Assembly (NCBI RefSeq): GCF_019075875.1
Contig: NZ_JAHOOZ010000001.1
Coordinates: forward strand, 5,770,001 to 5,834,000
Direction: 5' to 3'
From: Novosphingobium sp. G106
GTDB lineage: Bacteria > Pseudomonadota > Alphaproteobacteria > Sphingomonadales > Sphingomonadaceae
Length of the DNA: 64,000 bases
Part shown: in pieces, positions 1 through 64,000 of the stretch
Layout: the number at the start of each line of letters is the position of its first letter
Position numbering within the stretch: position 1 is the first letter of the stretch
Translations under genes and position numbers: made by a program
The notes under the pieces: generated by a model
Seen by the model: the letters and a program-made list of their open reading frames with translations, nothing else
Database searches by the model: none
Told to the model about the DNA's origin: nothing

Positions 1-450
1 ACTTCCGTCGGTCTCAAGCACGACAGCGGCGACAGCTGCCAGATCGCCTATTCCCGCGCCGCGAACGGCCGCCTCAATTTCCCCTCGCACGACGCGCTCG
101 TCGCGCAGTGCGTGCTCGATGAATTGGCCATCGCAAAAAAGAATGCGGGGGTTTGATTTTACCAGACGCGAAATGAGCACGTAGCGTCGGGCACTCAAAG
201 CCACGGCAAGCTGCAACAGTGTCAGCAGTGCAAAGGTTAGCACGCCTTCCACCAACGCGACGTCCTTGCTCAATATGACCGTCGCCAAAGTGGACCCCAA
301 GCCTACCGTCACCACGAGGTCAAAGGCGTTCATTTTGGCGAGGGTGCGCTTGCCGGTCAGGCGCAAAATTAAGATCAGCGCAGGATACGACATCGCCGAC
401 ATTACGACGATCCGCAAAAGGCCCTGCCACGTATCGAAGAGCATTGGCAT
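1..450 (-). CDS. DUF421 (YetF-like) membrane protein, 3' end beyond window
   Basis: This is a minus-strand gene whose C-terminal part lies off the left edge; 150 codons are visible. The start is ATG at 450 (a second in-frame ATG is at 444), preceded by an AGAGGA ribosome site. The N-terminal half shows hydrophobic segments around residues 8-28, 42-57 and 60-75, with the TGKRTLAKMNAFDLVV signature typical of DUF421/YetF proteins. The C-terminal soluble part then begins with RLVKSNPRILFCDGQF. Family members are inner-membrane proteins with a cytoplasmic C-terminal domain and no firmly known biochemical activity. No neighbour suggests a specific role. Confidence 0.85.
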   Translation of the reverse strand, partial: MPMLFDTWQGLLRIVVMSAMSYPALILILRLTGKRTLAKMNAFDLVVTVGLGSTLATVILSKDVALVEGVLTFALLTLLQLAVALSARRYVLISRLVKSNPRILFCDGQFIEHALRDERVVRGEIEAAVRGAGIGDLAAVAAVVLETDGS

Positions 451-805
451 CTTTCCTCTGTGCCCATCTGCGCAGTTGCTGCGGCACTAAGCCGACGCTG
501 CGCCATGAGGTGCGGCCATAACCAAAAAGCGACCTTGCCACCGAAGACGAGTCCGTTGTCCGGCGAGGCGGGGCGAGCACAACGGTCAATAATGAGCGGG
601 TCGTGTCGCTGCGGCACGAACACTTCTCAGGACGTAACGTCCCAATGACAGGAAAGTCCCAGAAGAAAGCGACGGGTGCTAATGATGTCCACTGGGGATC
701 AATCCGGCGTTAGATCATTGTGATTTCATCATGACATTTCCGACGAAACCGCACGGCTCAGCAATCGCAGATCGGCACTCGCTCGCGCCTGCAACCGCGC
801 GGGCA
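451..805. other. intergenic, nothing recognised
   Basis: This 355-base stretch lies between two minus-strand genes, so it holds the promoter region of the DUF421 gene and the end of the DUF305 gene. Short open frames are present on both strands but show no recognisable protein and no good ribosome site. Confidence 0.5.
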
Positions 806-1339
806 CTAGTGGATAGGTCGCAGGGTATCGACGCCGGCCCTCTCGTCGGTTTCAGGAGACGGCGGGGCGCTTCGGCGGTCGCGATATGAAGGCAGGACGG
901 GAGCATCGCGTTCTGTGGGAGCAGCCTCGAGCCTCGCGATTTCCCGCTTCATCTCGGCAATTTCCCGCACCTGCGCATCAATGATCCGATCGGCCAGCAA
1001 TCGAACGTGGGGGTCCCGGATCTTTGCCCGTTCGCTGGTCATGATGGCGATTGAATGATGGGGGATCATCGCCCGCATATAGCTGAGGTCGTCGACCGTG
1101 GGCTGGCTGCGAATTAGCCACAGCGACATGGCGAAGGCTACCGCAGCGCCCAGGCTGATGGCGATATTCGCCCGGCGATTTTTGTACATGCGCCACTTGA
1201 AGGCGATCATGATCAGCGCCACGACTGCTCCCACCAGGAGCGCCATCCACATTCGGGTCTGGCTAAACGACACGTGCCCCGATGCATGGGTATTGAGGTA
1301 CATGAGACCGAACATGACGACGGTGGACGTCGCGATCAT
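806..1339 (-). CDS. DUF305 domain membrane protein
   Basis: The 177-residue protein has three hydrophobic segments (about residues 1-17, 27-46 and 55-75) followed by a DUF305 region with RAMIPHHSIAIMTSERAKIRDPHVRLLADRIIDAQ. DUF305 proteins have a ferritin-like helical fold with His/Met residues and are often found with copper or metal-resistance genes; the function here is unknown. The C-terminus is a charged, Pro-rich tail. The ATG at 1339 is the first usable start. However, the strong AGGAG ribosome site at 1371-1375 is 31 bases upstream and ideally spaced for an ATA codon at 1361-1363, from which the frame is open and reads like the usual N-terminus of the family. The true start may therefore be ATA or a mutated ATG. 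Confidence 0.8.
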   Translation of the reverse strand: MIATSTVVMFGLMYLNTHASGHVSFSQTRMWMALLVGAVVALIMIAFKWRMYKNRRANIAISLGAAVAFAMSLWLIRSQPTVDDLSYMRAMIPHHSIAIMTSERAKIRDPHVRLLADRIIDAQVREIAEMKREIARLEAAPTERDAPVLPSYRDRRSAPPSPETDERAGVDTLRPIH

Positions 1340-1499
1340 GGCCCCGAGGCGACTGTAACTTATATGCCGGCTCCTTTAAGAGCCCACGCGTCGATTTGGC
1401 TTCACTTGCGCACGAGCGCTGCTGCTCGCACGGGCGCTACCTAAGCGTCGTGCCAAACTGGCGTTCAAGGTAGCCGCCGGGACTACCGCTCCTTCGTAG

Positions 1500-3362
1500 C
1501 TACAACGACCAACTTCCCCACGGCGGTAGCACTCGGCGAAGGTCCCACCATTCCGGCTCCGTATCTTGCCACGGAGCGGCTTCCTCTGGCCAGGTGTCCC
1601 GCAGTTCCGCTTGGGCCTTGCGAGCCTCGGCCGCGGCGATCTGATCGCTCAGGGCAACCTCCATAAAGTCATGCCAGATTTTGGCCGGTATGCCCCCGCC
1701 CGTCACGGTCTTCATCGGGGCTTCATTGTCGTTTCCGACCCAGACGCCCACGACCAGATCTTCAGAAAAGCCGACGAACCATGCGTCTCGGTGATCCTGG
1801 GTGGTCCCCGTTTTGCCGAAAGCCGGAAGCGGCAACCTTGCCGCGGTTCCGGTGCCGCCCTCTACGACGGCATTTAACATGCCGAGCAGCGCCGCGCGCT
1901 CTTCGTAACCCATTGCCGTCCGTGCCTGGAAAGCATCGTCAGCCGGCATCCCAATGGGCCTTACCGGGTAGGACCCCGCGGCAACGCTGGCGTAGGCTCC
2001 AGTAAGTTCGAGCAGCGTGGTTGGTGAGGTCCCCAAGGCAATGCTCGGCAAAGGCTTGATGTTGGCGCGCAGGCCAAGATCATGCGCTGCCTGGATGACC
2101 TCTTCACGGCCTACCTGTTCCGCCAAGCGCACCGCGGCGACGTTGCTCGATTGAGCAAAAGCGCGGGTGAGGGGGATTGGACCCGCGTACCGGTTGGAAT
2201 AGTTTTTGGGCGTCCAGCCTGCGACTGTCAGCGGCCGGTCGTTGACGAGCGTTTCGCTGTCGGCACCGTTTCGAAGCGCAGCGAGATATACGAACAGTTT
2301 GAAGGCAGAGCCCGGCTGACGCTCTGCCTGGACCGCCCGGTTAAACTGCGAGGTGCGATAGTCTCTGCCCCCGACCATGGCCACCACAGAGCCATCGGTG
2401 CGCATGGCGACGAGGGCGACCTGCCCATCCTTCCCAAGGTTGCGGGCCTGTCCGATCGCTTTTGAAACCACGGCCTCCGCGGATCTCTGGAGGCTGCTAT
2501 CCAGCGTGGTCTTGACGACCATGTGGCCGTAGCCCGTCGTCGCGCCAGCGAGCGCTTGGGGAGCCACCCAATCAGCAAAATAGCCGCCCGACAGAAACGG
2601 CAGCGTCGGTCGCGGCTTGGCCGCTACGACCCGGTCCGCTTCCTGCCTGGTCAACTGACCGGTTTCGGCCATCGCTGCCAGAACTAACTCCGCGCGCGCC
2701 TGCGCATCTGCGAGATGACGCGACGGGGCAAGTCGAGAAGGCGCGTTGACGACCCCGGCCAGCATCGCCGCTTGAGCAAGGTCAAGGTCCTGCGGCGCTC
2801 TGCCGAAGTAATGCATCGCGGCAGCGCCGAGGCCATAGGTCCCATCGCCGAAATAGGCGCGATTGAGATAGGCCGAGAGAATTTGCGTCTTTGTGTATTG
2901 ATGCTCTAGTCGCAACGCGACGATGGCCTCGCGCAGCTTGCGGCCAAAGCTGCGATCGTTGCCCACGAATGCGATCTTGGCCAATTGCTGTGTGATCGTG
3001 CTCCCGCCCTGGGCCGCCTCGCCGGTCAGGAAGTTCGCCGCAGCCGCACGCACGATGCCGCGAAGGTCCAGGCCGCCATGTTCATTGAACCGCCGGTCCT
3101 CGATCGCTAAAAAGGCGGCCACCACGAGCGGCGGCAGTTGCGCCGCGTCGACGGGGGCCTCGCGGTAGGCACCTCTTCGAGCGAATGGCTCTCCCTGTGC
3201 ATCCAGAAGGATCAGTGAAGGCCGGATGTCAGGTTGTTCTTCCAAGGACAGCCTGGGACCGAACTGTACCCAAGTCGAAATCGCCAGCACTCCTGCTAAA
3301 GCCACAAGTGCAACAATGCCAATGACTTCCCGGGCATGACGCATTAAAAAATTACGTTGCAA
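1500..3362 (-). CDS. class A penicillin-binding protein (PBP1A family transglycosylase/transpeptidase)
   Basis: This bifunctional peptidoglycan synthase of 620 residues is anchored by one transmembrane helix (about 13-33). The GT51 glycosyltransferase domain (about 55-225) has EDRRFNEHGGLD and the GGSTITQQLAK motif. The transpeptidase domain has the active-site SxxK in GSAFKLF (about 350), SSN (about 403) and KTGTT (about 517). It is shorter than E. coli PBP1A and resembles the compact secondary class A PBPs common in alphaproteobacteria. A TTG start at 3362 is preceded by AAGGA at suitable spacing; an ATG six codons further in (3344) is the alternative. It stands alone, divergent from the MgtC gene. 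Confidence 0.92.
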   Translation of the reverse strand: MQRNFLMRHAREVIGIVALVALAGVLAISTWVQFGPRLSLEEQPDIRPSLILLDAQGEPFARRGAYREAPVDAAQLPPLVVAAFLAIEDRRFNEHGGLDLRGIVRAAAANFLTGEAAQGGSTITQQLAKIAFVGNDRSFGRKLREAIVALRLEHQYTKTQILSAYLNRAYFGDGTYGLGAAAMHYFGRAPQDLDLAQAAMLAGVVNAPSRLAPSRHLADAQARAELVLAAMAETGQLTRQEADRVVAAKPRPTLPFLSGGYFADWVAPQALAGATTGYGHMVVKTTLDSSLQRSAEAVVSKAIGQARNLGKDGQVALVAMRTDGSVVAMVGGRDYRTSQFNRAVQAERQPGSAFKLFVYLAALRNGADSETLVNDRPLTVAGWTPKNYSNRYAGPIPLTRAFAQSSNVAAVRLAEQVGREEVIQAAHDLGLRANIKPLPSIALGTSPTTLLELTGAYASVAAGSYPVRPIGMPADDAFQARTAMGYEERAALLGMLNAVVEGGTGTAARLPLPAFGKTGTTQDHRDAWFVGFSEDLVVGVWVGNDNEAPMKTVTGGGIPAKIWHDFMEVALSDQIAAAEARKAQAELRDTWPEEAAPWQDTEPEWWDLRRVLPPWGSWSL

Positions 3363-3603
3363 TCCAAATCCTTAATGAGCGCTCTCATATCTAAGGGCAA
3401 AGCTTTCCGCTGCAAGGACGGTTTACAATCTGCGACAAATCCGTTTCGCCATCCGACCAATGAGATGAGATCCGCTGGCCGAACATCGTCTTACCTCTTG
3501 TGATCACGGATGCGCCCCCCGCTAGGCCGGACTCTTCGGGATGGCCCATCCTTGCGTCAGCGACCGAACGGGCACTTAGCGCGGAACGCGACGTTACTCT
3601 GGA

Positions 3604-4122
3604 ATGGAAGCCGGCACCTTTGTCCCTATTCACCTGGCGTGGAGCGATGTCGCGACGAGATTTACAGCGGCATTCCTGCTGTCGTTTGCCCTCGGTATGG
3701 AGCGCTTCATTCACAAGCGACCGATCGATTTCAGGCCATTCATAATCATAGCACTTGCCTCTTGCGCACTGATGATCGGTATCATGGAGCTTCCGTTTCG
3801 TGTCGACGACGAGCAGATCTCGATCGATCCAGCCAAAGTGGTGAGCGGCATCATGACCGGGATAGGCTTCCTCGGGGCCGGTGCGCTCTTTCACGAGAAG
3901 AAAAACGTTCAAGGCACAGGCTCCGCATCGGCGATTTGGGGTGCAGGCGTCATCGGCATCGTCTGCGGACTTGGTCTTATCTGGCTCGGCCTACTGCTGG
4001 CGATCAGCGTCACAGCGATCCTTGCTCTGAGCCGCCCTTTCACCGAGGAATATGCCGCAAAGTCCAAGCGGGACGATGATCGAGGGGATGATGATCATCC
4101 GGACAGCAAGCCTGCGGGATGA
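3604..4122 (+). CDS. MgtC/SapB family membrane protein
   Basis: This 172-residue polytopic protein has hydrophobic segments at about 17-30, 42-60, 84-98 and 112-140. The region with LSFALGMER, GIMTGIGFLGAGALF and a following helix pair matches the MgtC/SapB/YhiD N-terminal membrane domain. Members act in the inner membrane and are linked to magnesium limitation and acid or intracellular survival. The C-terminus is a charged Asp/Lys-rich tail instead of an ACT-like domain. A second, broken MgtC-like copy lies at 7073-7320. The ribosome site is weak. Confidence 0.85.
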   Translation: MEAGTFVPIHLAWSDVATRFTAAFLLSFALGMERFIHKRPIDFRPFIIIALASCALMIGIMELPFRVDDEQISIDPAKVVSGIMTGIGFLGAGALFHEKKNVQGTGSASAIWGAGVIGIVCGLGLIWLGLLLAISVTAILALSRPFTEEYAAKSKRDDDRGDDDHPDSKPAG

Positions 4123-4148
4123 TCGATGCGCGATGAGGGGACACTGAT

Positions 4149-4838
4149 GTGACCGACGAAACGTCTCGAAGCGATGCACTCGAAGAACAAGGACCCAGCG
4201 CGAAATCGGAAGCCAGAGCCTTGGAGGCCGCGGCGATTCGACGCAGATGGATCACCCTGGGTGAGGTGCTGGCAGTCGTCGCCGCTGTGATATCGGGCCT
4301 GACGCTGTGGAACAGCTGGAGCGAACGAGCGGATAACGAAGCCGCAAAGAACGCCGAAGCGTCTCGCAGTTCGCTGCGAGCCACAAGGCTGGTCCTGACA
4401 GCTACGGCAACCAATGATCGCAAGCTCATCCTTAGGCCGTCCTCCCCCGATCAGTCCATCCAAAGTCAATCGGTGGCGTTTCCGTCCTCTTTAGGGGTGA
4501 CGCCTACGCAGACGACTGGTGAGCCGCGGCTTGAGGCAGCTTGGTTTGCAAATGCGTTGAAAAAGTTTCGCAGTGAGGCGGGACTGCCTGACGACAGTCA
4601 CGGGGACGAACGGATGCCTGTGGCGATCACGACCCGGTATCTGGTCGAAGGCGAACCTCACGAAGATGTCACGATCTACGATGTCGGCTATTCGGTTGCC
4701 GGCCGGCTACTGAGCGGTCACACCGTCACACTTCGCGGACTCTCGCTCGTCTCACGGGTCAAAAATGATGACGCACAGAAACTTCTTGATGCCCGCTGGG
4801 CGAAGCTGACGCCGCCGTCAAAACGATCTCCCTCTTGA
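4149..4838 (+). CDS. hypothetical membrane-anchored protein
   Basis: This 229-residue protein has no recognised family. It has a charged N-terminus, one predicted membrane helix at about residues 36-55, and a soluble remainder. An ATG at 4147 is followed at once by a stop, so the GTG at 4149 (preceded by GAGGGGA) is the start. It lies 26 bases after the MgtC gene on the same strand and could be co-transcribed with it. A short inverted repeat (GACCTG/CAGGTC, 4837-4853) overlaps the stop and may be a weak terminator. Confidence 0.65.
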   Translation: MTDETSRSDALEEQGPSAKSEARALEAAAIRRRWITLGEVLAVVAAVISGLTLWNSWSERADNEAAKNAEASRSSLRATRLVLTATATNDRKLILRPSSPDQSIQSQSVAFPSSLGVTPTQTTGEPRLEAAWFANALKKFRSEAGLPDDSHGDERMPVAITTRYLVEGEPHEDVTIYDVGYSVAGRLLSGHTVTLRGLSLVSRVKNDDAQKLLDARWAKLTPPSKRSPS

Positions 4839-4856
4839 CCTGTCAGTCAGGTCTTA

Positions 4857-5040
4857 TCAGGTTTCGGTATGCTCGAAACCGAATAAAATGGCATGTTCCC
4901 GCAAGGATAGTTCGGGATGATTGGCCTGAAAGTCAGCCACGCCGAGCTTTGCCAGGTCAGGCATGTTGGACAGGACCGTCATCGATCGGCATTTCCAGCG
5001 AGTAGACGCGTTCACCATCTTTAATTGCGAAAAAAAGCAT
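4857..5040 (-). pseudogene. possible small frameshifted gene, no known family
   Basis: A ribosome site AGGAGG precedes ATG at 5040. The reading frame gives 27 residues beginning MLFFAIKDGERVYSLEMP and then stops at 4957. A second frame continues to 4857 with NMPDLAKLGVADFQANHPEL, which reads like ordinary protein. Together they would make a small protein of about 60 residues broken by one indel near 4970-4985. This is a weak call. The rest of the gap to 5280 shows nothing recognisable. Confidence 0.3.
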
Positions 5041-5279
5041 GCTGCACGGTCCTCCTGATAAGCGGCATCCGACCGCCGGCATCGAAGTTCGGCAGTGGGG
5101 CTAATAATCGCCGCATAACGATGTTTAAACGCCTGCGAGGGCGAGAGGCTCCACCGGCCTCCTGAAAAGCGCGCCCGCGCAATAGTAGGACTTCGGAGCT
5201 CCGCTGCGCTGACTACGGGCAGGGCCGGGCATGCGCGCATCTACGGGGTGGCAGCTGCCGCCACTTCGCGCGCCGTCAT

Positions 5280-5833
5280 CGATATGAAAGACCGCTCGGT
5301 CCGGTTGCGGGCATGTTCGGAGGCGTGATTCGAGCGCTTTTTGCCAAAACCATGCTTGTCGCCGGGACATCGACCTGGCGTCCGTTAACGTGGCTGCGCG
5401 CGCACCCGCTTCTTCGCGCAGGGCTGTGCGGCTGCATCGTCGCAGGGCTGGGCATGACGACCGGACTCGCCTGGGGTACCGGATATCAGACCGGCAACGC
5501 CGTCATCGCGGGAATGGGCGTACCGGCGTGGTTTGGCGCTGCCAAGTTCCTCTCGACTCTTGCCACCGCCATATCGGGTGTGCCGGGCGGCATATTCGCC
5601 CCTTCGCTCTCGGTCGGCGCGGGTCTTGGCGACATGCGGCGTAGCGTCTTTCCTGACTATCCTCCCGGCGCGATCGTGCTTCTGGGGATGGTCGCCTACT
5701 TCACGGGGGTCGTGCGCGCGCCACTGACCGCGGTCATCATCATTTCCGAACCACGGCAAGTCGCGGCCTCATGCTGCAACTTTTCGGCGCAGCCCTTATT
5801 GCGGATCTCTCAGCGCAGTTCGTCAATCGCTAG
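5280..5833 (+). pseudogene. chloride channel (ClC family) remnant
   Basis: The frame encodes the second half of a ClC chloride channel/transporter: AGMFGGVIRALF, then SGVPGGIFAPSLSVGAGLG (part of the selectivity region, about residues 85-105 of the fragment) and GMVAYFTGVVRAPLTAVII. The N-terminal half of the family is missing. After the ISE motif a single-base loss near 5750 moves the reading frame; the continuation in another frame reads TASRGLMLQLFGAALIADL and ends at 5831-5833, as in intact ClC proteins. It is therefore both truncated and frameshifted and unlikely to work. Confidence 0.75.
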
Positions 5834-6024
5834 CGTCTCTTCCATCGCTGTCTTTGCGATTTGCCGCGCAGGAGAAGGAACGGTAGCCGGGCCTCGCATC
5901 GTTCCCTCAGCTTCACAAACTCGGCGATTAGTCCGAGCGATTTGAATAAATCGCATTGCAACAACGAAGTTCATCGACTGTGACTGATACAGAAGCGAAA
6001 ATGATCTTTAAATTTTCAGATCCT

Positions 6025-6049
6025 GGAACTGATCCGGGCGGGGTCCGTT
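6025..6049 (+). promoter_or_regulatory. putative EcfG (general stress sigma) promoter
   Basis: The site reads GGAAC (6025-6029), 16 bases, CGTT (6046-6049), the -35/-10 pattern used by the alphaproteobacterial general stress sigma factor EcfG. It sits 42 bases before the start of the glycine-zipper protein gene at 6092. Confidence 0.55.
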
Positions 6050-6091
6050 AGCATTATATCCCCGATAAAATCGCTGCAAAAGAGATTGACG

Positions 6092-6499
6092 ATGCGAACT
6101 ATAATGATGGTGCCGATTGCTGCCGCCATTTCACTTGCAGGCTGTGTCGGCGATGGCGGTTCTCGTTATGGCGTCAATTCAAGCTACAGCGGTTATGACT
6201 ATAACAGGCCCGATCCCGCCTATGGCGGTTACGATGCTGGCCGGTATTACCGCGACGATCGCCGCTATCGCGAGCGCCGCCTGTCCCGCAACGATCGGGT
6301 CTACCGCGGGCAGGATGGTCGCTACTATTGCCGACGGAATGACGGAACGACCGGACTCATCGTTGGCGGGGTCGCCGGAGGTGTCCTCGGCAACATCATC
6401 GCGCCCGGTGGGTCTGAAGTGCTTGGCACCGTCCTAGGCGCTGCCGGCGGAGCTCTGGCCGGTCGGGCAATCGAGCGTGACGGCGTGAAGTGCCGGTAA
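6092..6499 (+). CDS. glycine zipper 2TM domain lipoprotein
   Basis: The 135-residue protein starts with a lipoprotein signal (AAAISLAGC). Next comes a Tyr/Asp/Arg-rich stretch (about 25-70), a short DGRYYCRRNDGTTG motif, and a Gly-rich glycine-zipper hairpin (about 87-125: GLIVGGVAGGVLGNII ... LGAAGGALAGRAI). This is the 2TM/rickettsial 17 kDa surface antigen type of outer-membrane lipoprotein. Such proteins are envelope components, often stress-induced, which fits the EcfG-like promoter just upstream. ATG 6092 is preferred over an in-frame TTG two codons upstream. Confidence 0.85.
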   Translation: MRTIMMVPIAAAISLAGCVGDGGSRYGVNSSYSGYDYNRPDPAYGGYDAGRYYRDDRRYRERRLSRNDRVYRGQDGRYYCRRNDGTTGLIVGGVAGGVLGNIIAPGGSEVLGTVLGAAGGALAGRAIERDGVKCR

Positions 6500-6556
6500 G
6501 CTCCCCGGTGCAGATCAGAACACGCCAATCTAGGCTTAACGGATTTAGGAGTGGCA

Positions 6557-6865
6557 ATGCGTAAATCTGCCGTCTTCATTGCGGCCGTTGTGTCGGTCGG
6601 AGCTCTTTCAAGCTGCGAGAAAAAGAGCGACGATCGCTTAGCAGAGCGGGTCGAGAACGCAGCTGATAAGCGGGCAGAAGTACTCGAAAGCAGCGCCGCC
6701 GCTCTCGAGAGCGATGCCGCCGCGCTCAATGCGAGAGCGGACAAAATGCGGGAAACAGGCGAGAGCCGTGCTGACGCGATTGATGCTGCGGACCTGAACG
6801 CGAAGGCGATGTCCAGCGCCCAAAAGGACGCCATCGTCGCCAATGAGTCGCCTGCCGTTCAGTAG
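6557..6865 (+). CDS. small helical lipoprotein, unknown function
   Basis: The precursor of about 102 residues has a signal peptide ending in a lipobox (GALSSC). The remainder is Ala/Glu/Asp-rich with heptad-like spacing, so the mature part is probably one long helix or coiled coil tethered to a membrane. The ATG at 6557 has AGGAG five bases upstream, which favours it over the GTG at 6551. It follows the glycine-zipper gene by 57 bases and may be transcribed with it. No family is recognised. Confidence 0.65.
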   Translation: MRKSAVFIAAVVSVGALSSCEKKSDDRLAERVENAADKRAEVLESSAAALESDAAALNARADKMRETGESRADAIDAADLNAKAMSSAQKDAIVANESPAVQ

Positions 6866-7072
6866 CTGTTCGCCATGCATTCTTGGCGGGCCTGCCTCTG
6901 CCGTCCGCTTGGCACCGGAGGTCAACCCGACCTCGCATGATGGAGCGGAAGCGATAACCTCCGGAGAGAGCCGTTGGCGGAAATTCTCACAACACTCTTC
7001 AGCCGCGGCGCTGCGCCGTATCCCACATCCGCGTGGAGACTAGGCTCGATCATCCCTAGGCTTGCCGGCTCA

Positions 7073-7320
7073 TCAATTATCCTTGTCTGACCGGTCGCGA
7101 GCATCGGGCTCGAGCCACCGTTTCTCGGCAACGCGATGCAGCGTCAGCATCACCACGGCGACAAGGACGGCAACCGCTACAAGCGGCCACTGTGCGGCGC
7201 CGCAGGCGATACCGATCATCGCGGCCAGCCACATGTGGACCGCTGTCGTGAGGTTGTGCACCTTCAGTCCGCTCGTGACGTGAGCCCGGCGGCAATCATT
7301 CCCACGAACGCGCCTGCCCC
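7073..7320 (-). pseudogene. MgtC/SapB family remnant
   Basis: The frame from about 7273 down to 7073 reads SGLKVHNLTTAVHMWLAAMIGIACGAA followed by another membrane helix and a basic end. This matches the second half of an MgtC/SapB domain. The preceding piece (GAFVGMIAAGLT) is in a different frame at about 7275-7320, and the N-terminal half is missing. It is a decayed second copy beside the intact gene at 3604. Confidence 0.6.
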
Positions 7321-7375
7321 CCTCTATTATGCGCAGCGCGTCCATGCGCGAGTTCTCGCCCCGGCCGAGCTGCAT

Positions 7376-7795
7376 GTACCTACTACCGGCACTGCGGGGG
7401 GCATTTGCCCGGCTCGTTGGGAAACGAAGACGGCGTTCTATTCGCTCATGCTCCTAGGGCTTCGATCGCAGGGAAGAAGGGCCTTATGTCCAATAGGCCG
7501 AAATTGCCCTGGTAGCTGAGGTAGTCCGCATCAAGGATCGCAGTTACGCTATGGCGCCTTTGCCGGCGATTATGGCTTCGCCGCGTCTAGCAGAGCGATG
7601 TCTGCAGGTTCCGTACTGTAGTCGATTGATTCGGTCAGCTTGAAGGATATGGCCTGACTTCGTGGGATGCGTTTTGCCCGAAATCCGGCAACGCAGGAAA
7701 CCGTCACAGCGCGGCTACGCCGAGGTGGCTGAATCACTGGCCTCTTGGGAGCGGCGAGGTCGGCGCTTCAACGACTGCAAAGCCAGCGCCCGCTC
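7376..7795. other. intergenic, nothing recognised
   Basis: No convincing coding frame or RNA is seen between the MgtC remnant and the acetyltransferase toxin gene. Open frames here are short, lack ribosome sites, or overlap the toxin gene antisense. Confidence 0.4.
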
Positions 7796-8305
7796 TCACT
7801 GCTGCGACACGCCAAGCGAAGCGGCGATGTTCGAAATCGACCGGAACAGAGTGAGCGGATCATCCTTGGACGGCAGGAAACCCCATCCCCGCCAGAATGC
7901 CGCTGCGCCGTCGTCCACTGCGTTGACTACCAGCGCCGGTCCGCCAATGAGCCCAGAGGCAGTGACGCAGCGCTCAAGGGCATGCTTGAGTAAGCCGCTG
8001 CCGATGCCCTTGCGGGTCCATCGTTGATCCGTGGCGAGTTGCCCGAGCAACAGGCACGGAACCGGATCGGGCGGCTGGCCGGTGCGGATCGACCGGGGTA
8101 GTCGGAGCGGTAAGATCGAGGTTGGCGCAAGCCCATAGTACCCGATGACACGGCCGCCATCGTGCACGACCATGACTGCGGTAAAACCTTTCTGCTGGTT
8201 CGAGAGGGCACGTGTCTGAAGCCACCGGTCCAGGGAGACTTTGCCGCAGGAGAAACCGGATGTGTCATGACTAGCCGTCAACGGCTCTGGACTTGAGATC
8301 GCCAA
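7796..8305 (-). CDS. GNAT acetyltransferase toxin (TacT-like)
   Basis: This 169-residue GNAT protein contains SGFSCGKVSLDRWL near the N-terminus, YYGLAP, and the acetyl-CoA-binding signature QRWTRKGIGSGLLKHAL (about 95-110). These are typical of TacT/AtaT-type toxins that acetylate charged tRNA. The start is TTG at 8305 with GGGGAG six bases upstream. It begins three bases after the stop of the DUF1778 antitoxin gene, the usual antitoxin-then-toxin order with translational coupling. Confidence 0.85.
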   Translation of the reverse strand: MAISSPEPLTASHDTSGFSCGKVSLDRWLQTRALSNQQKGFTAVMVVHDGGRVIGYYGLAPTSILPLRLPRSIRTGQPPDPVPCLLLGQLATDQRWTRKGIGSGLLKHALERCVTASGLIGGPALVVNAVDDGAAAFWRGWGFLPSKDDPLTLFRSISNIAASLGVSQQ

Positions 8306-8308
8306 GGA

Positions 8309-8611
8309 TTACTCCCCGGTCGTAGGGCTGTCGGCCTCCCAGGGCGCGGCACGGCGGAACAGTTCCACAATTTCGGGAACGGGGACTGCAGGGCCGGACA
8401 CGGCCGCCATGAATGCATCGAACCCTTCTGGGCTCATTCGGATCGGCGTCGTTTCCATCAGCACATCCTCGGCCGCCCGCACGGCGGCATCGCGCATGAA
8501 GTCGGTGCGCGAACGCCCGCGCAGCCTGGCCGCGCGATCGATGATAGCTATGTCAGCGTCCGGCAGTCTGATCGACAGCGGATGCTCTTTGCGTTGCACT
8601 GGTTGCGGCAT
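8309..8611 (-). CDS. DUF1778 ribbon-helix-helix antitoxin (TacA-like)
   Basis: This 100-residue protein has an N-terminal ribbon-helix-helix region (LSIRLPDADIAIIDRAARLRG, about 12-33) followed by FMRDAAVRAAEDVL and a C-terminal tail that would wrap the toxin. DUF1778 proteins are antitoxins of GNAT toxins and repress their own operon. ATG 8611 has AGAGGTGATCC upstream. A palindromic operator lies just upstream at 8640-8659. Confidence 0.87.
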   Translation of the reverse strand: MPQPVQRKEHPLSIRLPDADIAIIDRAARLRGRSRTDFMRDAAVRAAEDVLMETTPIRMSPEGFDAFMAAVSGPAVPVPEIVELFRRAAPWEADSPTTGE

Positions 8612-8639
8612 GGATCACCTCTGGCGAACGACATAGTGG

Positions 8640-8659
8640 ATTGTAATGCATTTTACAAT
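8640..8659 (-). promoter_or_regulatory. inverted-repeat operator of the toxin-antitoxin operon
   Basis: The site is ATTGTAA, six bases, TTACAAT, with 7-base perfect arms. It begins 29 bases upstream of the antitoxin start, and a further half-site-like ACAATGCAA follows. The position is right for autorepression by the ribbon-helix-helix antitoxin. Confidence 0.6.
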
Positions 8660-8667
8660 ACAATGCA

Positions 8668-9048
8668 ACCGAGCCTTGAAGGCACCCGGTCACTCAGTGA
8701 TGATCGAAGATTACTTCTAAACAACTTGCCTTGGGACATGTGCGGGTCAAAGCCATTCGCCAACCCAACGGGAGGGCGTATCTCGTTCGCGATCAGGAAG
8801 CGGCGCATGGATTGCTGAAGACGAATGCCGGTTCGATCGTCGCTGTCAGCGAAGCGAACCGCGGCGCGGTGGTCGCTGGTGCCAAACTGGCCATTTCGAG
8901 CGAGCCGGCGGGCGGTTTGCCAAGCGGACAGCCGACGGGTCCGATCCTGGCGATCGGCTCGCTTATTTCCCTCTGATGCGTCCGCGGGGCCACGCGCTCC
9001 GTGCCTTCGCTGCAGCTTCGATCGGGAGCAGCAAGCAGGAGAACGAAG
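8668..9048. other. intergenic, one doubtful ORF
   Basis: A plus-strand frame (8731-8976, 81 codons) is open but has no ribosome site and no recognised family. It is not called. No GTAACC-type SigF promoter was seen upstream of the fasciclin gene. Confidence 0.35.
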
Positions 9049-9600
9049 ATGCCTTCAATCCGTCTTACCCTTCTCGCCGGCGCCATTGCCATTGCAACGG
9101 TCAGCGGCGCGGCCATTGCCGCCAATCCGATGGTCGGGGGCGCCGCCATGTACCCGACGAAGACGATCGTCGACAATGCGGTCAACTCCAAGGATCACAC
9201 GACCCTCGTCGCCGCAGTCAAAGCCGCGGACCTCGTCGGTACGCTGTCAGGGCCGGGACCCTTCACCGTCTTCGCTCCGACCAATGCAGCCTTCGCCAAG
9301 CTCCCGGCTGGCACGGTGGATACTTTGGTCAAGCCCGAGAACAAGGCGATGCTGACCGGCATTCTGACGTATCACGTGGTTCCCGGCCGGATCACCGCGC
9401 AAATGATCGCCGCGAACGCGCGTGCTCATCACGGGACGGCGACCTACGCTACTGTTCAAGGTGAGAACCTGACCTTCTCGCGCTCCGGCACCGGCTGGAT
9501 GATCATGGACGGCAAGGGCCATCACGGCATGATCACGATTGCCAACGTCATGCAATCGAACGGCGTAATACTCGTCATCGATACCGTGATGATGCCGTAA
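9049..9600 (+). CDS. secreted fasciclin (FAS1) domain protein
   Basis: This 183-residue protein has a signal peptide (about 1-23, ending SGAAIAA) and one FAS1 domain (about 40-180) with the FTVFAPTNAAFAKLP box and the later YHVVPGR box. FAS1 proteins are exported adhesion or scaffold proteins. ATG 9049 follows AGGAGAACGAAG. It is convergent with nrsF across a strong hairpin. Fasciclin genes beside sigF/nrsF may form part of the same stress cluster, but no SigF promoter was found here. Confidence 0.9.
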   Translation: MPSIRLTLLAGAIAIATVSGAAIAANPMVGGAAMYPTKTIVDNAVNSKDHTTLVAAVKAADLVGTLSGPGPFTVFAPTNAAFAKLPAGTVDTLVKPENKAMLTGILTYHVVPGRITAQMIAANARAHHGTATYATVQGENLTFSRSGTGWMIMDGKGHHGMITIANVMQSNGVILVIDTVMMP

Positions 9601-9615
9601 TCGGTTGAGCGCCGG

Positions 9616-9655
9616 CGGGCTTGCGATCGCATTTTGCCCCGTGATCGCAAGCCCG
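9616..9655. terminator. bidirectional hairpin terminator
   Basis: A 13-base perfect stem (CGGGCTTGCGATC / GATCGCAAGCCCG) with a 14-base loop lies between the converging fasciclin and nrsF genes. There is no long T run. Confidence 0.6.
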
Positions 9656-9672
9656 TCCCGTAATACTGGATC

Positions 9673-10314
9673 TCACCAGCGTAGGAAGCGAGGGCCGACG
9701 ATAGCGCCAATTGCAGCTGCAAGCAGGATCCCCAGCGAATACCAGGTGAGCACGAACAGGGCCGATACCTCAGGGCAATGGAGGCAGTAGAGCGTTGCGG
9801 CCCAGGCTCCTGCGGCGAGCCCGGCCGCGGCGCCGGTGGCGCGCAAGCGGGTCGGCGCGAAGCGTCGGAACGACCACAAGAGACCCACGAATATCGGCAC
9901 GGCAAGCATGAGGACGAGCCAGGGGCACTTGGTCCAGGAGTGGCCGAGCCACATGGCGAGCCAATCGGCCCGCGGGACATGCGCCATTTCGGCCATAGCT
10001 ATGCCCGCGAGCAAAATGAAGGGAACGGCGACCGGCCAGAAGGCGCGAAGGGCGACGGGTTCGGGCCGGGCGAGACGCGCCACCGCCGCGATCGCGCTCG
10101 CTCCCAGGGAGATCGTGTAGGCCCACTTCATCCAGAAGTTGATGCCGCGCATCGCCAGGCCAAGATCGCTACGGAAACCCAGCACTGCAGCAACCAGCAG
10201 GGCGGCAACGCCGCCGCCGATCAGCAGGCCGAGCAACAGCCGGCGCCCCACGGCGCGCCGCGGCACCGGTTTCAGATCCTTCGACAGTTGTTCGATCAGG
10301 GAGTCGGTATTCAT
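9673..10314 (-). CDS. nrsF: NrsF-type anti-sigma factor (DUF1109)
   Basis: This 213-residue protein has about six membrane helices starting near residue 28. It matches the DUF1109/NrsF family, inner-membrane anti-sigma factors that hold SigF and release it under metal or oxidant stress. Cysteines in TKCPWLV and in YCLHCPE correspond to the conserved sensing cysteines of the family. The start ATG (10314) overlaps the sigF stop by four bases (ATGA), so the pair is translationally coupled. Confidence 0.9.
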   Translation of the reverse strand: MNTDSLIEQLSKDLKPVPRRAVGRRLLLGLLIGGGVAALLVAAVLGFRSDLGLAMRGINFWMKWAYTISLGASAIAAVARLARPEPVALRAFWPVAVPFILLAGIAMAEMAHVPRADWLAMWLGHSWTKCPWLVLMLAVPIFVGLLWSFRRFAPTRLRATGAAAGLAAGAWAATLYCLHCPEVSALFVLTWYSLGILLAAAIGAIVGPRFLRW

Positions 10315-10847
10315 GGACGCTCCCCTCGAATGCGCGCTGCCAGAGATTTGAGACCTCGGTGAACCGAGACTTTGACGTCGGATTCGCCGATCCCAGCGCG
10401 GCTTGCGGCCTCGGAAGTGCTCTGCCCCATTATCCGCGTCCGGTGGATCGCATCGGCCTGCTTTTCCGGGAGCGTCGCGAGCAGGCGATCGACGTCGATC
10501 GACGCGCTCACCTCGTCCTCGAACCCTTCGAAAAATAAGAGGTCCTCTACCACTTCGATGGGGCAGGTCTGCTTTGTCCGGCGAAAGTGATCGATCATCC
10601 TGTAGCGTGCGATCGAAAACAGCCATGCCAGGAAAGGCCGATCCCGGTCGAAGCTCATGCGGCGGGTATGAACGGCGATCAGCGTTTCCTGCACGAGATC
10701 CTCTATGACGTCACTGTCGGCGACGCGCCGCCGGTAAAAGGCGCGCAGCAAGGAAACCAGCGCCCGCAGCAATGCCGCATGCGAAGCAGCATTACCGTCG
10801 AGGCCCTCGGTCATCCAGGTCTTGAGCTGATCTTCGCCCGGCTGCAT
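10311..10847 (-). CDS. sigF: ECF RNA polymerase sigma factor SigF
   Basis: This 178-residue ECF sigma factor has region 2 at about 40-95 (DLVQETLIAVHTRR ... WLFSIARYRMIDHFRR) and region 4 at about 120-172 (LPEKQADAIHRTRIMGQSTSEAASRAG). The downstream partner nrsF and the promoter pattern upstream identify it as the SigF group. ATG 10847 has AGGAG eight bases upstream. It is likely autoregulated: a GTAACC-N16-CGAATA site lies at 10864-10891. Confidence 0.92.
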   Translation of the reverse strand: MQPGEDQLKTWMTEGLDGNAASHAALLRALVSLLRAFYRRRVADSDVIEDLVQETLIAVHTRRMSFDRDRPFLAWLFSIARYRMIDHFRRTKQTCPIEVVEDLLFFEGFEDEVSASIDVDRLLATLPEKQADAIHRTRIMGQSTSEAASRAGIGESDVKVSVHRGLKSLAARIRGERP

Positions 10848-10863
10848 TCGCGCTCCTGGAGTC

Positions 10864-10891
10864 TATTCGCAGGGAACCGGCGTATGGTTAC
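10864..10891 (-). promoter_or_regulatory. SigF-type promoter of sigF-nrsF
   Basis: On the minus strand, GTAACC (10891-10886) and CGAATA (10869-10864) are separated by exactly 16 bases, and the -10 is 16 bases before the sigF start. The same layout occurs at 10976, 15046 and 15107. Confidence 0.7.
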
Positions 10892-10975
10892 AACGCACTG
10901 CGAATTTTTGCGCGCCGGTTTGTTCAATGCATCCTTCAGGGCGATGGCGGCCACACTGAAAATTTTCGCGGACCT

Positions 10976-11003
10976 GTAACCGGTCGCCGGTTTCGCACGA
11001 ACC
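10976..11003 (+). promoter_or_regulatory. SigF-type promoter of the DUF1223 operon
   Basis: GTAACC (10976-10981), 16 bases, CGAACC (10998-11003). It is divergent from the sigF promoter and 48 bases before the GTG of the DUF1223 gene. The -10 differs from CGAATA in its last two bases. Confidence 0.65.
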
Positions 11004-11051
11004 CTTTGTAGCACTGGCCAATCCGGCCGGTCGTTCGAAGGGAAGCAGCTC

Positions 11052-11789
11052 GTGTGGCCGCGCAGACCTCTAGTCATCGCCATGCTGGCCGGCTCGATGC
11101 TTGCGGCATTGAGCGGCTGCGGCAAGTCCGAAGCTTCGCCGGTGCCCCAGAGCGCTGCCGGTGGTTCGGCGCGCAGTCCCGTCGTCGTCGAGCTATTCCA
11201 GAGCCAGGGCTGTTCGTCCTGCCCTCCCGCCAATGCCGATCTCAATGCCATCGCCGATCGCCGCGACGTGCTCGCGCTGTCCTTCGCCGTAACCTACTGG
11301 GACCGTCTCGGCTGGAAGGACACTTTCGCTTCGCCGCTCTTCACGGTCCGTCAGCAGGACTATGCCCGCGCGGGTCGAGGCGAGGTCGCGACGCCGGAAT
11401 TCATCGTCAATGGCGTGTCGGCCGTCCTCGGCAGCAATCGCCCGGCGCTCGATGCCGCGATTGCACGGTCCGCCACCGCAGCCCCGGGTCCCGAAATTTC
11501 GGCCGCTGCGGCCAGCGTCCGTGTCGAAGCGGCTGCAGGCGGAATGCCGGCGACGGTCTGGCTTGTTCGCTACGATCCGCGAACGCGGCAAGTGCCTATC
11601 CGGGCAGGCGAGAACAGTGGCCGCACGCTGCCCCACCGCAACATCGTCCGCGAGCTTGTGCGCCTGGGCGAATGGAAGGGCTCGGCGGTCACGTACCCCC
11701 TCGTTCCGGCCCGCGAGACAGGACTGGTTACCGCCGTACTCATTCAGCGCGGCAATGGCGGCCCGATCGTCGCTGCCCGCAAAGTCTGA
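11052..11789 (+). CDS. DUF1223 thioredoxin-like lipoprotein
   Basis: This 245-residue protein has a lipoprotein signal (LAALSGC, Cys about 23) and a DUF1223 domain beginning VVVELFQSQGCSSCPPAN, with a CSSC motif as in thioredoxin-fold proteins, and later AVTYWDRLGWKDTF. It probably acts in the periplasm, anchored to a membrane. The GTG at 11052 is taken as the start, with an in-frame ATG at 11082 as alternative. It is the first gene after a SigF promoter and is followed by the Met-rich peptide, cytochrome b and molybdoenzyme genes on the same strand, so it probably serves oxidative repair. Confidence 0.88.
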   Translation: MWPRRPLVIAMLAGSMLAALSGCGKSEASPVPQSAAGGSARSPVVVELFQSQGCSSCPPANADLNAIADRRDVLALSFAVTYWDRLGWKDTFASPLFTVRQQDYARAGRGEVATPEFIVNGVSAVLGSNRPALDAAIARSATAAPGPEISAAAASVRVEAAAGGMPATVWLVRYDPRTRQVPIRAGENSGRTLPHRNIVRELVRLGEWKGSAVTYPLVPARETGLVTAVLIQRGNGGPIVAARKV

Positions 11790-11855
11790 CAGTTCTTCAG
11801 CCGCAGGCGTCGCGGCTTCCCTCAATCAATGACGCCCATTCAAGGAGTTAATCCC

Positions 11856-12149
11856 ATGCGTATTTTGACTGTACTCGCCCTTTCGGCGATGCCGCTTACG
11901 GCTGCAGCGCCTGCCTTCGCCCAGGATGCGATGATGAAGGACAGTATGCACTCGGGCGCGATGGCGCACATGTCGGCTGCCGATACCCGCCGGATGAACA
12001 GCTGCAAGGCGATGTCGCACGACGCCATGATGCGCAGCGCCTCGTGCCGCCGCATGGCGCAGATGCATCCCGAGATGATGCATCACGACAGCATGATGAA
12101 GCACGACGGCACCATGGCCCACGACAACATGATGAAGTCGGGTCACTGA
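11856..12149 (+). CDS. methionine-rich periplasmic peptide (MrpX-like)
   Basis: The precursor has 97 residues with a clean signal peptide (1-23, ending PAFAQ). The mature part of about 74 residues contains 18 methionines and 9 histidines, many as MM pairs, plus two cysteines in similar SC-containing contexts. ATG 11856 follows AAGGAG. In Azospira the SigF/NrsF-controlled MrpX peptide is a sacrificial methionine sink for hypochlorite that the YedY1 reductase regenerates. Composition, export and the neighbouring yedZY-like genes suggest the same role. Metal binding is an alternative use of the Met/His side chains. Confidence 0.75.
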   Translation: MRILTVLALSAMPLTAAAPAFAQDAMMKDSMHSGAMAHMSAADTRRMNSCKAMSHDAMMRSASCRRMAQMHPEMMHHDSMMKHDGTMAHDNMMKSGH

Positions 12150-12212
12150 GCCCTGACCGGGAGGGCGCTCGAATGGGTCCTCCCGGCCATCTTTCAATCG
12201 GGAAGGTGAGCC

Positions 12213-13031
12213 ATGCACGATCCTCAACAGCGCAGCTTCGGAGGCGGCGACCTGATCTATCGGCAGCGGCGCCCGGTGCGCCTCTGGCACTGGATCAATG
12301 CCCTGTCAGTCTTCGTCATGCTGATGAGCGGCCTGATGATCTTTAACGCGCATCCGCAGCTCTATTGGGGCCAGTACGGGGCTAACGCCGAGACGCCCTG
12401 GCTGGCGATCGGTGCCAAGGACGATGCGGGCTTCTTGAAACTGGGGCCGGTGACCATTCCCACGACCGGAGTGCTCGGCTTGTCGGGCGGGGTCGAGCGG
12501 GCGTTTCCGCCGCTCGTCACCATCCCCTCGAGCTACGACCTGGCAGGCGCCCGGCAATGGCATTTCGCCTTCGCCTGGCTGCTCGTGGTCCCTGGCCTGC
12601 TGTTCTGGCTTTGGGGCCTTATCACGAAGCATGTGCAGCGCGACCTCGCGCCGACACCGGCCGAACTCCATCCGCGCCATCTGTGGCAGGATATCAAGGA
12701 TCATGCTCGGCTACGCTTCCATACCGGCGAGGCGGCACGACGCTACAACGTGCTCCAGAAGCTCAGCTACATCGGAGTGCTTTTCGGCCTGCTGCCTGCA
12801 ATGGTGCTGACCGGCCTCACCATGTCGCCCGGCATGGATGCCGCCTGGCCCTGGCTGCTCGACCTTTTCGGCGGCCGTCAGTCCGCACGCTCGATCCATT
12901 TCATCTGCGCCGCGCTGTTGGTGCTCTTCATTGTCGTCCACCTGCTGATGGTCGTGCTTGCCGGCCCTCTCAATGAGCTGCGATCGATCATCACCGGTTG
13001 GTACCGCCTACCCAAGGAGAAGGCTCGATGA
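12213..13031 (+). CDS. membrane cytochrome b (YedZ1-like electron donor)
   Basis: This 272-residue cytochrome b561/hydrogenase-type membrane protein has four main helices. Candidate haem-ligand histidines are in RLWHWINAL (about 25), QWHFAFAW (about 117), SIHFICA (about 230) and VVHLLMV (about 243). It lies between the Met-rich peptide and the molybdoenzyme, whose ATG overlaps its stop by four bases. It should pass quinol electrons across the membrane to the molybdopterin reductase. It is of the cytochrome b561 type and not the classical MsrQ/YedZ type. Confidence 0.87.
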   Translation: MHDPQQRSFGGGDLIYRQRRPVRLWHWINALSVFVMLMSGLMIFNAHPQLYWGQYGANAETPWLAIGAKDDAGFLKLGPVTIPTTGVLGLSGGVERAFPPLVTIPSSYDLAGARQWHFAFAWLLVVPGLLFWLWGLITKHVQRDLAPTPAELHPRHLWQDIKDHARLRFHTGEAARRYNVLQKLSYIGVLFGLLPAMVLTGLTMSPGMDAAWPWLLDLFGGRQSARSIHFICAALLVLFIVVHLLMVVLAGPLNELRSIITGWYRLPKEKAR

Positions 13032-13804
13032 CGATCGTAACGCGCCCCGTTCTGACACGTCGGCGCCTGATCGGTTCGATCGGCGCCGGTGCGGGCAGCT
13101 TGCTGCTTTCAGGTTGCGACAGGATAGCCGCTTCGCCCACGGTGCAAAACGTCCTGGGAGCAGGCGAAGGACTGACATTTCGTGCACAGCGCCTGCTGTC
13201 CGACCGCACCGCGCTGGCCCGCGAGTTCTCGGCGCTCGACATGTCGCCGGTGTTCCGTACCAACGGCAACACTGCCCCGACCGCCAACGGATACGAGCGC
13301 CATGCCGCGGAGAAATTCGCAAACTGGCGGCTTGTCGTGGACGGGCTGGTGCGCCGGCCCCAGTCGCTCTCCATGGCGCAGATCCGGACAATGCCCGCGC
13401 GCACGCAGATCACCCGTCACGACTGCGTCGAAGGGTGGAGCGCGATCGGCAAGTGGACCGGACTGCCATTGAAATTGGTCCTCAACGCCGCCGGCGTGCT
13501 GCCCTCGGCACGCTACGTCGTGTTCCACTGCGCCGACGATTTCGATGGCGATCCTTACTACGAGAGCGTCGACCTGATCGACGCCTATCATCCCCAGACG
13601 ATCCTCGCCTGGGGCATGAACGACGAACTCCTGAGCGTTGGCCACGGCGCGCCGCTACGGCTGCGCGTCGAGCGCCAGCTGGGTTACAAGCAGGCCAAAT
13701 ATGTGATGCGCGTCAGCCTCGTCGCCTCGATGGCCGAGATCGGTGCGGGCAAGGGTGGCTACTGGGAGGATTCGGCCGGGTACCAGTGGTACGCCGGAAT
13801 CTAG
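13028..13804 (+). CDS. periplasmic molybdopterin oxidoreductase (YedY1/MsrP-like)
   Basis: This 258-residue protein of the sulfite oxidase/YedY fold has an N-terminal Tat-like signal (TRRRLIGSIG) with a possible lipobox ending LLLSGC. The presumed molybdenum-ligating cysteine is in TRHDCVEGWSAIGKW (about 137). The start ATG overlaps the cytochrome stop (ATGA), so the two are coupled. By context it would reduce methionine sulfoxide in periplasmic proteins or in the Met-rich peptide encoded upstream. The stop overlaps the convergent DUF1993 stop. Confidence 0.88.
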   Translation: MTIVTRPVLTRRRLIGSIGAGAGSLLLSGCDRIAASPTVQNVLGAGEGLTFRAQRLLSDRTALAREFSALDMSPVFRTNGNTAPTANGYERHAAEKFANWRLVVDGLVRRPQSLSMAQIRTMPARTQITRHDCVEGWSAIGKWTGLPLKLVLNAAGVLPSARYVVFHCADDFDGDPYYESVDLIDAYHPQTILAWGMNDELLSVGHGAPLRLRVERQLGYKQAKYVMRVSLVASMAEIGAGKGGYWEDSAGYQWYAGI

Positions 13805-14322
13805 GCCAGCTTGCGAACGCGGCCGTTGAAGTCGCGCTTGCCGATCGCAACGCCCTTCATCCGCAGGATGTCGTAGGCGGTCGCCGCATGGAAATAGAAA
13901 TTGGGCTGTGAGAACGAGAGCAGGAATTCCTCTGCCAGGAAATCCATGTGGTTCTCGCCGAACTGGAAGCGCATGGGCCGGCCGATGAAGCTCTCCATCT
14001 CGTCGCGATCGAGCGCTTCGAGTGCGGCGACAGTCTGGGCAACGCGCTCGCGCAGTCCTGCGAAAGTATCTGGCGGCGTCGTCGCGTCGGGAGAAAACGT
14101 CCCCTTGCGCAAGCCTTCGATCGCGCCGAGCGAATGAACCGCCGTCGACTTCACCTGATAGGCGAAAGGGAGCATGTCCTCCGCGAGTTTCGCCTGGATC
14201 AACGTCTCGGGTTCCAGACCCTTTTCGTTGCAGAAGCTCTCGGCCTTGTCGATGAGCCGTGAGACCGAGCCCAGGATCTGGAGGTAGGAGGGTATCGTCG
14301 CGGCATAGAGCGTGAAGACCAT
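13801..14322 (-). CDS. DUF1993 family protein
   Basis: This 173-residue helical protein belongs to DUF1993, a DinB-like four-helix family. Visible signatures are LAEDMLPFAYQVKSTAVHS and the C-terminal FYFHAATAYDILRMKGVAIGKRDF. No signal peptide is seen and its biochemical function is not known. It starts 24 bases after the end of msrA on the same strand and is probably transcribed with it from the SigF promoter at 15046-15073. Confidence 0.88.
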   Translation of the reverse strand: MVFTLYAATIPSYLQILGSVSRLIDKAESFCNEKGLEPETLIQAKLAEDMLPFAYQVKSTAVHSLGAIEGLRKGTFSPDATTPPDTFAGLRERVAQTVAALEALDRDEMESFIGRPMRFQFGENHMDFLAEEFLLSFSQPNFYFHAATAYDILRMKGVAIGKRDFNGRVRKLA

Positions 14323-14346
14323 CGTTTTTTCCCAGGACAGGCGTGA

Positions 14347-15015
14347 TCAGGATTTCCAGCTGGCCGGGAATAGCTTGTGCAGCGCTTCCACCTTCGGCCG
14401 ATCATTGAACACGATATAAGGGTAGTTCGGATTGCGGGCCATGAAATCCTGATGATAAGACTCGGCGGGATAGAATGCCCGGTTCATCTCGATCCGCGTC
14501 GCGATCGGCCGAGAGAAGGTATGCGCCGCACTGAGCTGGCCGATATAGGCCCGGGCTACGCGCTCCTGCGCAGGTGAGGTGGGAAACAGCGCCGTGCGGT
14601 ATTGAGTGCCTGTATCGGGGCCCTGGCGGTTCACTTGCGTCGGATCCGCCACCACCGAAAAGTAGATGCGCAGCAAATCAGCATAGTTGACCTGCGCCGG
14701 GTCGAATACGACGCGAACCGATTCCGCGTGGCCGGTCGTACCGCTGGAGACCGTCTCGTAGCTTGCGGTCGACGCAGCGCCGCCTGCATAGCCAGACGTC
14801 GCGCTGATCACGCCCTTTACGTGCGAGAACACGCCTTGCACGCCCCAGAAGCAGCCCCCGGCAAAAACGGCGGTTTCGCGGTGGCCGGTCACCGGCTCGG
14901 TCATTGCGGAGGCGGGCGCCTTGACCGCGCTTTCCGCAGCGTTGCCAGCGCCCATGAAAGAAAACGTGGCTACGCTCGCCAGCAGGGCGAGCACGACAGG
15001 TGCGGTACGAAACAT
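14347..15015 (-). CDS. msrA: exported peptide methionine sulfoxide reductase MsrA
   Basis: This 222-residue protein has an N-terminal signal peptide (about 1-27, ending NAAES), then the MsrA catalytic motif GGCFWG (about 54) and GYAGG, HAESVRVVFDP and YPYIVFNDRPKVEAL. It reduces the S-form of methionine sulfoxide and is placed outside the cytoplasm by its signal. It complements the molybdoenzyme encoded nearby. The SigF promoter at 15046-15073 lies 31 bases before its start. Confidence 0.93.
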   Translation of the reverse strand: MFRTAPVVLALLASVATFSFMGAGNAAESAVKAPASAMTEPVTGHRETAVFAGGCFWGVQGVFSHVKGVISATSGYAGGAASTASYETVSSGTTGHAESVRVVFDPAQVNYADLLRIYFSVVADPTQVNRQGPDTGTQYRTALFPTSPAQERVARAYIGQLSAAHTFSRPIATRIEMNRAFYPAESYHQDFMARNPNYPYIVFNDRPKVEALHKLFPASWKS

Positions 15016-15045
15016 GAGAAGCTCCTCGGCTATGCTCTTGCTCGT

Positions 15046-15073
15046 AATACGCGCGGGCGGGGCCGCCGGTTAC
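15046..15073 (-). promoter_or_regulatory. SigF-type promoter of msrA-DUF1993
   Basis: On the minus strand, GTAACC (15073-15068), 16 bases, CGTATT (15051-15046). It is divergent from the doxX promoter only 34 bases away. Confidence 0.68.
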
Positions 15074-15106
15074 ATCGCCGAATGGATTTATCTGCGCGAT
15101 TGGCCT

Positions 15107-15134
15107 GTAACCAATTCACTTTGCCACGCGAATG
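15107..15134 (+). promoter_or_regulatory. SigF-type promoter of doxX
   Basis: GTAACC (15107-15112), 16 bases, CGAATG (15129-15134). The -10 ends seven bases before the first ATG of the DoxX gene, so the transcript would be nearly leaderless. Confidence 0.6.
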
Positions 15135-15141
15135 AGCGGAT

Positions 15142-15672
15142 ATGATGGTCAAACATATCCGGCAGGTTCGAAATATACGCGCGGACGCGTTCTTGGGTCT
15201 GGGCGAGCGCGGATATGCGTGGGCGCAGTTCCCGCTACGCCTCATAGTCGGATATGGCTTCATCGCTCACGGCATTGCCAAATTGGAGCGGGGCCCGGAC
15301 AATTTTGCCCATATCCTCCAAGTGCTTGGGGTTGCCGAACCTCATCTGTTCGCGTGGCTCACCATTCTGGTGGAGGTGCTGGGCGGGATAGCAGTCCTGC
15401 TCGGTGCCTTCGTGCGGATCGCCAGCCTGCCTATGGCGGTCATTCTCATCGTCGCGATGGTTACGGTACATCTGCCCTACGGCTTCTCCTCGATAAAGCT
15501 GTTGGAAGTGACGCCGGCTGGGCCGAAGTTCGGACCGCCCGGCTACGAGACAGACCTGCTCTATCTGGCGGGGCTGTTCGCTCTGGTCACGGGAACGCCG
15601 GGCCCCTGGTCGATCGATGGCCTTCTCGCAGCTCGCCGCCTGGCCGGCTCGGCCGCCGATCCAGCCGGCTGA
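15142..15672 (+). CDS. DoxX family membrane protein
   Basis: This 176-residue protein has about four membrane helices and the DoxX signatures LRLIVGYGFIAHGIAKLERG and EVLGGIAVLLGAFVR. DoxX proteins are integral membrane proteins associated with redox stress systems. Two adjacent ATGs (15142, 15145) are possible starts. Its SigF-type promoter ties it to the oxidative-repair cluster. Confidence 0.88.
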   Translation: MMVKHIRQVRNIRADAFLGLGERGYAWAQFPLRLIVGYGFIAHGIAKLERGPDNFAHILQVLGVAEPHLFAWLTILVEVLGGIAVLLGAFVRIASLPMAVILIVAMVTVHLPYGFSSIKLLEVTPAGPKFGPPGYETDLLYLAGLFALVTGTPGPWSIDGLLAARRLAGSAADPAG

Positions 15673-15685
15673 AAAGCGTCCGCCA

Positions 15686-16223
15686 GTGCTCCCGCATCAT
15701 ATCCGCAGGTCTCGCGTCAGCGACGCCGAATTGTTCCCCGGCATCGAGCATTCTGCTGGGCTCGCATTTCGCGAAATTCCGGCGCTGGCTTGGGTCGCGG
15801 ACGGCGACGACCTGCCGAACTCGTTTCATCGACGCCTTATCCTCGAAGGCATGAGCTGGACGGCGGTGGACGACCTGGACCTGCCGATCGGTTTTCTCAG
15901 CGCCGAAATGTTTTGCGACGATCTCCACATCTGGGAGCTTTCGGTGCACCTGGACTGGCAGCGCGGGGGCGTTGGGCGGCATTTGATCGCCTGCGCTGTC
16001 AAAGACGCGAAAGCGAAAAACCTGGCTTCGATCACGCTGACCACGTTCATCGACGTACCCTGGAACGCGCCTTACTACAGTCGGCTAGGCTTCGAGATGC
16101 TTGACCGACACCGGCTTGCTCCCCGTCTAGCGGACGTGCTTCGACAGGAAGCCCAACGGGGGGTTCGCTCCGGAAACACGCTGCGCCATGCGTCTGCCCC
16201 TTTGCAAGGGGGAGGCCGGGTGA
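15686..16223 (+). pseudogene. GNAT acetyltransferase, frameshifted by one extra G
   Basis: From GTG 15686 the frame encodes a GNAT domain (IRRSRVSDAELFPGIE, ELSVHLDWQRGGVGRHLI, YYSRLGFEML) to about residue 157. It then runs into the next gene because of a G6 run at 16158-16163. Reading five Gs instead restores the usual family ending (GFAPETRCAMRLPL) and a TGA at 16221-16223 that overlaps the next start. As written, the two genes form one open frame. The restored protein would have 178 residues. It starts 14 bases after doxX. Confidence 0.7.
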
Positions 16224-16636
16224 ACATCATAACCTGCCACGGCCTGTCACCGGCCCAGATCGATGAGATCGAAAACAAGCTCTACGCATTCAACAGCGCT
16301 GTGATTGGGCGCGATGACGCTCACTCGATCGGTTTCGTGATGCGCGATGAAACCGGCGCAATGCTCGCGGCAATCGCAGGACATAGCTGGGCCGGGATTG
16401 CGGAGATCAAGCAGTTTTGGGTCGATAGCAAGCATCGCAACCGAGGTTGGGGATGCGCGCTTCTCGGCGCATTCGTCGCCGAAGCGCGCACGAGGAGCGT
16501 GCGCCGCGTCTGGGTCGCCACTTTCGATTTTCAGGCGCCTATGTTTTATGAGGGGGCCGGCTTCGTTCGTGTAGCCGAGCTTGGCGGATGGCCTGAAGAC
16601 CATGCTCACATCATCCTGAGCAAAGAGCTGATCTGA
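16220..16636 (+). CDS. GNAT family N-acetyltransferase
   Basis: This 138-residue GNAT domain protein contains IKQFWVDSKHRNRGWGCALL (the acetyl-CoA loop, about 70-90) and a C-terminal FDFQAPMFYEGAGFVRVAEL. Its substrate is unknown. GTG 16220 is preceded by GGGGGAGG, and the restored stop of the preceding GNAT gene overlaps it (GTGA). It would be read as a domain of a longer fusion if the upstream frameshift were ignored. Confidence 0.75.
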   Translation: MNIITCHGLSPAQIDEIENKLYAFNSAVIGRDDAHSIGFVMRDETGAMLAAIAGHSWAGIAEIKQFWVDSKHRNRGWGCALLGAFVAEARTRSVRRVWVATFDFQAPMFYEGAGFVRVAELGGWPEDHAHIILSKELI

Positions 16637-16640
16637 ACTC

Positions 16641-16892
16641 TTACTGGTGCAAACATCTCGGTCTCGTAGAGGCGAAGTGTGGCCCAACTGGAAGGATACG
16701 TTTTCGCTTAATGGGAAGCGACAGCGGCAACTTTTTCAGCGCAAGAGGTAGCCATGCAACCAGCGCGATAAGCAATCCCACGCCCGTCAGGGCCAGGATG
16801 TAGGGCTCCGGCGGCCATGGAGGTATCTGCATCATTCCTAGGTAACTCGCAGCGAGGAAGGGCGTGGCGCCACTACCAATGCCCCGCTTCAC
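16641..16892 (-). pseudogene. cation:proton antiporter N-terminal fragment
   Basis: The frame contains QIPPWPPEPYILALTGVGLLIALVAWLPLALKKLPLSLPI, which reads like the very N-terminus of a CPA1-type sodium/proton antiporter (first membrane helix). After SLPI it diverges into an unrelated basic tail and stops, so all remaining helices are missing. It is a remnant. Confidence 0.5.
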
Positions 16893-16943
16893 GTTTCGCT
16901 CTTGGGTGGGTGCTAGTCGGCGCAGATCAGCGCTTCCGACTTT

Positions 16944-18017
16944 CTATATCGCGCGTGTCTCGGGGATGGCATTGGCGTCGGAGGCCACCGAACTCAGTTG
17001 CGTGTGGCTAACGCATACCGCGGTCCCGGGATCTCTTCCTCGCACGCTGATCCTGGCCTTCAGCTGGTTTGCGAGTGCCTGGACGATGGAGGAACCCAGG
17101 CCGGAGGTGGCGAGATCCGGGGCAACCGGCATGCCGACCCCGTTGTCGGCTACGGCAAGCGTCCAGTTTGCCGCATGTGCAGAATAGTCCACGTCAATCT
17201 GACCGCGCCTGCCGTCGGGAAATGCATGCTTGAGGGCATTGATGACGAGTTCCGTAACGATCAACCCGAGGCTGACCGACACATTCGCTGGCACTGCGAC
17301 ATCGTCCGAGCGGACTTCGAGGGCGAGTTGATCAGTGTCGTGGATCATCGAGGCGGCAATGCTCTGGCAAAGCTGGGTCAGATATGGTCGCAAGGCCACT
17401 TCGCTCAGACCTGAGGCGGCAAGCTGATCCTGGATCGATGCCACCGACATGACACGGTTGTGCGCATCCTGGAGATGCCGCCTGGCTTCTTCCGACTGGA
17501 CCTTGCGTGCGCTCTGCATCAGCACGCTGGCGATGATCTGCAGGCTGTTGGCGACGCGGTGCTGAAGTTCCTGCATCAGGACTGCCTTCTCCCGAAGCAG
17601 GTCGTCCTTCAGCGTCTCCGCGAGCCGCGCATCGGTGACGTCGGCTATGGAGACAAGGATGCAGACATTCGCATCGCTCGCGTAAACGAGCTTCTGGGCC
17701 TTGACGACAAGCCGCCGGGTTCCGCGCTCCTGCGTCGGCAGGTCGAACTCGTAGGCTTCTATGGCATCGTCCGAGGTCAGGCTGGCTGCGAGGACCGAGC
17801 GAAGCCGCTTCAGGTCCCAGCGCCCGCTATCCAGTTCGAAGATGGAACTCCCGATCGTCCCCTCCGGCGGAAGCTGGAAGCTCGCGTAGAATGAGTCGCT
17901 CGCAGCCAAAAGCCGCATGTCGCCGTCGACGAGCAAAAGCGGCGCGGCCGAGGACGAGACCACCGCGAGCGCGAGCTCAAGCGCCATATGGGCAGGAGTT
18001 GGGGGCGGATTGGGCAT
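16944..18017 (-). CDS. PAS-HisKA_2 sensor histidine kinase
   Basis: This kinase of about 357 residues has no clear membrane helix. It has a PAS-like region (about 10-140), then the HisKA_2 phosphoacceptor QELQHRVANSLQIIAS (His about 158), an N box (TELVINALKHAF) and a G box (VADNGVGMP) of the HATPase domain. ATG 18017 is chosen because the 39 codons upstream look non-coding; an ATG at 18134 is possible. It is divergent from two receiver genes at 18341 and 18742, its likely partners. Confidence 0.87.
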   Translation of the reverse strand: MPNPPPTPAHMALELALAVVSSSAAPLLLVDGDMRLLAASDSFYASFQLPPEGTIGSSIFELDSGRWDLKRLRSVLAASLTSDDAIEAYEFDLPTQERGTRRLVVKAQKLVYASDANVCILVSIADVTDARLAETLKDDLLREKAVLMQELQHRVANSLQIIASVLMQSARKVQSEEARRHLQDAHNRVMSVASIQDQLAASGLSEVALRPYLTQLCQSIAASMIHDTDQLALEVRSDDVAVPANVSVSLGLIVTELVINALKHAFPDGRRGQIDVDYSAHAANWTLAVADNGVGMPVAPDLATSGLGSSIVQALANQLKARISVRGRDPGTAVCVSHTQLSSVASDANAIPETRAI

Positions 18018-18266
18018 GAAGGAGCTTTCAGGTTGGCATCGCCGAATGATGCCAGACTCTCGCCGCAGTGTCGGTTGGGCACGGGAGGAGCTAGCATAGC
18101 ACGCATGATAAAGGCTGTCGCATTCTTTAGGCATCGTCGGAAGAATATTTTAAATATGTCGTCGGGCCGCGTGATGAAACATAATTGGGAACAAAACACT
18201 TCGCATTTATAGTGAGTCTGGCGATTCTCATATTATTTGATATTTATTTGATGGTGATAATTTTCC

Positions 18267-18296
18267 TGAAAGTTCCCCCCGCCTGAGGAACTTTCA
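18267..18296. repeat. 10-bp inverted repeat containing GGAAC
   Basis: TGAAAGTTCC and GGAACTTTCA form perfect arms around a 10-base spacer, in the gap between the divergent kinase and receiver genes. The right arm contains GGAAC, followed 16 bases later by GGTT (18308-18311), one mismatch from an EcfG -10. It may be an operator overlapping a stress promoter. Confidence 0.5.
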
Positions 18297-18340
18297 AGCT
18301 GCAGCATGGTTTGAGGAACTTAGGGGTTCCACAAATTTCC

Positions 18341-18745
18341 ATGATCAACGCTGAGACGTCGACAGTTCCCGCACGTGACGCCCCCGCCGTCATCCTCGTG
18401 GTGGAGGACGAATGGCTGGTCCGGATGGTCATCGTCGATGCCCTGCGTGACAGCGGCCGGCTCGTCGTGGAAGCGGCCAATGGCGATGAGGCAATGGCAT
18501 TCATTCAATCCGGAGCGGCGATCGATCTGATTTTCACGGATGTTCGCATGCCTGGCACCGTGGACGGCCTGGCGCTGCTTGCTTTCGCGCGCCAAACAAT
18601 ACCGGGCGTACCGGTGATCGTATCCTCCGGGCATCTGGTACCTACCGAGGCGCTAAGCGGCGGTGCAGCCGCTTTCGTCCCGAAGCCTTATAGGGTGGAA
18701 GAGGTTGCAGAACTGATCGGCGCAAGCCTTGCTGGCCGCCGATGA
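18341..18745 (+). CDS. single-domain response regulator
   Basis: This 134-residue receiver domain has the acidic pair VVEDE, phosphoacceptor Asp in LIFTDVRMPG (about 61) and the conserved Lys in FVPKPYRVEEV (about 111). It has no output domain. ATG 18341 is preferred over an in-frame TTG ten codons upstream. Its stop overlaps the next receiver gene by four bases. It probably acts with the HisKA_2 kinase encoded divergently. Confidence 0.88.
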   Translation: MINAETSTVPARDAPAVILVVEDEWLVRMVIVDALRDSGRLVVEAANGDEAMAFIQSGAAIDLIFTDVRMPGTVDGLALLAFARQTIPGVPVIVSSGHLVPTEALSGGAAAFVPKPYRVEEVAELIGASLAGRR

Positions 18746-19161
18746 CGAACGCGGTACCCAACGACACGGGCGCCTCGGTGCTCATCGTCGACAGCGATAT
18801 CCTCGTTCGGCATGCCCTGGCGGACTACCTTAGGCACTGCGGTTACCGCGTGGTGGAGGCCGCGAGCAGCGACGAGGCCATGCTCGCCCTTGCGGAAGCC
18901 AGCCTCTTAGTCGATGTCGTCCTGTGCGATGTCGCCGTTGCAGGATCGCGATCGGGGTTCGAGCTTGCAACCTGGGTGCGCCAGAACAGGCCTGACCTCG
19001 AGGTCAAATTGGCGGCGAGTGTCGAGGGAGCTGCTAAGGCAGCCGCCAATCTCTGCGATAGCGGGCCCCATACTGCCCGGCCCTACGATCCGCAAAGCGT
19101 GATCGACTATATCATTCAGCGACGCGCCACGCAGCAGCGCAGCGGTGGCGAGAGCTCGTAA
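18742..19161 (+). CDS. divergent receiver-domain protein
   Basis: This 139-residue receiver-like domain has VLIVDSD and a candidate phosphoacceptor Asp in VVLCDVAVAG, but the conserved KP motif reads ARPYD, so the catalytic lysine is replaced by arginine. It is coupled to the preceding receiver by an ATGA overlap. It may be a poorly phosphorylated or signal-sequestering receiver. Confidence 0.75.
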   Translation: MTNAVPNDTGASVLIVDSDILVRHALADYLRHCGYRVVEAASSDEAMLALAEASLLVDVVLCDVAVAGSRSGFELATWVRQNRPDLEVKLAASVEGAAKAAANLCDSGPHTARPYDPQSVIDYIIQRRATQQRSGGESS

Positions 19162-19258
19162 CTCCCGGTTTGGCCGGTTCATCGCAATGTGGATGCGAGG
19201 AACCTTGGCATTCCCCGTAACTGAACCTCAGCACGGAACCAGCGATACAGCAGACCGA

Positions 19259-20044
19259 TTAAGCCCGGCGTCGGTGCCGGGCACTGTCATCGCCTCGAAA
19301 GGCGGCTATCGCGATTTCAGGTAAAGCTCGAAAAGCGGGGCGAGCCAGGAAATACCCTTGGATGTACCGGATGCCGAGGCCGCGAAGTGTATGGTATTCC
19401 CCTTCGGTCTCGACCCCCTCCGCGATAAGGGTGATCCCAAGCTTTTTCGCTAGGCGAACCACGCTCTCGACGATGAGACGGCGCGGCATACTGCAATCGA
19501 TTCCCCGGATTAGCTCCATGTCCAGTTTGATGAGATCAGGCTGGAACTTGGCGAGCAGGCCGAGCCCCGCATAACCCGCTCCGAAATCATCGATAGCGGT
19601 GGCGAACCCCATCCTGCGATAACTATCGACGATGGTCTTGATGTGATCGGTGTCAGCCATTTCCTCATTCTCAGTGAATTCAAAGATCAACCGATCGGTG
19701 GGGAAACCCGTCGCGCGGGCAGTCTTGAGGGTCAATTGTATGCAAGCAACAGGAGAGTAGACGGCGTTAGGAAGGAAATTGATCGACAGCTTCGCGTCCG
19801 TATCGAGAATGCCCGCGGCAACAGCGCCTTCGATGGCGGCAACGCGGCATTGCTGGTCGAACGCATATCGGTTCTCAGCCGTGACACGCGATAGAACCTG
19901 TGCTGCTCCTTCGCCTTGGCCGCCGCGTACGAGGGCCTCGAATGCAAACGGGAGGCCACTGTCGCCATCGACGATCGGCTGAAAGGCCATGGCGATGTCA
20001 AAGAGTGCGCCCTCAGATCTACATCCCTGACAACTGCCTTGCAT
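19259..20044 (-). CDS. EAL domain protein (c-di-GMP phosphodiesterase)
   Basis: This 261-residue protein is nearly all EAL domain. It has FEALVRGG (the EAL signature, about 34), INFLPNAVY, FEFTENEEM, the AIDDFGAGYAGL loop (about 155) and AEGVETEGEY. These residues are those of active cyclic di-GMP phosphodiesterases. A short Cys-containing N-terminus (GSCQGC) precedes the domain. It lies between receiver and kinase genes and may set c-di-GMP levels for them. Confidence 0.88.
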   Translation of the reverse strand: MQGSCQGCRSEGALFDIAMAFQPIVDGDSGLPFAFEALVRGGQGEGAAQVLSRVTAENRYAFDQQCRVAAIEGAVAAGILDTDAKLSINFLPNAVYSPVACIQLTLKTARATGFPTDRLIFEFTENEEMADTDHIKTIVDSYRRMGFATAIDDFGAGYAGLGLLAKFQPDLIKLDMELIRGIDCSMPRRLIVESVVRLAKKLGITLIAEGVETEGEYHTLRGLGIRYIQGYFLARPAFRALPEIAIAAFRGDDSARHRRRA

Positions 20045-20296
20045 GTCTCTCTACCCTAGGCTCCGAAGCTGCACCGCTAGGGCAAAATCATCTAACGATA
20101 TGTAAAATTTCAAAAATTGTTGAGCCTGGATCGGAGATCATCGACACGTACTGGTCTCGAGCAGGTTAACCCTCAATCGCTCCCCTGCAATTACCGGACA
20201 TCGGCCCAGGTCGGAATTGATCGGAGTTGGCCTAACGGGGGGAACGATAAAAGGCCTCGAGCATTATGCGAGCAGGGCAGGGATCGGGCAGAACCA

Positions 20297-21739
20297 GTGG
20301 ACATAGATTTCGAACCGCTGATTGCGGCGTCTCCAAATCCTTATGTGGTTCTTGATCCGTCACTTATCATCGCCTGGATGAACGACGCGTACCTTAGTTC
20401 GACCATGCGGCAGCGCAACGACATCCTGGGGCGATCGATATTTGAGGCCTTCCCCAGCGATCCAACTTCCGAAAGCCATCAGCTACTTAAGGCTTCGTTC
20501 GATCGTGTTCGCTTCACGAAGAAAGCGGATGAGATTGCATTGATCCGATACGATATCCTGAATCCCAATGGATCGATGGAGGTTCGCTATTGGAGCGCAA
20601 CGCACACGCCGCTTCTCGATGCGGATGGCGAAATTTCATTTATCCTGCAACACACCGTTGACGTGACGGAGCTGCAGTCGCTCCGGACAATGCGCGACGA
20701 GATGGGTATTGTGCAGCGTGCCCAGGCTGTGCAGGAGCGGAATCAAGACTTAGCTGCCGAAAGCGAACGGCTGCGGGCGCTATTTGAGCAGGCGCCTGGA
20801 TTCGTGGCAATTTTAAGCGGCCCGGATCATGTGTTTCAGCTCGCCAACGAAGCGTACCGCAATCTTGTGGGCAAGCGAGACTTAGCGGGGAAGTCGGTTG
20901 CGGAAGCGCTTCCCGAAGTTGTAGAGCAAGGGTTTGTCGAGCTGCTGACCTCGGTTCACAGCTCCGGCGCTGCTTATGTGGGTCGCCGGGAGAAATTGGT
21001 GCTTCAGAACGATTCGCTCACTCGCGGTCGTGAACGCTTTCTCGATTTTCTTTATCAGCCGATCTTCACTGATGGGGGGCAGGTTTCCGGCATCTTTGTC
21101 CAGGGACATGATGTGACCGAGCAAGTGCTGGCCGAAGAACATCAGAAATTGCTTATCAATGAGCTCAATCATCGAGTGAAGAACACGCTTGCGATCGTCC
21201 AAAGCTTAGCGACCCAAACATTCCGCAATGCAAAAAGCTTGGAAGCAGCTCGAACCACCTTCACAGCCCGAATGACCGCTCTGGCCAGCGCTCACTCCCT
21301 CCTTACAGTTCATAATTGGGAGGCTGCCGGACTCGCCGAGACAGTCCTCACGGCGATTGCCGCGACGGTCGGATCGGATGTCAACCGTATCCGCGTCGAG
21401 GGGCCGGATACGACCTTGCCACCACAGGCGGTCATGTCTGTCGCAATGATTATCCACGAACTCAGTACCAACGCGATCAAATATGGAGCTCTCTCGGTTG
21501 AAACCGGGCGGGTCGAAGTGAATTGGACCTCAAGGCCATTCGAGGGACGCTGTGAGATTATCCTCAACTGGATCGAGCGCGGCGGCCCGCTTGTCGCACC
21601 GCCCGAGCGCAAAGGTTTTGGTACGCGCCTCATCCAACGCGGCATCTCCTCGGATCTAAATTCCGACGTGGAGATGAACTTCGCTAAGGAAGGGCTTCAA
21701 TGCCGGATAACTGCCCACATATCGATTGACCAAACGTGA
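20297..21739 (+). CDS. PAS-PAS-HWE sensor histidine kinase
   Basis: From GTG 20297 the protein has 480 residues: two PAS regions (about 5-125 and 150-270), then an HWE kinase domain with phosphoacceptor NELNHRVKNTLAIVQSLA (His about 291), HELSTNAIKYGAL, and the WxE motif in LNWIERGGP. It has no membrane helix. The frame is open further upstream (to a TTG at 20117), but that part looks non-coding. The stop overlaps the start of the next receiver gene (GTGA). Confidence 0.85.
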   Translation: MDIDFEPLIAASPNPYVVLDPSLIIAWMNDAYLSSTMRQRNDILGRSIFEAFPSDPTSESHQLLKASFDRVRFTKKADEIALIRYDILNPNGSMEVRYWSATHTPLLDADGEISFILQHTVDVTELQSLRTMRDEMGIVQRAQAVQERNQDLAAESERLRALFEQAPGFVAILSGPDHVFQLANEAYRNLVGKRDLAGKSVAEALPEVVEQGFVELLTSVHSSGAAYVGRREKLVLQNDSLTRGRERFLDFLYQPIFTDGGQVSGIFVQGHDVTEQVLAEEHQKLLINELNHRVKNTLAIVQSLATQTFRNAKSLEAARTTFTARMTALASAHSLLTVHNWEAAGLAETVLTAIAATVGSDVNRIRVEGPDTTLPPQAVMSVAMIIHELSTNAIKYGALSVETGRVEVNWTSRPFEGRCEIILNWIERGGPLVAPPERKGFGTRLIQRGISSDLNSDVEMNFAKEGLQCRITAHISIDQT

Positions 21740-22083
21740 CACTGCGGGGACGCTTGGTGCTGATAGTCGAGGACGAACCGATCGTCGCTCTCGGTCTGGA
21801 AGATCTGATCGAGGACGCGGGAGGACGGTCCCTTTCCGCGGAGCGGCTTGACGACGCGTTAGCAATGATCGCCGAACATCCCTTCGAATTGGCCATCCTT
21901 GATATCAATGTGCACGGCCACCGAAGCTACCCTGTGGCCACGATGCTGTCAGCGCTCGGCGTACCGTTCATATTCGCCACGGGTTATGGCGACGCGCTCC
22001 ACCCGCTGGAGTTCGAGGCAATTCCCACAATAGTAAAGCCATACAGCTTGGCTGACATAGAGCGCGCGATTGAAAGGCTATAG
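21736..22083 (+). CDS. single-domain response regulator
   Basis: This 115-residue receiver has VEDEP, phosphoacceptor Asp in LAILDINVHG (about 55) and Lys in TIVKPYS (about 99). GTG 21736 overlaps the HWE kinase stop by four bases, so the two form a coupled kinase-receiver pair. There is no output domain. Confidence 0.9.
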   Translation: MTLRGRLVLIVEDEPIVALGLEDLIEDAGGRSLSAERLDDALAMIAEHPFELAILDINVHGHRSYPVATMLSALGVPFIFATGYGDALHPLEFEAIPTIVKPYSLADIERAIERL

Positions 22084-22376
22084 CGGCAATGCATTGCCTA
22101 ATAAGAAATAGTAATGGATCAAAGGCTTTTACGTTACTTGTTCTCGAAAAAGGCTCCATTGGGCGGGGGGGATTTGTGATCTAGATTTGTACGGTGGCTG
22201 CCGCCGGCAAACCCTGCCGTACGAGCAGCCAGCCGAGTTACATATTACCTGTCATCCAATCATTCCCGCTGTGCCGAACGCCATACCCGCGCATCCCACA
22301 GGTCGAATAGGGCGTGCGGTTTTCTGTACGACGTGCTCCTTTTCCCAGCAATCAACAACGAGAAGAGTAAGGCTTG

Positions 22377-22742
22377 ATGCGAGGATTCAAGGAACCGGGA
22401 TTCAACGACCGGGTTGCTGCCGCGAGCAGCGCCAAGGCTAGAGCCTTGGAAATGCTGAAAAATAGGCCCAAGCCCAGTGAGGCCGATCTCGCCGAGCGAG
22501 CCGGACGGCAGCGCGCCAAGGAGATCGCTCAAGCTGAGAAGCGCGCGGCCGCCAAAGCTGCTCTCCAAGCAGAGAGGGACGCGAAGGAGCAGGCCGAGCG
22601 CGAAGCCGCTGAGGCTTCTGTGGCTGCCGCCGAAGCGGCCCGTCCCGCCGCCGAGGCAGCCAGGCCCAAGCTGCCCACTGCTGAGGACATGAAGGCTGCG
22701 CGCGATGCCCGATACGCCGCTCGCAGGGCGCGTAAGCGCTAG
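22377..22742 (+). CDS. DUF6481 family protein
   Basis: This 121-residue protein begins MRGFKEPGFNDRVAAASSAKARALE and continues as an Ala/Glu/Lys/Arg-rich helix to a basic end (RYAARRARKR). This is the DUF6481 pattern common in sphingomonads; its function is unknown. The long charged helix is probably a single coiled coil. ATG 22377 is chosen over a TTG one codon upstream. Confidence 0.82.
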   Translation: MRGFKEPGFNDRVAAASSAKARALEMLKNRPKPSEADLAERAGRQRAKEIAQAEKRAAAKAALQAERDAKEQAEREAAEASVAAAEAARPAAEAARPKLPTAEDMKAARDARYAARRARKR

Positions 22743-22982
22743 GTAAGTTCTTCAGCGCCCACGAGCGGCCACTTGTTTGGTAAGAGTGCGACCCAGGCCT
22801 TCTCGCTAGGATTTCCGCTCGGCGGTGCTCATCATCATAACCGATCTCGCCAACAGAGCCGCCGATCAGCGGCAAAGGCCTGCTCCCTGACGGCAGTCCT
22901 ATGTTTAGATTCACTTCACATCTCTAAATCAGCATGTGAAGGGGCCGGCTCGCTAGCTTCGGCGGCCGCGCGATGACGGCGA

Positions 22983-25193
22983 TTAGGCGATGGGCGGCAA
23001 TTTCTCGAGATGCTTGTCGAGCGTGATCGGATAATCGCGCACGCGCACGCCGGTCGCATTGTAGATCGCGTTGGCGATCGCCGCGCCGACCCCGCAGATG
23101 CCGAGTTCGCCCACGCCTTTCGCCTTCATCGGCGATGACTTGTCGTCCGGATAGTCGAGGAAGATCACCTCCTGGTGCGGGATGTCGGCGTGGACCGGCA
23201 CTTCGTAGCTCGCGAGGTCGTGGTTGACGAAGAAGCCGAAGCGCGTGTCGACGGCCAGTTCCTCCATCAGGGCTGCGCCAACCCCCATGGTCATCGCCCC
23301 GATCACCTGGCTGCGGGCAGACTTCGGGTTGATGATGCGGCCCGCATCGCAAACCGCCAGCATCCGGCGGACCCGCGTCTCGCCCGTGTACATGTCGACA
23401 CCGACCTCGACAAAATGGCCGGCGAAGGTCGACTGCTGATACTCCTTGTCGAGCGTCCCATACTCGATGCGATCTTGCGCCGTCAGCGGGCCCGCCTTGG
23501 CAAGGGGTATCGAGCGGTCGCCGGATCGGACTTCGCTATTGGCGAACGAGACCTCGCTCGCATTGAGCCCGAGCCGCTGCGTTACGGCCTCGCGCAGCTT
23601 GACGCAGGCCGCATAGAGCCCCGCGGTCGAATTGCTCGCGCCCCATTGTCCGCCCGAGCCCGCCGAGGCGGGAAAGTCGCTGTCGCCCAGCTTGACCGTC
23701 ACGTTGCCGAGCGGAACACCCATCATCTCCGCCGCGGTCTGCGCGAGGATCGTATAGGTGCCGGTGCCGATATCGGTCATGTCGGTCTCGATCGTCAGCT
23801 TGCCCGCTTCGTCGAGCCGGATGCGCGCCGCCGACTTGGTCAGGAGATTGTTGCGGAAGCCTACGGCCATGCCCATGCCGACGAGCCATTGGCCGTCGCG
23901 CACCTGCGCAGGCTTGGGCTTCCGGTGCGACCAGCCGAACCGATCGGCACCCGTCCGCAGGCATTCGACCAGATGGCGCTGCGAGAAATGCCGCTCGGGC
24001 TTGGCTGGGTCCACCATGGTATCGTTGACGATCCTGAGTTCGACCGGATCCATGCCGAGCCTATCGGCGAGTTCGTCCATCGCCATCTCGAGCACCATGA
24101 GCCCTGGCGCCTCGCCTGGCGCGCGCATCGCATTGCCTTCGGGCAGGTCGGTGACCGCGAGCTTCAACCAGTATTCGCGGTTGGGCGCCGCATAGACGAG
24201 CTTGGTCTGCTGGACTGCGACCTCGGGCTTGCCCTGGGGCAAGTTGCCGCTCGTGCTCGAATGATGGATCGCAGTGAGCTTGCCGTCGCGCGTGGCGCCC
24301 AGCTTGACGTGCTGGATCGTCGCAGGCCGGTGCGTCGAATTGTTCATCATCAGCGGGCGCTGCATCGCGACCTTGACCGGACGGCCGGCTTTCTTGGCTC
24401 CCAGCGCCGCCAGGACCGCATCGGCGCGCAAGAACAGCTTGCCGCCGAAGCCGCCGCCGATGAACGGGGAATCGATGCGGATGTTGTCGGGCTTCATCGA
24501 TAGCGTCTTCGCGAGCGAAGCCTTCGACCACGCGATCATCTGGTTCGACGTCCAGAGGGTCAGCTTTTCGCCCTCCCAGGCAGCGATCGTCGCGAAGGGC
24601 TCCATCATCGCATGGCTTTCGCCAGGCGTCGTGTAGATCTGGTCGATCTTGACGGGCGCGCTCTCGAAGGCCGCGGCAAAGTCGCCCAGCCGCTCGATGG
24701 TCTTCTTCTCCGGGTCTTCGTCGTCGATCGGGACATAGGCCGCAGACGGCGCGACCTTGGCGAGGTCGAACCGGCCTTCCGAGCGCGCGTAACTGGCGCG
24801 GACGAGGTTCGCGGCTGCGCGGGCCTGCTCGAAGCTTTCGGCGACGACGAGGGCGATCGCCTGGTGATAGTGCGCCACCTCTGCCCCGCCGAACAAGTGG
24901 GCGACGTTCATCTTGCCCAAGGGCAAGGGCTGGGCATGGTCGAGCGTTGTCACGACGGCGATCACGCCTGGCGCCCGCTCGGCATCGCGCGTGTCGATGC
25001 TGGTGATCCGTCCCTTGGCGATCCCGGCGCCGACGATGTAGCCGTAGGCCTGGTTCGCTGCCACGTCGTGGCGCTCGTAGGCATAGGGCGCGGTCCCTGT
25101 CGTCTTGAGCGGGCCGTCGATACGATCGGTCGGACGCCCGACGACCTTCATTTGGTCGATCGGATTGGAGCCGGCTGGCTTGTCGAATTTCAT
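22983..25193 (-). CDS. paoC: periplasmic aldehyde oxidase, molybdopterin subunit PaoC
   Basis: This 736-residue large subunit is of the xanthine oxidase family and binds the molybdenum-cytosine dinucleotide cofactor. Visible features are GGGFGGK (about 244), MRAPGEAPGLMVLEMAMDELA, AGSGGQWGASNST and the C-terminal AKGVGELGICGVG with the presumed catalytic Glu. It oxidises aldehydes to acids together with PaoA and PaoB. It starts five bases after paoB. Confidence 0.93.
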   Translation of the reverse strand: MKFDKPAGSNPIDQMKVVGRPTDRIDGPLKTTGTAPYAYERHDVAANQAYGYIVGAGIAKGRITSIDTRDAERAPGVIAVVTTLDHAQPLPLGKMNVAHLFGGAEVAHYHQAIALVVAESFEQARAAANLVRASYARSEGRFDLAKVAPSAAYVPIDDEDPEKKTIERLGDFAAAFESAPVKIDQIYTTPGESHAMMEPFATIAAWEGEKLTLWTSNQMIAWSKASLAKTLSMKPDNIRIDSPFIGGGFGGKLFLRADAVLAALGAKKAGRPVKVAMQRPLMMNNSTHRPATIQHVKLGATRDGKLTAIHHSSTSGNLPQGKPEVAVQQTKLVYAAPNREYWLKLAVTDLPEGNAMRAPGEAPGLMVLEMAMDELADRLGMDPVELRIVNDTMVDPAKPERHFSQRHLVECLRTGADRFGWSHRKPKPAQVRDGQWLVGMGMAVGFRNNLLTKSAARIRLDEAGKLTIETDMTDIGTGTYTILAQTAAEMMGVPLGNVTVKLGDSDFPASAGSGGQWGASNSTAGLYAACVKLREAVTQRLGLNASEVSFANSEVRSGDRSIPLAKAGPLTAQDRIEYGTLDKEYQQSTFAGHFVEVGVDMYTGETRVRRMLAVCDAGRIINPKSARSQVIGAMTMGVGAALMEELAVDTRFGFFVNHDLASYEVPVHADIPHQEVIFLDYPDDKSSPMKAKGVGELGICGVGAAIANAIYNATGVRVRDYPITLDKHLEKLPPIA

Positions 25194-25198
25194 GGCGG

Positions 25199-26149
25199 TC
25201 AGCCCTTTGCTTGCGCGATCACCGCTGCGAGTGTTCGTGTCGCCAGCGGGAGTTTGAATCGGTTGTCTTCGGTCGGGCGGGCGCCGGCGAAGACGCGCGC
25301 GGCGACGGCGCTAGCCCCTTGCGGCAAGTCGGCCTCCGCCGCTTCGACCCGCCAGGGCCGGGGCGCCACACCGCCGAAGGCAACGCGTCCGGCCCCGCCA
25401 GGCTGGATTACGGCTGCAACCGATACGAGGGCGAAGGCATAGGACGCGCGGTCGCGGACCTTGCGATAGATATGCGTGCCGCCGAGCGGTTTGGGCAGCG
25501 TGACCGCAGTGATGAGCTCGCCAGGTGCGAGCGCGGTGTCCTGCTGGGGGCTGTCGCCGGGCAGGCGATGGAAGTCGGCGATTGCGATCCTGCGCGTCTG
25601 TCCGTCCGGCGATACGGTCTCGACTTCCGCGTCGAGTACGCGCAGCGCGACCGCCATATCGCCGGGATAGGTCGCGATGCATTGATCGCTCGTTCCGATC
25701 ACCGCAAGCTGCCGCGAATAGCCGCCGATCGCTGCGCAACCCGAGCCGGGCCTACGTTTGTTGCAGGGCTGGTTGGTGTCGTAGAAATAGGGGCAGCGCG
25801 TGCGCTGGAGCAGGTTCCCCGCCGTCGTCGCCTTGTTGCGCAGCTGGCCGCTGGCGCCCGCGACGATCGCGCGGGTGAGCACGCCATAATCGCGCCGCAC
25901 GTGGGGGTCGGAGGCGAGCGCCGTATTCGTGACCAACGCCCCGATGCGCAAGCCACCATCGGCCGCGGCTTCGATCCGATCGAGCTTCAGATCCTGGACA
26001 TCGACGAGGTGCCGCGGGGTCTCGATCTCTAGCTTCATAAGGTCGAGGAGATTGGTGCCGCCGGCAAGGAACTTCGCGCCGGCATGCCCGGCGACGGCCG
26101 CCGCGGCCTGCGTGGGGGTCGTCGCACGCTCGTAGGTGAACGCTCTCAT
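25199..26149 (-). CDS. paoB: periplasmic aldehyde oxidase, FAD subunit PaoB
   Basis: This 316-residue FAD-binding subunit has an N-terminal [24 protein letters not shown] loop that binds FAD, and [31 protein letters not shown], whose cysteines fit the 4Fe-4S cluster particular to PaoB. ATG 26149 overlaps the paoA stop by four bases. The open frame extends far upstream inside paoA, but that part is out of frame with it and non-coding. Confidence 0.92.
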
Positions 26150-26784
26150 GCCTTTTTCCCCGCAACGTCGGTCATGGCCTCGAGAATGTTCGAATAGGCG
26201 CCGCAGCGGCAGATATTGCCGCTCATGCGCTCTCGCATTTCGGCGTTGGTCGCCGCGGGCCGTTGAGTGACGTCGGACTGGGCGTGGCTCGGCACGCCGG
26301 CCTCTATCTCGCGCAGCACGGCGACCGCCGAGCAGATCTGGCCCGGCGTGCAATAACCGCACTGATAGCCGTCGTGCTTGATGAAGGCCGCCTGCATCGG
26401 ATGGAGCTTGCCGGGCGTGCCGAGGCCTTCGATCGTCGTCACCGAATCGCCGCCATGCTGCACGGCCAGCGTCAGGCACGAATTGATCCGCGTGCCGTTC
26501 ACCAAGACCGTACAGGCGCCGCACTGGCCGTGGTCGCACCCCTTCTTCGTGCCCGTCAGTTTCAGGTGCTCGCGCAAGAGGTCGAGCAGCGTCGTGCGGG
26601 TGTCGACTTCGAGGTCCTGGGGCGTGCCGTTTACCGTCAGTCTGACCCTTGCGGTCGGAGGCGGCGCGGCCGGAGCGGTTGTCGGTGCCGAGCTTGCTGC
26701 AGGCAATGAGACGAGCGCCGCCGAGGTCACGCCGCCAACCAGCATCGTTCGTCGCGACGTTGTGAAGCCATCAAAGACGTCCAT
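26146..26784 (-). CDS. paoA: periplasmic aldehyde oxidase, 2Fe-2S subunit PaoA
   Basis: This 212-residue subunit starts with a twin-arginine signal ([18 protein letters not shown]). Two 2Fe-2S clusters follow: a plant-type one with [15 protein letters not shown], and a helical one with CGYCTPGQ and [11 protein letters not shown]. The Tat signal carries the folded complex to the periplasm. ATG 26784 follows GAGGGA. It is the first gene of paoABC and is divergent from the LysR gene; two palindromes lie in the gap. Confidence 0.93.
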
Positions 26785-26917
26785 GAGAATCCCTCGAGAT
26801 CTGGTCCTGCACAGCCTGAAGCTGCGGGCCCGGCTGAACACGCGTCACGCATTTAAGGAACAACGCACGGCGGGTGAACTTGCTCTCATGCTCGCTTTCG
26901 CATGCAGTTATATCGCT

Positions 26918-26929
26918 CATTCATGAATG
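26918..26929. promoter_or_regulatory. 12-bp palindrome, copy 1 (probable LysR operator)
   Basis: The sequence CATTCATGAATG is a perfect palindrome and occurs again at 27030-27041, 112 bases away. Both are in the region between divergent paoA and lysR. Confidence 0.55.
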
Positions 26930-27029
26930 GTGCGGTACGGCCGCGACCGGCTTGCTTCCATCGCAGACGATCCTACCCGGAATGCATAGATGCGATAAGG
27001 CCATGGAAATCGCACGGGGCTATGTCTAG

Positions 27030-27041
27030 CATTCATGAATG
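27030..27041. promoter_or_regulatory. 12-bp palindrome, copy 2, overlapping the lysR start
   Basis: An identical CATTCATGAATG whose last three bases are the LysR start codon (27039-27041). Binding here would block lysR expression, as expected for autorepression. Confidence 0.55.
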
Positions 27042-27933
27042 CACCGCGACGACCTGACCGACCTCGCCGCCTTCATGATCGTGGCCGAAGAACGCAGCTT
27101 CACGCGCGCCGCTTCCAAGCTCGGCACGTCGCAGTCGACCCTGAGCCACACGATGCGGCGACTTGAGAGCCGGCTCGGCGTCCGCCTGCTTACGCGCACG
27201 ACCCGAAGTGTCGCTCCGACCGAAGCCGGCGAGCGCCTTCTCGAAACACTGCGTCCCGCACTCGACAGTATCGATAACCAGTTGGCGGGTCTAAGCGACT
27301 TTCGCGACAAGCCAGCGGGAACGATCCGGATCACGACCTCGCGCCACGCGGCCATGACCGTGCTCTGGCCGGCGCTGAAGGATTTCGTGCGCGACTACCC
27401 TGACGTCCACGTCGAACTCGATATCAATTCGGGCTTTACGGACATCGTCAGCGAACGCTTCGATGCGGGCATTCGGCTCGGCGAGGCTCTCGCGAAAGAC
27501 ATGATTGCCGTGCGGATCGGCCCGGAACTGCGCATGGCCGTGGTCGGTTCGCCAGGCTACTTCGAGGGGATGCCGGTGCCAAAAACCCCACAGGATCTCG
27601 GGGTGCATAACTGCATCAATCTCCGCCTCAATACCGCCGGGGGGCTTCTATGCCTGGGAGCTCGAGCAGTCCGAGCGTGAGATAAAGGTTCGCGTCGACG
27701 GGCAACTGGTATTCAACGACATTGAGATGATCATCACGGCCGCCGAAGCCGGGCTAGGGCTAGGCTTCGTCATGGAGGACCAAGTTGCCCAGGCCTTGAA
27801 GTCTGGCAGGTTGGTGCGGGTGCTTGAGGACTGGTGCGCGCCGTTCCGGGGCTACCATCTCTATTACGCGAGCCGGCGCCAACCTTCGCCCGCCTTCCGG
27901 CTGTTGGTCGAAGCCTTGCGGCGTCGAGCTTAG
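27039..27933 (+). pseudogene. LysR family regulator of paoABC, frameshifted
   Basis: The first frame encodes the N-terminal winged helix (AAFMIVAEERSFTRAASKLGTSQSTLSHTMRRLE, about 10-43) and most of the effector domain. At the G6 run 27639-27644 the frame is lost and it stops at 27680. Reading five Gs rejoins the second frame (FYAWELEQ ... EAGLGLGFVMED ... YYASRRQPSPAFRLLV) to give a normal 297-residue protein ending at 27933. It is divergent from paoA and is its likely regulator. As written it makes a protein lacking the end of the sensing domain. Confidence 0.82.
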
Positions 27934-28272
27934 CGCTTTCGCCGACATGGCGGCCGGCTACGGCAATAGGCGGTCATCTCAAAAAAGCCGCCCCTCATTC
28001 ACACTGGGATTGGGGTGAGATAAACAAACAAATGGGGTAAAATCAGATCGCTTTGGCCAACGTTGCCGCCGTTCGATGCAGTTTCCAGATCCCTCGTTAG
28101 CTACTATCCAGTCAGGCGCCCGAACTGCCGAAAATACGCCAAACGTCCTATAACCCTTTCGAGGATCCGGGCCGATCACGCCGCCAATGCCATAATCAGG
28201 TGTGCGTGGTCGGAAGGGCGAATCCTCCCATTCTCCCGCGAGTGGTTCGCTCGGGCACGGGGGGGTGAATCG
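27934..28272. other. intergenic, nothing recognised
   Basis: No convincing gene is seen in this 339-base gap after the LysR gene. The only long frame on the minus strand (28176-28613) is antisense to the amine oxidase remnant. Confidence 0.4.
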
Positions 28273-28526
28273 ATGACAGATAGTGTGCTGCCTCTGAGCA
28301 AGCGCGCGACCTGCAGACGCTTATCGGCAGGACGGCCGGTGCCTCGGCGATGTACATGGCTATGACAAGTCTGGGTCAGGCGCAGACATCGCCCTTCAAG
28401 GGCCCGGTCAACCTGGGCGATGATGCCAAGGGCGCTTCGGTGCTGATTTTGGGCGCAGGCGTCGCCGGCCTTACCGCCGCCTATGAACTGCGCCGAGCGG
28501 GCTACAAGGTCCAGGTGCAAGTTTGA
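28273..28526 (+). pseudogene. flavin amine oxidase N-terminal remnant
   Basis: After a start at 28273 the first frame breaks at about 28305. The continuing frame reads LIGRTAGASAMYMAMTSLG and then GASVLILGAGVAGLTAAYEL, the FAD-binding GxGxxG motif of flavin monoamine oxidases, and stops at 28526 right after KVQVQV. Intact family members run for some 400 more residues. It is both frameshifted and truncated, at the border of an AT-rich gene-poor segment. Confidence 0.65.
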
Positions 28527-29495
28527 GGAGATAAGGCTAGAGCGAAAAGTTGGTGACCTTCGGGCCAGGTACGGCCACAGAAAACATGGATTAAAAGAAG
28601 CGGCCCACGGCAAAAGCCGCGGGCCGATAAGGAAGGGGCATCACTATATGCAGTGATACCGTCGGGTCGCAAAGCCAAGCTAGGTTAGCTAAGGGTAAAA
28701 TCCTTGTAGGAACGCGACAAACCCTTTTCAGGTTCGAAAAATTTCATCCTAGGATCTGACTTCGCCAATGCCCAGTTCCGGAATGGGGTAGATATCGTAA
28801 TCAAAGGTTGAACGCTTATGGGCGGATTTTTAAAAGTAATAAGGAGGAAAAATTCGCGATTTTAAATATTTTCCATTGATATTAGCATGGAATATCTTGG
28901 TGTTTCGGTAAAATATAGGTCGCGTAATGTGTGTTGAAGAAAGTATCGATTCTAATATAAAAAATTATGTAAATACAAGTGTATTATGAATAAGTATAAT
29001 AAAAAACATCGATTTTTGAATGTCTATCATGACAACGTCCGGTCCGGATGTAATATTGCGGTGTATACAGCTTAGAAGTCGAAAGGGTTGTATTGTAGTT
29101 AGTTTAAATGCTTATTTGGAAAATGCTTTGGCTCCCGGCGGCCTGACCGAACTCTCGCGCTTGGGAGTGATTCTTATTTAGCTGGCCAACCGCCATGTCG
29201 GCGCTCTGGGGCACTGCCGCGGCTAGCCGAAAACGGACCGCACTATACGACAATCGATTACAACAGCGTCAGGGGATTGTCTTTGAATATATAGGAGTCC
29301 CAGTGCCGCCGAATGCCGCAGCATCGTTGTTCATTGCGTGACGACCATAGCGCCTCGGCCAATGGGCCTAGAGCGATACGCGCAGCCGGAGACCATGCTT
29401 GAGCAAGCCTGTGTCGATGCCAGTGTGCACGCATATTTCACCCGTCGACGAACAAATCTTAGCTGGTTCAGGCTGAATATGAATGGGACGGATAT
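28527..29495. other. AT-rich gene-poor segment
   Basis: Nearly 1 kb without a supportable gene. Bases about 28790-29110 are visibly AT-rich, with runs of A and T that contrast with all neighbouring DNA. Only very short frames occur (for example 15 codons after 28818). A strong hairpin is at 28601-28626. No transposase, inverted terminal repeats or RNA gene was recognised. Confidence 0.5.
28601..28626 (-). terminator. rho-independent-type hairpin, minus strand
   Basis: CGGCCC-A-CGGC pairs with GCCG-C-GGGCCG around an AAAA loop (one mismatch). On the minus strand it is followed by a T-rich tract. No intact minus-strand gene ends close by, so it may have served a lost gene. Confidence 0.5.
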
Positions 29496-29873
29496 TTAAG
29501 CCGAGCCGTTCAGCATCGTCGAGATCGCCGTGATGAGTTGCGCTTCTGCGAAGGGCTTTTCGAGGACAAGGCTTTTTGGAACACCCTCGGCGGGCCAACG
29601 GTCTGCGCTATCGCCGGTCACATAGACTACCGCTATTTCGGGCTCGAGCTCGCGGGCGCGCCTGGCGAGTTCCCAGCCATTCGGTCCTCGGCCAAGGCGG
29701 ATGTCGGTGACGAACCCTCGAAATTCGACATTTCGCTGTTCGAGAAGTGCAAGCGCCTCTTCGCCATCTCCCGCAGTTACCGAAACGTAGCCCCCACTTT
29801 CCAGCGCCTGTTGGATCATCATTCGTATGATCAACTCGTCCTCGACAACGAGGACGATGACTTCGCTGGACAT
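29496..29873 (-). CDS. single-domain response regulator
   Basis: This 125-residue receiver has VVEDE, phosphoacceptor Asp in GFVTDIRLGRGPNGWEL (about 57) and Lys in LVLEKPFAEAQ (about 107). There is no output domain and no adjacent kinase. ATG 29873 follows AAGGGGAATTCC. An EcfG-like promoter ends 21 bases upstream, so it is probably part of the general stress response, where such receivers relay or modulate phosphorylation by HWE kinases. Confidence 0.9.
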   Translation of the reverse strand: MSSEVIVLVVEDELIIRMMIQQALESGGYVSVTAGDGEEALALLEQRNVEFRGFVTDIRLGRGPNGWELARRARELEPEIAVVYVTGDSADRWPAEGVPKSLVLEKPFAEAQLITAISTMLNGSA

Positions 29874-29894
29874 GGAATTCCCCTTAGGGTGGAA

Positions 29895-29919
29895 AACGCT
29901 TTGCCATTAAAATCGTTCC
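29895..29919 (-). promoter_or_regulatory. putative EcfG promoter of the receiver gene
   Basis: On the minus strand, GGAAC (29919-29915), 16 bases, CGTT (29898-29895), followed by the receiver start 21 bases later. The spacing is identical to the site at 6025-6049. The rest of the gap to 30269 contains no recognised gene. Confidence 0.6.
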
Positions 29920-30269
29920 ACAGAGGCAAGCGGCGCAGCATCGCGGGACGGCCGGCCGTCGGCTCGCCCCGAATTTGCCTATGAACTCGACCTTTGCGGG
30001 TCGCGGAGACCTAAGCGTCGCCGCTCTCATCCTTTTCCATTTCGATCGCGGAGAGCGCTTTGGCGCGCTCCGTACTCTTCCTGCTCCGCGAGACATTTCG
30101 ACCTGGCTGACATAAAGTTCGGCACCCGAAAGACCGATAGCCGGATATGGCGCGGCCACCCTGCGATTATCAGACGTCGACCGCGCGCTATGTTTGGAAA
30201 TATCGCCACCGCTGGTTTGAAAATCACGGTGGGCTATAGAACTGTTCGAAGGGAGAACGTGACGCAGTT

Positions 30270-31414
30270 ATGATCGACCATCGCTCCTCTCCGGGACAGC
30301 TCATTGAGCTGGTAGGCCACATGTACGACGCTGCGCTCGACGAGCGCCTTTGGGCGGGCACGGCCGACAGGATTGCAGATACGCTGGGCGCGACCAGTAC
30401 GGTGATGAAGCTGCATGGCCGTGACGACCGGGTACATCTGCTCGAGAATACGGCAAATCTGATCATCCCCGATCAGCGTCAGGATTGGGCCCGCTATTGG
30501 CACGGACGCGACCTTTGGGTGCAACGATCAGTTGCTTATGGCCTGTCGCGGATCGTCACGAGCGACGAGCTGGTGACCGCTGATGAACAGCGCAAAAGCG
30601 ACTTCTATCGGGAATGGCTGCCCCAGTTGGACATCCACCACATGATCGGGGCGGTATTCGCGGCTGAAGGCGGGGCGATCGGCGTGCTCGGCGTGCATCG
30701 TCCTGCGCGCGCCAGCGGCTTTAGCCAAGCCGACCGGAACGCTACGGCTTTCCTTTTACCACATCTTGAGCGCGCCCTGCGCCTAGGCCAACGCATGGCG
30801 CAGGCATCGTTTGCTCGCGAAGTTGCGCTTGATAGCCTTGATGCGCTCGATACCGGCGTCGTGATCGCCGACAGGTGCGGGGCCATCCAGCACATGAGCA
30901 CTGTTGCTGAAGCCATTATCGCCCGATGCCCCAGCCTTTTTGTTCGAGCAGGCCGCCTGTGTGCCTCAGAATCCGCAATGCACTCGCGGCTCGTCGCTAG
31001 CCTCGGCGACGCTATCGCACTCGGGGCGGGGGGCTGGCGCCGCCACCCGCACCATTGCGCTTCGAGCGAGCTGACTTGCCACCCACCACAGCGGCTTTCG
31101 CGCCTTTACGGGCGCGATGGCCGGGCTTGGCCTGGGTGGAACCTACCGCGCTCGTGCTCCTGCGCGATCCTGCTTTTCCGCCTTACCGGATGGACCATCT
31201 CCGTGCGATCTTCGGACTTACCCGCATGGAAGCCCTTACCGCGGCCGAGCTGGGTCGTGGGCGCACGCTTGAGGAAATAGGCAATTCATTGTCCATTGGC
31301 CTTGGCACGGTGCGAACGCACCTGAAGCAAATTCTCACCAAAACGGAAACCAATCGCCAGGCCGAGGCCGTGGCAGTGATAGCGGGCAGCGTCGCGGCAA
31401 TGCCACCACAGTGA
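30270..31414 (+). pseudogene. LuxR-type transcriptional regulator, frameshifted
   Basis: The first frame (from ATG 30270) gives a PAS-like sensor region to about residue 252. The second frame carries the end, MDHLRAIFGLTRMEALTAAELGRG plus the LuxR helix-turn-helix TLEEIGNSLSIGLGTVRTHLKQILTKT, and stops at 31414. Between them a G6 run (31028-31033) and a tandem GCGA/CGAG duplication (31063-31070) together break the frame. Removing one G and one 4-base unit restores a 379-residue protein. As written the DNA-binding domain would not be attached. It precedes the operon at 31488 and may have controlled it. Confidence 0.8.
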
Positions 31415-31434
31415 ATTTCTCTCCCGTTTAGGAG

Positions 31435-31455
31435 AGGAGGTCTGTCCGACCTCCT
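31435..31455 (+). terminator. hairpin after the LuxR gene
   Basis: AGGAGGTC and GACCTCCT form an 8-base perfect stem with a five-base loop, 20 bases after the LuxR stop. No strong T run follows. It could also be a leader hairpin for the gene at 31488, because the stem contains a ribosome-site-like AGGAGG. Confidence 0.45.
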
Positions 31456-31487
31456 GCTATTTGCCGTCCGACGACAGGGTGGCGAAC

Positions 31488-31670
31488 ATGAGAGACGAAG
31501 ATCGGGCAATGATGAAGGAACAGGCGCGGCTTAATGCCGACGCGCATTTTGAGTGCGAAAAGTCGCTGATGCGGTCGAGGACCCGGCTCGTCTTTAGATG
31601 GATGGCCATCGGCACTCCTACTCATGATGAGCGGCTGCGTGATGCTCTTCCGGTCAAGTTAGCGGCATGA
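31488..31670 (+). CDS. small hypothetical protein
   Basis: This 60-residue charged protein has no signal or membrane helix and no recognised family. Its main support is the ATGA overlap with the next gene at 31667, which implies coupled translation, and its position at the head of an operon of five unknown genes. An in-frame TTG at 31461 is an alternative start. Confidence 0.5.
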   Translation: MRDEDRAMMKEQARLNADAHFECEKSLMRSRTRLVFRWMAIGTPTHDERLRDALPVKLAA

Positions 31671-32281
31671 AAGAGGCCGTGTTCGCGCGCACGGAAACTG
31701 CGGAGGGCGTCCGATTTGACATCATGCCCGCGCACGCACCTAAGGGGACGGGGGCGGTCCTGATGGTCGGCGGCGGTTGCATCGGTTTATGGGGCGGCCT
31801 GATCATGGGCGGGATAGCAGCCGTCGCGACCTTCCTCATCGCGGCCACCGTCATCGGAGAAAAGCCAGGTTTTCTCGTCTGCGTCATTGTTGGCATCGGC
31901 GTCGTGCTGTCGCGGGTTAAGCGCTCAATGAGCCAATTCCGCGCGCTCAACCCAGCCTTTAAGCCCGCCCGGTTGGTAGTTAGCTCAGAGGGGATCTCAT
32001 TTGGCGGCGGCTTCTTGCCTGCCGACGATATCGCAGAATTAAGTGTGCGCCATCCCAGCGACACAGGTGGATACCGAGCGCCTCGCGTGCTGCGTGAGCG
32101 CGATGGTCCAGCAGCAAGCGGATACAACGCGGGCGCGGTGATTGGCACGGCCTTGGCCAATCGTTCTTTCGCACTGTTAGCGCGCCGCAAGTCCATAAGC
32201 ACGCCGGTAATTCTGGTTGAGGGCTTGACCAGGAACACAGGAGAAGCCCTTTTGACGGACGTCCGGGAGGCGCTCGAATGA
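31667..32281 (+). CDS. hypothetical membrane protein with C-terminal PH-like region
   Basis: This 204-residue protein has two adjacent Gly/Ile-rich membrane helices (about 27-57 and 63-82) and a soluble C-terminal part (about 100-204). The latter starts ARLVVSSEGISFGGGFLPADDIAELSVRHP, a pattern reminiscent of bacterial PH-like domains in small membrane proteins. Both ends overlap neighbouring genes by four bases (ATGA). The function is not known. Confidence 0.68.
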   Translation: MKEAVFARTETAEGVRFDIMPAHAPKGTGAVLMVGGGCIGLWGGLIMGGIAAVATFLIAATVIGEKPGFLVCVIVGIGVVLSRVKRSMSQFRALNPAFKPARLVVSSEGISFGGGFLPADDIAELSVRHPSDTGGYRAPRVLRERDGPAASGYNAGAVIGTALANRSFALLARRKSISTPVILVEGLTRNTGEALLTDVREALE

Positions 32282-32760
32282 CGATTTGCAAAATCCGACG
32301 TCGGTCGGGCAGGGCCTATCTTGCAAAAGCCACCTTTGCTGCGGCTTTGGCCGCAGGACTCCCTGCAGACGCGAAACAGGCGGGTTCTCCTGCCACGCCG
32401 GTGTTCTCCGTCTCAGTGCGCGTCACACCGAGGGCGGCAAGCGCGCTGGGATCCCAAAACTACGCCGTCACGCTAGAAACGTCGTGGGACGGCCCGGAAG
32501 AGCCGATCGCGCAGGAGCGGGTGCAGTTAACGGCAACGGGCGGACTCGCGCACTTCTACGGCAGGGATACAGCGAACGGGCGCTCTATCGTCCGCAGCCT
32601 ATCGCGTGGGGCCGACGTCCTGGTCAACGCATTCAGCCGGCCTAGCGGCCGCCCATTTGCCGAAGTTGGCAACCTGCTTAGTTGCGGCCTCGTTGAAGAG
32701 CCCTGGCCCAGACCCGCGGGCAAGACATATTCGATTTCATGCAAGCTCATCGGGGAATGA
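32278..32760 (+). CDS. hypothetical secreted protein
   Basis: This 160-residue protein has a basic N-terminus and a signal-like hydrophobic stretch (about 14-33, ending GLPADAKQ). The mature part has VSVRVTPRAA, a stretch that looks like beta strands, and a C-terminal LLSCGLVEEP ... TYSISCKLIGE with two cysteines. The same C-terminal pattern (two Cys, ending CKL plus two or three residues) appears in the protein at 33363-33879, so the two may be distant paralogues. It is coupled to the preceding gene. Confidence 0.62.
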   Translation: MTICKIRRRSGRAYLAKATFAAALAAGLPADAKQAGSPATPVFSVSVRVTPRAASALGSQNYAVTLETSWDGPEEPIAQERVQLTATGGLAHFYGRDTANGRSIVRSLSRGADVLVNAFSRPSGRPFAEVGNLLSCGLVEEPWPRPAGKTYSISCKLIGE

Positions 32761-32782
32761 GGCAATCCAGCAAGGACGAACC

Positions 32783-33361
32783 ATGGCGCACTTGGGACAT
32801 TTGACCTTGAGAGTATCTGGTCTTTCGATCTTAGCGACCATTGCGGGCGCTGCCATTTCCGCGCAGGCCGCCGCGCCGGTCTTTCCACCTGCTGTGATGG
32901 CGGACCTGCGGGACATGGCGTCGCAGTGCCGCGAGGTCACGAATAAGCCCGGCAAGCCCGGAACTGCGGTTCGGCGGGTTGATATCAACGCCGATGGCCG
33001 AACGGATTTTCTCGTCTTTCAGGGCGAATACGATTGCGAGGACGCAGTTTCGCTGCTGGCGCCTGGTGCGTCATATGGCGTCGTTACCAAGCTCTATCTT
33101 GGACAGGCCAATGGCGGAGTGACGAAAGCATGGGAGGATTCCACCTGGGGACCGCAAGTCGTCCGGATCGGCACGGCTACGGCTTATACCTTCGATCTGA
33201 TGGGGAGCATTTGCGGAGATCGGCGGGGGTCGCGGGTGGCAGTGGCCGACCGGCTATCCTGCACGCTTCAACTCCGGCCCGATGCACGAGGCAAGTGGGG
33301 CTTACAGCCCCTCGTGCGCGGCCATCCCATCGCAATATCCGCCACAGGGCAGGGTAAATGA
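32783..33361 (+). CDS. hypothetical secreted protein
   Basis: This 192-residue protein has a signal peptide (about 1-28, ending ISAQAAA). It contains VDINADGRTDFLVFQG (about 70-85), an Asp-rich loop like the calcium-binding loops of FG-GAP/dockerin-type repeats, and two pairs of cysteines. It probably acts in the periplasm or outside the cell. ATG 32783 follows AAGGACGAA. It lies in the middle of the unknown operon. Confidence 0.65.
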   Translation: MAHLGHLTLRVSGLSILATIAGAAISAQAAAPVFPPAVMADLRDMASQCREVTNKPGKPGTAVRRVDINADGRTDFLVFQGEYDCEDAVSLLAPGASYGVVTKLYLGQANGGVTKAWEDSTWGPQVVRIGTATAYTFDLMGSICGDRRGSRVAVADRLSCTLQLRPDARGKWGLQPLVRGHPIAISATGQGK

Positions 33362-33362
33362 A

Positions 33363-33879
33363 GTGGAAAACGTCATTGGTCTCATCCTAGCGGCGGCGGC
33401 TATCGCCGGCACTGTCGCATCTTCTGCCAGCGCGCAGGAGCAAGCGCAGCCGGCATTCAACCGTTCACGGGGACCTACAGTTTGAGCCCCCGGCCGCCGC
33501 GCTAATAGCGCAAACGCAAGCAAAAGCATTTGCGTCGATATTATTTCAAGGCCTCCCTCCGCCAAGCGTGGACGCCGACTTCATCAACGTCGGCGAAGAG
33601 CAGTTCAGCCTTCCGGAACGCAGCAGGACCGCTACCTTCACGGCACGCGCGCTAAAGCGCGACTGGCGGGGGCGGATCGCGCGCGGAACTTCGGTTCAAG
33701 TGCGCGCAGATGTCGCTTTCAAGCAGGTGCGCCCTTCTGACGATCCCGCCATGATTGCCAATGGACCTTCCGGTTATATCTCATGTGCCAACCAAGCGGG
33801 CAGGACCGTCATCCCCGGTTCCGCGGGAGACGTCAGCGGGGGCAGCTTTCCCATCCGCTGTAAGCTTGCGCGCGAATAA
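33363..33879 (+). pseudogene. hypothetical secreted protein, frameshifted
   Basis: GTG 33363 opens a frame with a clear signal peptide (VIGLILAAAAIAGTVASSASAQ) that stops at 33485. A second frame carries the mature part (DLQFEPPAAALIAQTQAKAF ... FINVGEEQFSLPE ... YISCANQAG ... FPIRCKLARE) to 33879. Removing one G from the G4 run at 33469-33472 joins them into a 171-residue protein. The C-terminal cysteine pattern resembles the product of the gene at 32278. As written it is broken. Confidence 0.55.
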
Positions 33880-34262
33880 TCGCGCATCTGCTCTCCCCTT
33901 CTCGTGGCCCGATGAATGATCAAATTCGAGGATCAATAATGAGCCCGGCAGTTGGGTTGTCGATGAACTGACGGCGCCTGCCATCGTCGCAACGCGTTCG
34001 TCCGCGCCGTGCGTATGAATAACGTTCCCGTCGATATCTACGACGATTTCGATAACCTGCGATAGGGACAGTGGTCGCAGGAGTTACTCAACGCATTTCT
34101 TGGACCAATGAAGGGGCGTTGCGGGCCTAAGCGTCTTTCTGAATACAGCGCTCTTCACCTCGCTTAGTGTCATCTCCGCCAGCAATCGGGATAAGTGCCG
34201 ATATGCGGGTTCAACAAGCGAGTGTCTGTCTGCATCGCCCCGAACCGCTTGAAGGCGAGCTG
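33880..34262. other. intergenic, nothing recognised
   Basis: A 383-base gap between the unknown operon and the DUF4239 gene. No convincing frame, tRNA or hairpin was recognised. Confidence 0.4.
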
Positions 34263-35132
34263 ATGATTCAATCCCTCGATTCCGTTACCCAATTTCCTCT
34301 CATGCTAATGGGAATCCTTCTGTTTATGCTGGTTGTTGCCGCAACTTGGGGCGGAATGCGATTCCGGCGATATATCGATGACGCCAGTCCGGCTGTAAAG
34401 CAGGATGATGCCGATGATGCTGTGAAGAGCACAATACTACCAGCCGTACTTGGCCTACTTTCCTTGCTTCTCGGATTTACCTTTTCACTCGCAGTCGATC
34501 GATATGAAACGCGACGCGGTTCGGTCCTCGAAGAGGCTAACGCCATTGGCACTGCATATCTCCAGTCGCAATTGCTAGGAGAGCCCCATCGAGGCCGGCT
34601 TAGCGAGATTTTCGTCCGCTATACCGACAACAGGATTGCGCTGACGTCTCCAGCCAAGGCTGAGGAGCACGCTCGGCAACTTGCGCTCAATGACCAGTTG
34701 CTCACTGACCTTTGGGCCGCATCGGCGGCGGGATTTGATAGTATCCAACACCTGGACTTTTCCAGCACGTTCGTGTCGTCAATCAATTCCGTCATTGACT
34801 TGGACACCTCGCGCAAGACCGCCCGAATGGCGCGAGTGCCGAACGAAGTGTTCGCCGCGCTCATCATCTACGTCCTGATTGCGGCCGCCTTTATCGGATA
34901 TGGCACATTGACCAGAACAGGTTTCTACATGGCCTGCGTTATGCATATCCTCGTGGTCCTGTCTCTTCTCCTAATATTGGACATTGACCGCCCGAACCTG
35001 GGTGGCATCCGAGAGCCGCAGCTACCTATGATCATGCTGAGCCAGGCACTGCATTCGAAGTCGCCTGAAGCCTTTGATCGCTGGCGCCCGGAGCAGTTGG
35101 AAGCGGGCGCCAAAAGGCAATTGTCCAAGTGA
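34263..35132 (+). CDS. bestrophin-like (DUF4239) membrane protein
   Basis: This 289-residue protein has two N-terminal membrane helices (about 10-32 and 60-82) and two near the C-terminus (about 198-240). The signature LLSLLLGFTFSLAVDRYETRRGSVLEEANAIGTAYLQSQLL is that of the DUF4239/bestrophin-like family, inner-membrane proteins of unknown transport function. ATG 34263 has AAGGCGAG upstream; the open frame extends further up without coding character. It sits between the unknown operon and the conjugation genes and is probably cargo. Confidence 0.8.
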   Translation: MIQSLDSVTQFPLMLMGILLFMLVVAATWGGMRFRRYIDDASPAVKQDDADDAVKSTILPAVLGLLSLLLGFTFSLAVDRYETRRGSVLEEANAIGTAYLQSQLLGEPHRGRLSEIFVRYTDNRIALTSPAKAEEHARQLALNDQLLTDLWAASAAGFDSIQHLDFSSTFVSSINSVIDLDTSRKTARMARVPNEVFAALIIYVLIAAAFIGYGTLTRTGFYMACVMHILVVLSLLLILDIDRPNLGGIREPQLPMIMLSQALHSKSPEAFDRWRPEQLEAGAKRQLSK

Positions 35133-35321
35133 GCCACAAACGCTGCGGAAGCCCGTTGACGGGAATTTCGCGGCTGGAGCCAACAGTTGATGTCGTGCTC
35201 ACCGAAATATCTTAGAATGATACCTAGGGACACCGGACAGACACTGACGCCAATCAGCTGGATCGCAGAATGTAGCCGTCGAGCCCGCGCAGACTGATTC
35301 TCGTGCGGGCAGAGGCCCAGC

Positions 35322-37343
35322 ATGACACCTACCAAACTTCTCGTAGGCCAAATTGTGGTTGTGTTTGCCATCGTGCTGACGGGCATATGGATCGCAACAC
35401 AATGGGTGGCCGCAGCGCTTGCCTACCAACCGGGGCTCGGCCGGCCTTGGATTTCGGTGTTTGGGCATCCCATCTATCACCCGTGGTCGCTATTCAGCTG
35501 GTGGTTTTCTTTCGACGCCTATGCGCCGGCGGTCTTCGACAAGGCCGGTGCGATAGCCGCCTTAAGCGGCATGATCGGATGCGGCGCGGCAATTTTCGGC
35601 TCGATCTGGCGGGCGCGTCAGCAGGGCAATCTCACCACCTACGGCTCGGCGCGATGGGCAAGTGATCGGGAAATCAATGCTGCCGGGCTATTTGTCGAAG
35701 GTGGTGTGTTTCTCGGCCGCCTGGGTCGGCACTATCTGCGCCATGACGGGCCCGAACACATCATGGCCTTCGCGCCGACCCGAAGCGGCAAAGGCGTTGG
35801 TCTGGTGGTCCCGACGCTGCTTGGCTGGTCGGGCTCGGCGGTCATCCATGATATAAAGGGCGAGAATTGGCAGCTGACAGCCGGTTGGCGCGCGCGTTTC
35901 TCTCATTGTCTGCTGTTCAATCCGACCGACGCGCAATCGGCGCGTTACAACCCGCTGTTCGAGGTTCGGCGCGGCGCGCACGAAGTCCGAGACGTCCAGA
36001 ACATCGCCGATATCCTGGTCGATCCCGAAGGTGCGCTCGAACGCCGCAGTCACTGGGAGAAAACCAGTCACTCGCTGCTCGTGGGTGCGATCCTGCACAT
36101 TCTTTACGCGGAGGAAGAAAAGACGCTCGCACGGGTAGCGACCTTTCTTTCCGACCCCGCCTGTCCGTTTGAAGCCACTTTGAAGCGGATGATGACCACC
36201 AATCACCTCGGAACTGTCGAGGCGCCCGTGGTCCATCCGGTCGTGGCATCGGCCGCGCGCGAAGTGCTAAATAAATCCCCAAACGAGCGGTCAGGCGTCC
36301 TTTCGACCGCCATGTCGTTCCTGGGTCTCTACCGTGATCCGACTGTGGCTAGAGTGACCTCGCGCTGTGATTGGCGCATTGCGGATCTAGTCGATGGCAA
36401 GGCACCAATCTCGCTTTATCTGGTCGTGCCGCCTTCGGATATTAGCCGCACCAAGCCGCTGATCCGCCTCGTCCTGAACCAGATTGGTCGTCGGCTGACC
36501 GAGCATTTGCATGCCCAAAACGGCGCAAACGGCGACCACCGCCACAAGCTGCTGATGATGCTCGACGAGTTTCCAGCGCTCGGGCGCTTGGACTTCTTCG
36601 AGACCAGCCTCGCCTTTCTAGCGGGTTACGGTGTGCGTGCCTTCCTCATCGCGCAAAGCCTCAACCAAATCGAGAAGGCTTACGGCGAGCACAACGCCAT
36701 CCTCGACAATTGCCATGTTCGAGTCGCCTTCGCGACGAACGATGAGCGCACCGCCAAGCGCATTTCCGATGCGCTCGGCACTGCTACCGAGCAACGGGCG
36801 ATGCGCAACTACGCCGGGCATCGGCTCGCGCCTTGGCTCGCCCATGTCATGGTCAGCCGGCAGGAGACGGCCCGCGCGCTGCTGACGCCCGGCGAAGTTA
36901 TGCAATTGCCTACTGGCGACGAGCTCGTCCTCGTCGCCGGCACACCGCCGATCCGGGCGCGGAAGCTGCGCTATTTCGAAGACGCCACATTTGCTGCGCG
37001 GATTCTGCCGCCGCCGCAGCTCGCAGCCGGCGACTATGCCGATCGGCCGCCCACGCGCAGCGATGACTGGGCTGGGAATGTGCGCGAGACAGATCCGCGC
37101 CTTGATACCGCCGGGAGCATTGTGGGCGATCCCATCGCGACCGGACGCGAGCAGGCCCATGAACCTGGCCAAGAAGTCGAACTTCCACTGGCAACAGAAC
37201 CAATCACGAACCAGCCGCTTGGATTTGATCCCGACGACGACGGGAATGTCGCCGCCGACCAGCGCGCGATGACTCAGGCCCAAACTGTCTACGCCGTTGA
37301 TGCCGGCAACGAACGGCCCGGCGACCTGCAGGTGGAGTTCTGA
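35322..37343 (+). CDS. traG: conjugal transfer coupling protein TraG (VirD4 family)
   Basis: This 673-residue type IV coupling ATPase links the relaxosome to the mating channel. It has two or three N-terminal membrane helices (about 7-30 and 75-95), Walker A in APTRSGKGVG (about 156) and Walker B in LLMMLDEFPALGR (about 415). The C-terminal tail is acidic and Pro/Gln-rich. It heads the tra/trb operon. A relaxase gene would be expected upstream in related elements; only 190 bases of non-coding DNA separate it from the DUF4239 gene. Confidence 0.93.
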   Translation: MTPTKLLVGQIVVVFAIVLTGIWIATQWVAAALAYQPGLGRPWISVFGHPIYHPWSLFSWWFSFDAYAPAVFDKAGAIAALSGMIGCGAAIFGSIWRARQQGNLTTYGSARWASDREINAAGLFVEGGVFLGRLGRHYLRHDGPEHIMAFAPTRSGKGVGLVVPTLLGWSGSAVIHDIKGENWQLTAGWRARFSHCLLFNPTDAQSARYNPLFEVRRGAHEVRDVQNIADILVDPEGALERRSHWEKTSHSLLVGAILHILYAEEEKTLARVATFLSDPACPFEATLKRMMTTNHLGTVEAPVVHPVVASAAREVLNKSPNERSGVLSTAMSFLGLYRDPTVARVTSRCDWRIADLVDGKAPISLYLVVPPSDISRTKPLIRLVLNQIGRRLTEHLHAQNGANGDHRHKLLMMLDEFPALGRLDFFETSLAFLAGYGVRAFLIAQSLNQIEKAYGEHNAILDNCHVRVAFATNDERTAKRISDALGTATEQRAMRNYAGHRLAPWLAHVMVSRQETARALLTPGEVMQLPTGDELVLVAGTPPIRARKLRYFEDATFAARILPPPQLAAGDYADRPPTRSDDWAGNVRETDPRLDTAGSIVGDPIATGREQAHEPGQEVELPLATEPITNQPLGFDPDDDGNVAADQRAMTQAQTVYAVDAGNERPGDLQVEF

Positions 37344-37345
37344 TC

Positions 37346-37762
37346 ATGACCCAGCAAGTTCGCTATCAGCTTTTCCTGCCCAAGCCCCTCAGCGACCGTT
37401 TCGAAGCGCTCGCCGCCAGGCCCGGAACTTCAAAATCCGCCATCCTCGTCGATGCGGTAACCGCCTGGCTCAACCGCCGCGGCACTTCGGAGCTGGAAGA
37501 CAGGTTTGGCATCCGTCTCGATCGCATGACGGCTGGCATCGGCAGGATCGAGCGCGACAACCATATCCAGATCGAGACGGAGGCGCTCCTCGTCCGCTAT
37601 GTACTCGCGGTCCTGCCGCCGCTCGCCGAAAACGATCAGGCAGGCCGCGCCCTGGCTGCCAAGCGCTTCGAGGCCTTCATCGCGCAGGTTGGAAAGCAGA
37701 TCGCGGCCGGCCGCCGGACGTTTCCCGTCGGTCTTGGCCAGACCGCGGACAACGACCAGTGA
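37346..37762 (+). CDS. CopG-like ribbon-helix-helix protein of the trb operon
   Basis: This 138-residue protein has an N-terminal ribbon-helix-helix segment (VRYQLFLPKPLSDRFEALAARPGTSKSAILVDAV) and a helical C-terminal half. Genes of this type regularly sit between traG and trbB in such elements and are probably operon regulators or relaxosome accessory proteins. It begins three bases after the traG stop, and its own stop overlaps the trbB start (GTGA). Confidence 0.85.
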   Translation: MTQQVRYQLFLPKPLSDRFEALAARPGTSKSAILVDAVTAWLNRRGTSELEDRFGIRLDRMTAGIGRIERDNHIQIETEALLVRYVLAVLPPLAENDQAGRALAAKRFEAFIAQVGKQIAAGRRTFPVGLGQTADNDQ

Positions 37763-38745
37763 CCGGTGTTTCCGCAGACCGCCGGCGTGCCATGCTGCGC
37801 ACGGCGATGGGCCCGGCGATTGCCGAGGCCATGGCCGACCCGCGGGTTATCGAAATCATGGTCAATCCGGACGGCGCGTTGCGGCTCGACCGGTTGGGGG
37901 AGGGCCGAACCGACACCGAAATCCGCCTGGATGCCGCCCAGGTGGAACGGATAATCCGTCTCGTCGCTTCGCACGCGCGTGCCGAAGTGCACGGCGATGC
38001 GCCCATCGTCTCGGCGGAATTGCCGCCGCACATCGAAGGCCGCGCGGGCGAGCGGTTCGAAGGCGTGCTCCCGCCCGTATCGACCGGTCCCTGCTTCTCG
38101 ATCCGCAAGCCGGCCGAGCGGCTCTATAGCCTCGACGACTACGTGACCGACGGCATCATGAGCCAGGCGGCGGCCGACCGGCTGAAGGCCTGTGTCACAC
38201 AGCGCTATAACATCCTCGTCGCCGGCGGGACGAGCTCGGGCAAGACCACGCTGGCCAATGCCTTGCTCGCGGAAATGGGCTGGGTCGATGAGCGCGTGAT
38301 CCTGATCGAGGACACGCGCGAGTTGCAGAGCCCGGCGCCCGATACGGTGGCCCTGCGCACGCGGCCTGGCATAGTGACCATGGCCGATCTCGTCCGCTCG
38401 ACGCTGCGGCTGCGTCCCGACCGCATCATTGTCGGTGAGGTTCGCGGGCCCGAAGCGCTGGATATGCTCAAGGCCTGGAACACCGGGCATCCCGGGGGCA
38501 TCGCGACGGTCCATGCCAATGGCGCCCAGGCCGCGCTCTATCGGATCGAGAACCTGGTCCAAGAGGCTGTGGTCACCGTGCCACGTCAGCTGATCGCCGA
38601 AGCCATCGACATCGTCATCTTCATTTCTGGCCGCGGTCTCCAGCGCCGGATCACCAGCATCGCGCGCGTCGCCGGGATCGATCCCGACACAGGCAGCTAC
38701 GCGCTCGCCGACCTTCTCAGCCTGCAAATCCACGAAGGAGAATGA
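37759..38745 (+). CDS. trbB: conjugal transfer ATPase TrbB (VirB11 family)
   Basis: This 328-residue hexameric secretion ATPase has Walker A GGTSSGKTTLANALL (about 155), an Asp box (ILIEDTRELQ), Walker B (DRIIVGEVRGPEALDMLKAW) and the His box (GHPGGIATVHANG). GTG 37759 overlaps the copG stop by four bases. It powers pilus assembly and substrate transfer from the cytoplasmic face. Confidence 0.93.
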   Translation: MTGVSADRRRAMLRTAMGPAIAEAMADPRVIEIMVNPDGALRLDRLGEGRTDTEIRLDAAQVERIIRLVASHARAEVHGDAPIVSAELPPHIEGRAGERFEGVLPPVSTGPCFSIRKPAERLYSLDDYVTDGIMSQAAADRLKACVTQRYNILVAGGTSSGKTTLANALLAEMGWVDERVILIEDTRELQSPAPDTVALRTRPGIVTMADLVRSTLRLRPDRIIVGEVRGPEALDMLKAWNTGHPGGIATVHANGAQAALYRIENLVQEAVVTVPRQLIAEAIDIVIFISGRGLQRRITSIARVAGIDPDTGSYALADLLSLQIHEGE

Positions 38746-38747
38746 CC

Positions 38748-39098
38748 ATGTCGCTTGCTTATCCGCGCTGCGCAAAGATGTCGGCACGTCGCGTGCTGCT
38801 CCTTGTCGGCGCTGCTGCCGGCCTCAGCCTCGCGCTCGCCACCCAGGCCCAGGCCGCGGGTTCCGGAATGCCATGGGAGCAGCCGCTCCAGCAGGTCCTG
38901 GAATCTGTGCAGGGTCCGGTCGCCAAGATCGTCGCAGTGATCGTCATCATCGTCACCGGCCTGACCCTGGCATTCGGCGAGAGTGCCGGCGGCTTCAGGC
39001 GGCTCATCCAAATCGTCTTCGGCCTCTCGATCGCCTTTGCCGCATCGAGCTTCTTCCTAAGCTTCTTCAGCTTCGGCGGTGGGGCGCTGATCGCATGA
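38748..39098 (+). CDS. trbC: TrbC pilin-like protein
   Basis: This 116-residue protein has a long signal (to about residue 37, ending QAQAA) and two hydrophobic segments in the mature part (VAKIVAVIVIIVTGLTLAF; FGLSIAFAASSFFLSFF), the VirB2/TrbC pilin layout. AAGGAG is well spaced for ATG 38748; an ATG at 38742 is too close to it. The stop overlaps trbD by four bases. Confidence 0.9.
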   Translation: MSLAYPRCAKMSARRVLLLVGAAAGLSLALATQAQAAGSGMPWEQPLQQVLESVQGPVAKIVAVIVIIVTGLTLAFGESAGGFRRLIQIVFGLSIAFAASSFFLSFFSFGGGALIA

Positions 39099-39382
39099 CC
39101 GGGGCAAGTGCCCGGTACAGCGCCCGGCGCATCGAAGGCTTCGAAGTGCCGATCCATGGCAGCCTCGGCTCGCCGATCCTGCTTGGCGGCGCACCACGTG
39201 GCCTTGCGATCGTCAACGGGACGGTCGCGGCCGCGGTCGGCCTCGGGCTTCAACAATGGCTGGCGGGCCTGCTGATCTGGGGGGCCGGCCACACCATCGC
39301 CGTCTTCGCGGCACGCCGCGATCCGGATTTCGCGCCCGTCGCGCTCCGCCACCTTCGCCAGAAAGGATACTTCGCGTGCTAA
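39095..39382 (+). CDS. trbD: TrbD (VirB3 family) mating-channel protein
   Basis: This 95-residue protein has a short N-terminal domain (GFEVPIHGSLGSPILLGGAPR) and two close membrane helices (about 38-72), typical of VirB3/TrbD. It overlaps trbC and trbE. Confidence 0.9.
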   Translation: MTGASARYSARRIEGFEVPIHGSLGSPILLGGAPRGLAIVNGTVAAAVGLGLQQWLAGLLIWGAGHTIAVFAARRDPDFAPVALRHLRQKGYFAC

Positions 39383-41806
39383 GCCTTGCTGAATATCGCA
39401 AATCCGCCGATCGGCTTGCCGATCATCTGCCGTGGGCAGCGCTTGTCGCGCCGGGTGTCGTTCTCAACAAGGACGGCAGCTTCCAGCGAACCTTGCGATT
39501 TCGCGGTCCCGACCTGGAGTCGGCAACCGACGCTGAGCTCGTTTCGGTCTGTGCGCGTGCCAACAATGTCCTCAAGCGCTTCGGTACCGGTTGGGCGATG
39601 TTCGTCGAGGCTGAACGCCGCGAGGCAGCCGCTTACCCGGACACTGCCTTTCCCGACGCCGGTTCGTGGATCATCGAGCAGGAGCGCCGAGCCCGCTTCC
39701 TGTCGGAAGGCGAGCACTACGAAAGCCACTATCATCTGACACTGACCTGGCTACCGGCGCCCGACAGCGCCGAAGCTGCCGGACGTTCGCTGGTCGAGCG
39801 GCCCGAGGCAGCTCAGGAGCGCGACTGGCGTGCCGCGCTTGCCGGGTTCATCGCCGAGACGACCCGGGCGCTCGATCTCTTTGCCGGCTTCATGCCAGCG
39901 GTTCGCGCGCTCGATGACGGCGAGACGCTGACATACCTTCACGGGACGATATCTGCGCGGCGCATGTCCGTGGCCGTGCCCGAAACGCCGATCTACCTCG
40001 ACGGTCTTCTTGCCGACACGCCGCTGATTGGCGGGCTCGAGCCCAAACTCGGCGACGAGCATATCCGTACGCTGACCGTCCTTGGATTTCCGAGCATGAG
40101 CTGGCCCGGGATCCTCGACGCGCTCAACCATCAGGATTTCGCGTACCGCTGGGTCACCCGCTTCGTCGCGCTCGACAAGAGTGACGCCACCAAGGCGCTG
40201 ATCAAGCTGCGGCGCCAATGGTTCAACAAGAGGAAGTCGATCACCGCCCTGCTGCGCGAGGTGATGTACAATCAGCCGGCGCAGCTTCTTGATACCGATG
40301 CCGACAACAAGGTCGTCGATGCCGATCTCGCGCTGCAAGCACTCGGCGGCGATCACGTCGCCTTTGGTTACCTTACGACGACGATCACCGTCAGCGACAT
40401 CGTCCGGAGCCGCGTCGAGGAGAAGGTCCGGCAGGTCGAGCGGATAGTGGGCGGCCTTGGCTTCACCACGATCCGCGAGGGCGTAAATGCCGTCGAGGCA
40501 TGGCTTTCGTCGTTGCCGGGCCAGGTCTACGCCAACGTTCGCCAGCCGCTGGTCCATACGCTGAACCTCGCGCACCTGATGCCGCTGTCGTCGGTGTGGG
40601 CGGGACCTACCCGCAACGCGCATCTAGATGGTCCCCCGCTGCTTTATGCCAGCACCGCCGGTTCGACGCCGTTCCGGCTTTCGACCCACGTTGGCGATGT
40701 CGGTCACATGCTGGTGGTCGGACCCACCGGTGCGGGGAAGTCGGTTCTCCTGGCGTTGATCGCGCTGCAGTTCCGCCGCTATGCTGGCTCACAGGTCTAC
40801 ATCTTCGACAAGGGCTTTTCCGCCCGTGCGGCCGTGCTGGCAATGGGCGGGGCTCACCACGCGCTCGGACTTGCCGCCGATAGCGGCGACACTTTGGCCT
40901 TTCAGCCGCTACGCCGCATCGACGAGGCCATCGAGCGTAGTTGGGCCGCCGAATGGATTTCGGCGCTGCTTGCCCACGAAAAGGTCTTGGTCACGCCCGA
41001 GGTGAAGGACGCGGTTTGGTCGGCGCTGAGTAGCCTGGCCTCGGCGCCGATCGAAGAGCGCACGCTGACCGGCCTTACTCTATTGCTCCAGTCCAACGCG
41101 CTGCGCCTAGCGCTCGGCGCCTATACGCTCGACGGGCCCTATGGCCGGCTACTCGATGCCGCCGAGCAGAATCTCGCTTTCGCCGATGTCCAGTGCTTCG
41201 AGACCGAAGCGCTGATGGGCAGGGGGCGTCGTCGCACCCGTGCTGACCTACCTGTTTCACCGGCTCGAAGAGCGGTTCGACGGGCGGCCAACCTTGCTAG
41301 TGCTCGATGAGGCCTGGATCTTCCTCGACCATCCGCTGTTCGCTGCGCGCATCCGCGAATGGCTCAAAGTGCTGCGCAAGAAGAACGTCGCGGTACTGTT
41401 CGCCACCCAGAGCCTCGCCGACATCGCCTCGAGCAGCATAGCGCCCGCTATCATCGAGAGTTGCCCGCAGCGCATTCTGTTGCCGAACGACCGCGCGATC
41501 GAACCGCAAAGCCGCGAGACCTATGCCCGGTTCGGCCTCAACGATCGGCAGATCGAGCTGGTCAGCCGGGCGACGCCCAAGCGGCAATATTATCTCCAGT
41601 CGGCGCGCGGAAACCGGTTGTTCGAGCTTGAGCTCGGCCCCGCCGCGCTGGCGCTGTGCGGCGCCTCGGACCCAGCCACGCAAGCCCGCATCGACGCGCT
41701 GCTCGCCGAGCATGGAGCGGGCGATTTTGCAGCCCGCTTCCTGAAATCCGCTGGCCTTGGGTGGCCCGCGAACCCGCCCATCGACTTTCCCGTCCCGCTC
41801 TTTTGA
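39376..41806 (+). pseudogene. trbE: TrbE (VirB4 family) conjugal ATPase, frameshifted by one extra G
   Basis: From GTG 39376 the frame encodes the VirB4 N-terminal domain and Walker A (GPTGAGKSVLLALI, about 449). It breaks at the G5 run 41222-41226 and stops at 41310. The second frame continues with LTYLFHRLEERFDG, Walker B (TLLVLDEAW) and the end FPVPLF at 41806. With four Gs the junction reads ALMGRGVVAPVLTYLF, as in intact TrbE, giving 809 residues. If the base is real, this essential ATPase lacks its Walker B and the mating channel would not work. Confidence 0.87.
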
Positions 41807-41843
41807 CCGTGTCCCCGCCCATTGCTCACGAAGGAGACCTACG

Positions 41844-42743
41844 ATGCCTGCCCGCTACCCGTTTCGCCGAAATGTCACCGCCGCACTGCTTTCGATCGCC
41901 TGCACCGGTGCGCTTGGAATTGGGCTCGCCGTGTCGTCAGAACCCGCCCATGCCCAGCTCAGTGTGTTCGATCCGACCAATTACAGCCAGAACCTGTTGA
42001 CCGCTGCCCGTACCCTCACGCAGATCAACAACCAGATTCAATCTCTCCAGAACGAAGCGGCCTCGCTGATCAATCAGGCGAAGAACCTGACGCGGATAGA
42101 TTTCCCCGAATTGCAGGCGCTCACGCAAACCATGCAGCAAATCGACCGGCTGATGGGGCAGGCCTCGGGCATTCGCTTCCAGGTCTCGGGCCTCGATCAG
42201 CAGTTCAGGCAGCTGTTTCCGCAGAACTTCGGTCAAGCGCTCAAAACTAACGACCAGATAGCCGCTGCTCGTACGCGCCTGGACACCGCCATGTCGGCCT
42301 ATCAGCAAACGATGAGCGTGCAGGCTCAGGTCGTCGAGAATGTCGCTGCCGATGCGCAAACGCTGTCGTCGCTCGTGGCAAAAAGCCAGGGCGCTGAAGG
42401 GGCGCTGCAGGTGGGGCAGGCGACCAACCAGCTGCTCGCGCTGACCGCCAAGCAGCAATTCCAGCTGCAGAACATGATGGCCGCGCAATTCCGCGCCGAG
42501 ACGATCGAACGGGCGCGCCGCGCTCAGGGCGAGATCGACGCGGCAGCCGCCACTAAGCGCTTTCTCGGTTCCGGCACTGCCTACACCCGATTGCCCCCCC
42601 GGTCAGTAGGCTGCCGGACTGGACGGAGGCGGCCCGCGCATGTGCCGTCGCCTGTCCGCCGCGGGACGAGGCGTTCCTCTCAAACCTCGCCCCGCGGCCT
42701 TTTCCTTCGCTCGCATGACTTCGCACGAGGAACCGCCACGTGA
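41844..42743 (+). CDS. trbJ: TrbJ (VirB5-like) mating-pair protein, C-terminus probably frameshifted
   Basis: This exported helical protein has a signal peptide (about 1-37, ending PAHAQ), then LSVFDPTNYSQNLLTAARTLTQINNQIQ and long Gln-rich helices, as in TrbJ. ATG 41844 follows AAGGAG. As written it has 299 residues and its last 50 look non-coding (Arg/Pro-rich). Dropping one C from the C7 run at 42594-42600 gives a stop at 42607-42609 and a normal length of 254 residues. The stop as written overlaps the trbL start. Confidence 0.88.
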   Translation: MPARYPFRRNVTAALLSIACTGALGIGLAVSSEPAHAQLSVFDPTNYSQNLLTAARTLTQINNQIQSLQNEAASLINQAKNLTRIDFPELQALTQTMQQIDRLMGQASGIRFQVSGLDQQFRQLFPQNFGQALKTNDQIAAARTRLDTAMSAYQQTMSVQAQVVENVAADAQTLSSLVAKSQGAEGALQVGQATNQLLALTAKQQFQLQNMMAAQFRAETIERARRAQGEIDAAAATKRFLGSGTAYTRLPPRSVGCRTGRRRPAHVPSPVRRGTRRSSQTSPRGLFLRSHDFARGTAT

Positions 42744-44056
42744 ACGATCTCAACGTCATCGACCGCTTCTTGCAGGCCTTCATCCGCTACATCGACAGCG
42801 GGTTCGGGCTGCTCGGCGGCGATGTCCATTTCCTGACCGCGACGCTGATCGGCATCGACATCACGCTCGCCGGTCTGTTTTGGGCTCTGGGCGGCGAAGA
42901 CAATGTCATCGGCCGGTTCGTCAAAAAGATCCTCTACGTTGGCGCCTTCGCATTCATCCTGGGCAGCTTCCCGCTGCTGGCGAACATCATCTTCCGCTCC
43001 TTCGCGCAGGCGGGGCTCACCGCTGGCGGGGGCACTTTGTCGGCAGACGATCTGATGAGACCGGGCAATGTCGCCAACACAGGGTTCTCAGCCGCCTGGC
43101 CGCTGCTCGATCAGGCCTCGCAGCTGGTCGGGTTCACGACCTTCTTCGACAATTTCCTAACGATCATCATACTGCTGTTCGCCTGGGCAACCGTCATCGT
43201 CACCTTCTTCATCCTCGCGGTGCAGATGTTCGTGACGATCATCGAGTTCAAACTGACGAGCCTCGCCGGCTTCATCCTCGTGCCGTTTGCCCTGTGGAAC
43301 CGGACGAGCTTCCTCGCCGAACGCGTCCTCGGCAACGTCGTCTCCTCGGGCATCAAGGTCATGGTGCTCGCGGTGATCGTCGGTATCGGTTCGAACTTTT
43401 TCAGCGAGTTCACCGGGGCGATCCAGGGACAGAATCCCGACATTGGCCAAGCGATGAGCCTGGCGCTCGCCAGCCTCACGATATTCGGGCTCGGCATTTT
43501 CGGCCCAGGCATCGCTTCGGGTCTGGTCGCGGGGGCTCCGCAGCTCGGCGCCGGCGCGGCGCTCGGAACGACAGCCGGCGCTGCAGGTGTCACCATGCTG
43601 GCCGGAGGCGCGACAATGGGCGCTGCTCGCGCTATCGGCGGATCCGCGCTTGGCGCCGTTCGCGCTGGGACAGCGATGGGCTCCGCCGCATCGACAGCCT
43701 ACGGTCTGGGTAAGGAAACCGCCGCCGCGCCATCGATGGCGGCAGGCCTTGGCGGGGTGGCGCGCGCTGCCGGAAACGCTGCCCGCGACCGGGCGTCGAG
43801 TGCGCTGGGTCTTGGCGAAGCGGCGGCGCAAGGCCGCGACGCAGCCTGGAACGCGCTCAATCGCTCCGGCGGTCAATCTGATGGCGGGCGCTCGTCGGTC
43901 GCAAGTGATTCCGCTGACAATACGCCGGCCTGGGCTCGCGACATGCGCGCCCAGCAGACCGGCCGCCATCACCGCCAAGTCGCGCTTCATGCTGTCCAGC
44001 AGGGCGATCGTGGCGGGGCTTCGGCAACCCCTGACATCAAGGAAAGGGATGACTGA
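42740..44056 (+). CDS. trbL: TrbL (VirB6 family) membrane channel protein
   Basis: This 438-residue polytopic protein has six or more helices between about 20 and 265, with the central EFKLTSLAGFILVPFALWNRTSFLAERVLG motif of TrbL. A Gly/Ala-rich region follows and then a hydrophilic tail with HHRQVALHAVQQGDRGG, as in TrbL of IncP-type systems. GTG 42740 is the start. It forms part of the inner-membrane translocation pore. Confidence 0.92.
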   Translation: MNDLNVIDRFLQAFIRYIDSGFGLLGGDVHFLTATLIGIDITLAGLFWALGGEDNVIGRFVKKILYVGAFAFILGSFPLLANIIFRSFAQAGLTAGGGTLSADDLMRPGNVANTGFSAAWPLLDQASQLVGFTTFFDNFLTIIILLFAWATVIVTFFILAVQMFVTIIEFKLTSLAGFILVPFALWNRTSFLAERVLGNVVSSGIKVMVLAVIVGIGSNFFSEFTGAIQGQNPDIGQAMSLALASLTIFGLGIFGPGIASGLVAGAPQLGAGAALGTTAGAAGVTMLAGGATMGAARAIGGSALGAVRAGTAMGSAASTAYGLGKETAAAPSMAAGLGGVARAAGNAARDRASSALGLGEAAAQGRDAAWNALNRSGGQSDGGRSSVASDSADNTPAWARDMRAQQTGRHHRQVALHAVQQGDRGGASATPDIKERDD

Positions 44057-44856
44057 TGATCTTCAAACGCGCCGTCCAGCGCTATGGACGCACACCCGAA
44101 CCCGAGACACCTTACCAGCGTGCTGGACAACTCTGGGACGAGCGGATCGGCTCCGCCCGCGTTCAAGCCCGCAACTGGCGTCTGATGGCCTTCGGCAGCT
44201 TGACGCTCGCCGCCGGTCTGTCGGCAGCACTTGTCTGGCAATCAATGCAAAGCCGGGTCACGCCCTACGTTGTCGAAATCGACAGGCTCGGGGAAACCCG
44301 CGCGATCGCGCCGGCTGAGGCGAGCTATCGCCCGACCGACCCGCAGGTAGCCTGGCATCTCGCGCGGTTCATCACCAGCATCCGTTCGCGTTCGCTGGAT
44401 CCGGTCCTTATGCGGCGGGACTGGCTCGGCGCATACGACTTCACCACCAAACGCGGCAGCCAGTTCCTCGGCGACTACGCGCGGACGGCAGATCCCTTCG
44501 CCCAGGTCGGCGAACTGACCGTATCGGTCCAGGTGACGAGCGTCGTGCGTGCGTCCGACAGGTCGTTCCAGGTCAAATGGACCGAGACGGCCTTCGAGCG
44601 GGGTGCGCTTGCCGGCTCGTCGCGTTGGACCGCGATCCTGACCACTGTGTCGAAGCCGCCGACCGACGCCGAGACGCTGCGCAAGAATCCGCTCGGCATC
44701 TATGTCGACGCGATCGACTGGAGCCGCGAACTCGACCCGCCAGCGGAGCACGTCGCCGACCCTGATCGAGCCGCATCCAACAGACCAGCCTTGCCTCTCA
44801 ATCAGCCGGTGGGATCGCCGCTCGATCCGCCATCGACGCAGGAGAACCGCCCATGA
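44056..44856 (+). CDS. trbF: TrbF (VirB8 family) mating-channel protein
   Basis: This 266-residue protein has a short cytoplasmic N-terminus, one membrane helix (about 46-64) and a periplasmic VirB8 domain (RVTPYVVEIDRLGE ... FQVKWTETAFERGA ... NPLGIYVDAIDWSREL). It lies in the inner membrane and bridges the channel. The Pro-rich tail after about 230 overlaps trbG by four bases. Confidence 0.92.
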   Translation: MIFKRAVQRYGRTPEPETPYQRAGQLWDERIGSARVQARNWRLMAFGSLTLAAGLSAALVWQSMQSRVTPYVVEIDRLGETRAIAPAEASYRPTDPQVAWHLARFITSIRSRSLDPVLMRRDWLGAYDFTTKRGSQFLGDYARTADPFAQVGELTVSVQVTSVVRASDRSFQVKWTETAFERGALAGSSRWTAILTTVSKPPTDAETLRKNPLGIYVDAIDWSRELDPPAEHVADPDRAASNRPALPLNQPVGSPLDPPSTQENRP

Positions 44857-45797
44857 AACTCTTTCTCGTTCCTGCCGCTCTCGCCATCACGGCCGCGGCC
44901 GCCTCCGCTCAATCTGTTCGGCCGCCGATAGTCGCTCAGCCGAGTCCGCCACCCAAGGCTGCGCCGCCGGTTGTGTCCGCCCCGCCAGTCGCCGTGCCGC
45001 GAAAGCCACTACGCCGGCGCGCTGAATCGCCCGCGGTCGCCCGGGTCGCCCGCGCCAACCGGTCGGCTACCCAACAGCCGCAGTCGCATGGCTATGTGAA
45101 TGCCGTGCAGGTCTACCCGTTCAGTGAGGGCGCGATCTACCAGGTCTATACGGCTCCCGGCGCCGTTACCGACATCGCGTTGCAGGCGGGGGAAGGGCTG
45201 GTTTCGGTCGCGGCCGGCGACACGGTGCGGTGGGTCATCGGTGATACCACCAGCGGTGCCGGCGATGCCAAGCGGACCCATGTGTTGGTGAAGCCATTCT
45301 CGCCCGGCCTTGCGACCAATATTTTCATCACGACCGATCGGCGCAGCTATCACCTCCAGCTCACCGCGACGCCGCGCACCGCGATGGCGGCGCTGTCCTG
45401 GACCTACCCGGCCGACGAACTGATCGCGCTGCGGCGCTCGGCCGATCGGGCCGCAGCCGTTGCTCCGATCGCGGCGGGCGTGGCGCTCGATGGCCTGCAT
45501 TTTGACTACCGGGTCAGCGGCGACCGGCCGGCATGGCGACCGCTACGTGCCTTCGACGATGGCCGGCAAACCTTCGTCGAGTTCAGCCCGAGCATCGCGG
45601 TCACAGATGCTCCGCCCTTGTTCGTCATCGGCGCCAGCGGCGAGGTCGAGCTCGTGAATTACCGCGTTCAAGGGCGTTTCTATGTCGTCGATCGGATCTT
45701 CGACGCCGCGGAACTTCGCCTTGGCACAGCCAAGCAGCAGATCGTTCGCATCGAGCGCCTGGGTGATGGGCGAGCCCGCGGGAGCAAGAGATCATGA
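44853..45797 (+). CDS. trbG: TrbG (VirB9 family) outer core protein
   Basis: This 314-residue protein has a signal peptide (about 1-17), a Pro-rich linker and a VirB9 domain with VQVYPFSEGAIYQVYTAPGAVTDIALQAGE near the front, ITTDRRSYHLQLTATP in the middle and FYVVDRIFDAAELRLG at the end. It forms the outer-membrane core of the mating channel with TrbI. It overlaps trbF and trbI by four bases each. Confidence 0.92.
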   Translation: MKLFLVPAALAITAAAASAQSVRPPIVAQPSPPPKAAPPVVSAPPVAVPRKPLRRRAESPAVARVARANRSATQQPQSHGYVNAVQVYPFSEGAIYQVYTAPGAVTDIALQAGEGLVSVAAGDTVRWVIGDTTSGAGDAKRTHVLVKPFSPGLATNIFITTDRRSYHLQLTATPRTAMAALSWTYPADELIALRRSADRAAAVAPIAAGVALDGLHFDYRVSGDRPAWRPLRAFDDGRQTFVEFSPSIAVTDAPPLFVIGASGEVELVNYRVQGRFYVVDRIFDAAELRLGTAKQQIVRIERLGDGRARGSKRS

Positions 45798-46990
45798 GCG
45801 AGGCTGTCATCTCAGAAACTGCCAAGCTCGATCCGGAGACCTTGGCCATTCGAACACGGCCGGCCCGCCCCATCCGTTTTCGCCGAAGAGTTATCGTCGG
45901 GATTGCCGCGCTGGGCTCGGTGAGCCTCGTTGCGGTCACCTGGGTTGCGCTGAAGCCTCAAGTCTTTTCGGCGCTCGCGGAACGCCCCGAACTGTCCGAA
46001 CCCAGCTCTCGGGTCGCGACAGATGCGCTGAACGGGTTGCCCGCAACCTATGGCGATGCGCCGAAGCTGGGGCCGGCCTTGCCCGGCGACCTTGGCCGGC
46101 CGATCCTCGAACACCAACGCGCGATGGCGATGGAGACTGTCACGACCCAGGACCCCATGGCGCAAGCAGCCGCGCAGGAACGCGAACGTGAGCTGGCTGA
46201 ACTGAAAGCTGCCCGCCAGTCCGGCTTGTTGATTCAAGGCAGGGCGGGGGTGGCCGTCTCATCGATCCCTGTAGCTCTTACCACTCCGGCGTCGACCCCA
46301 GCGGCCGAGGTGGCCGGTCCCCCGCTCGATCCCGATCGCGATCCGGGTGCCCAGGTACGTAAAGCGCAGTTCGTTGGAGCGCTCGACCAGAAGGGCGACA
46401 TCAATCCGCACGGGCTCGTGCCCCCGCCATCACCGTTTCTGTTGTCGGCAGGAAGCGTCATTTCGGCAAGCCTGATCACGGGACTACGGTCGGACCTCCC
46501 AGGTCTCGTCACGGCCCAGGTGACCAGTCAGGTTTTCGACAGTCCGACCGGCCGCATCCTGCTCATTCCACAAGGATCACGGCTGATCGGGAGCTACGAC
46601 AGTGTCGTGGCCTTCGGCCAGAAACGCGCGTTGATCGTCTGGCAAAGGATCATGTTGCCTGATGGTAGCTCGCTGCGGATCGACAATGTCCCGGCCACCG
46701 ATGCGTCCGGATATTCGGGCCTGCAAGACAAGGTCGACTTTCACACCTGGGCGCTGCTGAAGGGCGTTGCCTTGGCGACGCTGCTCGGGGTCGGGTCAGA
46801 ACTCACGGTTACGGGCGAGAGCGACCTTGTCCAGGCGATCCGGGAATCGACTCAGCAAAACGTGTCCCGTGCAGGCGACCAGCTGACATCCCGCAGCCTC
46901 AACATCCAACCGACAATAATGATTCGGCCTGGCGCAACCGTGCGCCTGGTCGTTCACAAGGACCTCATCCTCGCGCCGTGGCGCGGCTAG
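45794..46990 (+). CDS. trbI: TrbI (VirB10 family) core protein
   Basis: This 398-residue protein has one N-terminal membrane helix (about 33-52), a long linker and a VirB10 beta-barrel domain (LSAGSVISASLITGLRSDLPGLV ... IPQGSRLIGSYDSVVAFGQKRALIVWQRI ... TVRLVVHKDLIL). It spans the periplasm and couples ATPase activity to the outer pore. Confidence 0.93.
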   Translation: MSEAVISETAKLDPETLAIRTRPARPIRFRRRVIVGIAALGSVSLVAVTWVALKPQVFSALAERPELSEPSSRVATDALNGLPATYGDAPKLGPALPGDLGRPILEHQRAMAMETVTTQDPMAQAAAQERERELAELKAARQSGLLIQGRAGVAVSSIPVALTTPASTPAAEVAGPPLDPDRDPGAQVRKAQFVGALDQKGDINPHGLVPPPSPFLLSAGSVISASLITGLRSDLPGLVTAQVTSQVFDSPTGRILLIPQGSRLIGSYDSVVAFGQKRALIVWQRIMLPDGSSLRIDNVPATDASGYSGLQDKVDFHTWALLKGVALATLLGVGSELTVTGESDLVQAIRESTQQNVSRAGDQLTSRSLNIQPTIMIRPGATVRLVVHKDLILAPWRG

Positions 46991-46999
46991 GAAGTAAAC

Positions 47000-47230
47000 A
47001 TGGCAGAGCTAAAACTTGGCAAGATCCCGGATCGCACTCCGGTCAAATTTGCAATTTCAATACTACCGGACCTGCATCGTGCGCTCGTGGACTATGCGGC
47101 CGTTTACAACGAGACCTATGGTCAATCCGAGCCCCTCGCTGATCTGATTCCGCACATGCTGGCAGCATTTCTCGCCAGCGATCGCGAATTTGCGAAGGCC
47201 CGCGAGCGGTTGGTGACCGGAAATGGATGA
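47000..47230 (+). CDS. DUF2274 domain protein
   Basis: This 76-residue protein starts MAELKLGKIPDRTPVKFAISILPDLHRALVDYA, the DUF2274 signature, and ends in a helix. It regularly follows trbI in Trb-type integrative elements; its function is unknown. It overlaps the next gene by eight bases. Confidence 0.9.
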   Translation: MAELKLGKIPDRTPVKFAISILPDLHRALVDYAAVYNETYGQSEPLADLIPHMLAAFLASDREFAKARERLVTGNG

Positions 47231-47420
47231 GCCGATTAGCGCGCAGCCCGAACGGCTTACCGTGAGAATTCCAACGGCTATGGCCATGCTCGGCCTTAGC
47301 CGTTCGAAATTCTACGACCTCATGGATGGCGGCGAGGTCGCGACAATCAAGGTGGGTCGGGCCCGGTTGGTTATCCTGCAAAGCCTTCAGGACTACGTCG
47401 CAAGACACATGAAATCTTGA
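47223..47420 (+). CDS. excisionase-like helix-turn-helix protein
   Basis: This 65-residue protein has the layout of excisionase/AlpA DNA-binding domains: TVRIPTAMAMLGLSRSKFYDLMDGGEVATIKVGRARLVIL. It lies between the transfer operon and the integrase, so a role in excision or integrase control is plausible. It ends immediately against the convergent integrase stop. Confidence 0.85.
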   Translation: MDEPISAQPERLTVRIPTAMAMLGLSRSKFYDLMDGGEVATIKVGRARLVILQSLQDYVARHMKS

Positions 47421-48671
47421 TCATGCCTTGGAGCGCTGGCGCGTCGGTTGCGAGCTAGCCATCACCCGGCGCGATCGTGTTTTGACAGGCTTAGCGATGC
47501 GGGTGGCGACAGGTGACGCCGCAGTTGCGGCGCAAAAATTCGCCCAATCCTCCATCAACTTGCGCCGCTTGGCGAAGAAATCTGTCCGACGGTAGGCCGC
47601 TTCCACCTTGTTTTCGAGAGTGTGAGCCAACGCGGCCTCCGCGACTTCGCGAGGATAGTCCGTAATGTCGGCAACCCAGTCGCGGAACGTCGAGCGAAAT
47701 CCGTGGACCGTGACGCCGGTGTCCATGCCGCGCAGAATTTCCAGCAATGTCATGTCGGAAAGCGGCGATTGTGAAATCTGCCCAGGGAATACCAAGTCGC
47801 AGTCCTTGATCTGGAAACCTTTGGCAAGACGGAAGATGTCCGCTGCCTGTTTCGACAGGGGGATGGCATGGGTCACTCCTGCCTTCATACGCTCGCCTGG
47901 TATCGTCCACACAGAGAAATCATCGCTGAGTTCCTGCCAGCGCGCACCTCGAATTTCACCCGATCGCGTCGCCGTTAAAATCAGCGCTTCCAATGCGACC
48001 CTTCCGACAGTCAAGGGTTTTGCGCGAAGCTTCTGTACGAAGCTCGGAAGATCTTCATGGCGCATGGCAGCGTGATGGACGCTCTTTTTCGGCTGACGAG
48101 CTAGGCCCTTGGACAGGGAGCGCATTGGAGCTTCAGTCGTCCTGAAACCCTTGGCATAGGACCAGTCCAGCACTGTGCCGATGCGCTGTTTGACCCTCCG
48201 CGCCGTCTCAGGAATCTTGAGCCAGATGTCTGCGAGGACATCACGAATCAGCGGACCTTCTATCTCATCGACCCGGAGCTTCCCGAGCTTCGGAAACGCA
48301 TAGAGCCTTAGCGTCGTGAGCCATTGATCGGTATGTTTGCCGTTCTTCCAGGCGCCCAGCAGTTCCTTGTGAACCTGCTTGGCCGCTTCCTCGAATGTCG
48401 GGACGACGATCCGCTCCTTCCTTCGCTCTTCGAGCGGATCAATTCCTGCGTGAGCGAGCTTTCGCATCTCCGCGGCGCTGGCACGGGCCTTGGTCAACGG
48501 GACTTCGTCGACCCGACCTAAACCGATATCGCGCCGTCGCCCGTTGATCTGAACCCGGAGGAGCCAACTCTTGCCGCCGCTCGTGCTGATCTGAAGGATG
48601 AGGCCATCGCCGTCCGAATAGCGGCCCGGCTCAGAGAGCGTGCGTACCAGGTCTTTGGTCAGCTTACCCAT
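47421..48671 (-). CDS. tyrosine-type site-specific integrase (P4-like)
   Basis: This 416-residue phage-type integrase has an N-terminal DUF4102 arm-binding domain (SDGDGLILQISTSGGKSWLLRVQINGRRRDIGLGR), a core-binding domain (about 100-190) and a catalytic domain with Arg in TATRSGEIRG (about 237), HGFRSTF (His/Arg, about 324), AHTLENKVEAAYRR (His and nucleophile Tyr, about 360). ATG 48671 is chosen; the open frame extends upstream without homology. Its start lies 186 bases from the 3' end of tRNA-Ser, the usual arrangement for an element integrated into the tRNA gene. Confidence 0.93.
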   Translation of the reverse strand: MGKLTKDLVRTLSEPGRYSDGDGLILQISTSGGKSWLLRVQINGRRRDIGLGRVDEVPLTKARASAAEMRKLAHAGIDPLEERRKERIVVPTFEEAAKQVHKELLGAWKNGKHTDQWLTTLRLYAFPKLGKLRVDEIEGPLIRDVLADIWLKIPETARRVKQRIGTVLDWSYAKGFRTTEAPMRSLSKGLARQPKKSVHHAAMRHEDLPSFVQKLRAKPLTVGRVALEALILTATRSGEIRGARWQELSDDFSVWTIPGERMKAGVTHAIPLSKQAADIFRLAKGFQIKDCDLVFPGQISQSPLSDMTLLEILRGMDTGVTVHGFRSTFRDWVADITDYPREVAEAALAHTLENKVEAAYRRTDFFAKRRKLMEDWANFCAATAASPVATRIAKPVKTRSRRVMASSQPTRQRSKA

Positions 48672-48856
48672 GGCCGAATTGTAGCAGAATCGGGCCTGGA
48701 AAAAAAGCCCCCGACCCCACACCAGCCCCACACCGTACCCCACAGTCGTCAGCGGGCGTCCCACGACCTCCGGCTACATCGGCGGACAAAAAGATAATGA
48801 AATCAATGCCTTTAAAGGCACCGGAACGCATTGGGGGATGTAGGAAAATGCGGTTC

Positions 48857-48949
48857 TGGCGGAGACGGAGGGATTCGAACCCTCGGTACCGGATTTACCA
48901 GTACGACGGTTTAGCAAACCGTTGGTTTCAGCCACTCACCCACGTCTCC
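48857..48949 (-). tRNA. tRNA-Ser (anticodon GCT), CCA encoded
   Basis: On the minus strand the molecule begins GGAGACGTGGGTGAGTGG and ends GTCTCC-G-CCA. Acceptor arms GGAGAC/GTCTCC pair, the anticodon loop TTTGCTAAACC has GCT (48915-48913), a long variable arm is present and the T loop is GGTTCGAATCC. The 3' end faces the integrase gene, so the site of element integration is probably in this 3' half. No second copy of the 3' end was seen further left in the window. Confidence 0.95.
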
Positions 48950-49105
48950 GGATCGCAGCGGCGAGGGGGCGCTATAGCGGGGGCTCCGCGGGGCGGCAAG
49001 GGGGGCTCGGCGCGATTTTACGATCCTGGGGATTGACGGTGCGGGGCGCATTTCCGGGCAATCGGTCAAGCTGGACTATGAGCGGTGTGCCACTACCTTG
49101 GCGCG

Positions 49106-50653
<1,548 letters not shown>

Positions 50654-50815
50654 GGGCTGGATTAAGCCCCGTTCGACTCGTCTGGCCGCAAATCCGATTC
50701 GCCTCGTCGCCCGCGCATTGCGGGCGGACGGGTAAGAGTCTGTTAACCATAATGGGTTCAGGCAGGCCTCACGCAAAAGTCCAGGGCGGACTGCCTGGGT
50801 ACGGAGGCAAGCACG

Positions 50816-51574
50816 ATGGCGCGCAACACTTCTCTTGGAACGGCTGCATTCGCGGTCGTCTCGGCTCTCGCCATGATCGCGTCGCCCGCTGCGGCGCAGA
50901 TCCGTTCGGTCGATCCCGACAAGGCGATCGATGCCGATCTTTCCGGCGCGCGGACCGATCCGGTGACCGTGCCGGCGGCGCCTGCTTCCTCGCCCACGAT
51001 CGATCCGGTCTATCCGGCAACTCCGACCGCGCCGGCGCAGCAATTCTCGGCCACGAGCGTGGCGGCGGCGGAAAATGCGCCGCAGAACGGCTCGACCTTC
51101 CACAAGGACGACCTGATCGGCGCTGCCGAAGGCGTCTTCGGCAAGGGCTCGCGCGGCCTGGCCATGATGATCGAGGATATCCTCAGGAAGCAGGGCGAAC
51201 CCAACGGCTACATCATCGGCCGCGAAGGCGGCGGTGCGCTGGTCGTCGGACTGCGCTATGGCTCGGGCACGCTGCATCACAAGGTCGAGGGCCAACGACC
51301 GGTCTACTGGACGGGGCCGTCGATCGGCTTCGACGCCGGCGCCAATGCCGGCAACGCCTTCGTCCTGGTCTACAACCTCTACGACACGCAGGACCTCTAT
51401 CACCGCTTCGGCGCGGGCGAGGGCCAGGCCTATCTCGTCGGCGGCTTCAATGTCAGCTACCTGCGCCGCGGCAATGTCGTGCTGGTGCCGGTCCGCATGG
51501 GTGCCGGGCTGCGCTTCGGCATCAACGCCGGCTACATGAAGTTTTCCGACAAGCAGAAGTGGCTGCCGTTCTGA
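50816..51574 (+). CDS. EipA-like envelope integrity protein (DUF1134)
   Basis: This 252-residue protein has a signal peptide (about 1-27, ending AAAQ), a Pro/Ala-rich linker (to about 85) and a DUF1134 domain (YIIGREGGGALVVGLRYGSGTLHHK ... GPSIGFDAGANAG ... YLVGGFNVSYLRR). The homologue EipA is a periplasmic protein needed for cell-envelope integrity in Brucella and Caulobacter-related bacteria. ATG 50816 is the start; no clear operon partner is present. Confidence 0.9.
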   Translation: MARNTSLGTAAFAVVSALAMIASPAAAQIRSVDPDKAIDADLSGARTDPVTVPAAPASSPTIDPVYPATPTAPAQQFSATSVAAAENAPQNGSTFHKDDLIGAAEGVFGKGSRGLAMMIEDILRKQGEPNGYIIGREGGGALVVGLRYGSGTLHHKVEGQRPVYWTGPSIGFDAGANAGNAFVLVYNLYDTQDLYHRFGAGEGQAYLVGGFNVSYLRRGNVVLVPVRMGAGLRFGINAGYMKFSDKQKWLPF

Positions 51575-51579
51575 CCGGA

Positions 51580-51691
51580 CAGGGTGACACAAGTGACACC
51601 CTGTCACCCTGCTGAACTACCGACAATTATTTGAAAACTAGAGAACATTCCGCAAAATAGCTGGTGACACTTTTCAAGGAGGGGTGTCACC
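51580..51691. repeat. cluster of GTGACAC inverted repeats
   Basis: Several GTGACAC/GTGTCAC (or GTGACA/TGTCAC) elements lie within 112 bases. At 51580-51603 two of them form a near-perfect hairpin (CAGGGTG...CACCCTG, inner CAC/GTG). At 51663-51691 GGTGACAC and GTGTCACC form 8-base arms. The first hairpin is six bases after the eipA stop and could be its terminator; the repeated heptamer could also be an operator. Confidence 0.5.
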
Positions 51692-51813
51692 CTGGACGCG
51701 GCTGCTTCTCCCGACGATGTCAAAGACCCTGCTACCGTCTCACAAGACCGCGATGTAGGAAAGCGGCCTCGGCGCAGCGGCGGGCCATCCCAAGATTACC
51801 CCGAATTCATGTA

Positions 51814-51830
51814 ATGTGATATTGTCACAT
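51814..51830. promoter_or_regulatory. palindrome upstream of the TonB receptor
   Basis: ATGTGA, five bases, TCACAT ends 29 bases before the receptor start. The arms resemble a CRP/FNR-type site, but the spacer is five and not six bases. Operator function is an inference. Confidence 0.4.
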
Positions 51831-51858
51831 CGCTCGCGCGCGCCTATCGAGCGACGTC

Positions 51859-54042
51859 ATGACGATGATACATTGTAACACTGATTCGAAGCTCCGCCGC
51901 GCCCTGCTCTCTGCAGGCTGCGCCGCGATAGCCCTGCTCACACCCGTGGCCGCGCGCGCCGAGGCGGCGGAAGCGGCAGAGGCGCCCGACGGCGGCTCGG
52001 GCGACATCGTCGTCACGGCGAAGCGGCTCGACAGCGCGCGCGATGCGATCCAACCCTCGCTCGGCGCGGGCGATTTCACCTTCGACCGAAAGGTTCTCGA
52101 CAACCAGCCCGGCGGCGCCGACCGCAATCTGACCCAGGTCCTGGTCCACGCGCCGGGCGTCACGCTGGACAGCTACGGCGCGGTCCATGTCCGCAACGAA
52201 CACGGCAATCTGCAATACCGGCTCAACGGCGTCATCGTGCCCGAAAGCATCGCCGGGTTCGGCCAGACCTTCGACCCGCGGGTGGCGGACTCGATCGACC
52301 TGATTACCGGGACCTTGCCCGCGCAATATGGCTACCGGACATCGGGTGTGGTCAGCCTGAAGACCCAGACCGGCGCCTTCGACAGCGGCGGCGACATCGG
52401 TATCTATGGCGGCAGCTTCGGCACGATCCAGCCCAGCGCGACGCTGCGCGGGTCGTCCGGCAACCTCAACTACTTCTTCTCGGGTAGCTTCCTGCAGAAC
52501 GATCTGGGGGTCGAAAATCCGACTGCGTCGCGCGACGCCATTCATGATCGCACGCGGCAGTATCGCGCCTTCGGTTACCTGTCCGATATCCTTTCCGATT
52601 CCAGCCGCATCACCGTGTTTGGCGGCACCGCCATCGGCCACTTCCAGATACCGAACATTCGGGGCCAGGTGCCGGATGCGCCTTATACCTTGAACGGCAG
52701 GTCGAGCTTCGATTCGGCCGATCTCGATCAGAACCAGCGCGAAATCACGCACTATGGCGTCGCGGTCTATCAATATGCCGGCGACGCCTTCAATTTCCAG
52801 TTCGCGCCTTTCGTGCGCTATTCGCAAACCCGGTTCACCCCCGATCCCCAGGGCGGCGACATCATCTTCAACGGCTCTGCCGACACCTCGCGCTTGTCGA
52901 GCCTGGCGATCGGCGTGCAGCTCGACGCCAGTTACAAGCTGTCGGACGCGCACACGGTTCGGTTCGGTGCCTTCTTCCAGAACGAGCGGACGCGTTCGCT
53001 GGTCTCCTCGCGCGTGTTCCCGGTCGACGCCGACGGCGATCAGACCACCGACGTGCCGCTGACCATAACCAACGACGCCGGCAAGACCGGCCAGCTCTAC
53101 GGCGTCTACCTACAGGACGAATGGACGCTGTCGCCGACGCTGACGTTCAACTTCGGCGCCCGCTTCGACGTGGTGCGGGCCTACACGCGCGAACAGCAGC
53201 TCAGCCCGCGGGCCAATCTCGTGTGGAAGCCCGCGCCGGGAACCACGTTCCACATCGGGTACGCTCGCAACTTCACGCCGCCGCCGCAGGAGCTCGTCGC
53301 GACGACTACGGTCACCGCCTTCAACGGCACCACCAAAGCCTCGGAAATAACGGAGGGCGGCGCTGTCCGCGCCGAGCGCGAGCACTATTTCGACGGCGGC
53401 GTCGAGCAGGAGATCGCCAAGGGTTTCATCGTGGGCCTCGATGCCTACTACAAGAAGAAGCACAACCTGCTCGACGAGGGGCAGTTCGGATCGTCGCTGG
53501 TCCTGTCGCCGTTCAACTACAAGGACGGCTATGCCTGGGGCGTCGAGTTCCGCACCAGCTATACGCAGGGGCCGTTTTCGCTCTACGCCAATCTCGCGCA
53601 CGGCGAGGAGAAGGGCCGCAACATCATCTCGAGCCAGTTCTTCTTCGCCCCGGACGAGCTCGCCTATATCGCCAATCACTATATCTACACCGACCATTCG
53701 CAGAAGTGGACGGCCTCGGGCGGCGGCAGCGTGACGATCAAGAACGGGCTCGGCACGCTCGTGCCGACCGCGGATTTCCTCTATGGCGACGGTCTGCGGG
53801 CCGACGATCCGAACGGTATCGTGCCCAATGGCGGCAAGCTGCCCAGCTATTTCACCGCCAACCTGGGGATCGCGCAGAACTTCGACGGACCGGGGGTTCT
53901 CAAGGGCCTGACGGTCCGGTTCGACGTGCTCAACCTGTTCGACAAGACCTATCTGATCCGCGATGGCTCCGGGGTCGGCGTGGGCGCCCCCCAGTATGGC
54001 CAGCGCCGCGGCTTCTTCGCGGGGATCACGAAGAGCTTCTAG
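51859..54042 (+). CDS. TonB-dependent outer membrane receptor
   Basis: This 727-residue receptor has a signal peptide (about 1-35), a TonB-box-like IVVTAKR (about 51), a plug domain (about 65-170, with VRNEHGNLQYRLNGVIVPE and the sphingomonad-type QYGYRTSGVVSLKT) and a 22-strand barrel to the C-terminal aromatic residue (GITKSF). The cargo is unknown; no siderophore or vitamin genes adjoin it. A palindrome lies just upstream. ATG 51859 is the first of two close starts. Confidence 0.93.
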   Translation: MTMIHCNTDSKLRRALLSAGCAAIALLTPVAARAEAAEAAEAPDGGSGDIVVTAKRLDSARDAIQPSLGAGDFTFDRKVLDNQPGGADRNLTQVLVHAPGVTLDSYGAVHVRNEHGNLQYRLNGVIVPESIAGFGQTFDPRVADSIDLITGTLPAQYGYRTSGVVSLKTQTGAFDSGGDIGIYGGSFGTIQPSATLRGSSGNLNYFFSGSFLQNDLGVENPTASRDAIHDRTRQYRAFGYLSDILSDSSRITVFGGTAIGHFQIPNIRGQVPDAPYTLNGRSSFDSADLDQNQREITHYGVAVYQYAGDAFNFQFAPFVRYSQTRFTPDPQGGDIIFNGSADTSRLSSLAIGVQLDASYKLSDAHTVRFGAFFQNERTRSLVSSRVFPVDADGDQTTDVPLTITNDAGKTGQLYGVYLQDEWTLSPTLTFNFGARFDVVRAYTREQQLSPRANLVWKPAPGTTFHIGYARNFTPPPQELVATTTVTAFNGTTKASEITEGGAVRAEREHYFDGGVEQEIAKGFIVGLDAYYKKKHNLLDEGQFGSSLVLSPFNYKDGYAWGVEFRTSYTQGPFSLYANLAHGEEKGRNIISSQFFFAPDELAYIANHYIYTDHSQKWTASGGGSVTIKNGLGTLVPTADFLYGDGLRADDPNGIVPNGGKLPSYFTANLGIAQNFDGPGVLKGLTVRFDVLNLFDKTYLIRDGSGVGVGAPQYGQRRGFFAGITKSF

Positions 54043-54104
54043 CGCGGATGGATCGCGGAAAGCCCTTGCCCCCGGCCACCGGCGGGGGTTAAGGGCGCGC
54101 CGTC

Positions 54105-55283
54105 ATGCTTACCAACCTCCAGCAACAGCCCGCCGACGCGCTTCTTGCGCTGATCAAGCTCCACAACGCGGATCCGCGCGCCGACAAGATCGATCTCGGC
54201 GTCGGCGTCTACAAGACCGGACAGGGCGACACGCCCGTGTTCGCGTCGATCAAGGCGGCCGAGAAGAAGCTGGTCGAAACGCAGGAGACCAAAGCCTATC
54301 TCGGCCCCGAGGGCGACATGGGCTTCGTCACGGCGCTGATGCCTTACATCTTCGGCAAGGACGACCCGACGTTGGGTGGCCGGATCGAGGGCATGCAGAC
54401 CCCGGGCGGTACGGGCTCGCTGCGCCTGGCGCTAGCGGTGGTGAAGAAGGCGCAGGTCAAGCGCGTTTGGATGGGCGTGCCTTCGTGGCCGAACCACGCG
54501 CAGATCTGCGCCGATCTTGGTCTCGAGATGAAGACCTTCAACCACGCGACGCCCGAGGGCACGGCCGATATCGAGGCGTTCAGGGCGGCAGTCGCCGATG
54601 CTGAGGAAGGCGATGCCTTCCTGCTGCAGTCGTGCTGCCACAACCCGACGGGCATCGACTATACCAACGCCCACTGGGACGAGATCGCCGGTCTGCTGGC
54701 GGCGAAGAAGCTGCTGCCCGTGCTCGACCTCGCCTATCAGGGCCTCGGCATGGGCATGGAAGAGGACGCCTACGGCATGCGCCGCGTCCTCGTCTCGGTG
54801 CCCGAGGCGCTGATCGCCTACAGCAACGACAAGAACTTCGGCCTCTACCGCGACCGCGTCGGCGCCTTCTACATCATGGTGGGCGATGCCTCGCAGCTGA
54901 CCGCGGCGATGTCGAACGGTCATGCCCTGGCGCGTGCCAACTGGTCGCAGCCGCCCGATCATGGTGCGGCGGCGGTGCGGCTGGTGCTCGAGGACGAGGC
55001 GCTGACCCGGAACTGGCTCGACGAGCTCGACACGATGCGCGAGCGCATGCGCCAGGTCCGCGCCAAGCTGGCCGCGGCGGGCAAGGTCGGCGGTGTCGAC
55101 CTGACGCCGATCGGCGGGCAGAACGGCTTGTTCTCGATCATCCCCTTCACGCCCGAGCAGGTGCAGGCGATGCGCGAGAAGCACGGCATCTATTTCGCCG
55201 GTTCGGGCCGCATCAACGTCGCCGGCCTGACCACGGGCAATATCGACAAGTTCATCGCCGCCGTCGCGGACGTGACCGGCTGA
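54105..55283 (+). CDS. aspartate/aromatic aminotransferase (class I, PLP)
   Basis: This 392-residue enzyme is of the AspC/TyrB type. Visible are DLGVGVYKTGQGDTPVF near the front, YLGPEGDMGF, QTPGGTGSLR (phosphate contact), SCCHNPTGIDY (about 183), the PLP lysine in AYSNDKNFGLYRDRVGA (about 246) and FAGSGRINVAGL (substrate Arg). It transfers amino groups between aspartate or aromatic amino acids and 2-oxoglutarate in the cytoplasm. It follows the receptor gene by 62 bases. Confidence 0.93.
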   Translation: MLTNLQQQPADALLALIKLHNADPRADKIDLGVGVYKTGQGDTPVFASIKAAEKKLVETQETKAYLGPEGDMGFVTALMPYIFGKDDPTLGGRIEGMQTPGGTGSLRLALAVVKKAQVKRVWMGVPSWPNHAQICADLGLEMKTFNHATPEGTADIEAFRAAVADAEEGDAFLLQSCCHNPTGIDYTNAHWDEIAGLLAAKKLLPVLDLAYQGLGMGMEEDAYGMRRVLVSVPEALIAYSNDKNFGLYRDRVGAFYIMVGDASQLTAAMSNGHALARANWSQPPDHGAAAVRLVLEDEALTRNWLDELDTMRERMRQVRAKLAAAGKVGGVDLTPIGGQNGLFSIIPFTPEQVQAMREKHGIYFAGSGRINVAGLTTGNIDKFIAAVADVTG

Positions 55284-55331
55284 TTTGGCTCCGAGGGCCG
55301 GCGATTGCGCCAGCCCTCGGACCAAGCCCCG

Positions 55332-56045
55332 TCAGGCGGCGAAGCCGCCGTCGATCGTTTGGAAGGAGCCAGTGATGAAGCCGGCTTCCGGTCCCGCCAG
55401 GTAGGCCACCAGGCCCGCAATCTCGTCCGGCCGGCCGTGGCGCTTGATCGCCAGGAAGCTGTGCATCGTATCGGCCATCGGGCCGTCGGCCGGGTTCATG
55501 TCGGTATCGACGGGGCCGGGCTGCACGGCGTTGATCGTGATGCCGCGCGGACCGAAATCGCGCGCGAGCCCGCGAACCATGCCTTGCACCGCCGACTTCG
55601 TCAGCGCGTAGGCGGCGCCTCCGGCAAAGGGGATGCGATCGCCGTTGGTCGAACCGATCACGATGATACGCCCGCCATCGGGCATCTGGCGCGCCGCCTC
55701 GACCGCCGCGTGGTAGGGCGCGCGCACGTTGACGTCGATCATGTGGTCGATCGCGTCGGCATCGAGTTCGAGCGCATCGCCCAACACCAACGTACCAGCG
55801 TTGATCACCAGCACGTCCAGGCCGCCGCGCCCGCGCACGGTGTCGATCAGTTCCTGCCGGTTCGCCGCGTCCGAGCGGATCGCTTCTGACCCGGTCGACG
55901 CCGCCAGGTCGAGCGCGGCTTCGCGCGAGCCTGCATAAGTGAAGGCGACCTTGGCGCCATCGGCGCTGAGCCGCGAGACGATGGCAGCGCCGATGCCGCG
56001 GCTACCGCCGATGACGAGGACGTTCTTCCCTGCAAAATCGGTCAT
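55332..56045 (-). CDS. short-chain dehydrogenase/reductase
   Basis: This 237-residue classical SDR has the NAD(P) loop GGSRGIGAAI (about 12), NAGTL, a catalytic Ser in IGSTNGDR, YALTKSAVQG (Tyr and Lys) and ITINAVQPGPVDTDMN. The substrate is unknown; it is annotated in relatives as a 3-oxoacyl-ACP reductase-like protein. AAGGAG six bases before ATG 56045 fixes the start. It is divergent from a TetR gene, its probable repressor, with twin operators between. Confidence 0.9.
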   Translation of the reverse strand: MTDFAGKNVLVIGGSRGIGAAIVSRLSADGAKVAFTYAGSREAALDLAASTGSEAIRSDAANRQELIDTVRGRGGLDVLVINAGTLVLGDALELDADAIDHMIDVNVRAPYHAAVEAARQMPDGGRIIVIGSTNGDRIPFAGGAAYALTKSAVQGMVRGLARDFGPRGITINAVQPGPVDTDMNPADGPMADTMHSFLAIKRHGRPDEIAGLVAYLAGPEAGFITGSFQTIDGGFAA

Positions 56046-56065
56046 TTCATGCTCCTTGGATAATC

Positions 56066-56081
56066 TGTAATGATCGCTACA
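56066..56081. promoter_or_regulatory. TetR operator, copy 1
   Basis: TGTAATGATCGCTACA has TGTA/TACA arms and a GATC core. The same arms and core recur at 56114-56129. It lies 20 bases upstream of the SDR start. Confidence 0.6.
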
Positions 56082-56113
56082 TAAACGCATACGAAGATCG
56101 ATTCAAGGATTAA

Positions 56114-56129
56114 TGTAGTGATCGATACA
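56114..56129. promoter_or_regulatory. TetR operator, copy 2, overlapping the tetR start
   Basis: TGTAGTGATCGATACA shares TGTA-N2-GATC-N2-TACA with copy 1, 48 bases apart, and contains the GTG start (56118) of the TetR gene. Autorepression is likely. Confidence 0.6.
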
Positions 56130-56714
56130 AAAAAGGTCGAACGGCCGCGCGGACGCCCCCGGACCTTCGATGTCGAAGGCGCGCTGGGGACCGCGCAGCG
56201 GCTGTTCCATGAGCGCGGCTATGACGGCGTCAGCCTGAGCAACCTGACTGACGCGCTGGGCATCAATCCGCCCAGCTTCTACGCCGCGTTCGGCAGCAAG
56301 GCGGCGCTGTTCGACAAAGTGCTCGAACGGTACGCCGGTTCTGCCTTGCCGCTGGAGGATATTCTCCGGCCGGGCCGAAACGTGCCCGAAGCTCTGACCG
56401 AGCTGCTTACCGCGGCGGCCAGCATCTACGTGGCGAACCCGCTGGAGGCCGGCTGCCTCGTCATCGAAGCGGCCCGGTCCTCGCCCGATGCGGACGGCGC
56501 AGTCGCGGCGCGGCAATACCGCGCGGCGACGCTTCAGCGCATCAGGGACTACATAGCGCTGGAAAGACCGGCGGTGGCAGACCGCCTCGCCGACTTCGTC
56601 GACCTGACGATGTCGGGCATGTCAGCGAGCGCGCGCGAAGGCTGGTCCGAAGCGCGGATGCAGGACATGGCGGCTATGGCTTCGACGGCCATCGACGCAG
56701 CCTGGCGATCCTAG
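56118..56714 (+). CDS. TetR family transcriptional repressor
   Basis: This 198-residue protein has an N-terminal helix-turn-helix (RGRPRTFDVEGALGTAQRLFHERGYDGVSLSNLTDALGINPPSFYAAFGSKAALF, about 11-65) and a helical ligand domain. GTG 56118 is the only good start near the conserved region. It should repress the divergent SDR gene and itself through the two TGTA-N2-GATC-N2-TACA sites. Confidence 0.92.
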   Translation: MIDTKKVERPRGRPRTFDVEGALGTAQRLFHERGYDGVSLSNLTDALGINPPSFYAAFGSKAALFDKVLERYAGSALPLEDILRPGRNVPEALTELLTAAASIYVANPLEAGCLVIEAARSSPDADGAVAARQYRAATLQRIRDYIALERPAVADRLADFVDLTMSGMSASAREGWSEARMQDMAAMASTAIDAAWRS

Positions 56715-56720
56715 CCGGGC

Positions 56721-57338
56721 TTATCCGCGCAGGCTCTGCATCCGCTTGAGGTAGCGCGCCAGCACGTCGATCTCGAGGTTTACCTGGGCACCCGCGGCCA
56801 GCGCGCCGAGCGTTGTCACTTCCGAAGTGTGCGGGATGATGTTGAGCATGAAGTGACAGCTGCCGTCGGCCTGGTCGGCGACGTCGTTCACGGTCAGCGA
56901 GACGCCGTCAACCGTGATCGAGCCCTTGGGCGCGAGGTAGGGCGCCAGCGCATGCGGCGCGGCGATGGTAACGCGGTGCGAATCGCCTTGGGGAAGGACC
57001 TCGACCACCGTGCCCACCCCGTCGACGTGGCCGGTGACGATATGCCCGCCGAGCTCGTCGCCGAGCTTGAGCGCCGGCTCCAGGTTGAGCCGGCTACCCA
57101 CGTCCCAGCGGCCGGGGACGGTGCAGGCCACTGTCTCGCCCGAGATGTCGACCGCGAACCAGGCGTCACCCGCGACGCCGCCCTTGTCGACCACGGTCAG
57201 GCAGGTGCCCGAACAGGCGATCGAGGCGCCCATGGCGATCCCGGCGGGATCGAAGGGGCAGGAGATGACCGCGCGCAGGTCCCCCTGCTGGCGGGCTTCG
57301 CGGATCGTGCCGAGAGCGGTGACTATGCCGGTGAACAT
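56721..57338 (-). CDS. ribE: riboflavin synthase alpha chain
   Basis: This 205-residue protein starts MFTGIVTALGTI and consists of two lumazine-binding repeats (about 1-90 and 95-190), with the GHIVTGHVDGVGTV and KGSITVDGVSLTVNDV motifs. It converts two 6,7-dimethyl-8-ribityllumazine molecules to riboflavin in the cytoplasm. Its start lies 16 bases inside the end of ribD. Confidence 0.95.
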   Translation of the reverse strand: MFTGIVTALGTIREARQQGDLRAVISCPFDPAGIAMGASIACSGTCLTVVDKGGVAGDAWFAVDISGETVACTVPGRWDVGSRLNLEPALKLGDELGGHIVTGHVDGVGTVVEVLPQGDSHRVTIAAPHALAPYLAPKGSITVDGVSLTVNDVADQADGSCHFMLNIIPHTSEVTTLGALAAGAQVNLEIDVLARYLKRMQSLRG

Positions 57339-58297
57339 GGGAGGGCCTCGTACACTTCGAGGGTGTCGCTGCCAAGCTGGCGACGGTCGGCGAGACGCCA
57401 TTTGCCGTGTGCTTCGGCGAGCGAGCTGAGCCCGATGTCGCCGACCGTGGGCATGCCGCCGCCGATGACGATCGGCGCGCGGTAGAGTAGCAGTCGGTCG
57501 ACCAGCCCGGCAGCGAGGAAGGCGGTGGCGGTCTGCGCCCCCCCTTCGACGAAGAGGTACTGCACACCCATGTCCGAAACGGCTTCGGGCGAGGGCAGGG
57601 CGCACCAACCGTCGGGCGCTTCACCACGCGTCAGCACCCAGCGTTCGGGGCTGCGGTCTCCGAGCCCCGGCAGCCGCACGTCGAGCCGCGGCGTATCGGC
57701 GCGCAGTGTGCCGCCGCCGACGAGGATCGCATCGGCGCGCGCGCGCATCGCATGGGTGTGGGCGCGCGCCGCATCGCCGGTGATCCACTGGCTCTGGCCG
57801 TTCGCCAGTGCGATGCAGCCGTCGAGCGAGGTGGCCAGCTTCAGCGTCACGTGCGGGCGTTTCCGGGTGCGCTGCGACAGGTATCCGGCAAGGCTCAAGT
57901 CGACTTGAGGTATTGCCAGAAGCTCGCTGACGATACCCGCGGCACGCATCTTGGCGAGGCCTTCGCCGGCCGTCCGCGGGTCCGGGTCCTGGGCGCCGAC
58001 GACGACTCGGGCGAGCCCCGAAGCGGCGACCAGCGCGGCGCAGGCGGGGCCGCGCGGGCTCTCGTGAGCGCAGGGTTCGAGCGTCACGTAAAGCGTTGCA
58101 CCCTTGGCCGCCGCGCCGGCCGTTGCGAGCGCCATCGCTTCGGCATGGGGCCGGCCGCCAGGTTGGGTCCAGCCGCGGCCGACCACGCGTCCGTCATTGA
58201 CGATCACCGCGCCGACGGCGGGATTGGGCCGGCTCAGCGGCAGGCCACGCGCCGCCACGCTCGCGGCCGCAGCCAGCCAGCGCGCGTCGTCGCTCAC
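57323..58297 (-). CDS. ribD: bifunctional riboflavin deaminase/reductase RibD
   Basis: This 324-residue enzyme has an N-terminal zinc deaminase domain (HAEAMAL, about 51; EPCAHESPRGPAC, about 73-86) and a C-terminal reductase domain (RPHVTLKLATSLDGCIAL, LVGGGTLRADTPRLDVR, LFVEGGAQTATAFL). It carries out the second and third steps of riboflavin synthesis from GTP. It overlaps ribE downstream and the membrane protein gene upstream, so the three are co-transcribed. Confidence 0.95.
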   Translation of the reverse strand: MSDDARWLAAAASVAARGLPLSRPNPAVGAVIVNDGRVVGRGWTQPGGRPHAEAMALATAGAAAKGATLYVTLEPCAHESPRGPACAALVAASGLARVVVGAQDPDPRTAGEGLAKMRAAGIVSELLAIPQVDLSLAGYLSQRTRKRPHVTLKLATSLDGCIALANGQSQWITGDAARAHTHAMRARADAILVGGGTLRADTPRLDVRLPGLGDRSPERWVLTRGEAPDGWCALPSPEAVSDMGVQYLFVEGGAQTATAFLAAGLVDRLLLYRAPIVIGGGMPTVGDIGLSSLAEAHGKWRLADRRQLGSDTLEVYEALPCSPA

Positions 58298-58761
58298 TTG
58301 GCCGGACTATCCTTGGTCGGTGCCTGCGGTTGAACCGCCGCCTTCTCGCGCGCCGCCTCCGCTGCCTGGTCGGCCTTGGCCTTCTTGGCGATGGCGTCGA
58401 CGTCCATGCCGGTGGCGCGGCCGAGCGCCATGTACATCTGCTTCACGTCTTCCTCGCGCCTGGCCTGTTCGGCGGCGAGGCGTTCCTTGCGCTTCTGGTT
58501 GGCGATGTTCGAAGCGATGATCTCGTCCTCGGTGCGGTGCGGGTCCCAGACGGTGATGTAGGTGATCTCGGGCGGCTTCGGCTTCCCGCGCCCACCTTCG
58601 TTCCACATCACCGAGAACACCGCGACAGTGCAGATGGCGGCGGCGACGCCGATGCGCCAGCGGTTGTCGCCGGCCTGGCGGACGACTTCCATGAAGTCCT
58701 CGACCATGCCGCGTGGGCTGCTGACGTTGCGCAGGAAACTACGGGAGCGAATGAGGGCCAT
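58294..58761 (-). CDS. conserved single-helix membrane protein
   Basis: This 155-residue protein has one membrane helix (about 34-53). A soluble part follows with PPEITYITVWDPHRTEDEIIASNIANQK, then a charged helical region (KRKERLAAEQARREEDVKQMYMALG) and an Ala/Lys/Pro-rich tail. No function is known. It overlaps ribD by four bases. Confidence 0.8.
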   Translation of the reverse strand: MALIRSRSFLRNVSSPRGMVEDFMEVVRQAGDNRWRIGVAAAICTVAVFSVMWNEGGRGKPKPPEITYITVWDPHRTEDEIIASNIANQKRKERLAAEQARREEDVKQMYMALGRATGMDVDAIAKKAKADQAAEAAREKAAVQPQAPTKDSPAK

Positions 58762-58793
58762 CGCCGCTAGATAGGCGAGCTTGGCCGCTTTCG

Positions 58794-59519
58794 CTAGCCG
58801 AAGGACGAATAGAGCCCGCGGCCTTCGCGTTTCAGCCAGGCGTTCGCCTGGTCAAGGTTGCCTTCGAACAGTTCGCCCAGCAACGAGTGGAACCGCGGGC
58901 TGTGGTCGAAATGGACGAGATGCGCGACTTCGTGCGCGACGACCGAGCGGCGTACGAAGTCCGGCGCCATCACCAGCCTCCAGTTGATCCGGATCGCCCC
59001 GTCGGGCCCGCAGGAGCCCCAGCGGCGGCGTGCATTGGACAGCGCCAGCTTGGGCGCGGCGCGGCCGGCGCGCGCGCAGTAGAAGGTCAGGTCATCGGCC
59101 AGCAGCGCGCGCGCCTCGGCCTCGAGCCAGCGCTTGAGCCGCGCCTGTAGCGATTCGACCGGACCGCCGATGCGGATCGCGCCGTTGGCGAGTTCGGGCT
59201 TGCGACGGCCTTGCAGCGTGTGGTCGATCCGCAGTGTCTCGCCGCGATAGCGTATGACGCCGCCCGCCTCGGGCACCTGGGCCTTGGGCATGGCGGCGAT
59301 CTGCTCGGCGAGCCAGTCGCGGCGCGAGCGGGCGAAGGCCAGGGCCTCGGCGGTGCGGCCCCAGCGCGGCAGCGAAAGACGCACCTCGCTGCCGTCCGGC
59401 GCGACGCGCATGGTCATGCGGCGCGCATTGCTCAGCCGGCGGATGACGATCGGCAGGACATGTCCGTCGATCTCGATGACCGGCACCTCGCGCGGGTTGC
59501 GCTTGAGCCAGTCAATCAT
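58794..59519 (-). CDS. YgjP-like (SprT/M48-type) metallopeptidase
   Basis: This 241-residue protein has zinc-binding VVAHEVAHLVHFDHSPRFH (HExxH about 195, third His downstream) and the YgjP signature LSNARRRWGSCGPDGAIRINWRLVMAP. It has no signal peptide, so it is probably cytoplasmic. Its start overlaps the end of the YcgN gene by eight bases. Confidence 0.9.
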   Translation of the reverse strand: MIDWLKRNPREVPVIEIDGHVLPIVIRRLSNARRMTMRVAPDGSEVRLSLPRWGRTAEALAFARSRRDWLAEQIAAMPKAQVPEAGGVIRYRGETLRIDHTLQGRRKPELANGAIRIGGPVESLQARLKRWLEAEARALLADDLTFYCARAGRAAPKLALSNARRRWGSCGPDGAIRINWRLVMAPDFVRRSVVAHEVAHLVHFDHSPRFHSLLGELFEGNLDQANAWLKREGRGLYSSFG

Positions 59520-59976
59520 CCCGGTCCTCGGCATCGTAGTCTTCCGAGGGCCAGACGATGTGGTGTTCGAGCGGACCGGCGACGTCCTCGCTGACCGCCT
59601 TGCCGACGACCGAGGCACCCGCGCGGTGGACGGCGTCGCGGTCGCCGCTGATCAGATAGTGCCAGGCGGGCAGCGGCTCGTCGGCCGCGCGCAGGCGATA
59701 GGCGCAGGTGTCGGGCAGCCATTCGAGCGTGCCGGCGAGGCGCGGGGTCAGCCGCAGGCAATCGGGCACGAAGGCGCGGCGGTGCTTGTAGTCCTTACAC
59801 TGCGCGGACTTGAGGTCGAGCAGCTTGCAGGCGACGTTGGTGGGGTAGACGTCGCCGGTGTCCTCGTCCTCGACCTTGTGCAGGCAGCATTTGCCGCAGC
59901 CGTCGCAGAGCGCTTCCCATTCGGCGCGCGACAGGGAAGCGAGCGGGCGCTCCCAGAACTTGTCTACTTCACCCAT
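59512..59976 (-). CDS. YcgN family cysteine-cluster protein (UPF0260)
   Basis: This 154-residue protein contains CDGCGKCCLHKVED near residue 24, then CKLLDLKSAQCKDY and DTCAYRLRAADEPLPAWHYLISGD, which together are the UPF0260/YcgN pattern. The cysteines suggest metal or iron-sulfur binding; the role is unknown. It overlaps the SCO gene start-to-stop by 13 bases. Confidence 0.93.
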   Translation of the reverse strand: MGEVDKFWERPLASLSRAEWEALCDGCGKCCLHKVEDEDTGDVYPTNVACKLLDLKSAQCKDYKHRRAFVPDCLRLTPRLAGTLEWLPDTCAYRLRAADEPLPAWHYLISGDRDAVHRAGASVVGKAVSEDVAGPLEHHIVWPSEDYDAEDRDD

Positions 59977-60578
59977 TTCGCCAGTTCCGCCGCAACGTCC
60001 TGCGGCGTCTTGTCGACGGGCAGCATGGCGATCGGCTCGCCCTTGGGGCCCATCAGGTAGGCGATGCGGCTGTGGTCCATCAGGTAGCCGCCGGGGGTCT
60101 CGTTGCCCTTGGCGTGATAGATCGCGAAGCTCTTGGCCGCGGCATCGATCTGCGCCTGAGTACCGGTCAGGCCCAGGAGCTGCGGCGAGAAGGCCGCGGC
60201 GAACTCGCCGACCACCTTAGGCGTGTCGCGCGCCGGGTCGATCGTGATGAAGATCGGCTGGACCTTCTTCGCCGGCCCGGGCGAAGCTTTCTCGAACAGT
60301 GCATAGCCCTGCATCATCTTCTGCACGTCCATCGGACAGGCATCGGGGCAGAAGGAGTAACCGAAATAGACGATCCGATAGCGGCCGGCGAAATCGTCCC
60401 AGCGGACCGGACGGTTCGCTTTGTCGACCAGGGTGAATGGCCCGCCGATCGCGGCGCCTTCGAGCGGCGGGCGTTCGGCGGCCGGCTGGTTCGCGGGGCC
60501 GCCGCAGGCGACGAGCAGCAGGGGCAGGAAAAGTGAGTTCAGAACACGAAAAGGGTTGGTCATGGCGCGGCGGTTCAT
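59964..60578 (-). CDS. SCO1/SenC family lipoprotein
   Basis: This 204-residue protein has a lipobox (LLLVAC, about 25) and a thioredoxin-like SCO domain with the copper-binding YFGYSFCPDACPMDV (CxxxC, about 76-80), ITIDPARDTP and the distal His in YLMDHSRIAYL. SCO proteins deliver copper to the CuA site of cytochrome oxidase or act as thiol-disulfide proteins in the periplasm. An ATG five codons downstream (60563) is an alternative start. Confidence 0.93.
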   Translation of the reverse strand: MNRRAMTNPFRVLNSLFLPLLLVACGGPANQPAAERPPLEGAAIGGPFTLVDKANRPVRWDDFAGRYRIVYFGYSFCPDACPMDVQKMMQGYALFEKASPGPAKKVQPIFITIDPARDTPKVVGEFAAAFSPQLLGLTGTQAQIDAAAKSFAIYHAKGNETPGGYLMDHSRIAYLMGPKGEPIAMLPVDKTPQDVAAELAKWVK

Positions 60579-60659
60579 GCTCTGCTAAACCGCGCTTCGC
60601 AAGGAGGAGTTGCCGCAAGCCTGTGGGCTTGAAGGCGACGCTCAACAGGAGGTACTCGG

Positions 60660-61295
60660 GTGATCAAGGCAGGCAAGTGGCGGACCGGGGTGCTGCGCAT
60701 CCTCGTTACGCTGCTGGCGGGGGCGGTTCTGACCGCGAGCCCCGCGCAGGCGCAATTTTCGGCGGGATGGAAGTTTCTCGAAGCGGTTCGCAAGAAGGAC
60801 GGCACCAAGGTCGAGGAAGCGCTGAACGAGCCGGGATCGACTATCGTCAACACCCGCGACGTGACCACCGGACGGACCGCGCTGCACATCGTTACCGAGC
60901 GCCGCGACTTGACCTGGATGTCCTTCCTGATCGGTCGGGGCGCCAATGTGAACCTGCGCGATGCCCAGGGCGTGACGCCGCTGCAACTCGCTTCCAACCT
61001 CGGCTTCATCGAGGGCATCGAACTGCTGGTTGAGAGCAAGGCGCGGATCGACGATCCCAACGACGCCGGCGAGACGCCGCTGATCTCGGCGGTGCACCGA
61101 CGCAATACCGAGATGGCGCGTATCCTGCTCAAGGCCGGCGCCGATCCCGACCGCAAGGACAATTCTGGACGCTCGGCGCGCGACTATGCCACGCTCGACG
61201 GGGCAGCCGGGGGCATGCTCGCCGAGATCCAGGCCAGTGCCAAGCCGGCGAGCCAGCGGCCCGGCAGCGGGCGCGTCTATGGGCCTTCGTTCTGA
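60660..61295 (+). CDS. secreted ankyrin repeat protein
   Basis: This 211-residue protein has a signal peptide (about 1-32, ending PAQAQ) and about four ankyrin repeats (about 68-165), with TGRTALHIVTERRD, QGVTPLQLASNLGF and AGETPLISAVHRRN. GTG 60660 is preceded by AGGAGG. It is probably a periplasmic protein-binding factor; its partner is unknown. Confidence 0.9.
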   Translation: MIKAGKWRTGVLRILVTLLAGAVLTASPAQAQFSAGWKFLEAVRKKDGTKVEEALNEPGSTIVNTRDVTTGRTALHIVTERRDLTWMSFLIGRGANVNLRDAQGVTPLQLASNLGFIEGIELLVESKARIDDPNDAGETPLISAVHRRNTEMARILLKAGADPDRKDNSGRSARDYATLDGAAGGMLAEIQASAKPASQRPGSGRVYGPSF

Positions 61296-61299
61296 CGCC

Positions 61300-61959
61300 A
61301 TGACCGCTACCGACGATCTAACCGTCGAGGAGCTTCGGCTCGAACTCGCCCCGCGGATTGCCGCGGCGGCGGTGTTCGATGGCTGGAGCGCCGAGGCGGT
61401 TGCCGCCGCTGCTGCCGAAACTGGCGTCGATCCGCATGTCGCCGCCTATGCCTTTTCCGGCGGGGCGATGGACATGATCGGTGCCTGGATCGGCCATGTC
61501 GACGCCGCGATGGAACGTGAGCTGCCCGCGGAAACGCTAGCGGCGATGCCAGTGCACAAGCGCGTGCGCCGTCTGCTGCAGTTCCGTCTGGGCGCGATTA
61601 CCGGGCAGGAGGAAGCGCTGCGCCGCGCACTGGCGATCATGGCCATGCCGCAGAATGCGCGCCGATCGCTGCGGCTCGGCTGGGAAAGCGCCGACGCCAT
61701 GTGGCGGCTCGCTGGCGATACGGCGACCGACTATAACCACTATACCAAGCGCGCGATCCTGGCCGGGGTCTATGTCGCGACGCTGGCGATCTTCGTCGAC
61801 GACAAGAGCGAGGACAAGGCCGACACTTTCGCCTTCCTCGATCGCCGGCTCGCCGGGGTGGGGCGCTTCGAAAAGGCCAAGGCGCAGCTCATGGGCAATG
61901 GCGAGGAGCGGCCCAGCCTGGTGCGCTTCCTCGGGCGGCTGCGCTACCCGGCGCGCTAG
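61300..61959 (+). CDS. COQ9 family protein (ubiquinone biosynthesis)
   Basis: This 219-residue helical protein has TetR-like N-terminal helices (LRLELAPRIAAAAVFDGWSAEAV) and the COQ9 region with VRRLLQFRL and SADAMWRLAGDTATDYNHYTKRAIL. COQ9 proteins bind lipids and present ubiquinone intermediates to the hydroxylases. It starts four bases after the ankyrin gene. Confidence 0.92.
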   Translation: MTATDDLTVEELRLELAPRIAAAAVFDGWSAEAVAAAAAETGVDPHVAAYAFSGGAMDMIGAWIGHVDAAMERELPAETLAAMPVHKRVRRLLQFRLGAITGQEEALRRALAIMAMPQNARRSLRLGWESADAMWRLAGDTATDYNHYTKRAILAGVYVATLAIFVDDKSEDKADTFAFLDRRLAGVGRFEKAKAQLMGNGEERPSLVRFLGRLRYPAR

Positions 61960-62018
61960 GCGCCAGTTTCTATTGCGAACCAGTTGCAAATACCCCGGCA
62001 ATCTGGCAGCGGTGGGCG

Positions 62019-62258
62019 ATGACGCTTGATCTACTTCCCATCGGGCAGCGCGCGCGCATCGTCGCGGTCGACTGGTCGCTGCTCGTCGACGAGGAAGCGC
62101 AGCGTCTGCGCGCGCTCGGCATCGACGAGGGCGCGCGGATCGCCGTCTCGCACCGCGGCGTGTTCGGTGGCCGCGACCCGATCTCGATCATGATCGGCCG
62201 CATGACCGTGGCGCTTCGCCGGGTGCACGCCCAGGCGATGCAGGTCGAGGCGATCTGA
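62019..62258 (+). CDS. feoA: FeoA ferrous iron transport protein
   Basis: This 79-residue SH3-like protein has QRARIVAVDW ... RLRALGIDEGARIAVSHRGVFGGRDPISIMIG ... ALRRVHAQAMQVE, the FeoA fold. It assists the FeoB transporter at the cytoplasmic face. It ends one base before the feoB start. Confidence 0.92.
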   Translation: MTLDLLPIGQRARIVAVDWSLLVDEEAQRLRALGIDEGARIAVSHRGVFGGRDPISIMIGRMTVALRRVHAQAMQVEAI

Positions 62259-62259
62259 A

Positions 62260-64000
62260 GTGACTCGCCATCGCAGTGCAGCGCTGGTCGGCAATCCCAA
62301 TGCGGGCAAGAGCGCGCTGTTCAATGCGCTGACCGGGGCGCGGCAGAAGATCGCAAACTATCCGGGCGTCACCGTCGAGCGGAAGTCCGGCCGGCTCGTG
62401 CTGCCCAGCGGCCAGCCGATCGAGCTGACCGACCTGCCCGGCGCCTACGGCCTCGATCCGACCAGCCCCGACGAGGAAGTGACCAGCAAGGTGGTCTACG
62501 GCAAGTTTCCCGGCGAGGCCTCGCCCGAGGTGCTGGTCGTGGTGCTCGACGCCTCAAACCTCGAGCAGCATCTCGTCTTCGCACAGGAACTGATCGCGCT
62601 GGGCAAGCCCACCGTGGTTGCGCTCAACATGGTCGACCTGGCCGAGCGCGACGGTCTGGTGCTCGATCCCAAGGCGCTTCAGGAGGCGCTCGGCGTCCCC
62701 GTGGTCCCGACCGTGGCCGTCCGCCGCCGCGGCCTTGTCGAGCTGGCCGAGGCGATCGAAGTGGCCGAGCCGCGCCATGTCGATCACGCTCTGGCGCATG
62801 TCATGCTGACCGAGCGCCGGGTCACGGCCCATGCCATTGCCGACGCGGCGATCGTCTCGGAGACCGCGCGGCATCGGCTGCATTCGAAGCTCGATGGGGT
62901 TCTGCTCAATCCCTGGATCGGGCCGCTGATCCTCTTCGCGCTGCTGTTCGTCGTGTTCCAGGCGGTCTTCGCCTGGGCGACGCCCTTTGCCGACGCGCTC
63001 GACGCCGGGGTCGGCCTGCTGGGCGATCTCGTCCGCGCGGAGATGGCGCCCAGCTTGCTGCGCGACCTGTTGACCGACGGCATCATCTCGGGCGTCGGTT
63101 CGGTCGTGGTGTTCCTGCCGCAGATCGTCATTCTGTTCTTTTTCATCCTCGCCATGGAAGCCTCGGGCTACATGGCGCGCGCGGCCTTCCTGATGGACCG
63201 CCTGATGGCGCATGTTGGGCTTTCGGGCCGCAGCTTCATCCCGCTGCTGTCGAGCTTCGCCTGCGCGATCCCGGGTATCATGGCGACGCGCTCCATCACC
63301 GATCCCAAGGACCGGCTGACGACGATCCTGATCGCACCGCTGATGACCTGTTCGGCGCGGCTGCCGGTCTATGCCGTGATCATTGCGGCCTTCATCCCCA
63401 ACCGCGCGGTGGGTTCGCTGGGCGTCGGCCTGCAGGGGCTGGTGCTGTTCGGGCTCTATGTCATCGGGATCGTCGGGGCGATGGTGGTGGCGCTGGTCCT
63501 GCGGCGCTCGGTCACCAAGGGCGCGGCCAGCGGCTTCATCATGGAACTGCCGAAGTACCAGATGCCGCGGGCCAAGGACATGGCGATCGCCTTGTTCCAG
63601 CGTGCCTGGATCTTCCTGCGCCGCGCCGGCACGATCATTTTCATGGTCACGGTGGTCCTGTGGCTGCTGCTGAATTTCCCGCGCGCCGAGCCAGGGCAGA
63701 ACCAGGTCGACGCCTCGATCGCGGGCAAGCTGGCCAACGGTCTGGCTGTGGTGGTCGAGCCGATCGGCTTCAACCGCGACATCGCGCTCTCGCTGATCCC
63801 GGCGATGGCGGCGCGCGAAGTGGCGGTGAGTTCGCTGGCGACGGCCTATGCCGTGGCCGGTTCGGCCGACGACGACAAGACGGCGGTAGCGCTTGGCGAC
63901 CAGCTCAAGGCGCACTGGACGCTGCCGACCGCGCTCGCGTTCCTCGCCTGGTTCGTCTTCGCGCCGCAATGCATGTCGACGATCGCGGTCACCCGGCGGG
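62260..64000 (+). CDS. feoB: FeoB ferrous iron transporter, 3' end beyond window
   Basis: From GTG 62260, 580 codons are visible. The N-terminal G domain has G1 GNPNAGKS (about 11-18), TVERKSGR, DLPGAYGL (G3) and NMVD (G4). It is followed by the Gate-containing membrane domain (SGVGSVVVFLPQIVILFF, SSFACAIPGIMATR, CSARLPVYAVII). It imports Fe(II) into the cytoplasm. No Fur box was recognised upstream of feoA. Confidence 0.95.
   Translation, partial: MTRHRSAALVGNPNAGKSALFNALTGARQKIANYPGVTVERKSGRLVLPSGQPIELTDLPGAYGLDPTSPDEEVTSKVVYGKFPGEASPEVLVVVLDASNLEQHLVFAQELIALGKPTVVALNMVDLAERDGLVLDPKALQEALGVPVVPTVAVRRRGLVELAEAIEVAEPRHVDHALAHVMLTERRVTAHAIADAAIVSETARHRLHSKLDGVLLNPWIGPLILFALLFVVFQAVFAWATPFADALDAGVGLLGDLVRAEMAPSLLRDLLTDGIISGVGSVVVFLPQIVILFFFILAMEASGYMARAAFLMDRLMAHVGLSGRSFIPLLSSFACAIPGIMATRSITDPKDRLTTILIAPLMTCSARLPVYAVIIAAFIPNRAVGSLGVGLQGLVLFGLYVIGIVGAMVVALVLRRSVTKGAASGFIMELPKYQMPRAKDMAIALFQRAWIFLRRAGTIIFMVTVVLWLLLNFPRAEPGQNQVDASIAGKLANGLAVVVEPIGFNRDIALSLIPAMAAREVAVSSLATAYAVAGSADDDKTAVALGDQLKAHWTLPTALAFLAWFVFAPQCMSTIAVTRR

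Follow-up and report, generated by a model that had tools for sequence, protein, structure and literature searches.

Do the genes that surround a sigF-nrsF pair in Novosphingobium sp. G106 constitute a single regulon for the repair of oxidized methionine in the periplasm, and does the methionine-rich peptide encoded among them serve as an oxidant sink or as a copper sink, a question raised by the copper-binding peptides found beside closely similar sigma factors elsewhere? The initial annotation of a 64,000-nucleotide stretch of this genome (hereafter the window) described nine genes at positions 9673 to 15672 as a complete defence module against methionine oxidation under one sigma factor. 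All nine lie at that location: NrsF, an ECF sigma factor, DUF1223, the peptide frame, a cytochrome b, an Oxidored_molyb protein, DUF1993, MsrA and DoxX (Table 1). We consider it likely that the locus is an ECF16 (SigF/NrsF) regulon cluster for periplasmic methionine redox defence.

Table 1. Genes and SigF-type promoter sites of the module in the window.
Feature	Position	Strand	Evidence and remarks
nrsF, anti-sigma factor, 213 aa	9673..10314	-	PF06532, 246 bits
sigF, ECF sigma factor (ECF16/SigF type)	10311..10847	-	Sigma70_r2 and r4_2; overlaps nrsF; own SigF-type site
SigF-type promoter site, sigF-nrsF (GTAACC-N16-CGAA)	10866..10891	-	Motif match
SigF-type promoter site, DUF1223-peptide-cytB-molybdoenzyme operon (GTAACC-N16-CGAA)	10976..11001	+	Motif match; also in second copy (L031)
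DUF1223 protein	11052..11789	+	PF06764; PDB 2axo match 6.3e-29; model secondary structure
MrpX-like Met-rich peptide, 97 aa, putatively exported	11856..12149	+	Open reading frame; conserved C50, H55, C64, H71
b-type cytochrome	12213..13031	+	PF01292
Molybdopterin oxidoreductase, MsrP/YedY fold family	13028..13804	+	PF00174; best PDB 1xdq, 9.2e-14
DUF1993 protein	13801..14322	-	PF09351; downstream of msrA, same direction
One-Cys MsrA, putatively exported	14347..15015	-	PF01625 and TIGR00401; GCFW
SigF-type promoter site, CGTA variant, msrA-DUF1993	15048..15073	-	Motif match; exact CGAA in second copy (L031)
SigF-type promoter site, doxX (GTAACC-N16-CGAA)	15107..15132	+	Motif match
DoxX-family membrane protein	15142..15672	+	PF07681
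Two GNAT acetyltransferase domains, one open frame	15617..16636	+	Probable further member; true start uncertain

The SigF/ECF16 promoter motif is given as tGTAACc-N16-CGAA in the available text of two reports (PMC3511200, PMC3420878). Four promoter-like sites of this type are arranged as two divergent pairs, one upstream of sigF-nrsF itself and the others upstream of the DUF1223-peptide-cytochrome b-molybdoenzyme genes, msrA-DUF1993 and doxX. Three are exact and the one preceding msrA is a CGTA variant, so the matching promoters claimed by the initial annotation are present. Among 35 sigF genes examined, 9 are preceded by the CGTA form, 10 by GTAACC..CGAA and 4 by another GTAAC..CGAA form; for the remaining 12 none was found. 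The four sites are the only GTAACC-N16-CGWA matches in the window; shuffled windows contain 0.14 on average and none of 100 reaches four. On this ground, and because a second genomic copy exists, chance promoters were rejected. A looser motif occurs 35 times genome-wide and its reversed pattern 102 times, so that it shows no enrichment: the promoter evidence is the position of the sites, not genome-wide enrichment of the motif. Half of the 14 exact GTAACC-N16-CGAA sites of the genome fall within the two module copies, and no convincing target was found for the other seven (L010-L013, L020, L022, L024).

The second copy (L031) is diverged and has the same gene order and the same four sites, with no match to doxX. 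The msrA-DUF1993 pair is retained there together with its SigF site, DUF1993 standing at 89%, and six genes compared between the copies have Ka/Ks values from 0.07 to 0.16, the peptide standing at 0.116. The fourth site of L031 lies 10 nt upstream of a GNAT frame's first start codon, and this frame is 57% identical to that of the window. Because this site precedes acetyltransferase genes, the module probably continues beyond position 15672, to about 16636, taking in the GNAT acetyltransferases. A fasciclin gene (9049-9597) without a SigF site or a match in L031 was placed outside the module.

The molybdoenzyme bears a twin-arginine signal, judged by eye, and a HDCVEGWS segment including Cys133, the presumed molybdenum ligand. 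Alignment with 1xdq pairs CVEGWS with CVEAWS, in agreement with a SUOX fold, and we take the aligned cysteine to be the ligand of the metal; the C.E.W motif occurs in 131 of 131 extracted relatives. The protein scores 95 bits against the MsrP equivalog model NF003767, below its cut-off of 207. The cytochrome adjoins the molybdoenzyme in all 41 relatives of one set and in 88 of 90 of another, and is presumed to be its quinol-oxidising partner. MsrQ belongs to a ferric-reductase-like family; the cytochrome matches PF01292 and DUF4405 only, and not the MsrQ/YedZ family. No Azospira record appears among the best 80 of 311 loci in a contig scan that used a single query and is biased to close relatives.

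MsrA scores 170.9 bits against TIGR00401 (cut-off 108.1), carries a GCFW motif with a single cysteine, and has an N-terminal signal judged by eye that marks it as a putatively exported enzyme. Its proposed membership of the SigF regulon is supported by the SigF-type site before msrA in both copies and by loci with msrA beside sigF (L036/L119, L117). Among 20 loci of exported-MsrA relatives, 5 have a SigF-like site and 15 do not; such sites precede msrA at L076, L078 and L091, and an msrB-msrA pair at L088 and L092. We looked for a SigF-controlled MsrB in this genome and found five MsrB matches, none of which has a SigF-like site closer than about 1.5 kb. Since, in addition, no CcdA/thioredoxin pair was found within the cluster, calling the module complete is too strong. 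The DUF1223 protein has a lipoprotein-like signal (LSGC, by eye) and a SQGCSSCPPA motif, and its first half is thioredoxin-like; with its CSSC motif it may be the thiol donor of the one-Cys MsrA; the second cysteine is missing from DUF1223 in Aureimonas and Jiella. DoxX reaches 68 bits against the HvfX model, under the cut-off of 80, and SigF-like sites stand upstream of DoxX at L100 and L106.

The peptide described initially as having 18 Met in 74 residues corresponds to the 97-codon frame cleaved after residue 23 (by eye); this mature form would also contain 9 His and 2 Cys. Located directly before the cytochrome b-molybdoenzyme pair and in the same direction, the frame reproduces the MrpX/YedY1 layout, in which a Met-rich peptide with predicted export lies in an apparent operon with a molybdoenzyme and a cytochrome, adjoining sigF/nrsF. 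Two Cys and two His form a conserved core, and mean conservation is 0.87 at Met positions versus 0.64 at His positions. Against TIGR02953 (pentapeptide MXKDX repeat) the peptide scores 18.9 bits (E=0.0011), below the curated cut-off of 41 bits. Its predicted structure has a low overall pTM of 0.36 and is confident only for residues about 41-70. An HdeA-like identity was dropped given the absence of a PF06411 match in the window peptide; among other Met-rich peptides, a distant one (L143) scores 21.3 bits (threshold 22) and another (L162) 11.3.

These observations suggest a mechanism in which NrsF, via its conserved cysteines, would sense envelope stress of the hypochlorite or copper type and free SigF, which would then fire the four promoters. 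The Met-rich peptide, made in quantity and exported, would absorb oxidant, and possibly copper, on its Met residues. The sulfoxides of the peptide and of other periplasmic proteins would be reduced by two enzymes placed on different electron lines, one running from quinol through cytochrome b to the molybdoenzyme, the other passing thiol electrons to the one-Cys MsrA. The best local donor for MsrA would be the DUF1223 protein with its CSSC motif. DUF1993, DoxX and the GNAT domains would have putative parts in the same response. The sequence itself shows the genes, promoter-like sites and catalytic cysteines, the second copy with its low Ka/Ks and the recurrence among relatives; the cycle of induction, oxidation and repair is inferred, as the initial annotation also stated for the cycle.

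Alternatively, the locus could mainly defend against copper or another thiophilic metal, the Met/His/Cys peptide chelating periplasmic copper as bufferins do and the reductases repairing copper-driven methionine oxidation. NrsF belongs to the anti-sigma family with two conserved cysteines (Cys130, Cys180) encoded next to an ECF sigma gene, and has a third, Cys177, which forms a CLHC pair with Cys180; its score against the NCBIfam NrsF equivalog model is 157, under the cut-off of 300. At the top 15 NrsF loci from 199 family genomes, bufferin genes lie near sigF in 11, three belong to the methionine type (G000, G028, G011) and one is ended by a contig edge. This is a fairer sample than a 23-locus set gathered by several routes, in which proportions are not frequencies and L036/L119 and L037/L122 are probable duplicates. 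A frame scored as Met-rich near L100 in the latter set looks like chance. All three NrsF cysteines are identical at bufferin-type and methionine-type loci, Caulobacter SigF responds to heavy metals (PMC3511200), and some bufferin-like clusters contain a PF00174 gene (PMC12452194). Given the bufferin operons at most of the closely similar SigF loci in the family, the inducer may be other than an oxidant and the peptide, with its histidines and conserved Cys/His core, may have a copper role. The DUF692 (MNIO) bufferin maturase has no match in this 98% complete genome, for which reason bufferin genes elsewhere in it were rejected, and is absent from 7 of 8 genomes checked in which the peptide precedes the molybdoenzyme and SigF/NrsF lies in the same stretch. 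However, the peptide module and a DUF692 gene occur together in Novosphingobium lentum, and G182 and G197 have Msr genes beside NrsF/SigF plus DUF692; the two systems can therefore share a genome, which weakens their exclusivity. Moreover, HOCl induces bcrXQP, the Met-rich-peptide operon of Brucella, and survival under HOCl fell when it was deleted (PMC8315932), two Msr systems adjoining the peptide suit oxidation better than metal storage, and the Met residues are on average more conserved than the His. We thus judge a primarily metal-directed function to be unlikely. The sacrificial peptide of the initial annotation stands as one of two live readings, to be held with caution in view of the Cys/His core and the bufferin loci of similar sigma factors. 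A more speculative and slightly less probable idea, weakened by the shared genomes G182 and G197, joins the two: in Sphingomonadaceae, one conserved type of SigF/NrsF sensor would drive either a Cys-rich, copper-binding bufferin system or a Met/His-rich peptide with Mo- and thiol-dependent methionine repair. The conserved Cys2-His2-Met helical core would let the peptide buffer copper and take up oxidant at once, with two reductases regenerating it. A recyclable sink would then have taken the place of the modified bufferin peptide.

Another doubtful alternative is general envelope protein repair, in which the molybdoenzyme and MsrA act on periplasmic proteins at large, with the peptide as a minor or redox-signalling client and not the sink. 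E. coli MsrPQ is not known to rely on such a Met-rich peptide. Of 90 molybdoenzyme-cytochrome loci, 66 had enough flank to be compared, and 56 of these lack the peptide by the rule used, although a SigF-like site lies in the 700 nt upstream of 19 of the 56; the peptide therefore need not be the molybdoenzyme's main substrate. Against this reading stand the low Ka/Ks of the peptide between the copies and its place directly before the pair in the same direction. The preferred oxidant-sink reading also draws on what accompanies the peptide: MsrA/B lies nearby at 4 of 10 loci with a Met-rich frame before the pair and at 2 of 56 without (p=0.0037), SigF/NrsF likewise at 4 of 10 versus 2 of 56, and DUF1223 at 5 of 10 versus 4 of 56 (p=0.0027), p-values that are optimistic because the counts come from related genomes, with at least one locus counted twice (L168/L196) and two species giving two loci each (L116/L134, L122/L155). 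One of the two Msr-bearing loci scored as peptide-negative (L119, L145), namely L145, has a tblastn match to a Met-rich peptide. No association with the peptide was seen in these loci for DoxX (1/10 versus 0/56, p=0.15), DUF1993 (1/10 versus 1/56, p=0.28) or a SigF-like site before the cytochrome gene (2/10 versus 19/56, p=0.48). Peptide, molybdoenzyme, Msr and SigF/NrsF occur together in Sphingomonas phyllosphaerae (L117), Fuscibacter oryzae (L176) and Aureimonas jatrophae (L145), and on a Sphingomonas hankookensis plasmid NrsF-SigF is divergent from thioredoxin-CcdA-DUF1223-cytochrome b-molybdoenzyme. Molybdenum-type and thiol-type methionine repair, a Met-rich peptide and thioredoxin-like DUF1223 thus recur behind one kind of sensor, and the recurrence of DUF1223 provides it with a testable function. 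That msrA, DUF1993, doxX and the GNAT frame are chance neighbours of the sigF operon is highly improbable: the doxX-free second copy, the lack of association of DoxX and DUF1993 and the many exported-msrA loci without a site are outweighed by the four matching sites, the msrA-DUF1993 pair kept with its site in L031, and the SigF-like sites before msrA and DoxX elsewhere.

Comparison with known systems, as far as the available parts of the cited reports describe them, supports the Azospira/Brucella-type layout and the single sigma factor of the initial annotation. The hypochlorite-scavenging SigF/NrsF-MrpX-YedY1 system of Azospira suillum PS shares the sigma/anti-sigma pair, the Met-rich peptide, the methionine sulfoxide reductase molybdoenzyme and a partner gene (PMC5748585, PMC4623255), whereas here msrA, DUF1223, DUF1993, doxX and GNAT also stand behind the same promoter type. 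In Brucella melitensis, BcrS/AbcS and bcrXQP likewise link an ECF16 sigma factor to an adjoining Met-rich peptide and MsrQ-like and MsrP-like genes with GTAAC..CGAA promoters; the available text calls that peptide an MXKDX repeat and does not mention msrA, DUF1223 or doxX for the operon (PMC8315932). The initial proposal of an extended version of the Azospira system is of the right kind, but two precedents show that such an extension is already known. Exported msrA and msrB were described in 2015 with the sigF/nrsF/yedYZ/mrpX group in two perchlorate islands, those of P. militaris MP and D. hydrogenophilus LT-1, in a context of perchlorate reduction and with an MsrB that has no SigF-controlled counterpart here (PMC4623255). 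In Bradyrhizobium japonicum, the EcfF/OsrA regulon described in 2012 places three peptide-methionine sulfoxide reductase genes, one product being periplasmic, under an ECF16 sigma factor with a periplasmic thioredoxin and a DsbD-like protein; its promoter contains CG(t,a), like the CGAA/CGTA sites here, and its seven transcription units are presented, in the text available, without naming a molybdoenzyme or Met-rich peptide (PMC3420878). The Caulobacter SigF regulon and bufferin clusters share SigF/NrsF, the promoter, and a YedY-type gene and DoxX as targets, but most targets there are DUF2282/DUF692 operons and msrA homologues were unchanged (PMC3511200, PMC12452194). To these systems the present analysis adds a peptide with a sub-threshold MxKDx score and a conserved Cys2/His2 core, DUF1223 as a possible donor, and copper-binding bufferin operons at most of the closely similar SigF loci.

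The cluster and its common SigF-type sites are real. All nine genes named in the initial annotation were found in the window (table below), and its claim that matching promoters join msrA and doxX to the cluster held up as well. The available part of a Caulobacter study gives GTAACC-N16-CGAA as the SigF motif (PMC3511200), and a Bradyrhizobium motif, again from a partial text, contains CG(t,a) (PMC3420878). GTAACC-N16-CGWA has exactly four matches in the 64-kb window, all located before cluster genes (sigF, DUF1223, msrA and doxX), the msrA site being a CGTA variant; shuffled windows gave a mean of 0.14 matches, and four were reached in 0 of 100 shuffles. Upstream of sigF in 35 loci, we observed GTAACC..CGTA in 9, GTAACC..CGAA in 10 and other GTAAC..CGAA forms in 4, while 12 had no such site in the upstream stretch searched. 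Genome-wide, the looser GTAAC-N16/17-CGAA is not enriched as such (35 matches vs 102 for the reversed pattern). Exact GTAACC-N16-CGAA occurs 14 times in the window genome (7.2 Mb, five contigs), 7 of them in the window and C1:773900-778300. Paired identical matches (C3:3977 and C3:290931; C1:4417541 and C1:5051134) suggest repeated elements. A fasciclin-domain gene at 9049-9597, lacking a SigF site, converges on nrsF; in a Beijerinckiaceae MAG (L123), a fasciclin match (36%) likewise lies close to MsrB and the molybdoenzyme.

Genes of the SigF-associated cluster, in window coordinates
Gene	Position	Strand	Remark
nrsF	9673-10314	-	
sigF	10311-10847	-	
DUF1223	11052-11789	+	
Met-rich peptide	11856-12149	+	signal sequence by eye
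cytochrome b	12213-13031	+	PF01292
molybdopterin oxidoreductase	13028-13804	+	PF00174
DUF1993	13801-14322	-	
msrA	14347-15015	-	
doxX	15142-15672	+	
double GNAT acetyltransferase	15617-16636		one open frame, downstream of doxX

The window genome carries a second copy of the cluster (L031, C1:773900-778300) in the same gene order, with eight proteins 77-94% identical to those of the window and a GNAT frame at 57%; doxX has no counterpart there. All four of its SigF sites match the motif exactly, ending 14 (sigF), 37 (DUF1223), 34 (msrA) and 10 nt (GNAT) before the first start codon. Because a SigF site precedes GNAT in L031 and the double GNAT gene follows doxX in the window, the acetyltransferases are probably members of the unit. 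The GNAT pair forms a single open frame in the window and two overlapping frames (12307-13295) directly downstream of the SigF site in L031; another locus, L106, has the order SigF site-GNAT-MsrB-CcdA. Comparison of six genes between the copies (those for SigF, the peptide, the cytochrome, the molybdoenzyme, DUF1993 and MsrA) gives Ka/Ks of 0.07-0.16. In L031 sigF is intact and nrsF is broken over two reading frames at 6712-7351 (G000:C1 ~772711-773350), which may be a true loss or an assembly error; if true, the second-copy sigma factor may be unrestrained. A third molybdoenzyme-cytochrome pair (L056, C1:4917839-4918588, 59% identity) lies in a 19-kb stretch with no peptide, sigma factor or SigF-like site.

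If cleaved after residue 23, the mature peptide has 74 residues, including 18 Met, 9 His and 2 Cys. A protein search gave 25 matches from 32 candidates, one being the second copy. Across 26 aligned peptides, mean conservation is 0.87 at the mature Met positions and 0.96 at the two Cys; His55 (0.96) and His71 (1.0) stand out against a His mean of 0.64. AlphaFold2 predicts a helical core at about residues 41-70 (block pLDDT 82-83), the rest of the model being poor. The peptide looks MrpX-like in build, yet is not a clean member of the MxKDx family, since it scores 18.9 bits against a TIGR02953 cut-off of 41. Met-rich peptides upstream of cytB in Rhodobacteraceae and other relatives (L143, L162, L164, L175, L176) carry a Met-rich insert within a two-Cys frame; the one from L143 scores 21.3 bits, just under the cut-off of 22 for HdeA in Pfam. 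The molybdoenzyme has E. coli YedY as its closest solved structure (1xdq, E 9.2e-14) and falls below the MsrP equivalog cut-off (95 vs 207); all 131 extracted relatives, counting duplicates, share its C.E.W motif. Its cytochrome partner matches PF01292 and DUF4405 and adjoins it in 41 of 41 relatives in one set and 88 of 90 in another.

As the window MsrA has one Cys only, like 25 of the 28 exported MsrA relatives extracted, its sequence implies that the thiol would have to come from an outside donor. DUF1223 contains an SQGCSSCPPA motif, with C..C at that position in 19 of 23 extracted relatives; of the exceptions, L118 is short, L121 is apparently in a wrong frame, and in Aureimonas and Jiella the second Cys is replaced by Val. 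Its structure model (mean pLDDT 76, pTM 0.75) begins strand-helix-strand and, after two short strands of low confidence, continues helix-strand-strand-helix before a strand-rich second half; from this predicted secondary structure, we take the first half to be compatible with a thioredoxin fold. A Sphingomonas hankookensis plasmid carries thioredoxin-CcdA-DUF1223-cytB-molybdoenzyme opposite SigF-NrsF, and CcdA and/or thioredoxin lie close to Msr genes in L036/L119, L078, L106 and L175. A thiol relay was speculated upon for the Bradyrhizobium periplasmic MetSO reductase, in the part of PMC3420878 available.

Among 199 family genomes, the molybdoenzyme is present in 161 (E<=1e-30), exported-type MsrA in 167 (E<=1e-45) and NrsF in 95, 94 of which exceed the cut-off; of 337 class genomes, the window genome and four family members among them, 15 have the molybdoenzyme (E<=1e-50). 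Most exported MsrA copies have no SigF link: in the 20 loci examined, those surrounding the better matches, a SigF-like site precedes msrA in three (L076, L078, L091) and an msrB-msrA pair in two (L088, L092), and neither in 15. Among molybdoenzyme loci, msrA is next to sigF in L117, L118 and L036/L119. The peptide-containing form, exemplified by Sphingomonas phyllosphaerae (L117), Novosphingobium lentum (L116), Fuscibacter oryzae (L176) and Aureimonas jatrophae (L145), is rarer than the molybdoenzyme itself. Of 90 molybdoenzyme loci (80 named, the best 80 of 311, plus 10 from the class search), the 66 with 5 kb on both flanks were tested, and 10 had a Met-rich frame upstream of cytB. Msr genes (4/10 peptide loci vs 2/56 others, p=0.0037), SigF/NrsF (4/10 vs 2/56) and DUF1223 (5/10 vs 4/56, p=0.0027) go with the peptide, the p-values being optimistic because the loci are related. 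DoxX (1/10 vs 0/56), DUF1993 (1/10 vs 1/56) and a SigF-like site before cytB (2/10 vs 19/56) showed no association in these loci.

The same SigF type also accompanies bufferins, which are copper-binding peptides. When the NrsF loci of the family are ranked by score, 11 of the top 15 have bufferin genes near sigF; three others are of the methionine type (window genome, G028, G011), and L107 ends at a contig end. Among all 23 SigF loci with at least 54% identity (two probable duplicates included), bufferin genes lie within 6.5 kb in 12. Peptide and molybdoenzyme occur without bufferin genes in L031, L037/L122, L116, L117 and L120; bufferin genes are joined by the molybdoenzyme in L126 and by an MsrB in L106. 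The bufferin maturase DUF692 has no match in the window genome; among 12 others checked, it is missing in seven (G028, G140, G011 and those of L117, L118, L120 and L176) and present in five (G043, G123, G182, G197 and N. lentum). Of 8 genomes in which the peptide precedes the molybdoenzyme and the same stretch holds SigF/NrsF, 7 thus lack it, N. lentum being the exception, yet it is present in G182 and G197, where Msr genes adjoin NrsF/SigF. Three NrsF Cys (130, 177 and 180 in the window) are common to close relatives from both kinds of locus. The peptide may also handle copper.

Methionine-redox defence is the best reading of the cluster, and this part of the initial interpretation stands. 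The extension of the Azospira system (cited through PMC5748585 and PMC4623255) is not new, given that the latter paper already places exported msrA and msrB with the Azospira-type function group in two perchlorate islands. According to the available text of PMC8315932, HOCl induces Brucella bcrXQP, and a deletion mutant survives HOCl less well but shows no difference when exposed to H2O2; according to that of PMC12452194, sigma/NrsF genes occur in clusters for bufferins, and a few bufferin-like clusters include a PF00174 gene. DUF1223 as a recurrent member is apparently undescribed: on this point, the only one searched directly, no paper in the open-licence literature joined it to methionine sulfoxide reductase. 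The Cys/His core of the peptide, the paralogous second copy and the bufferin contrast behind one SigF type were not encountered in the available portions of the cited literature. The cluster is a variant of an already known kind of system.
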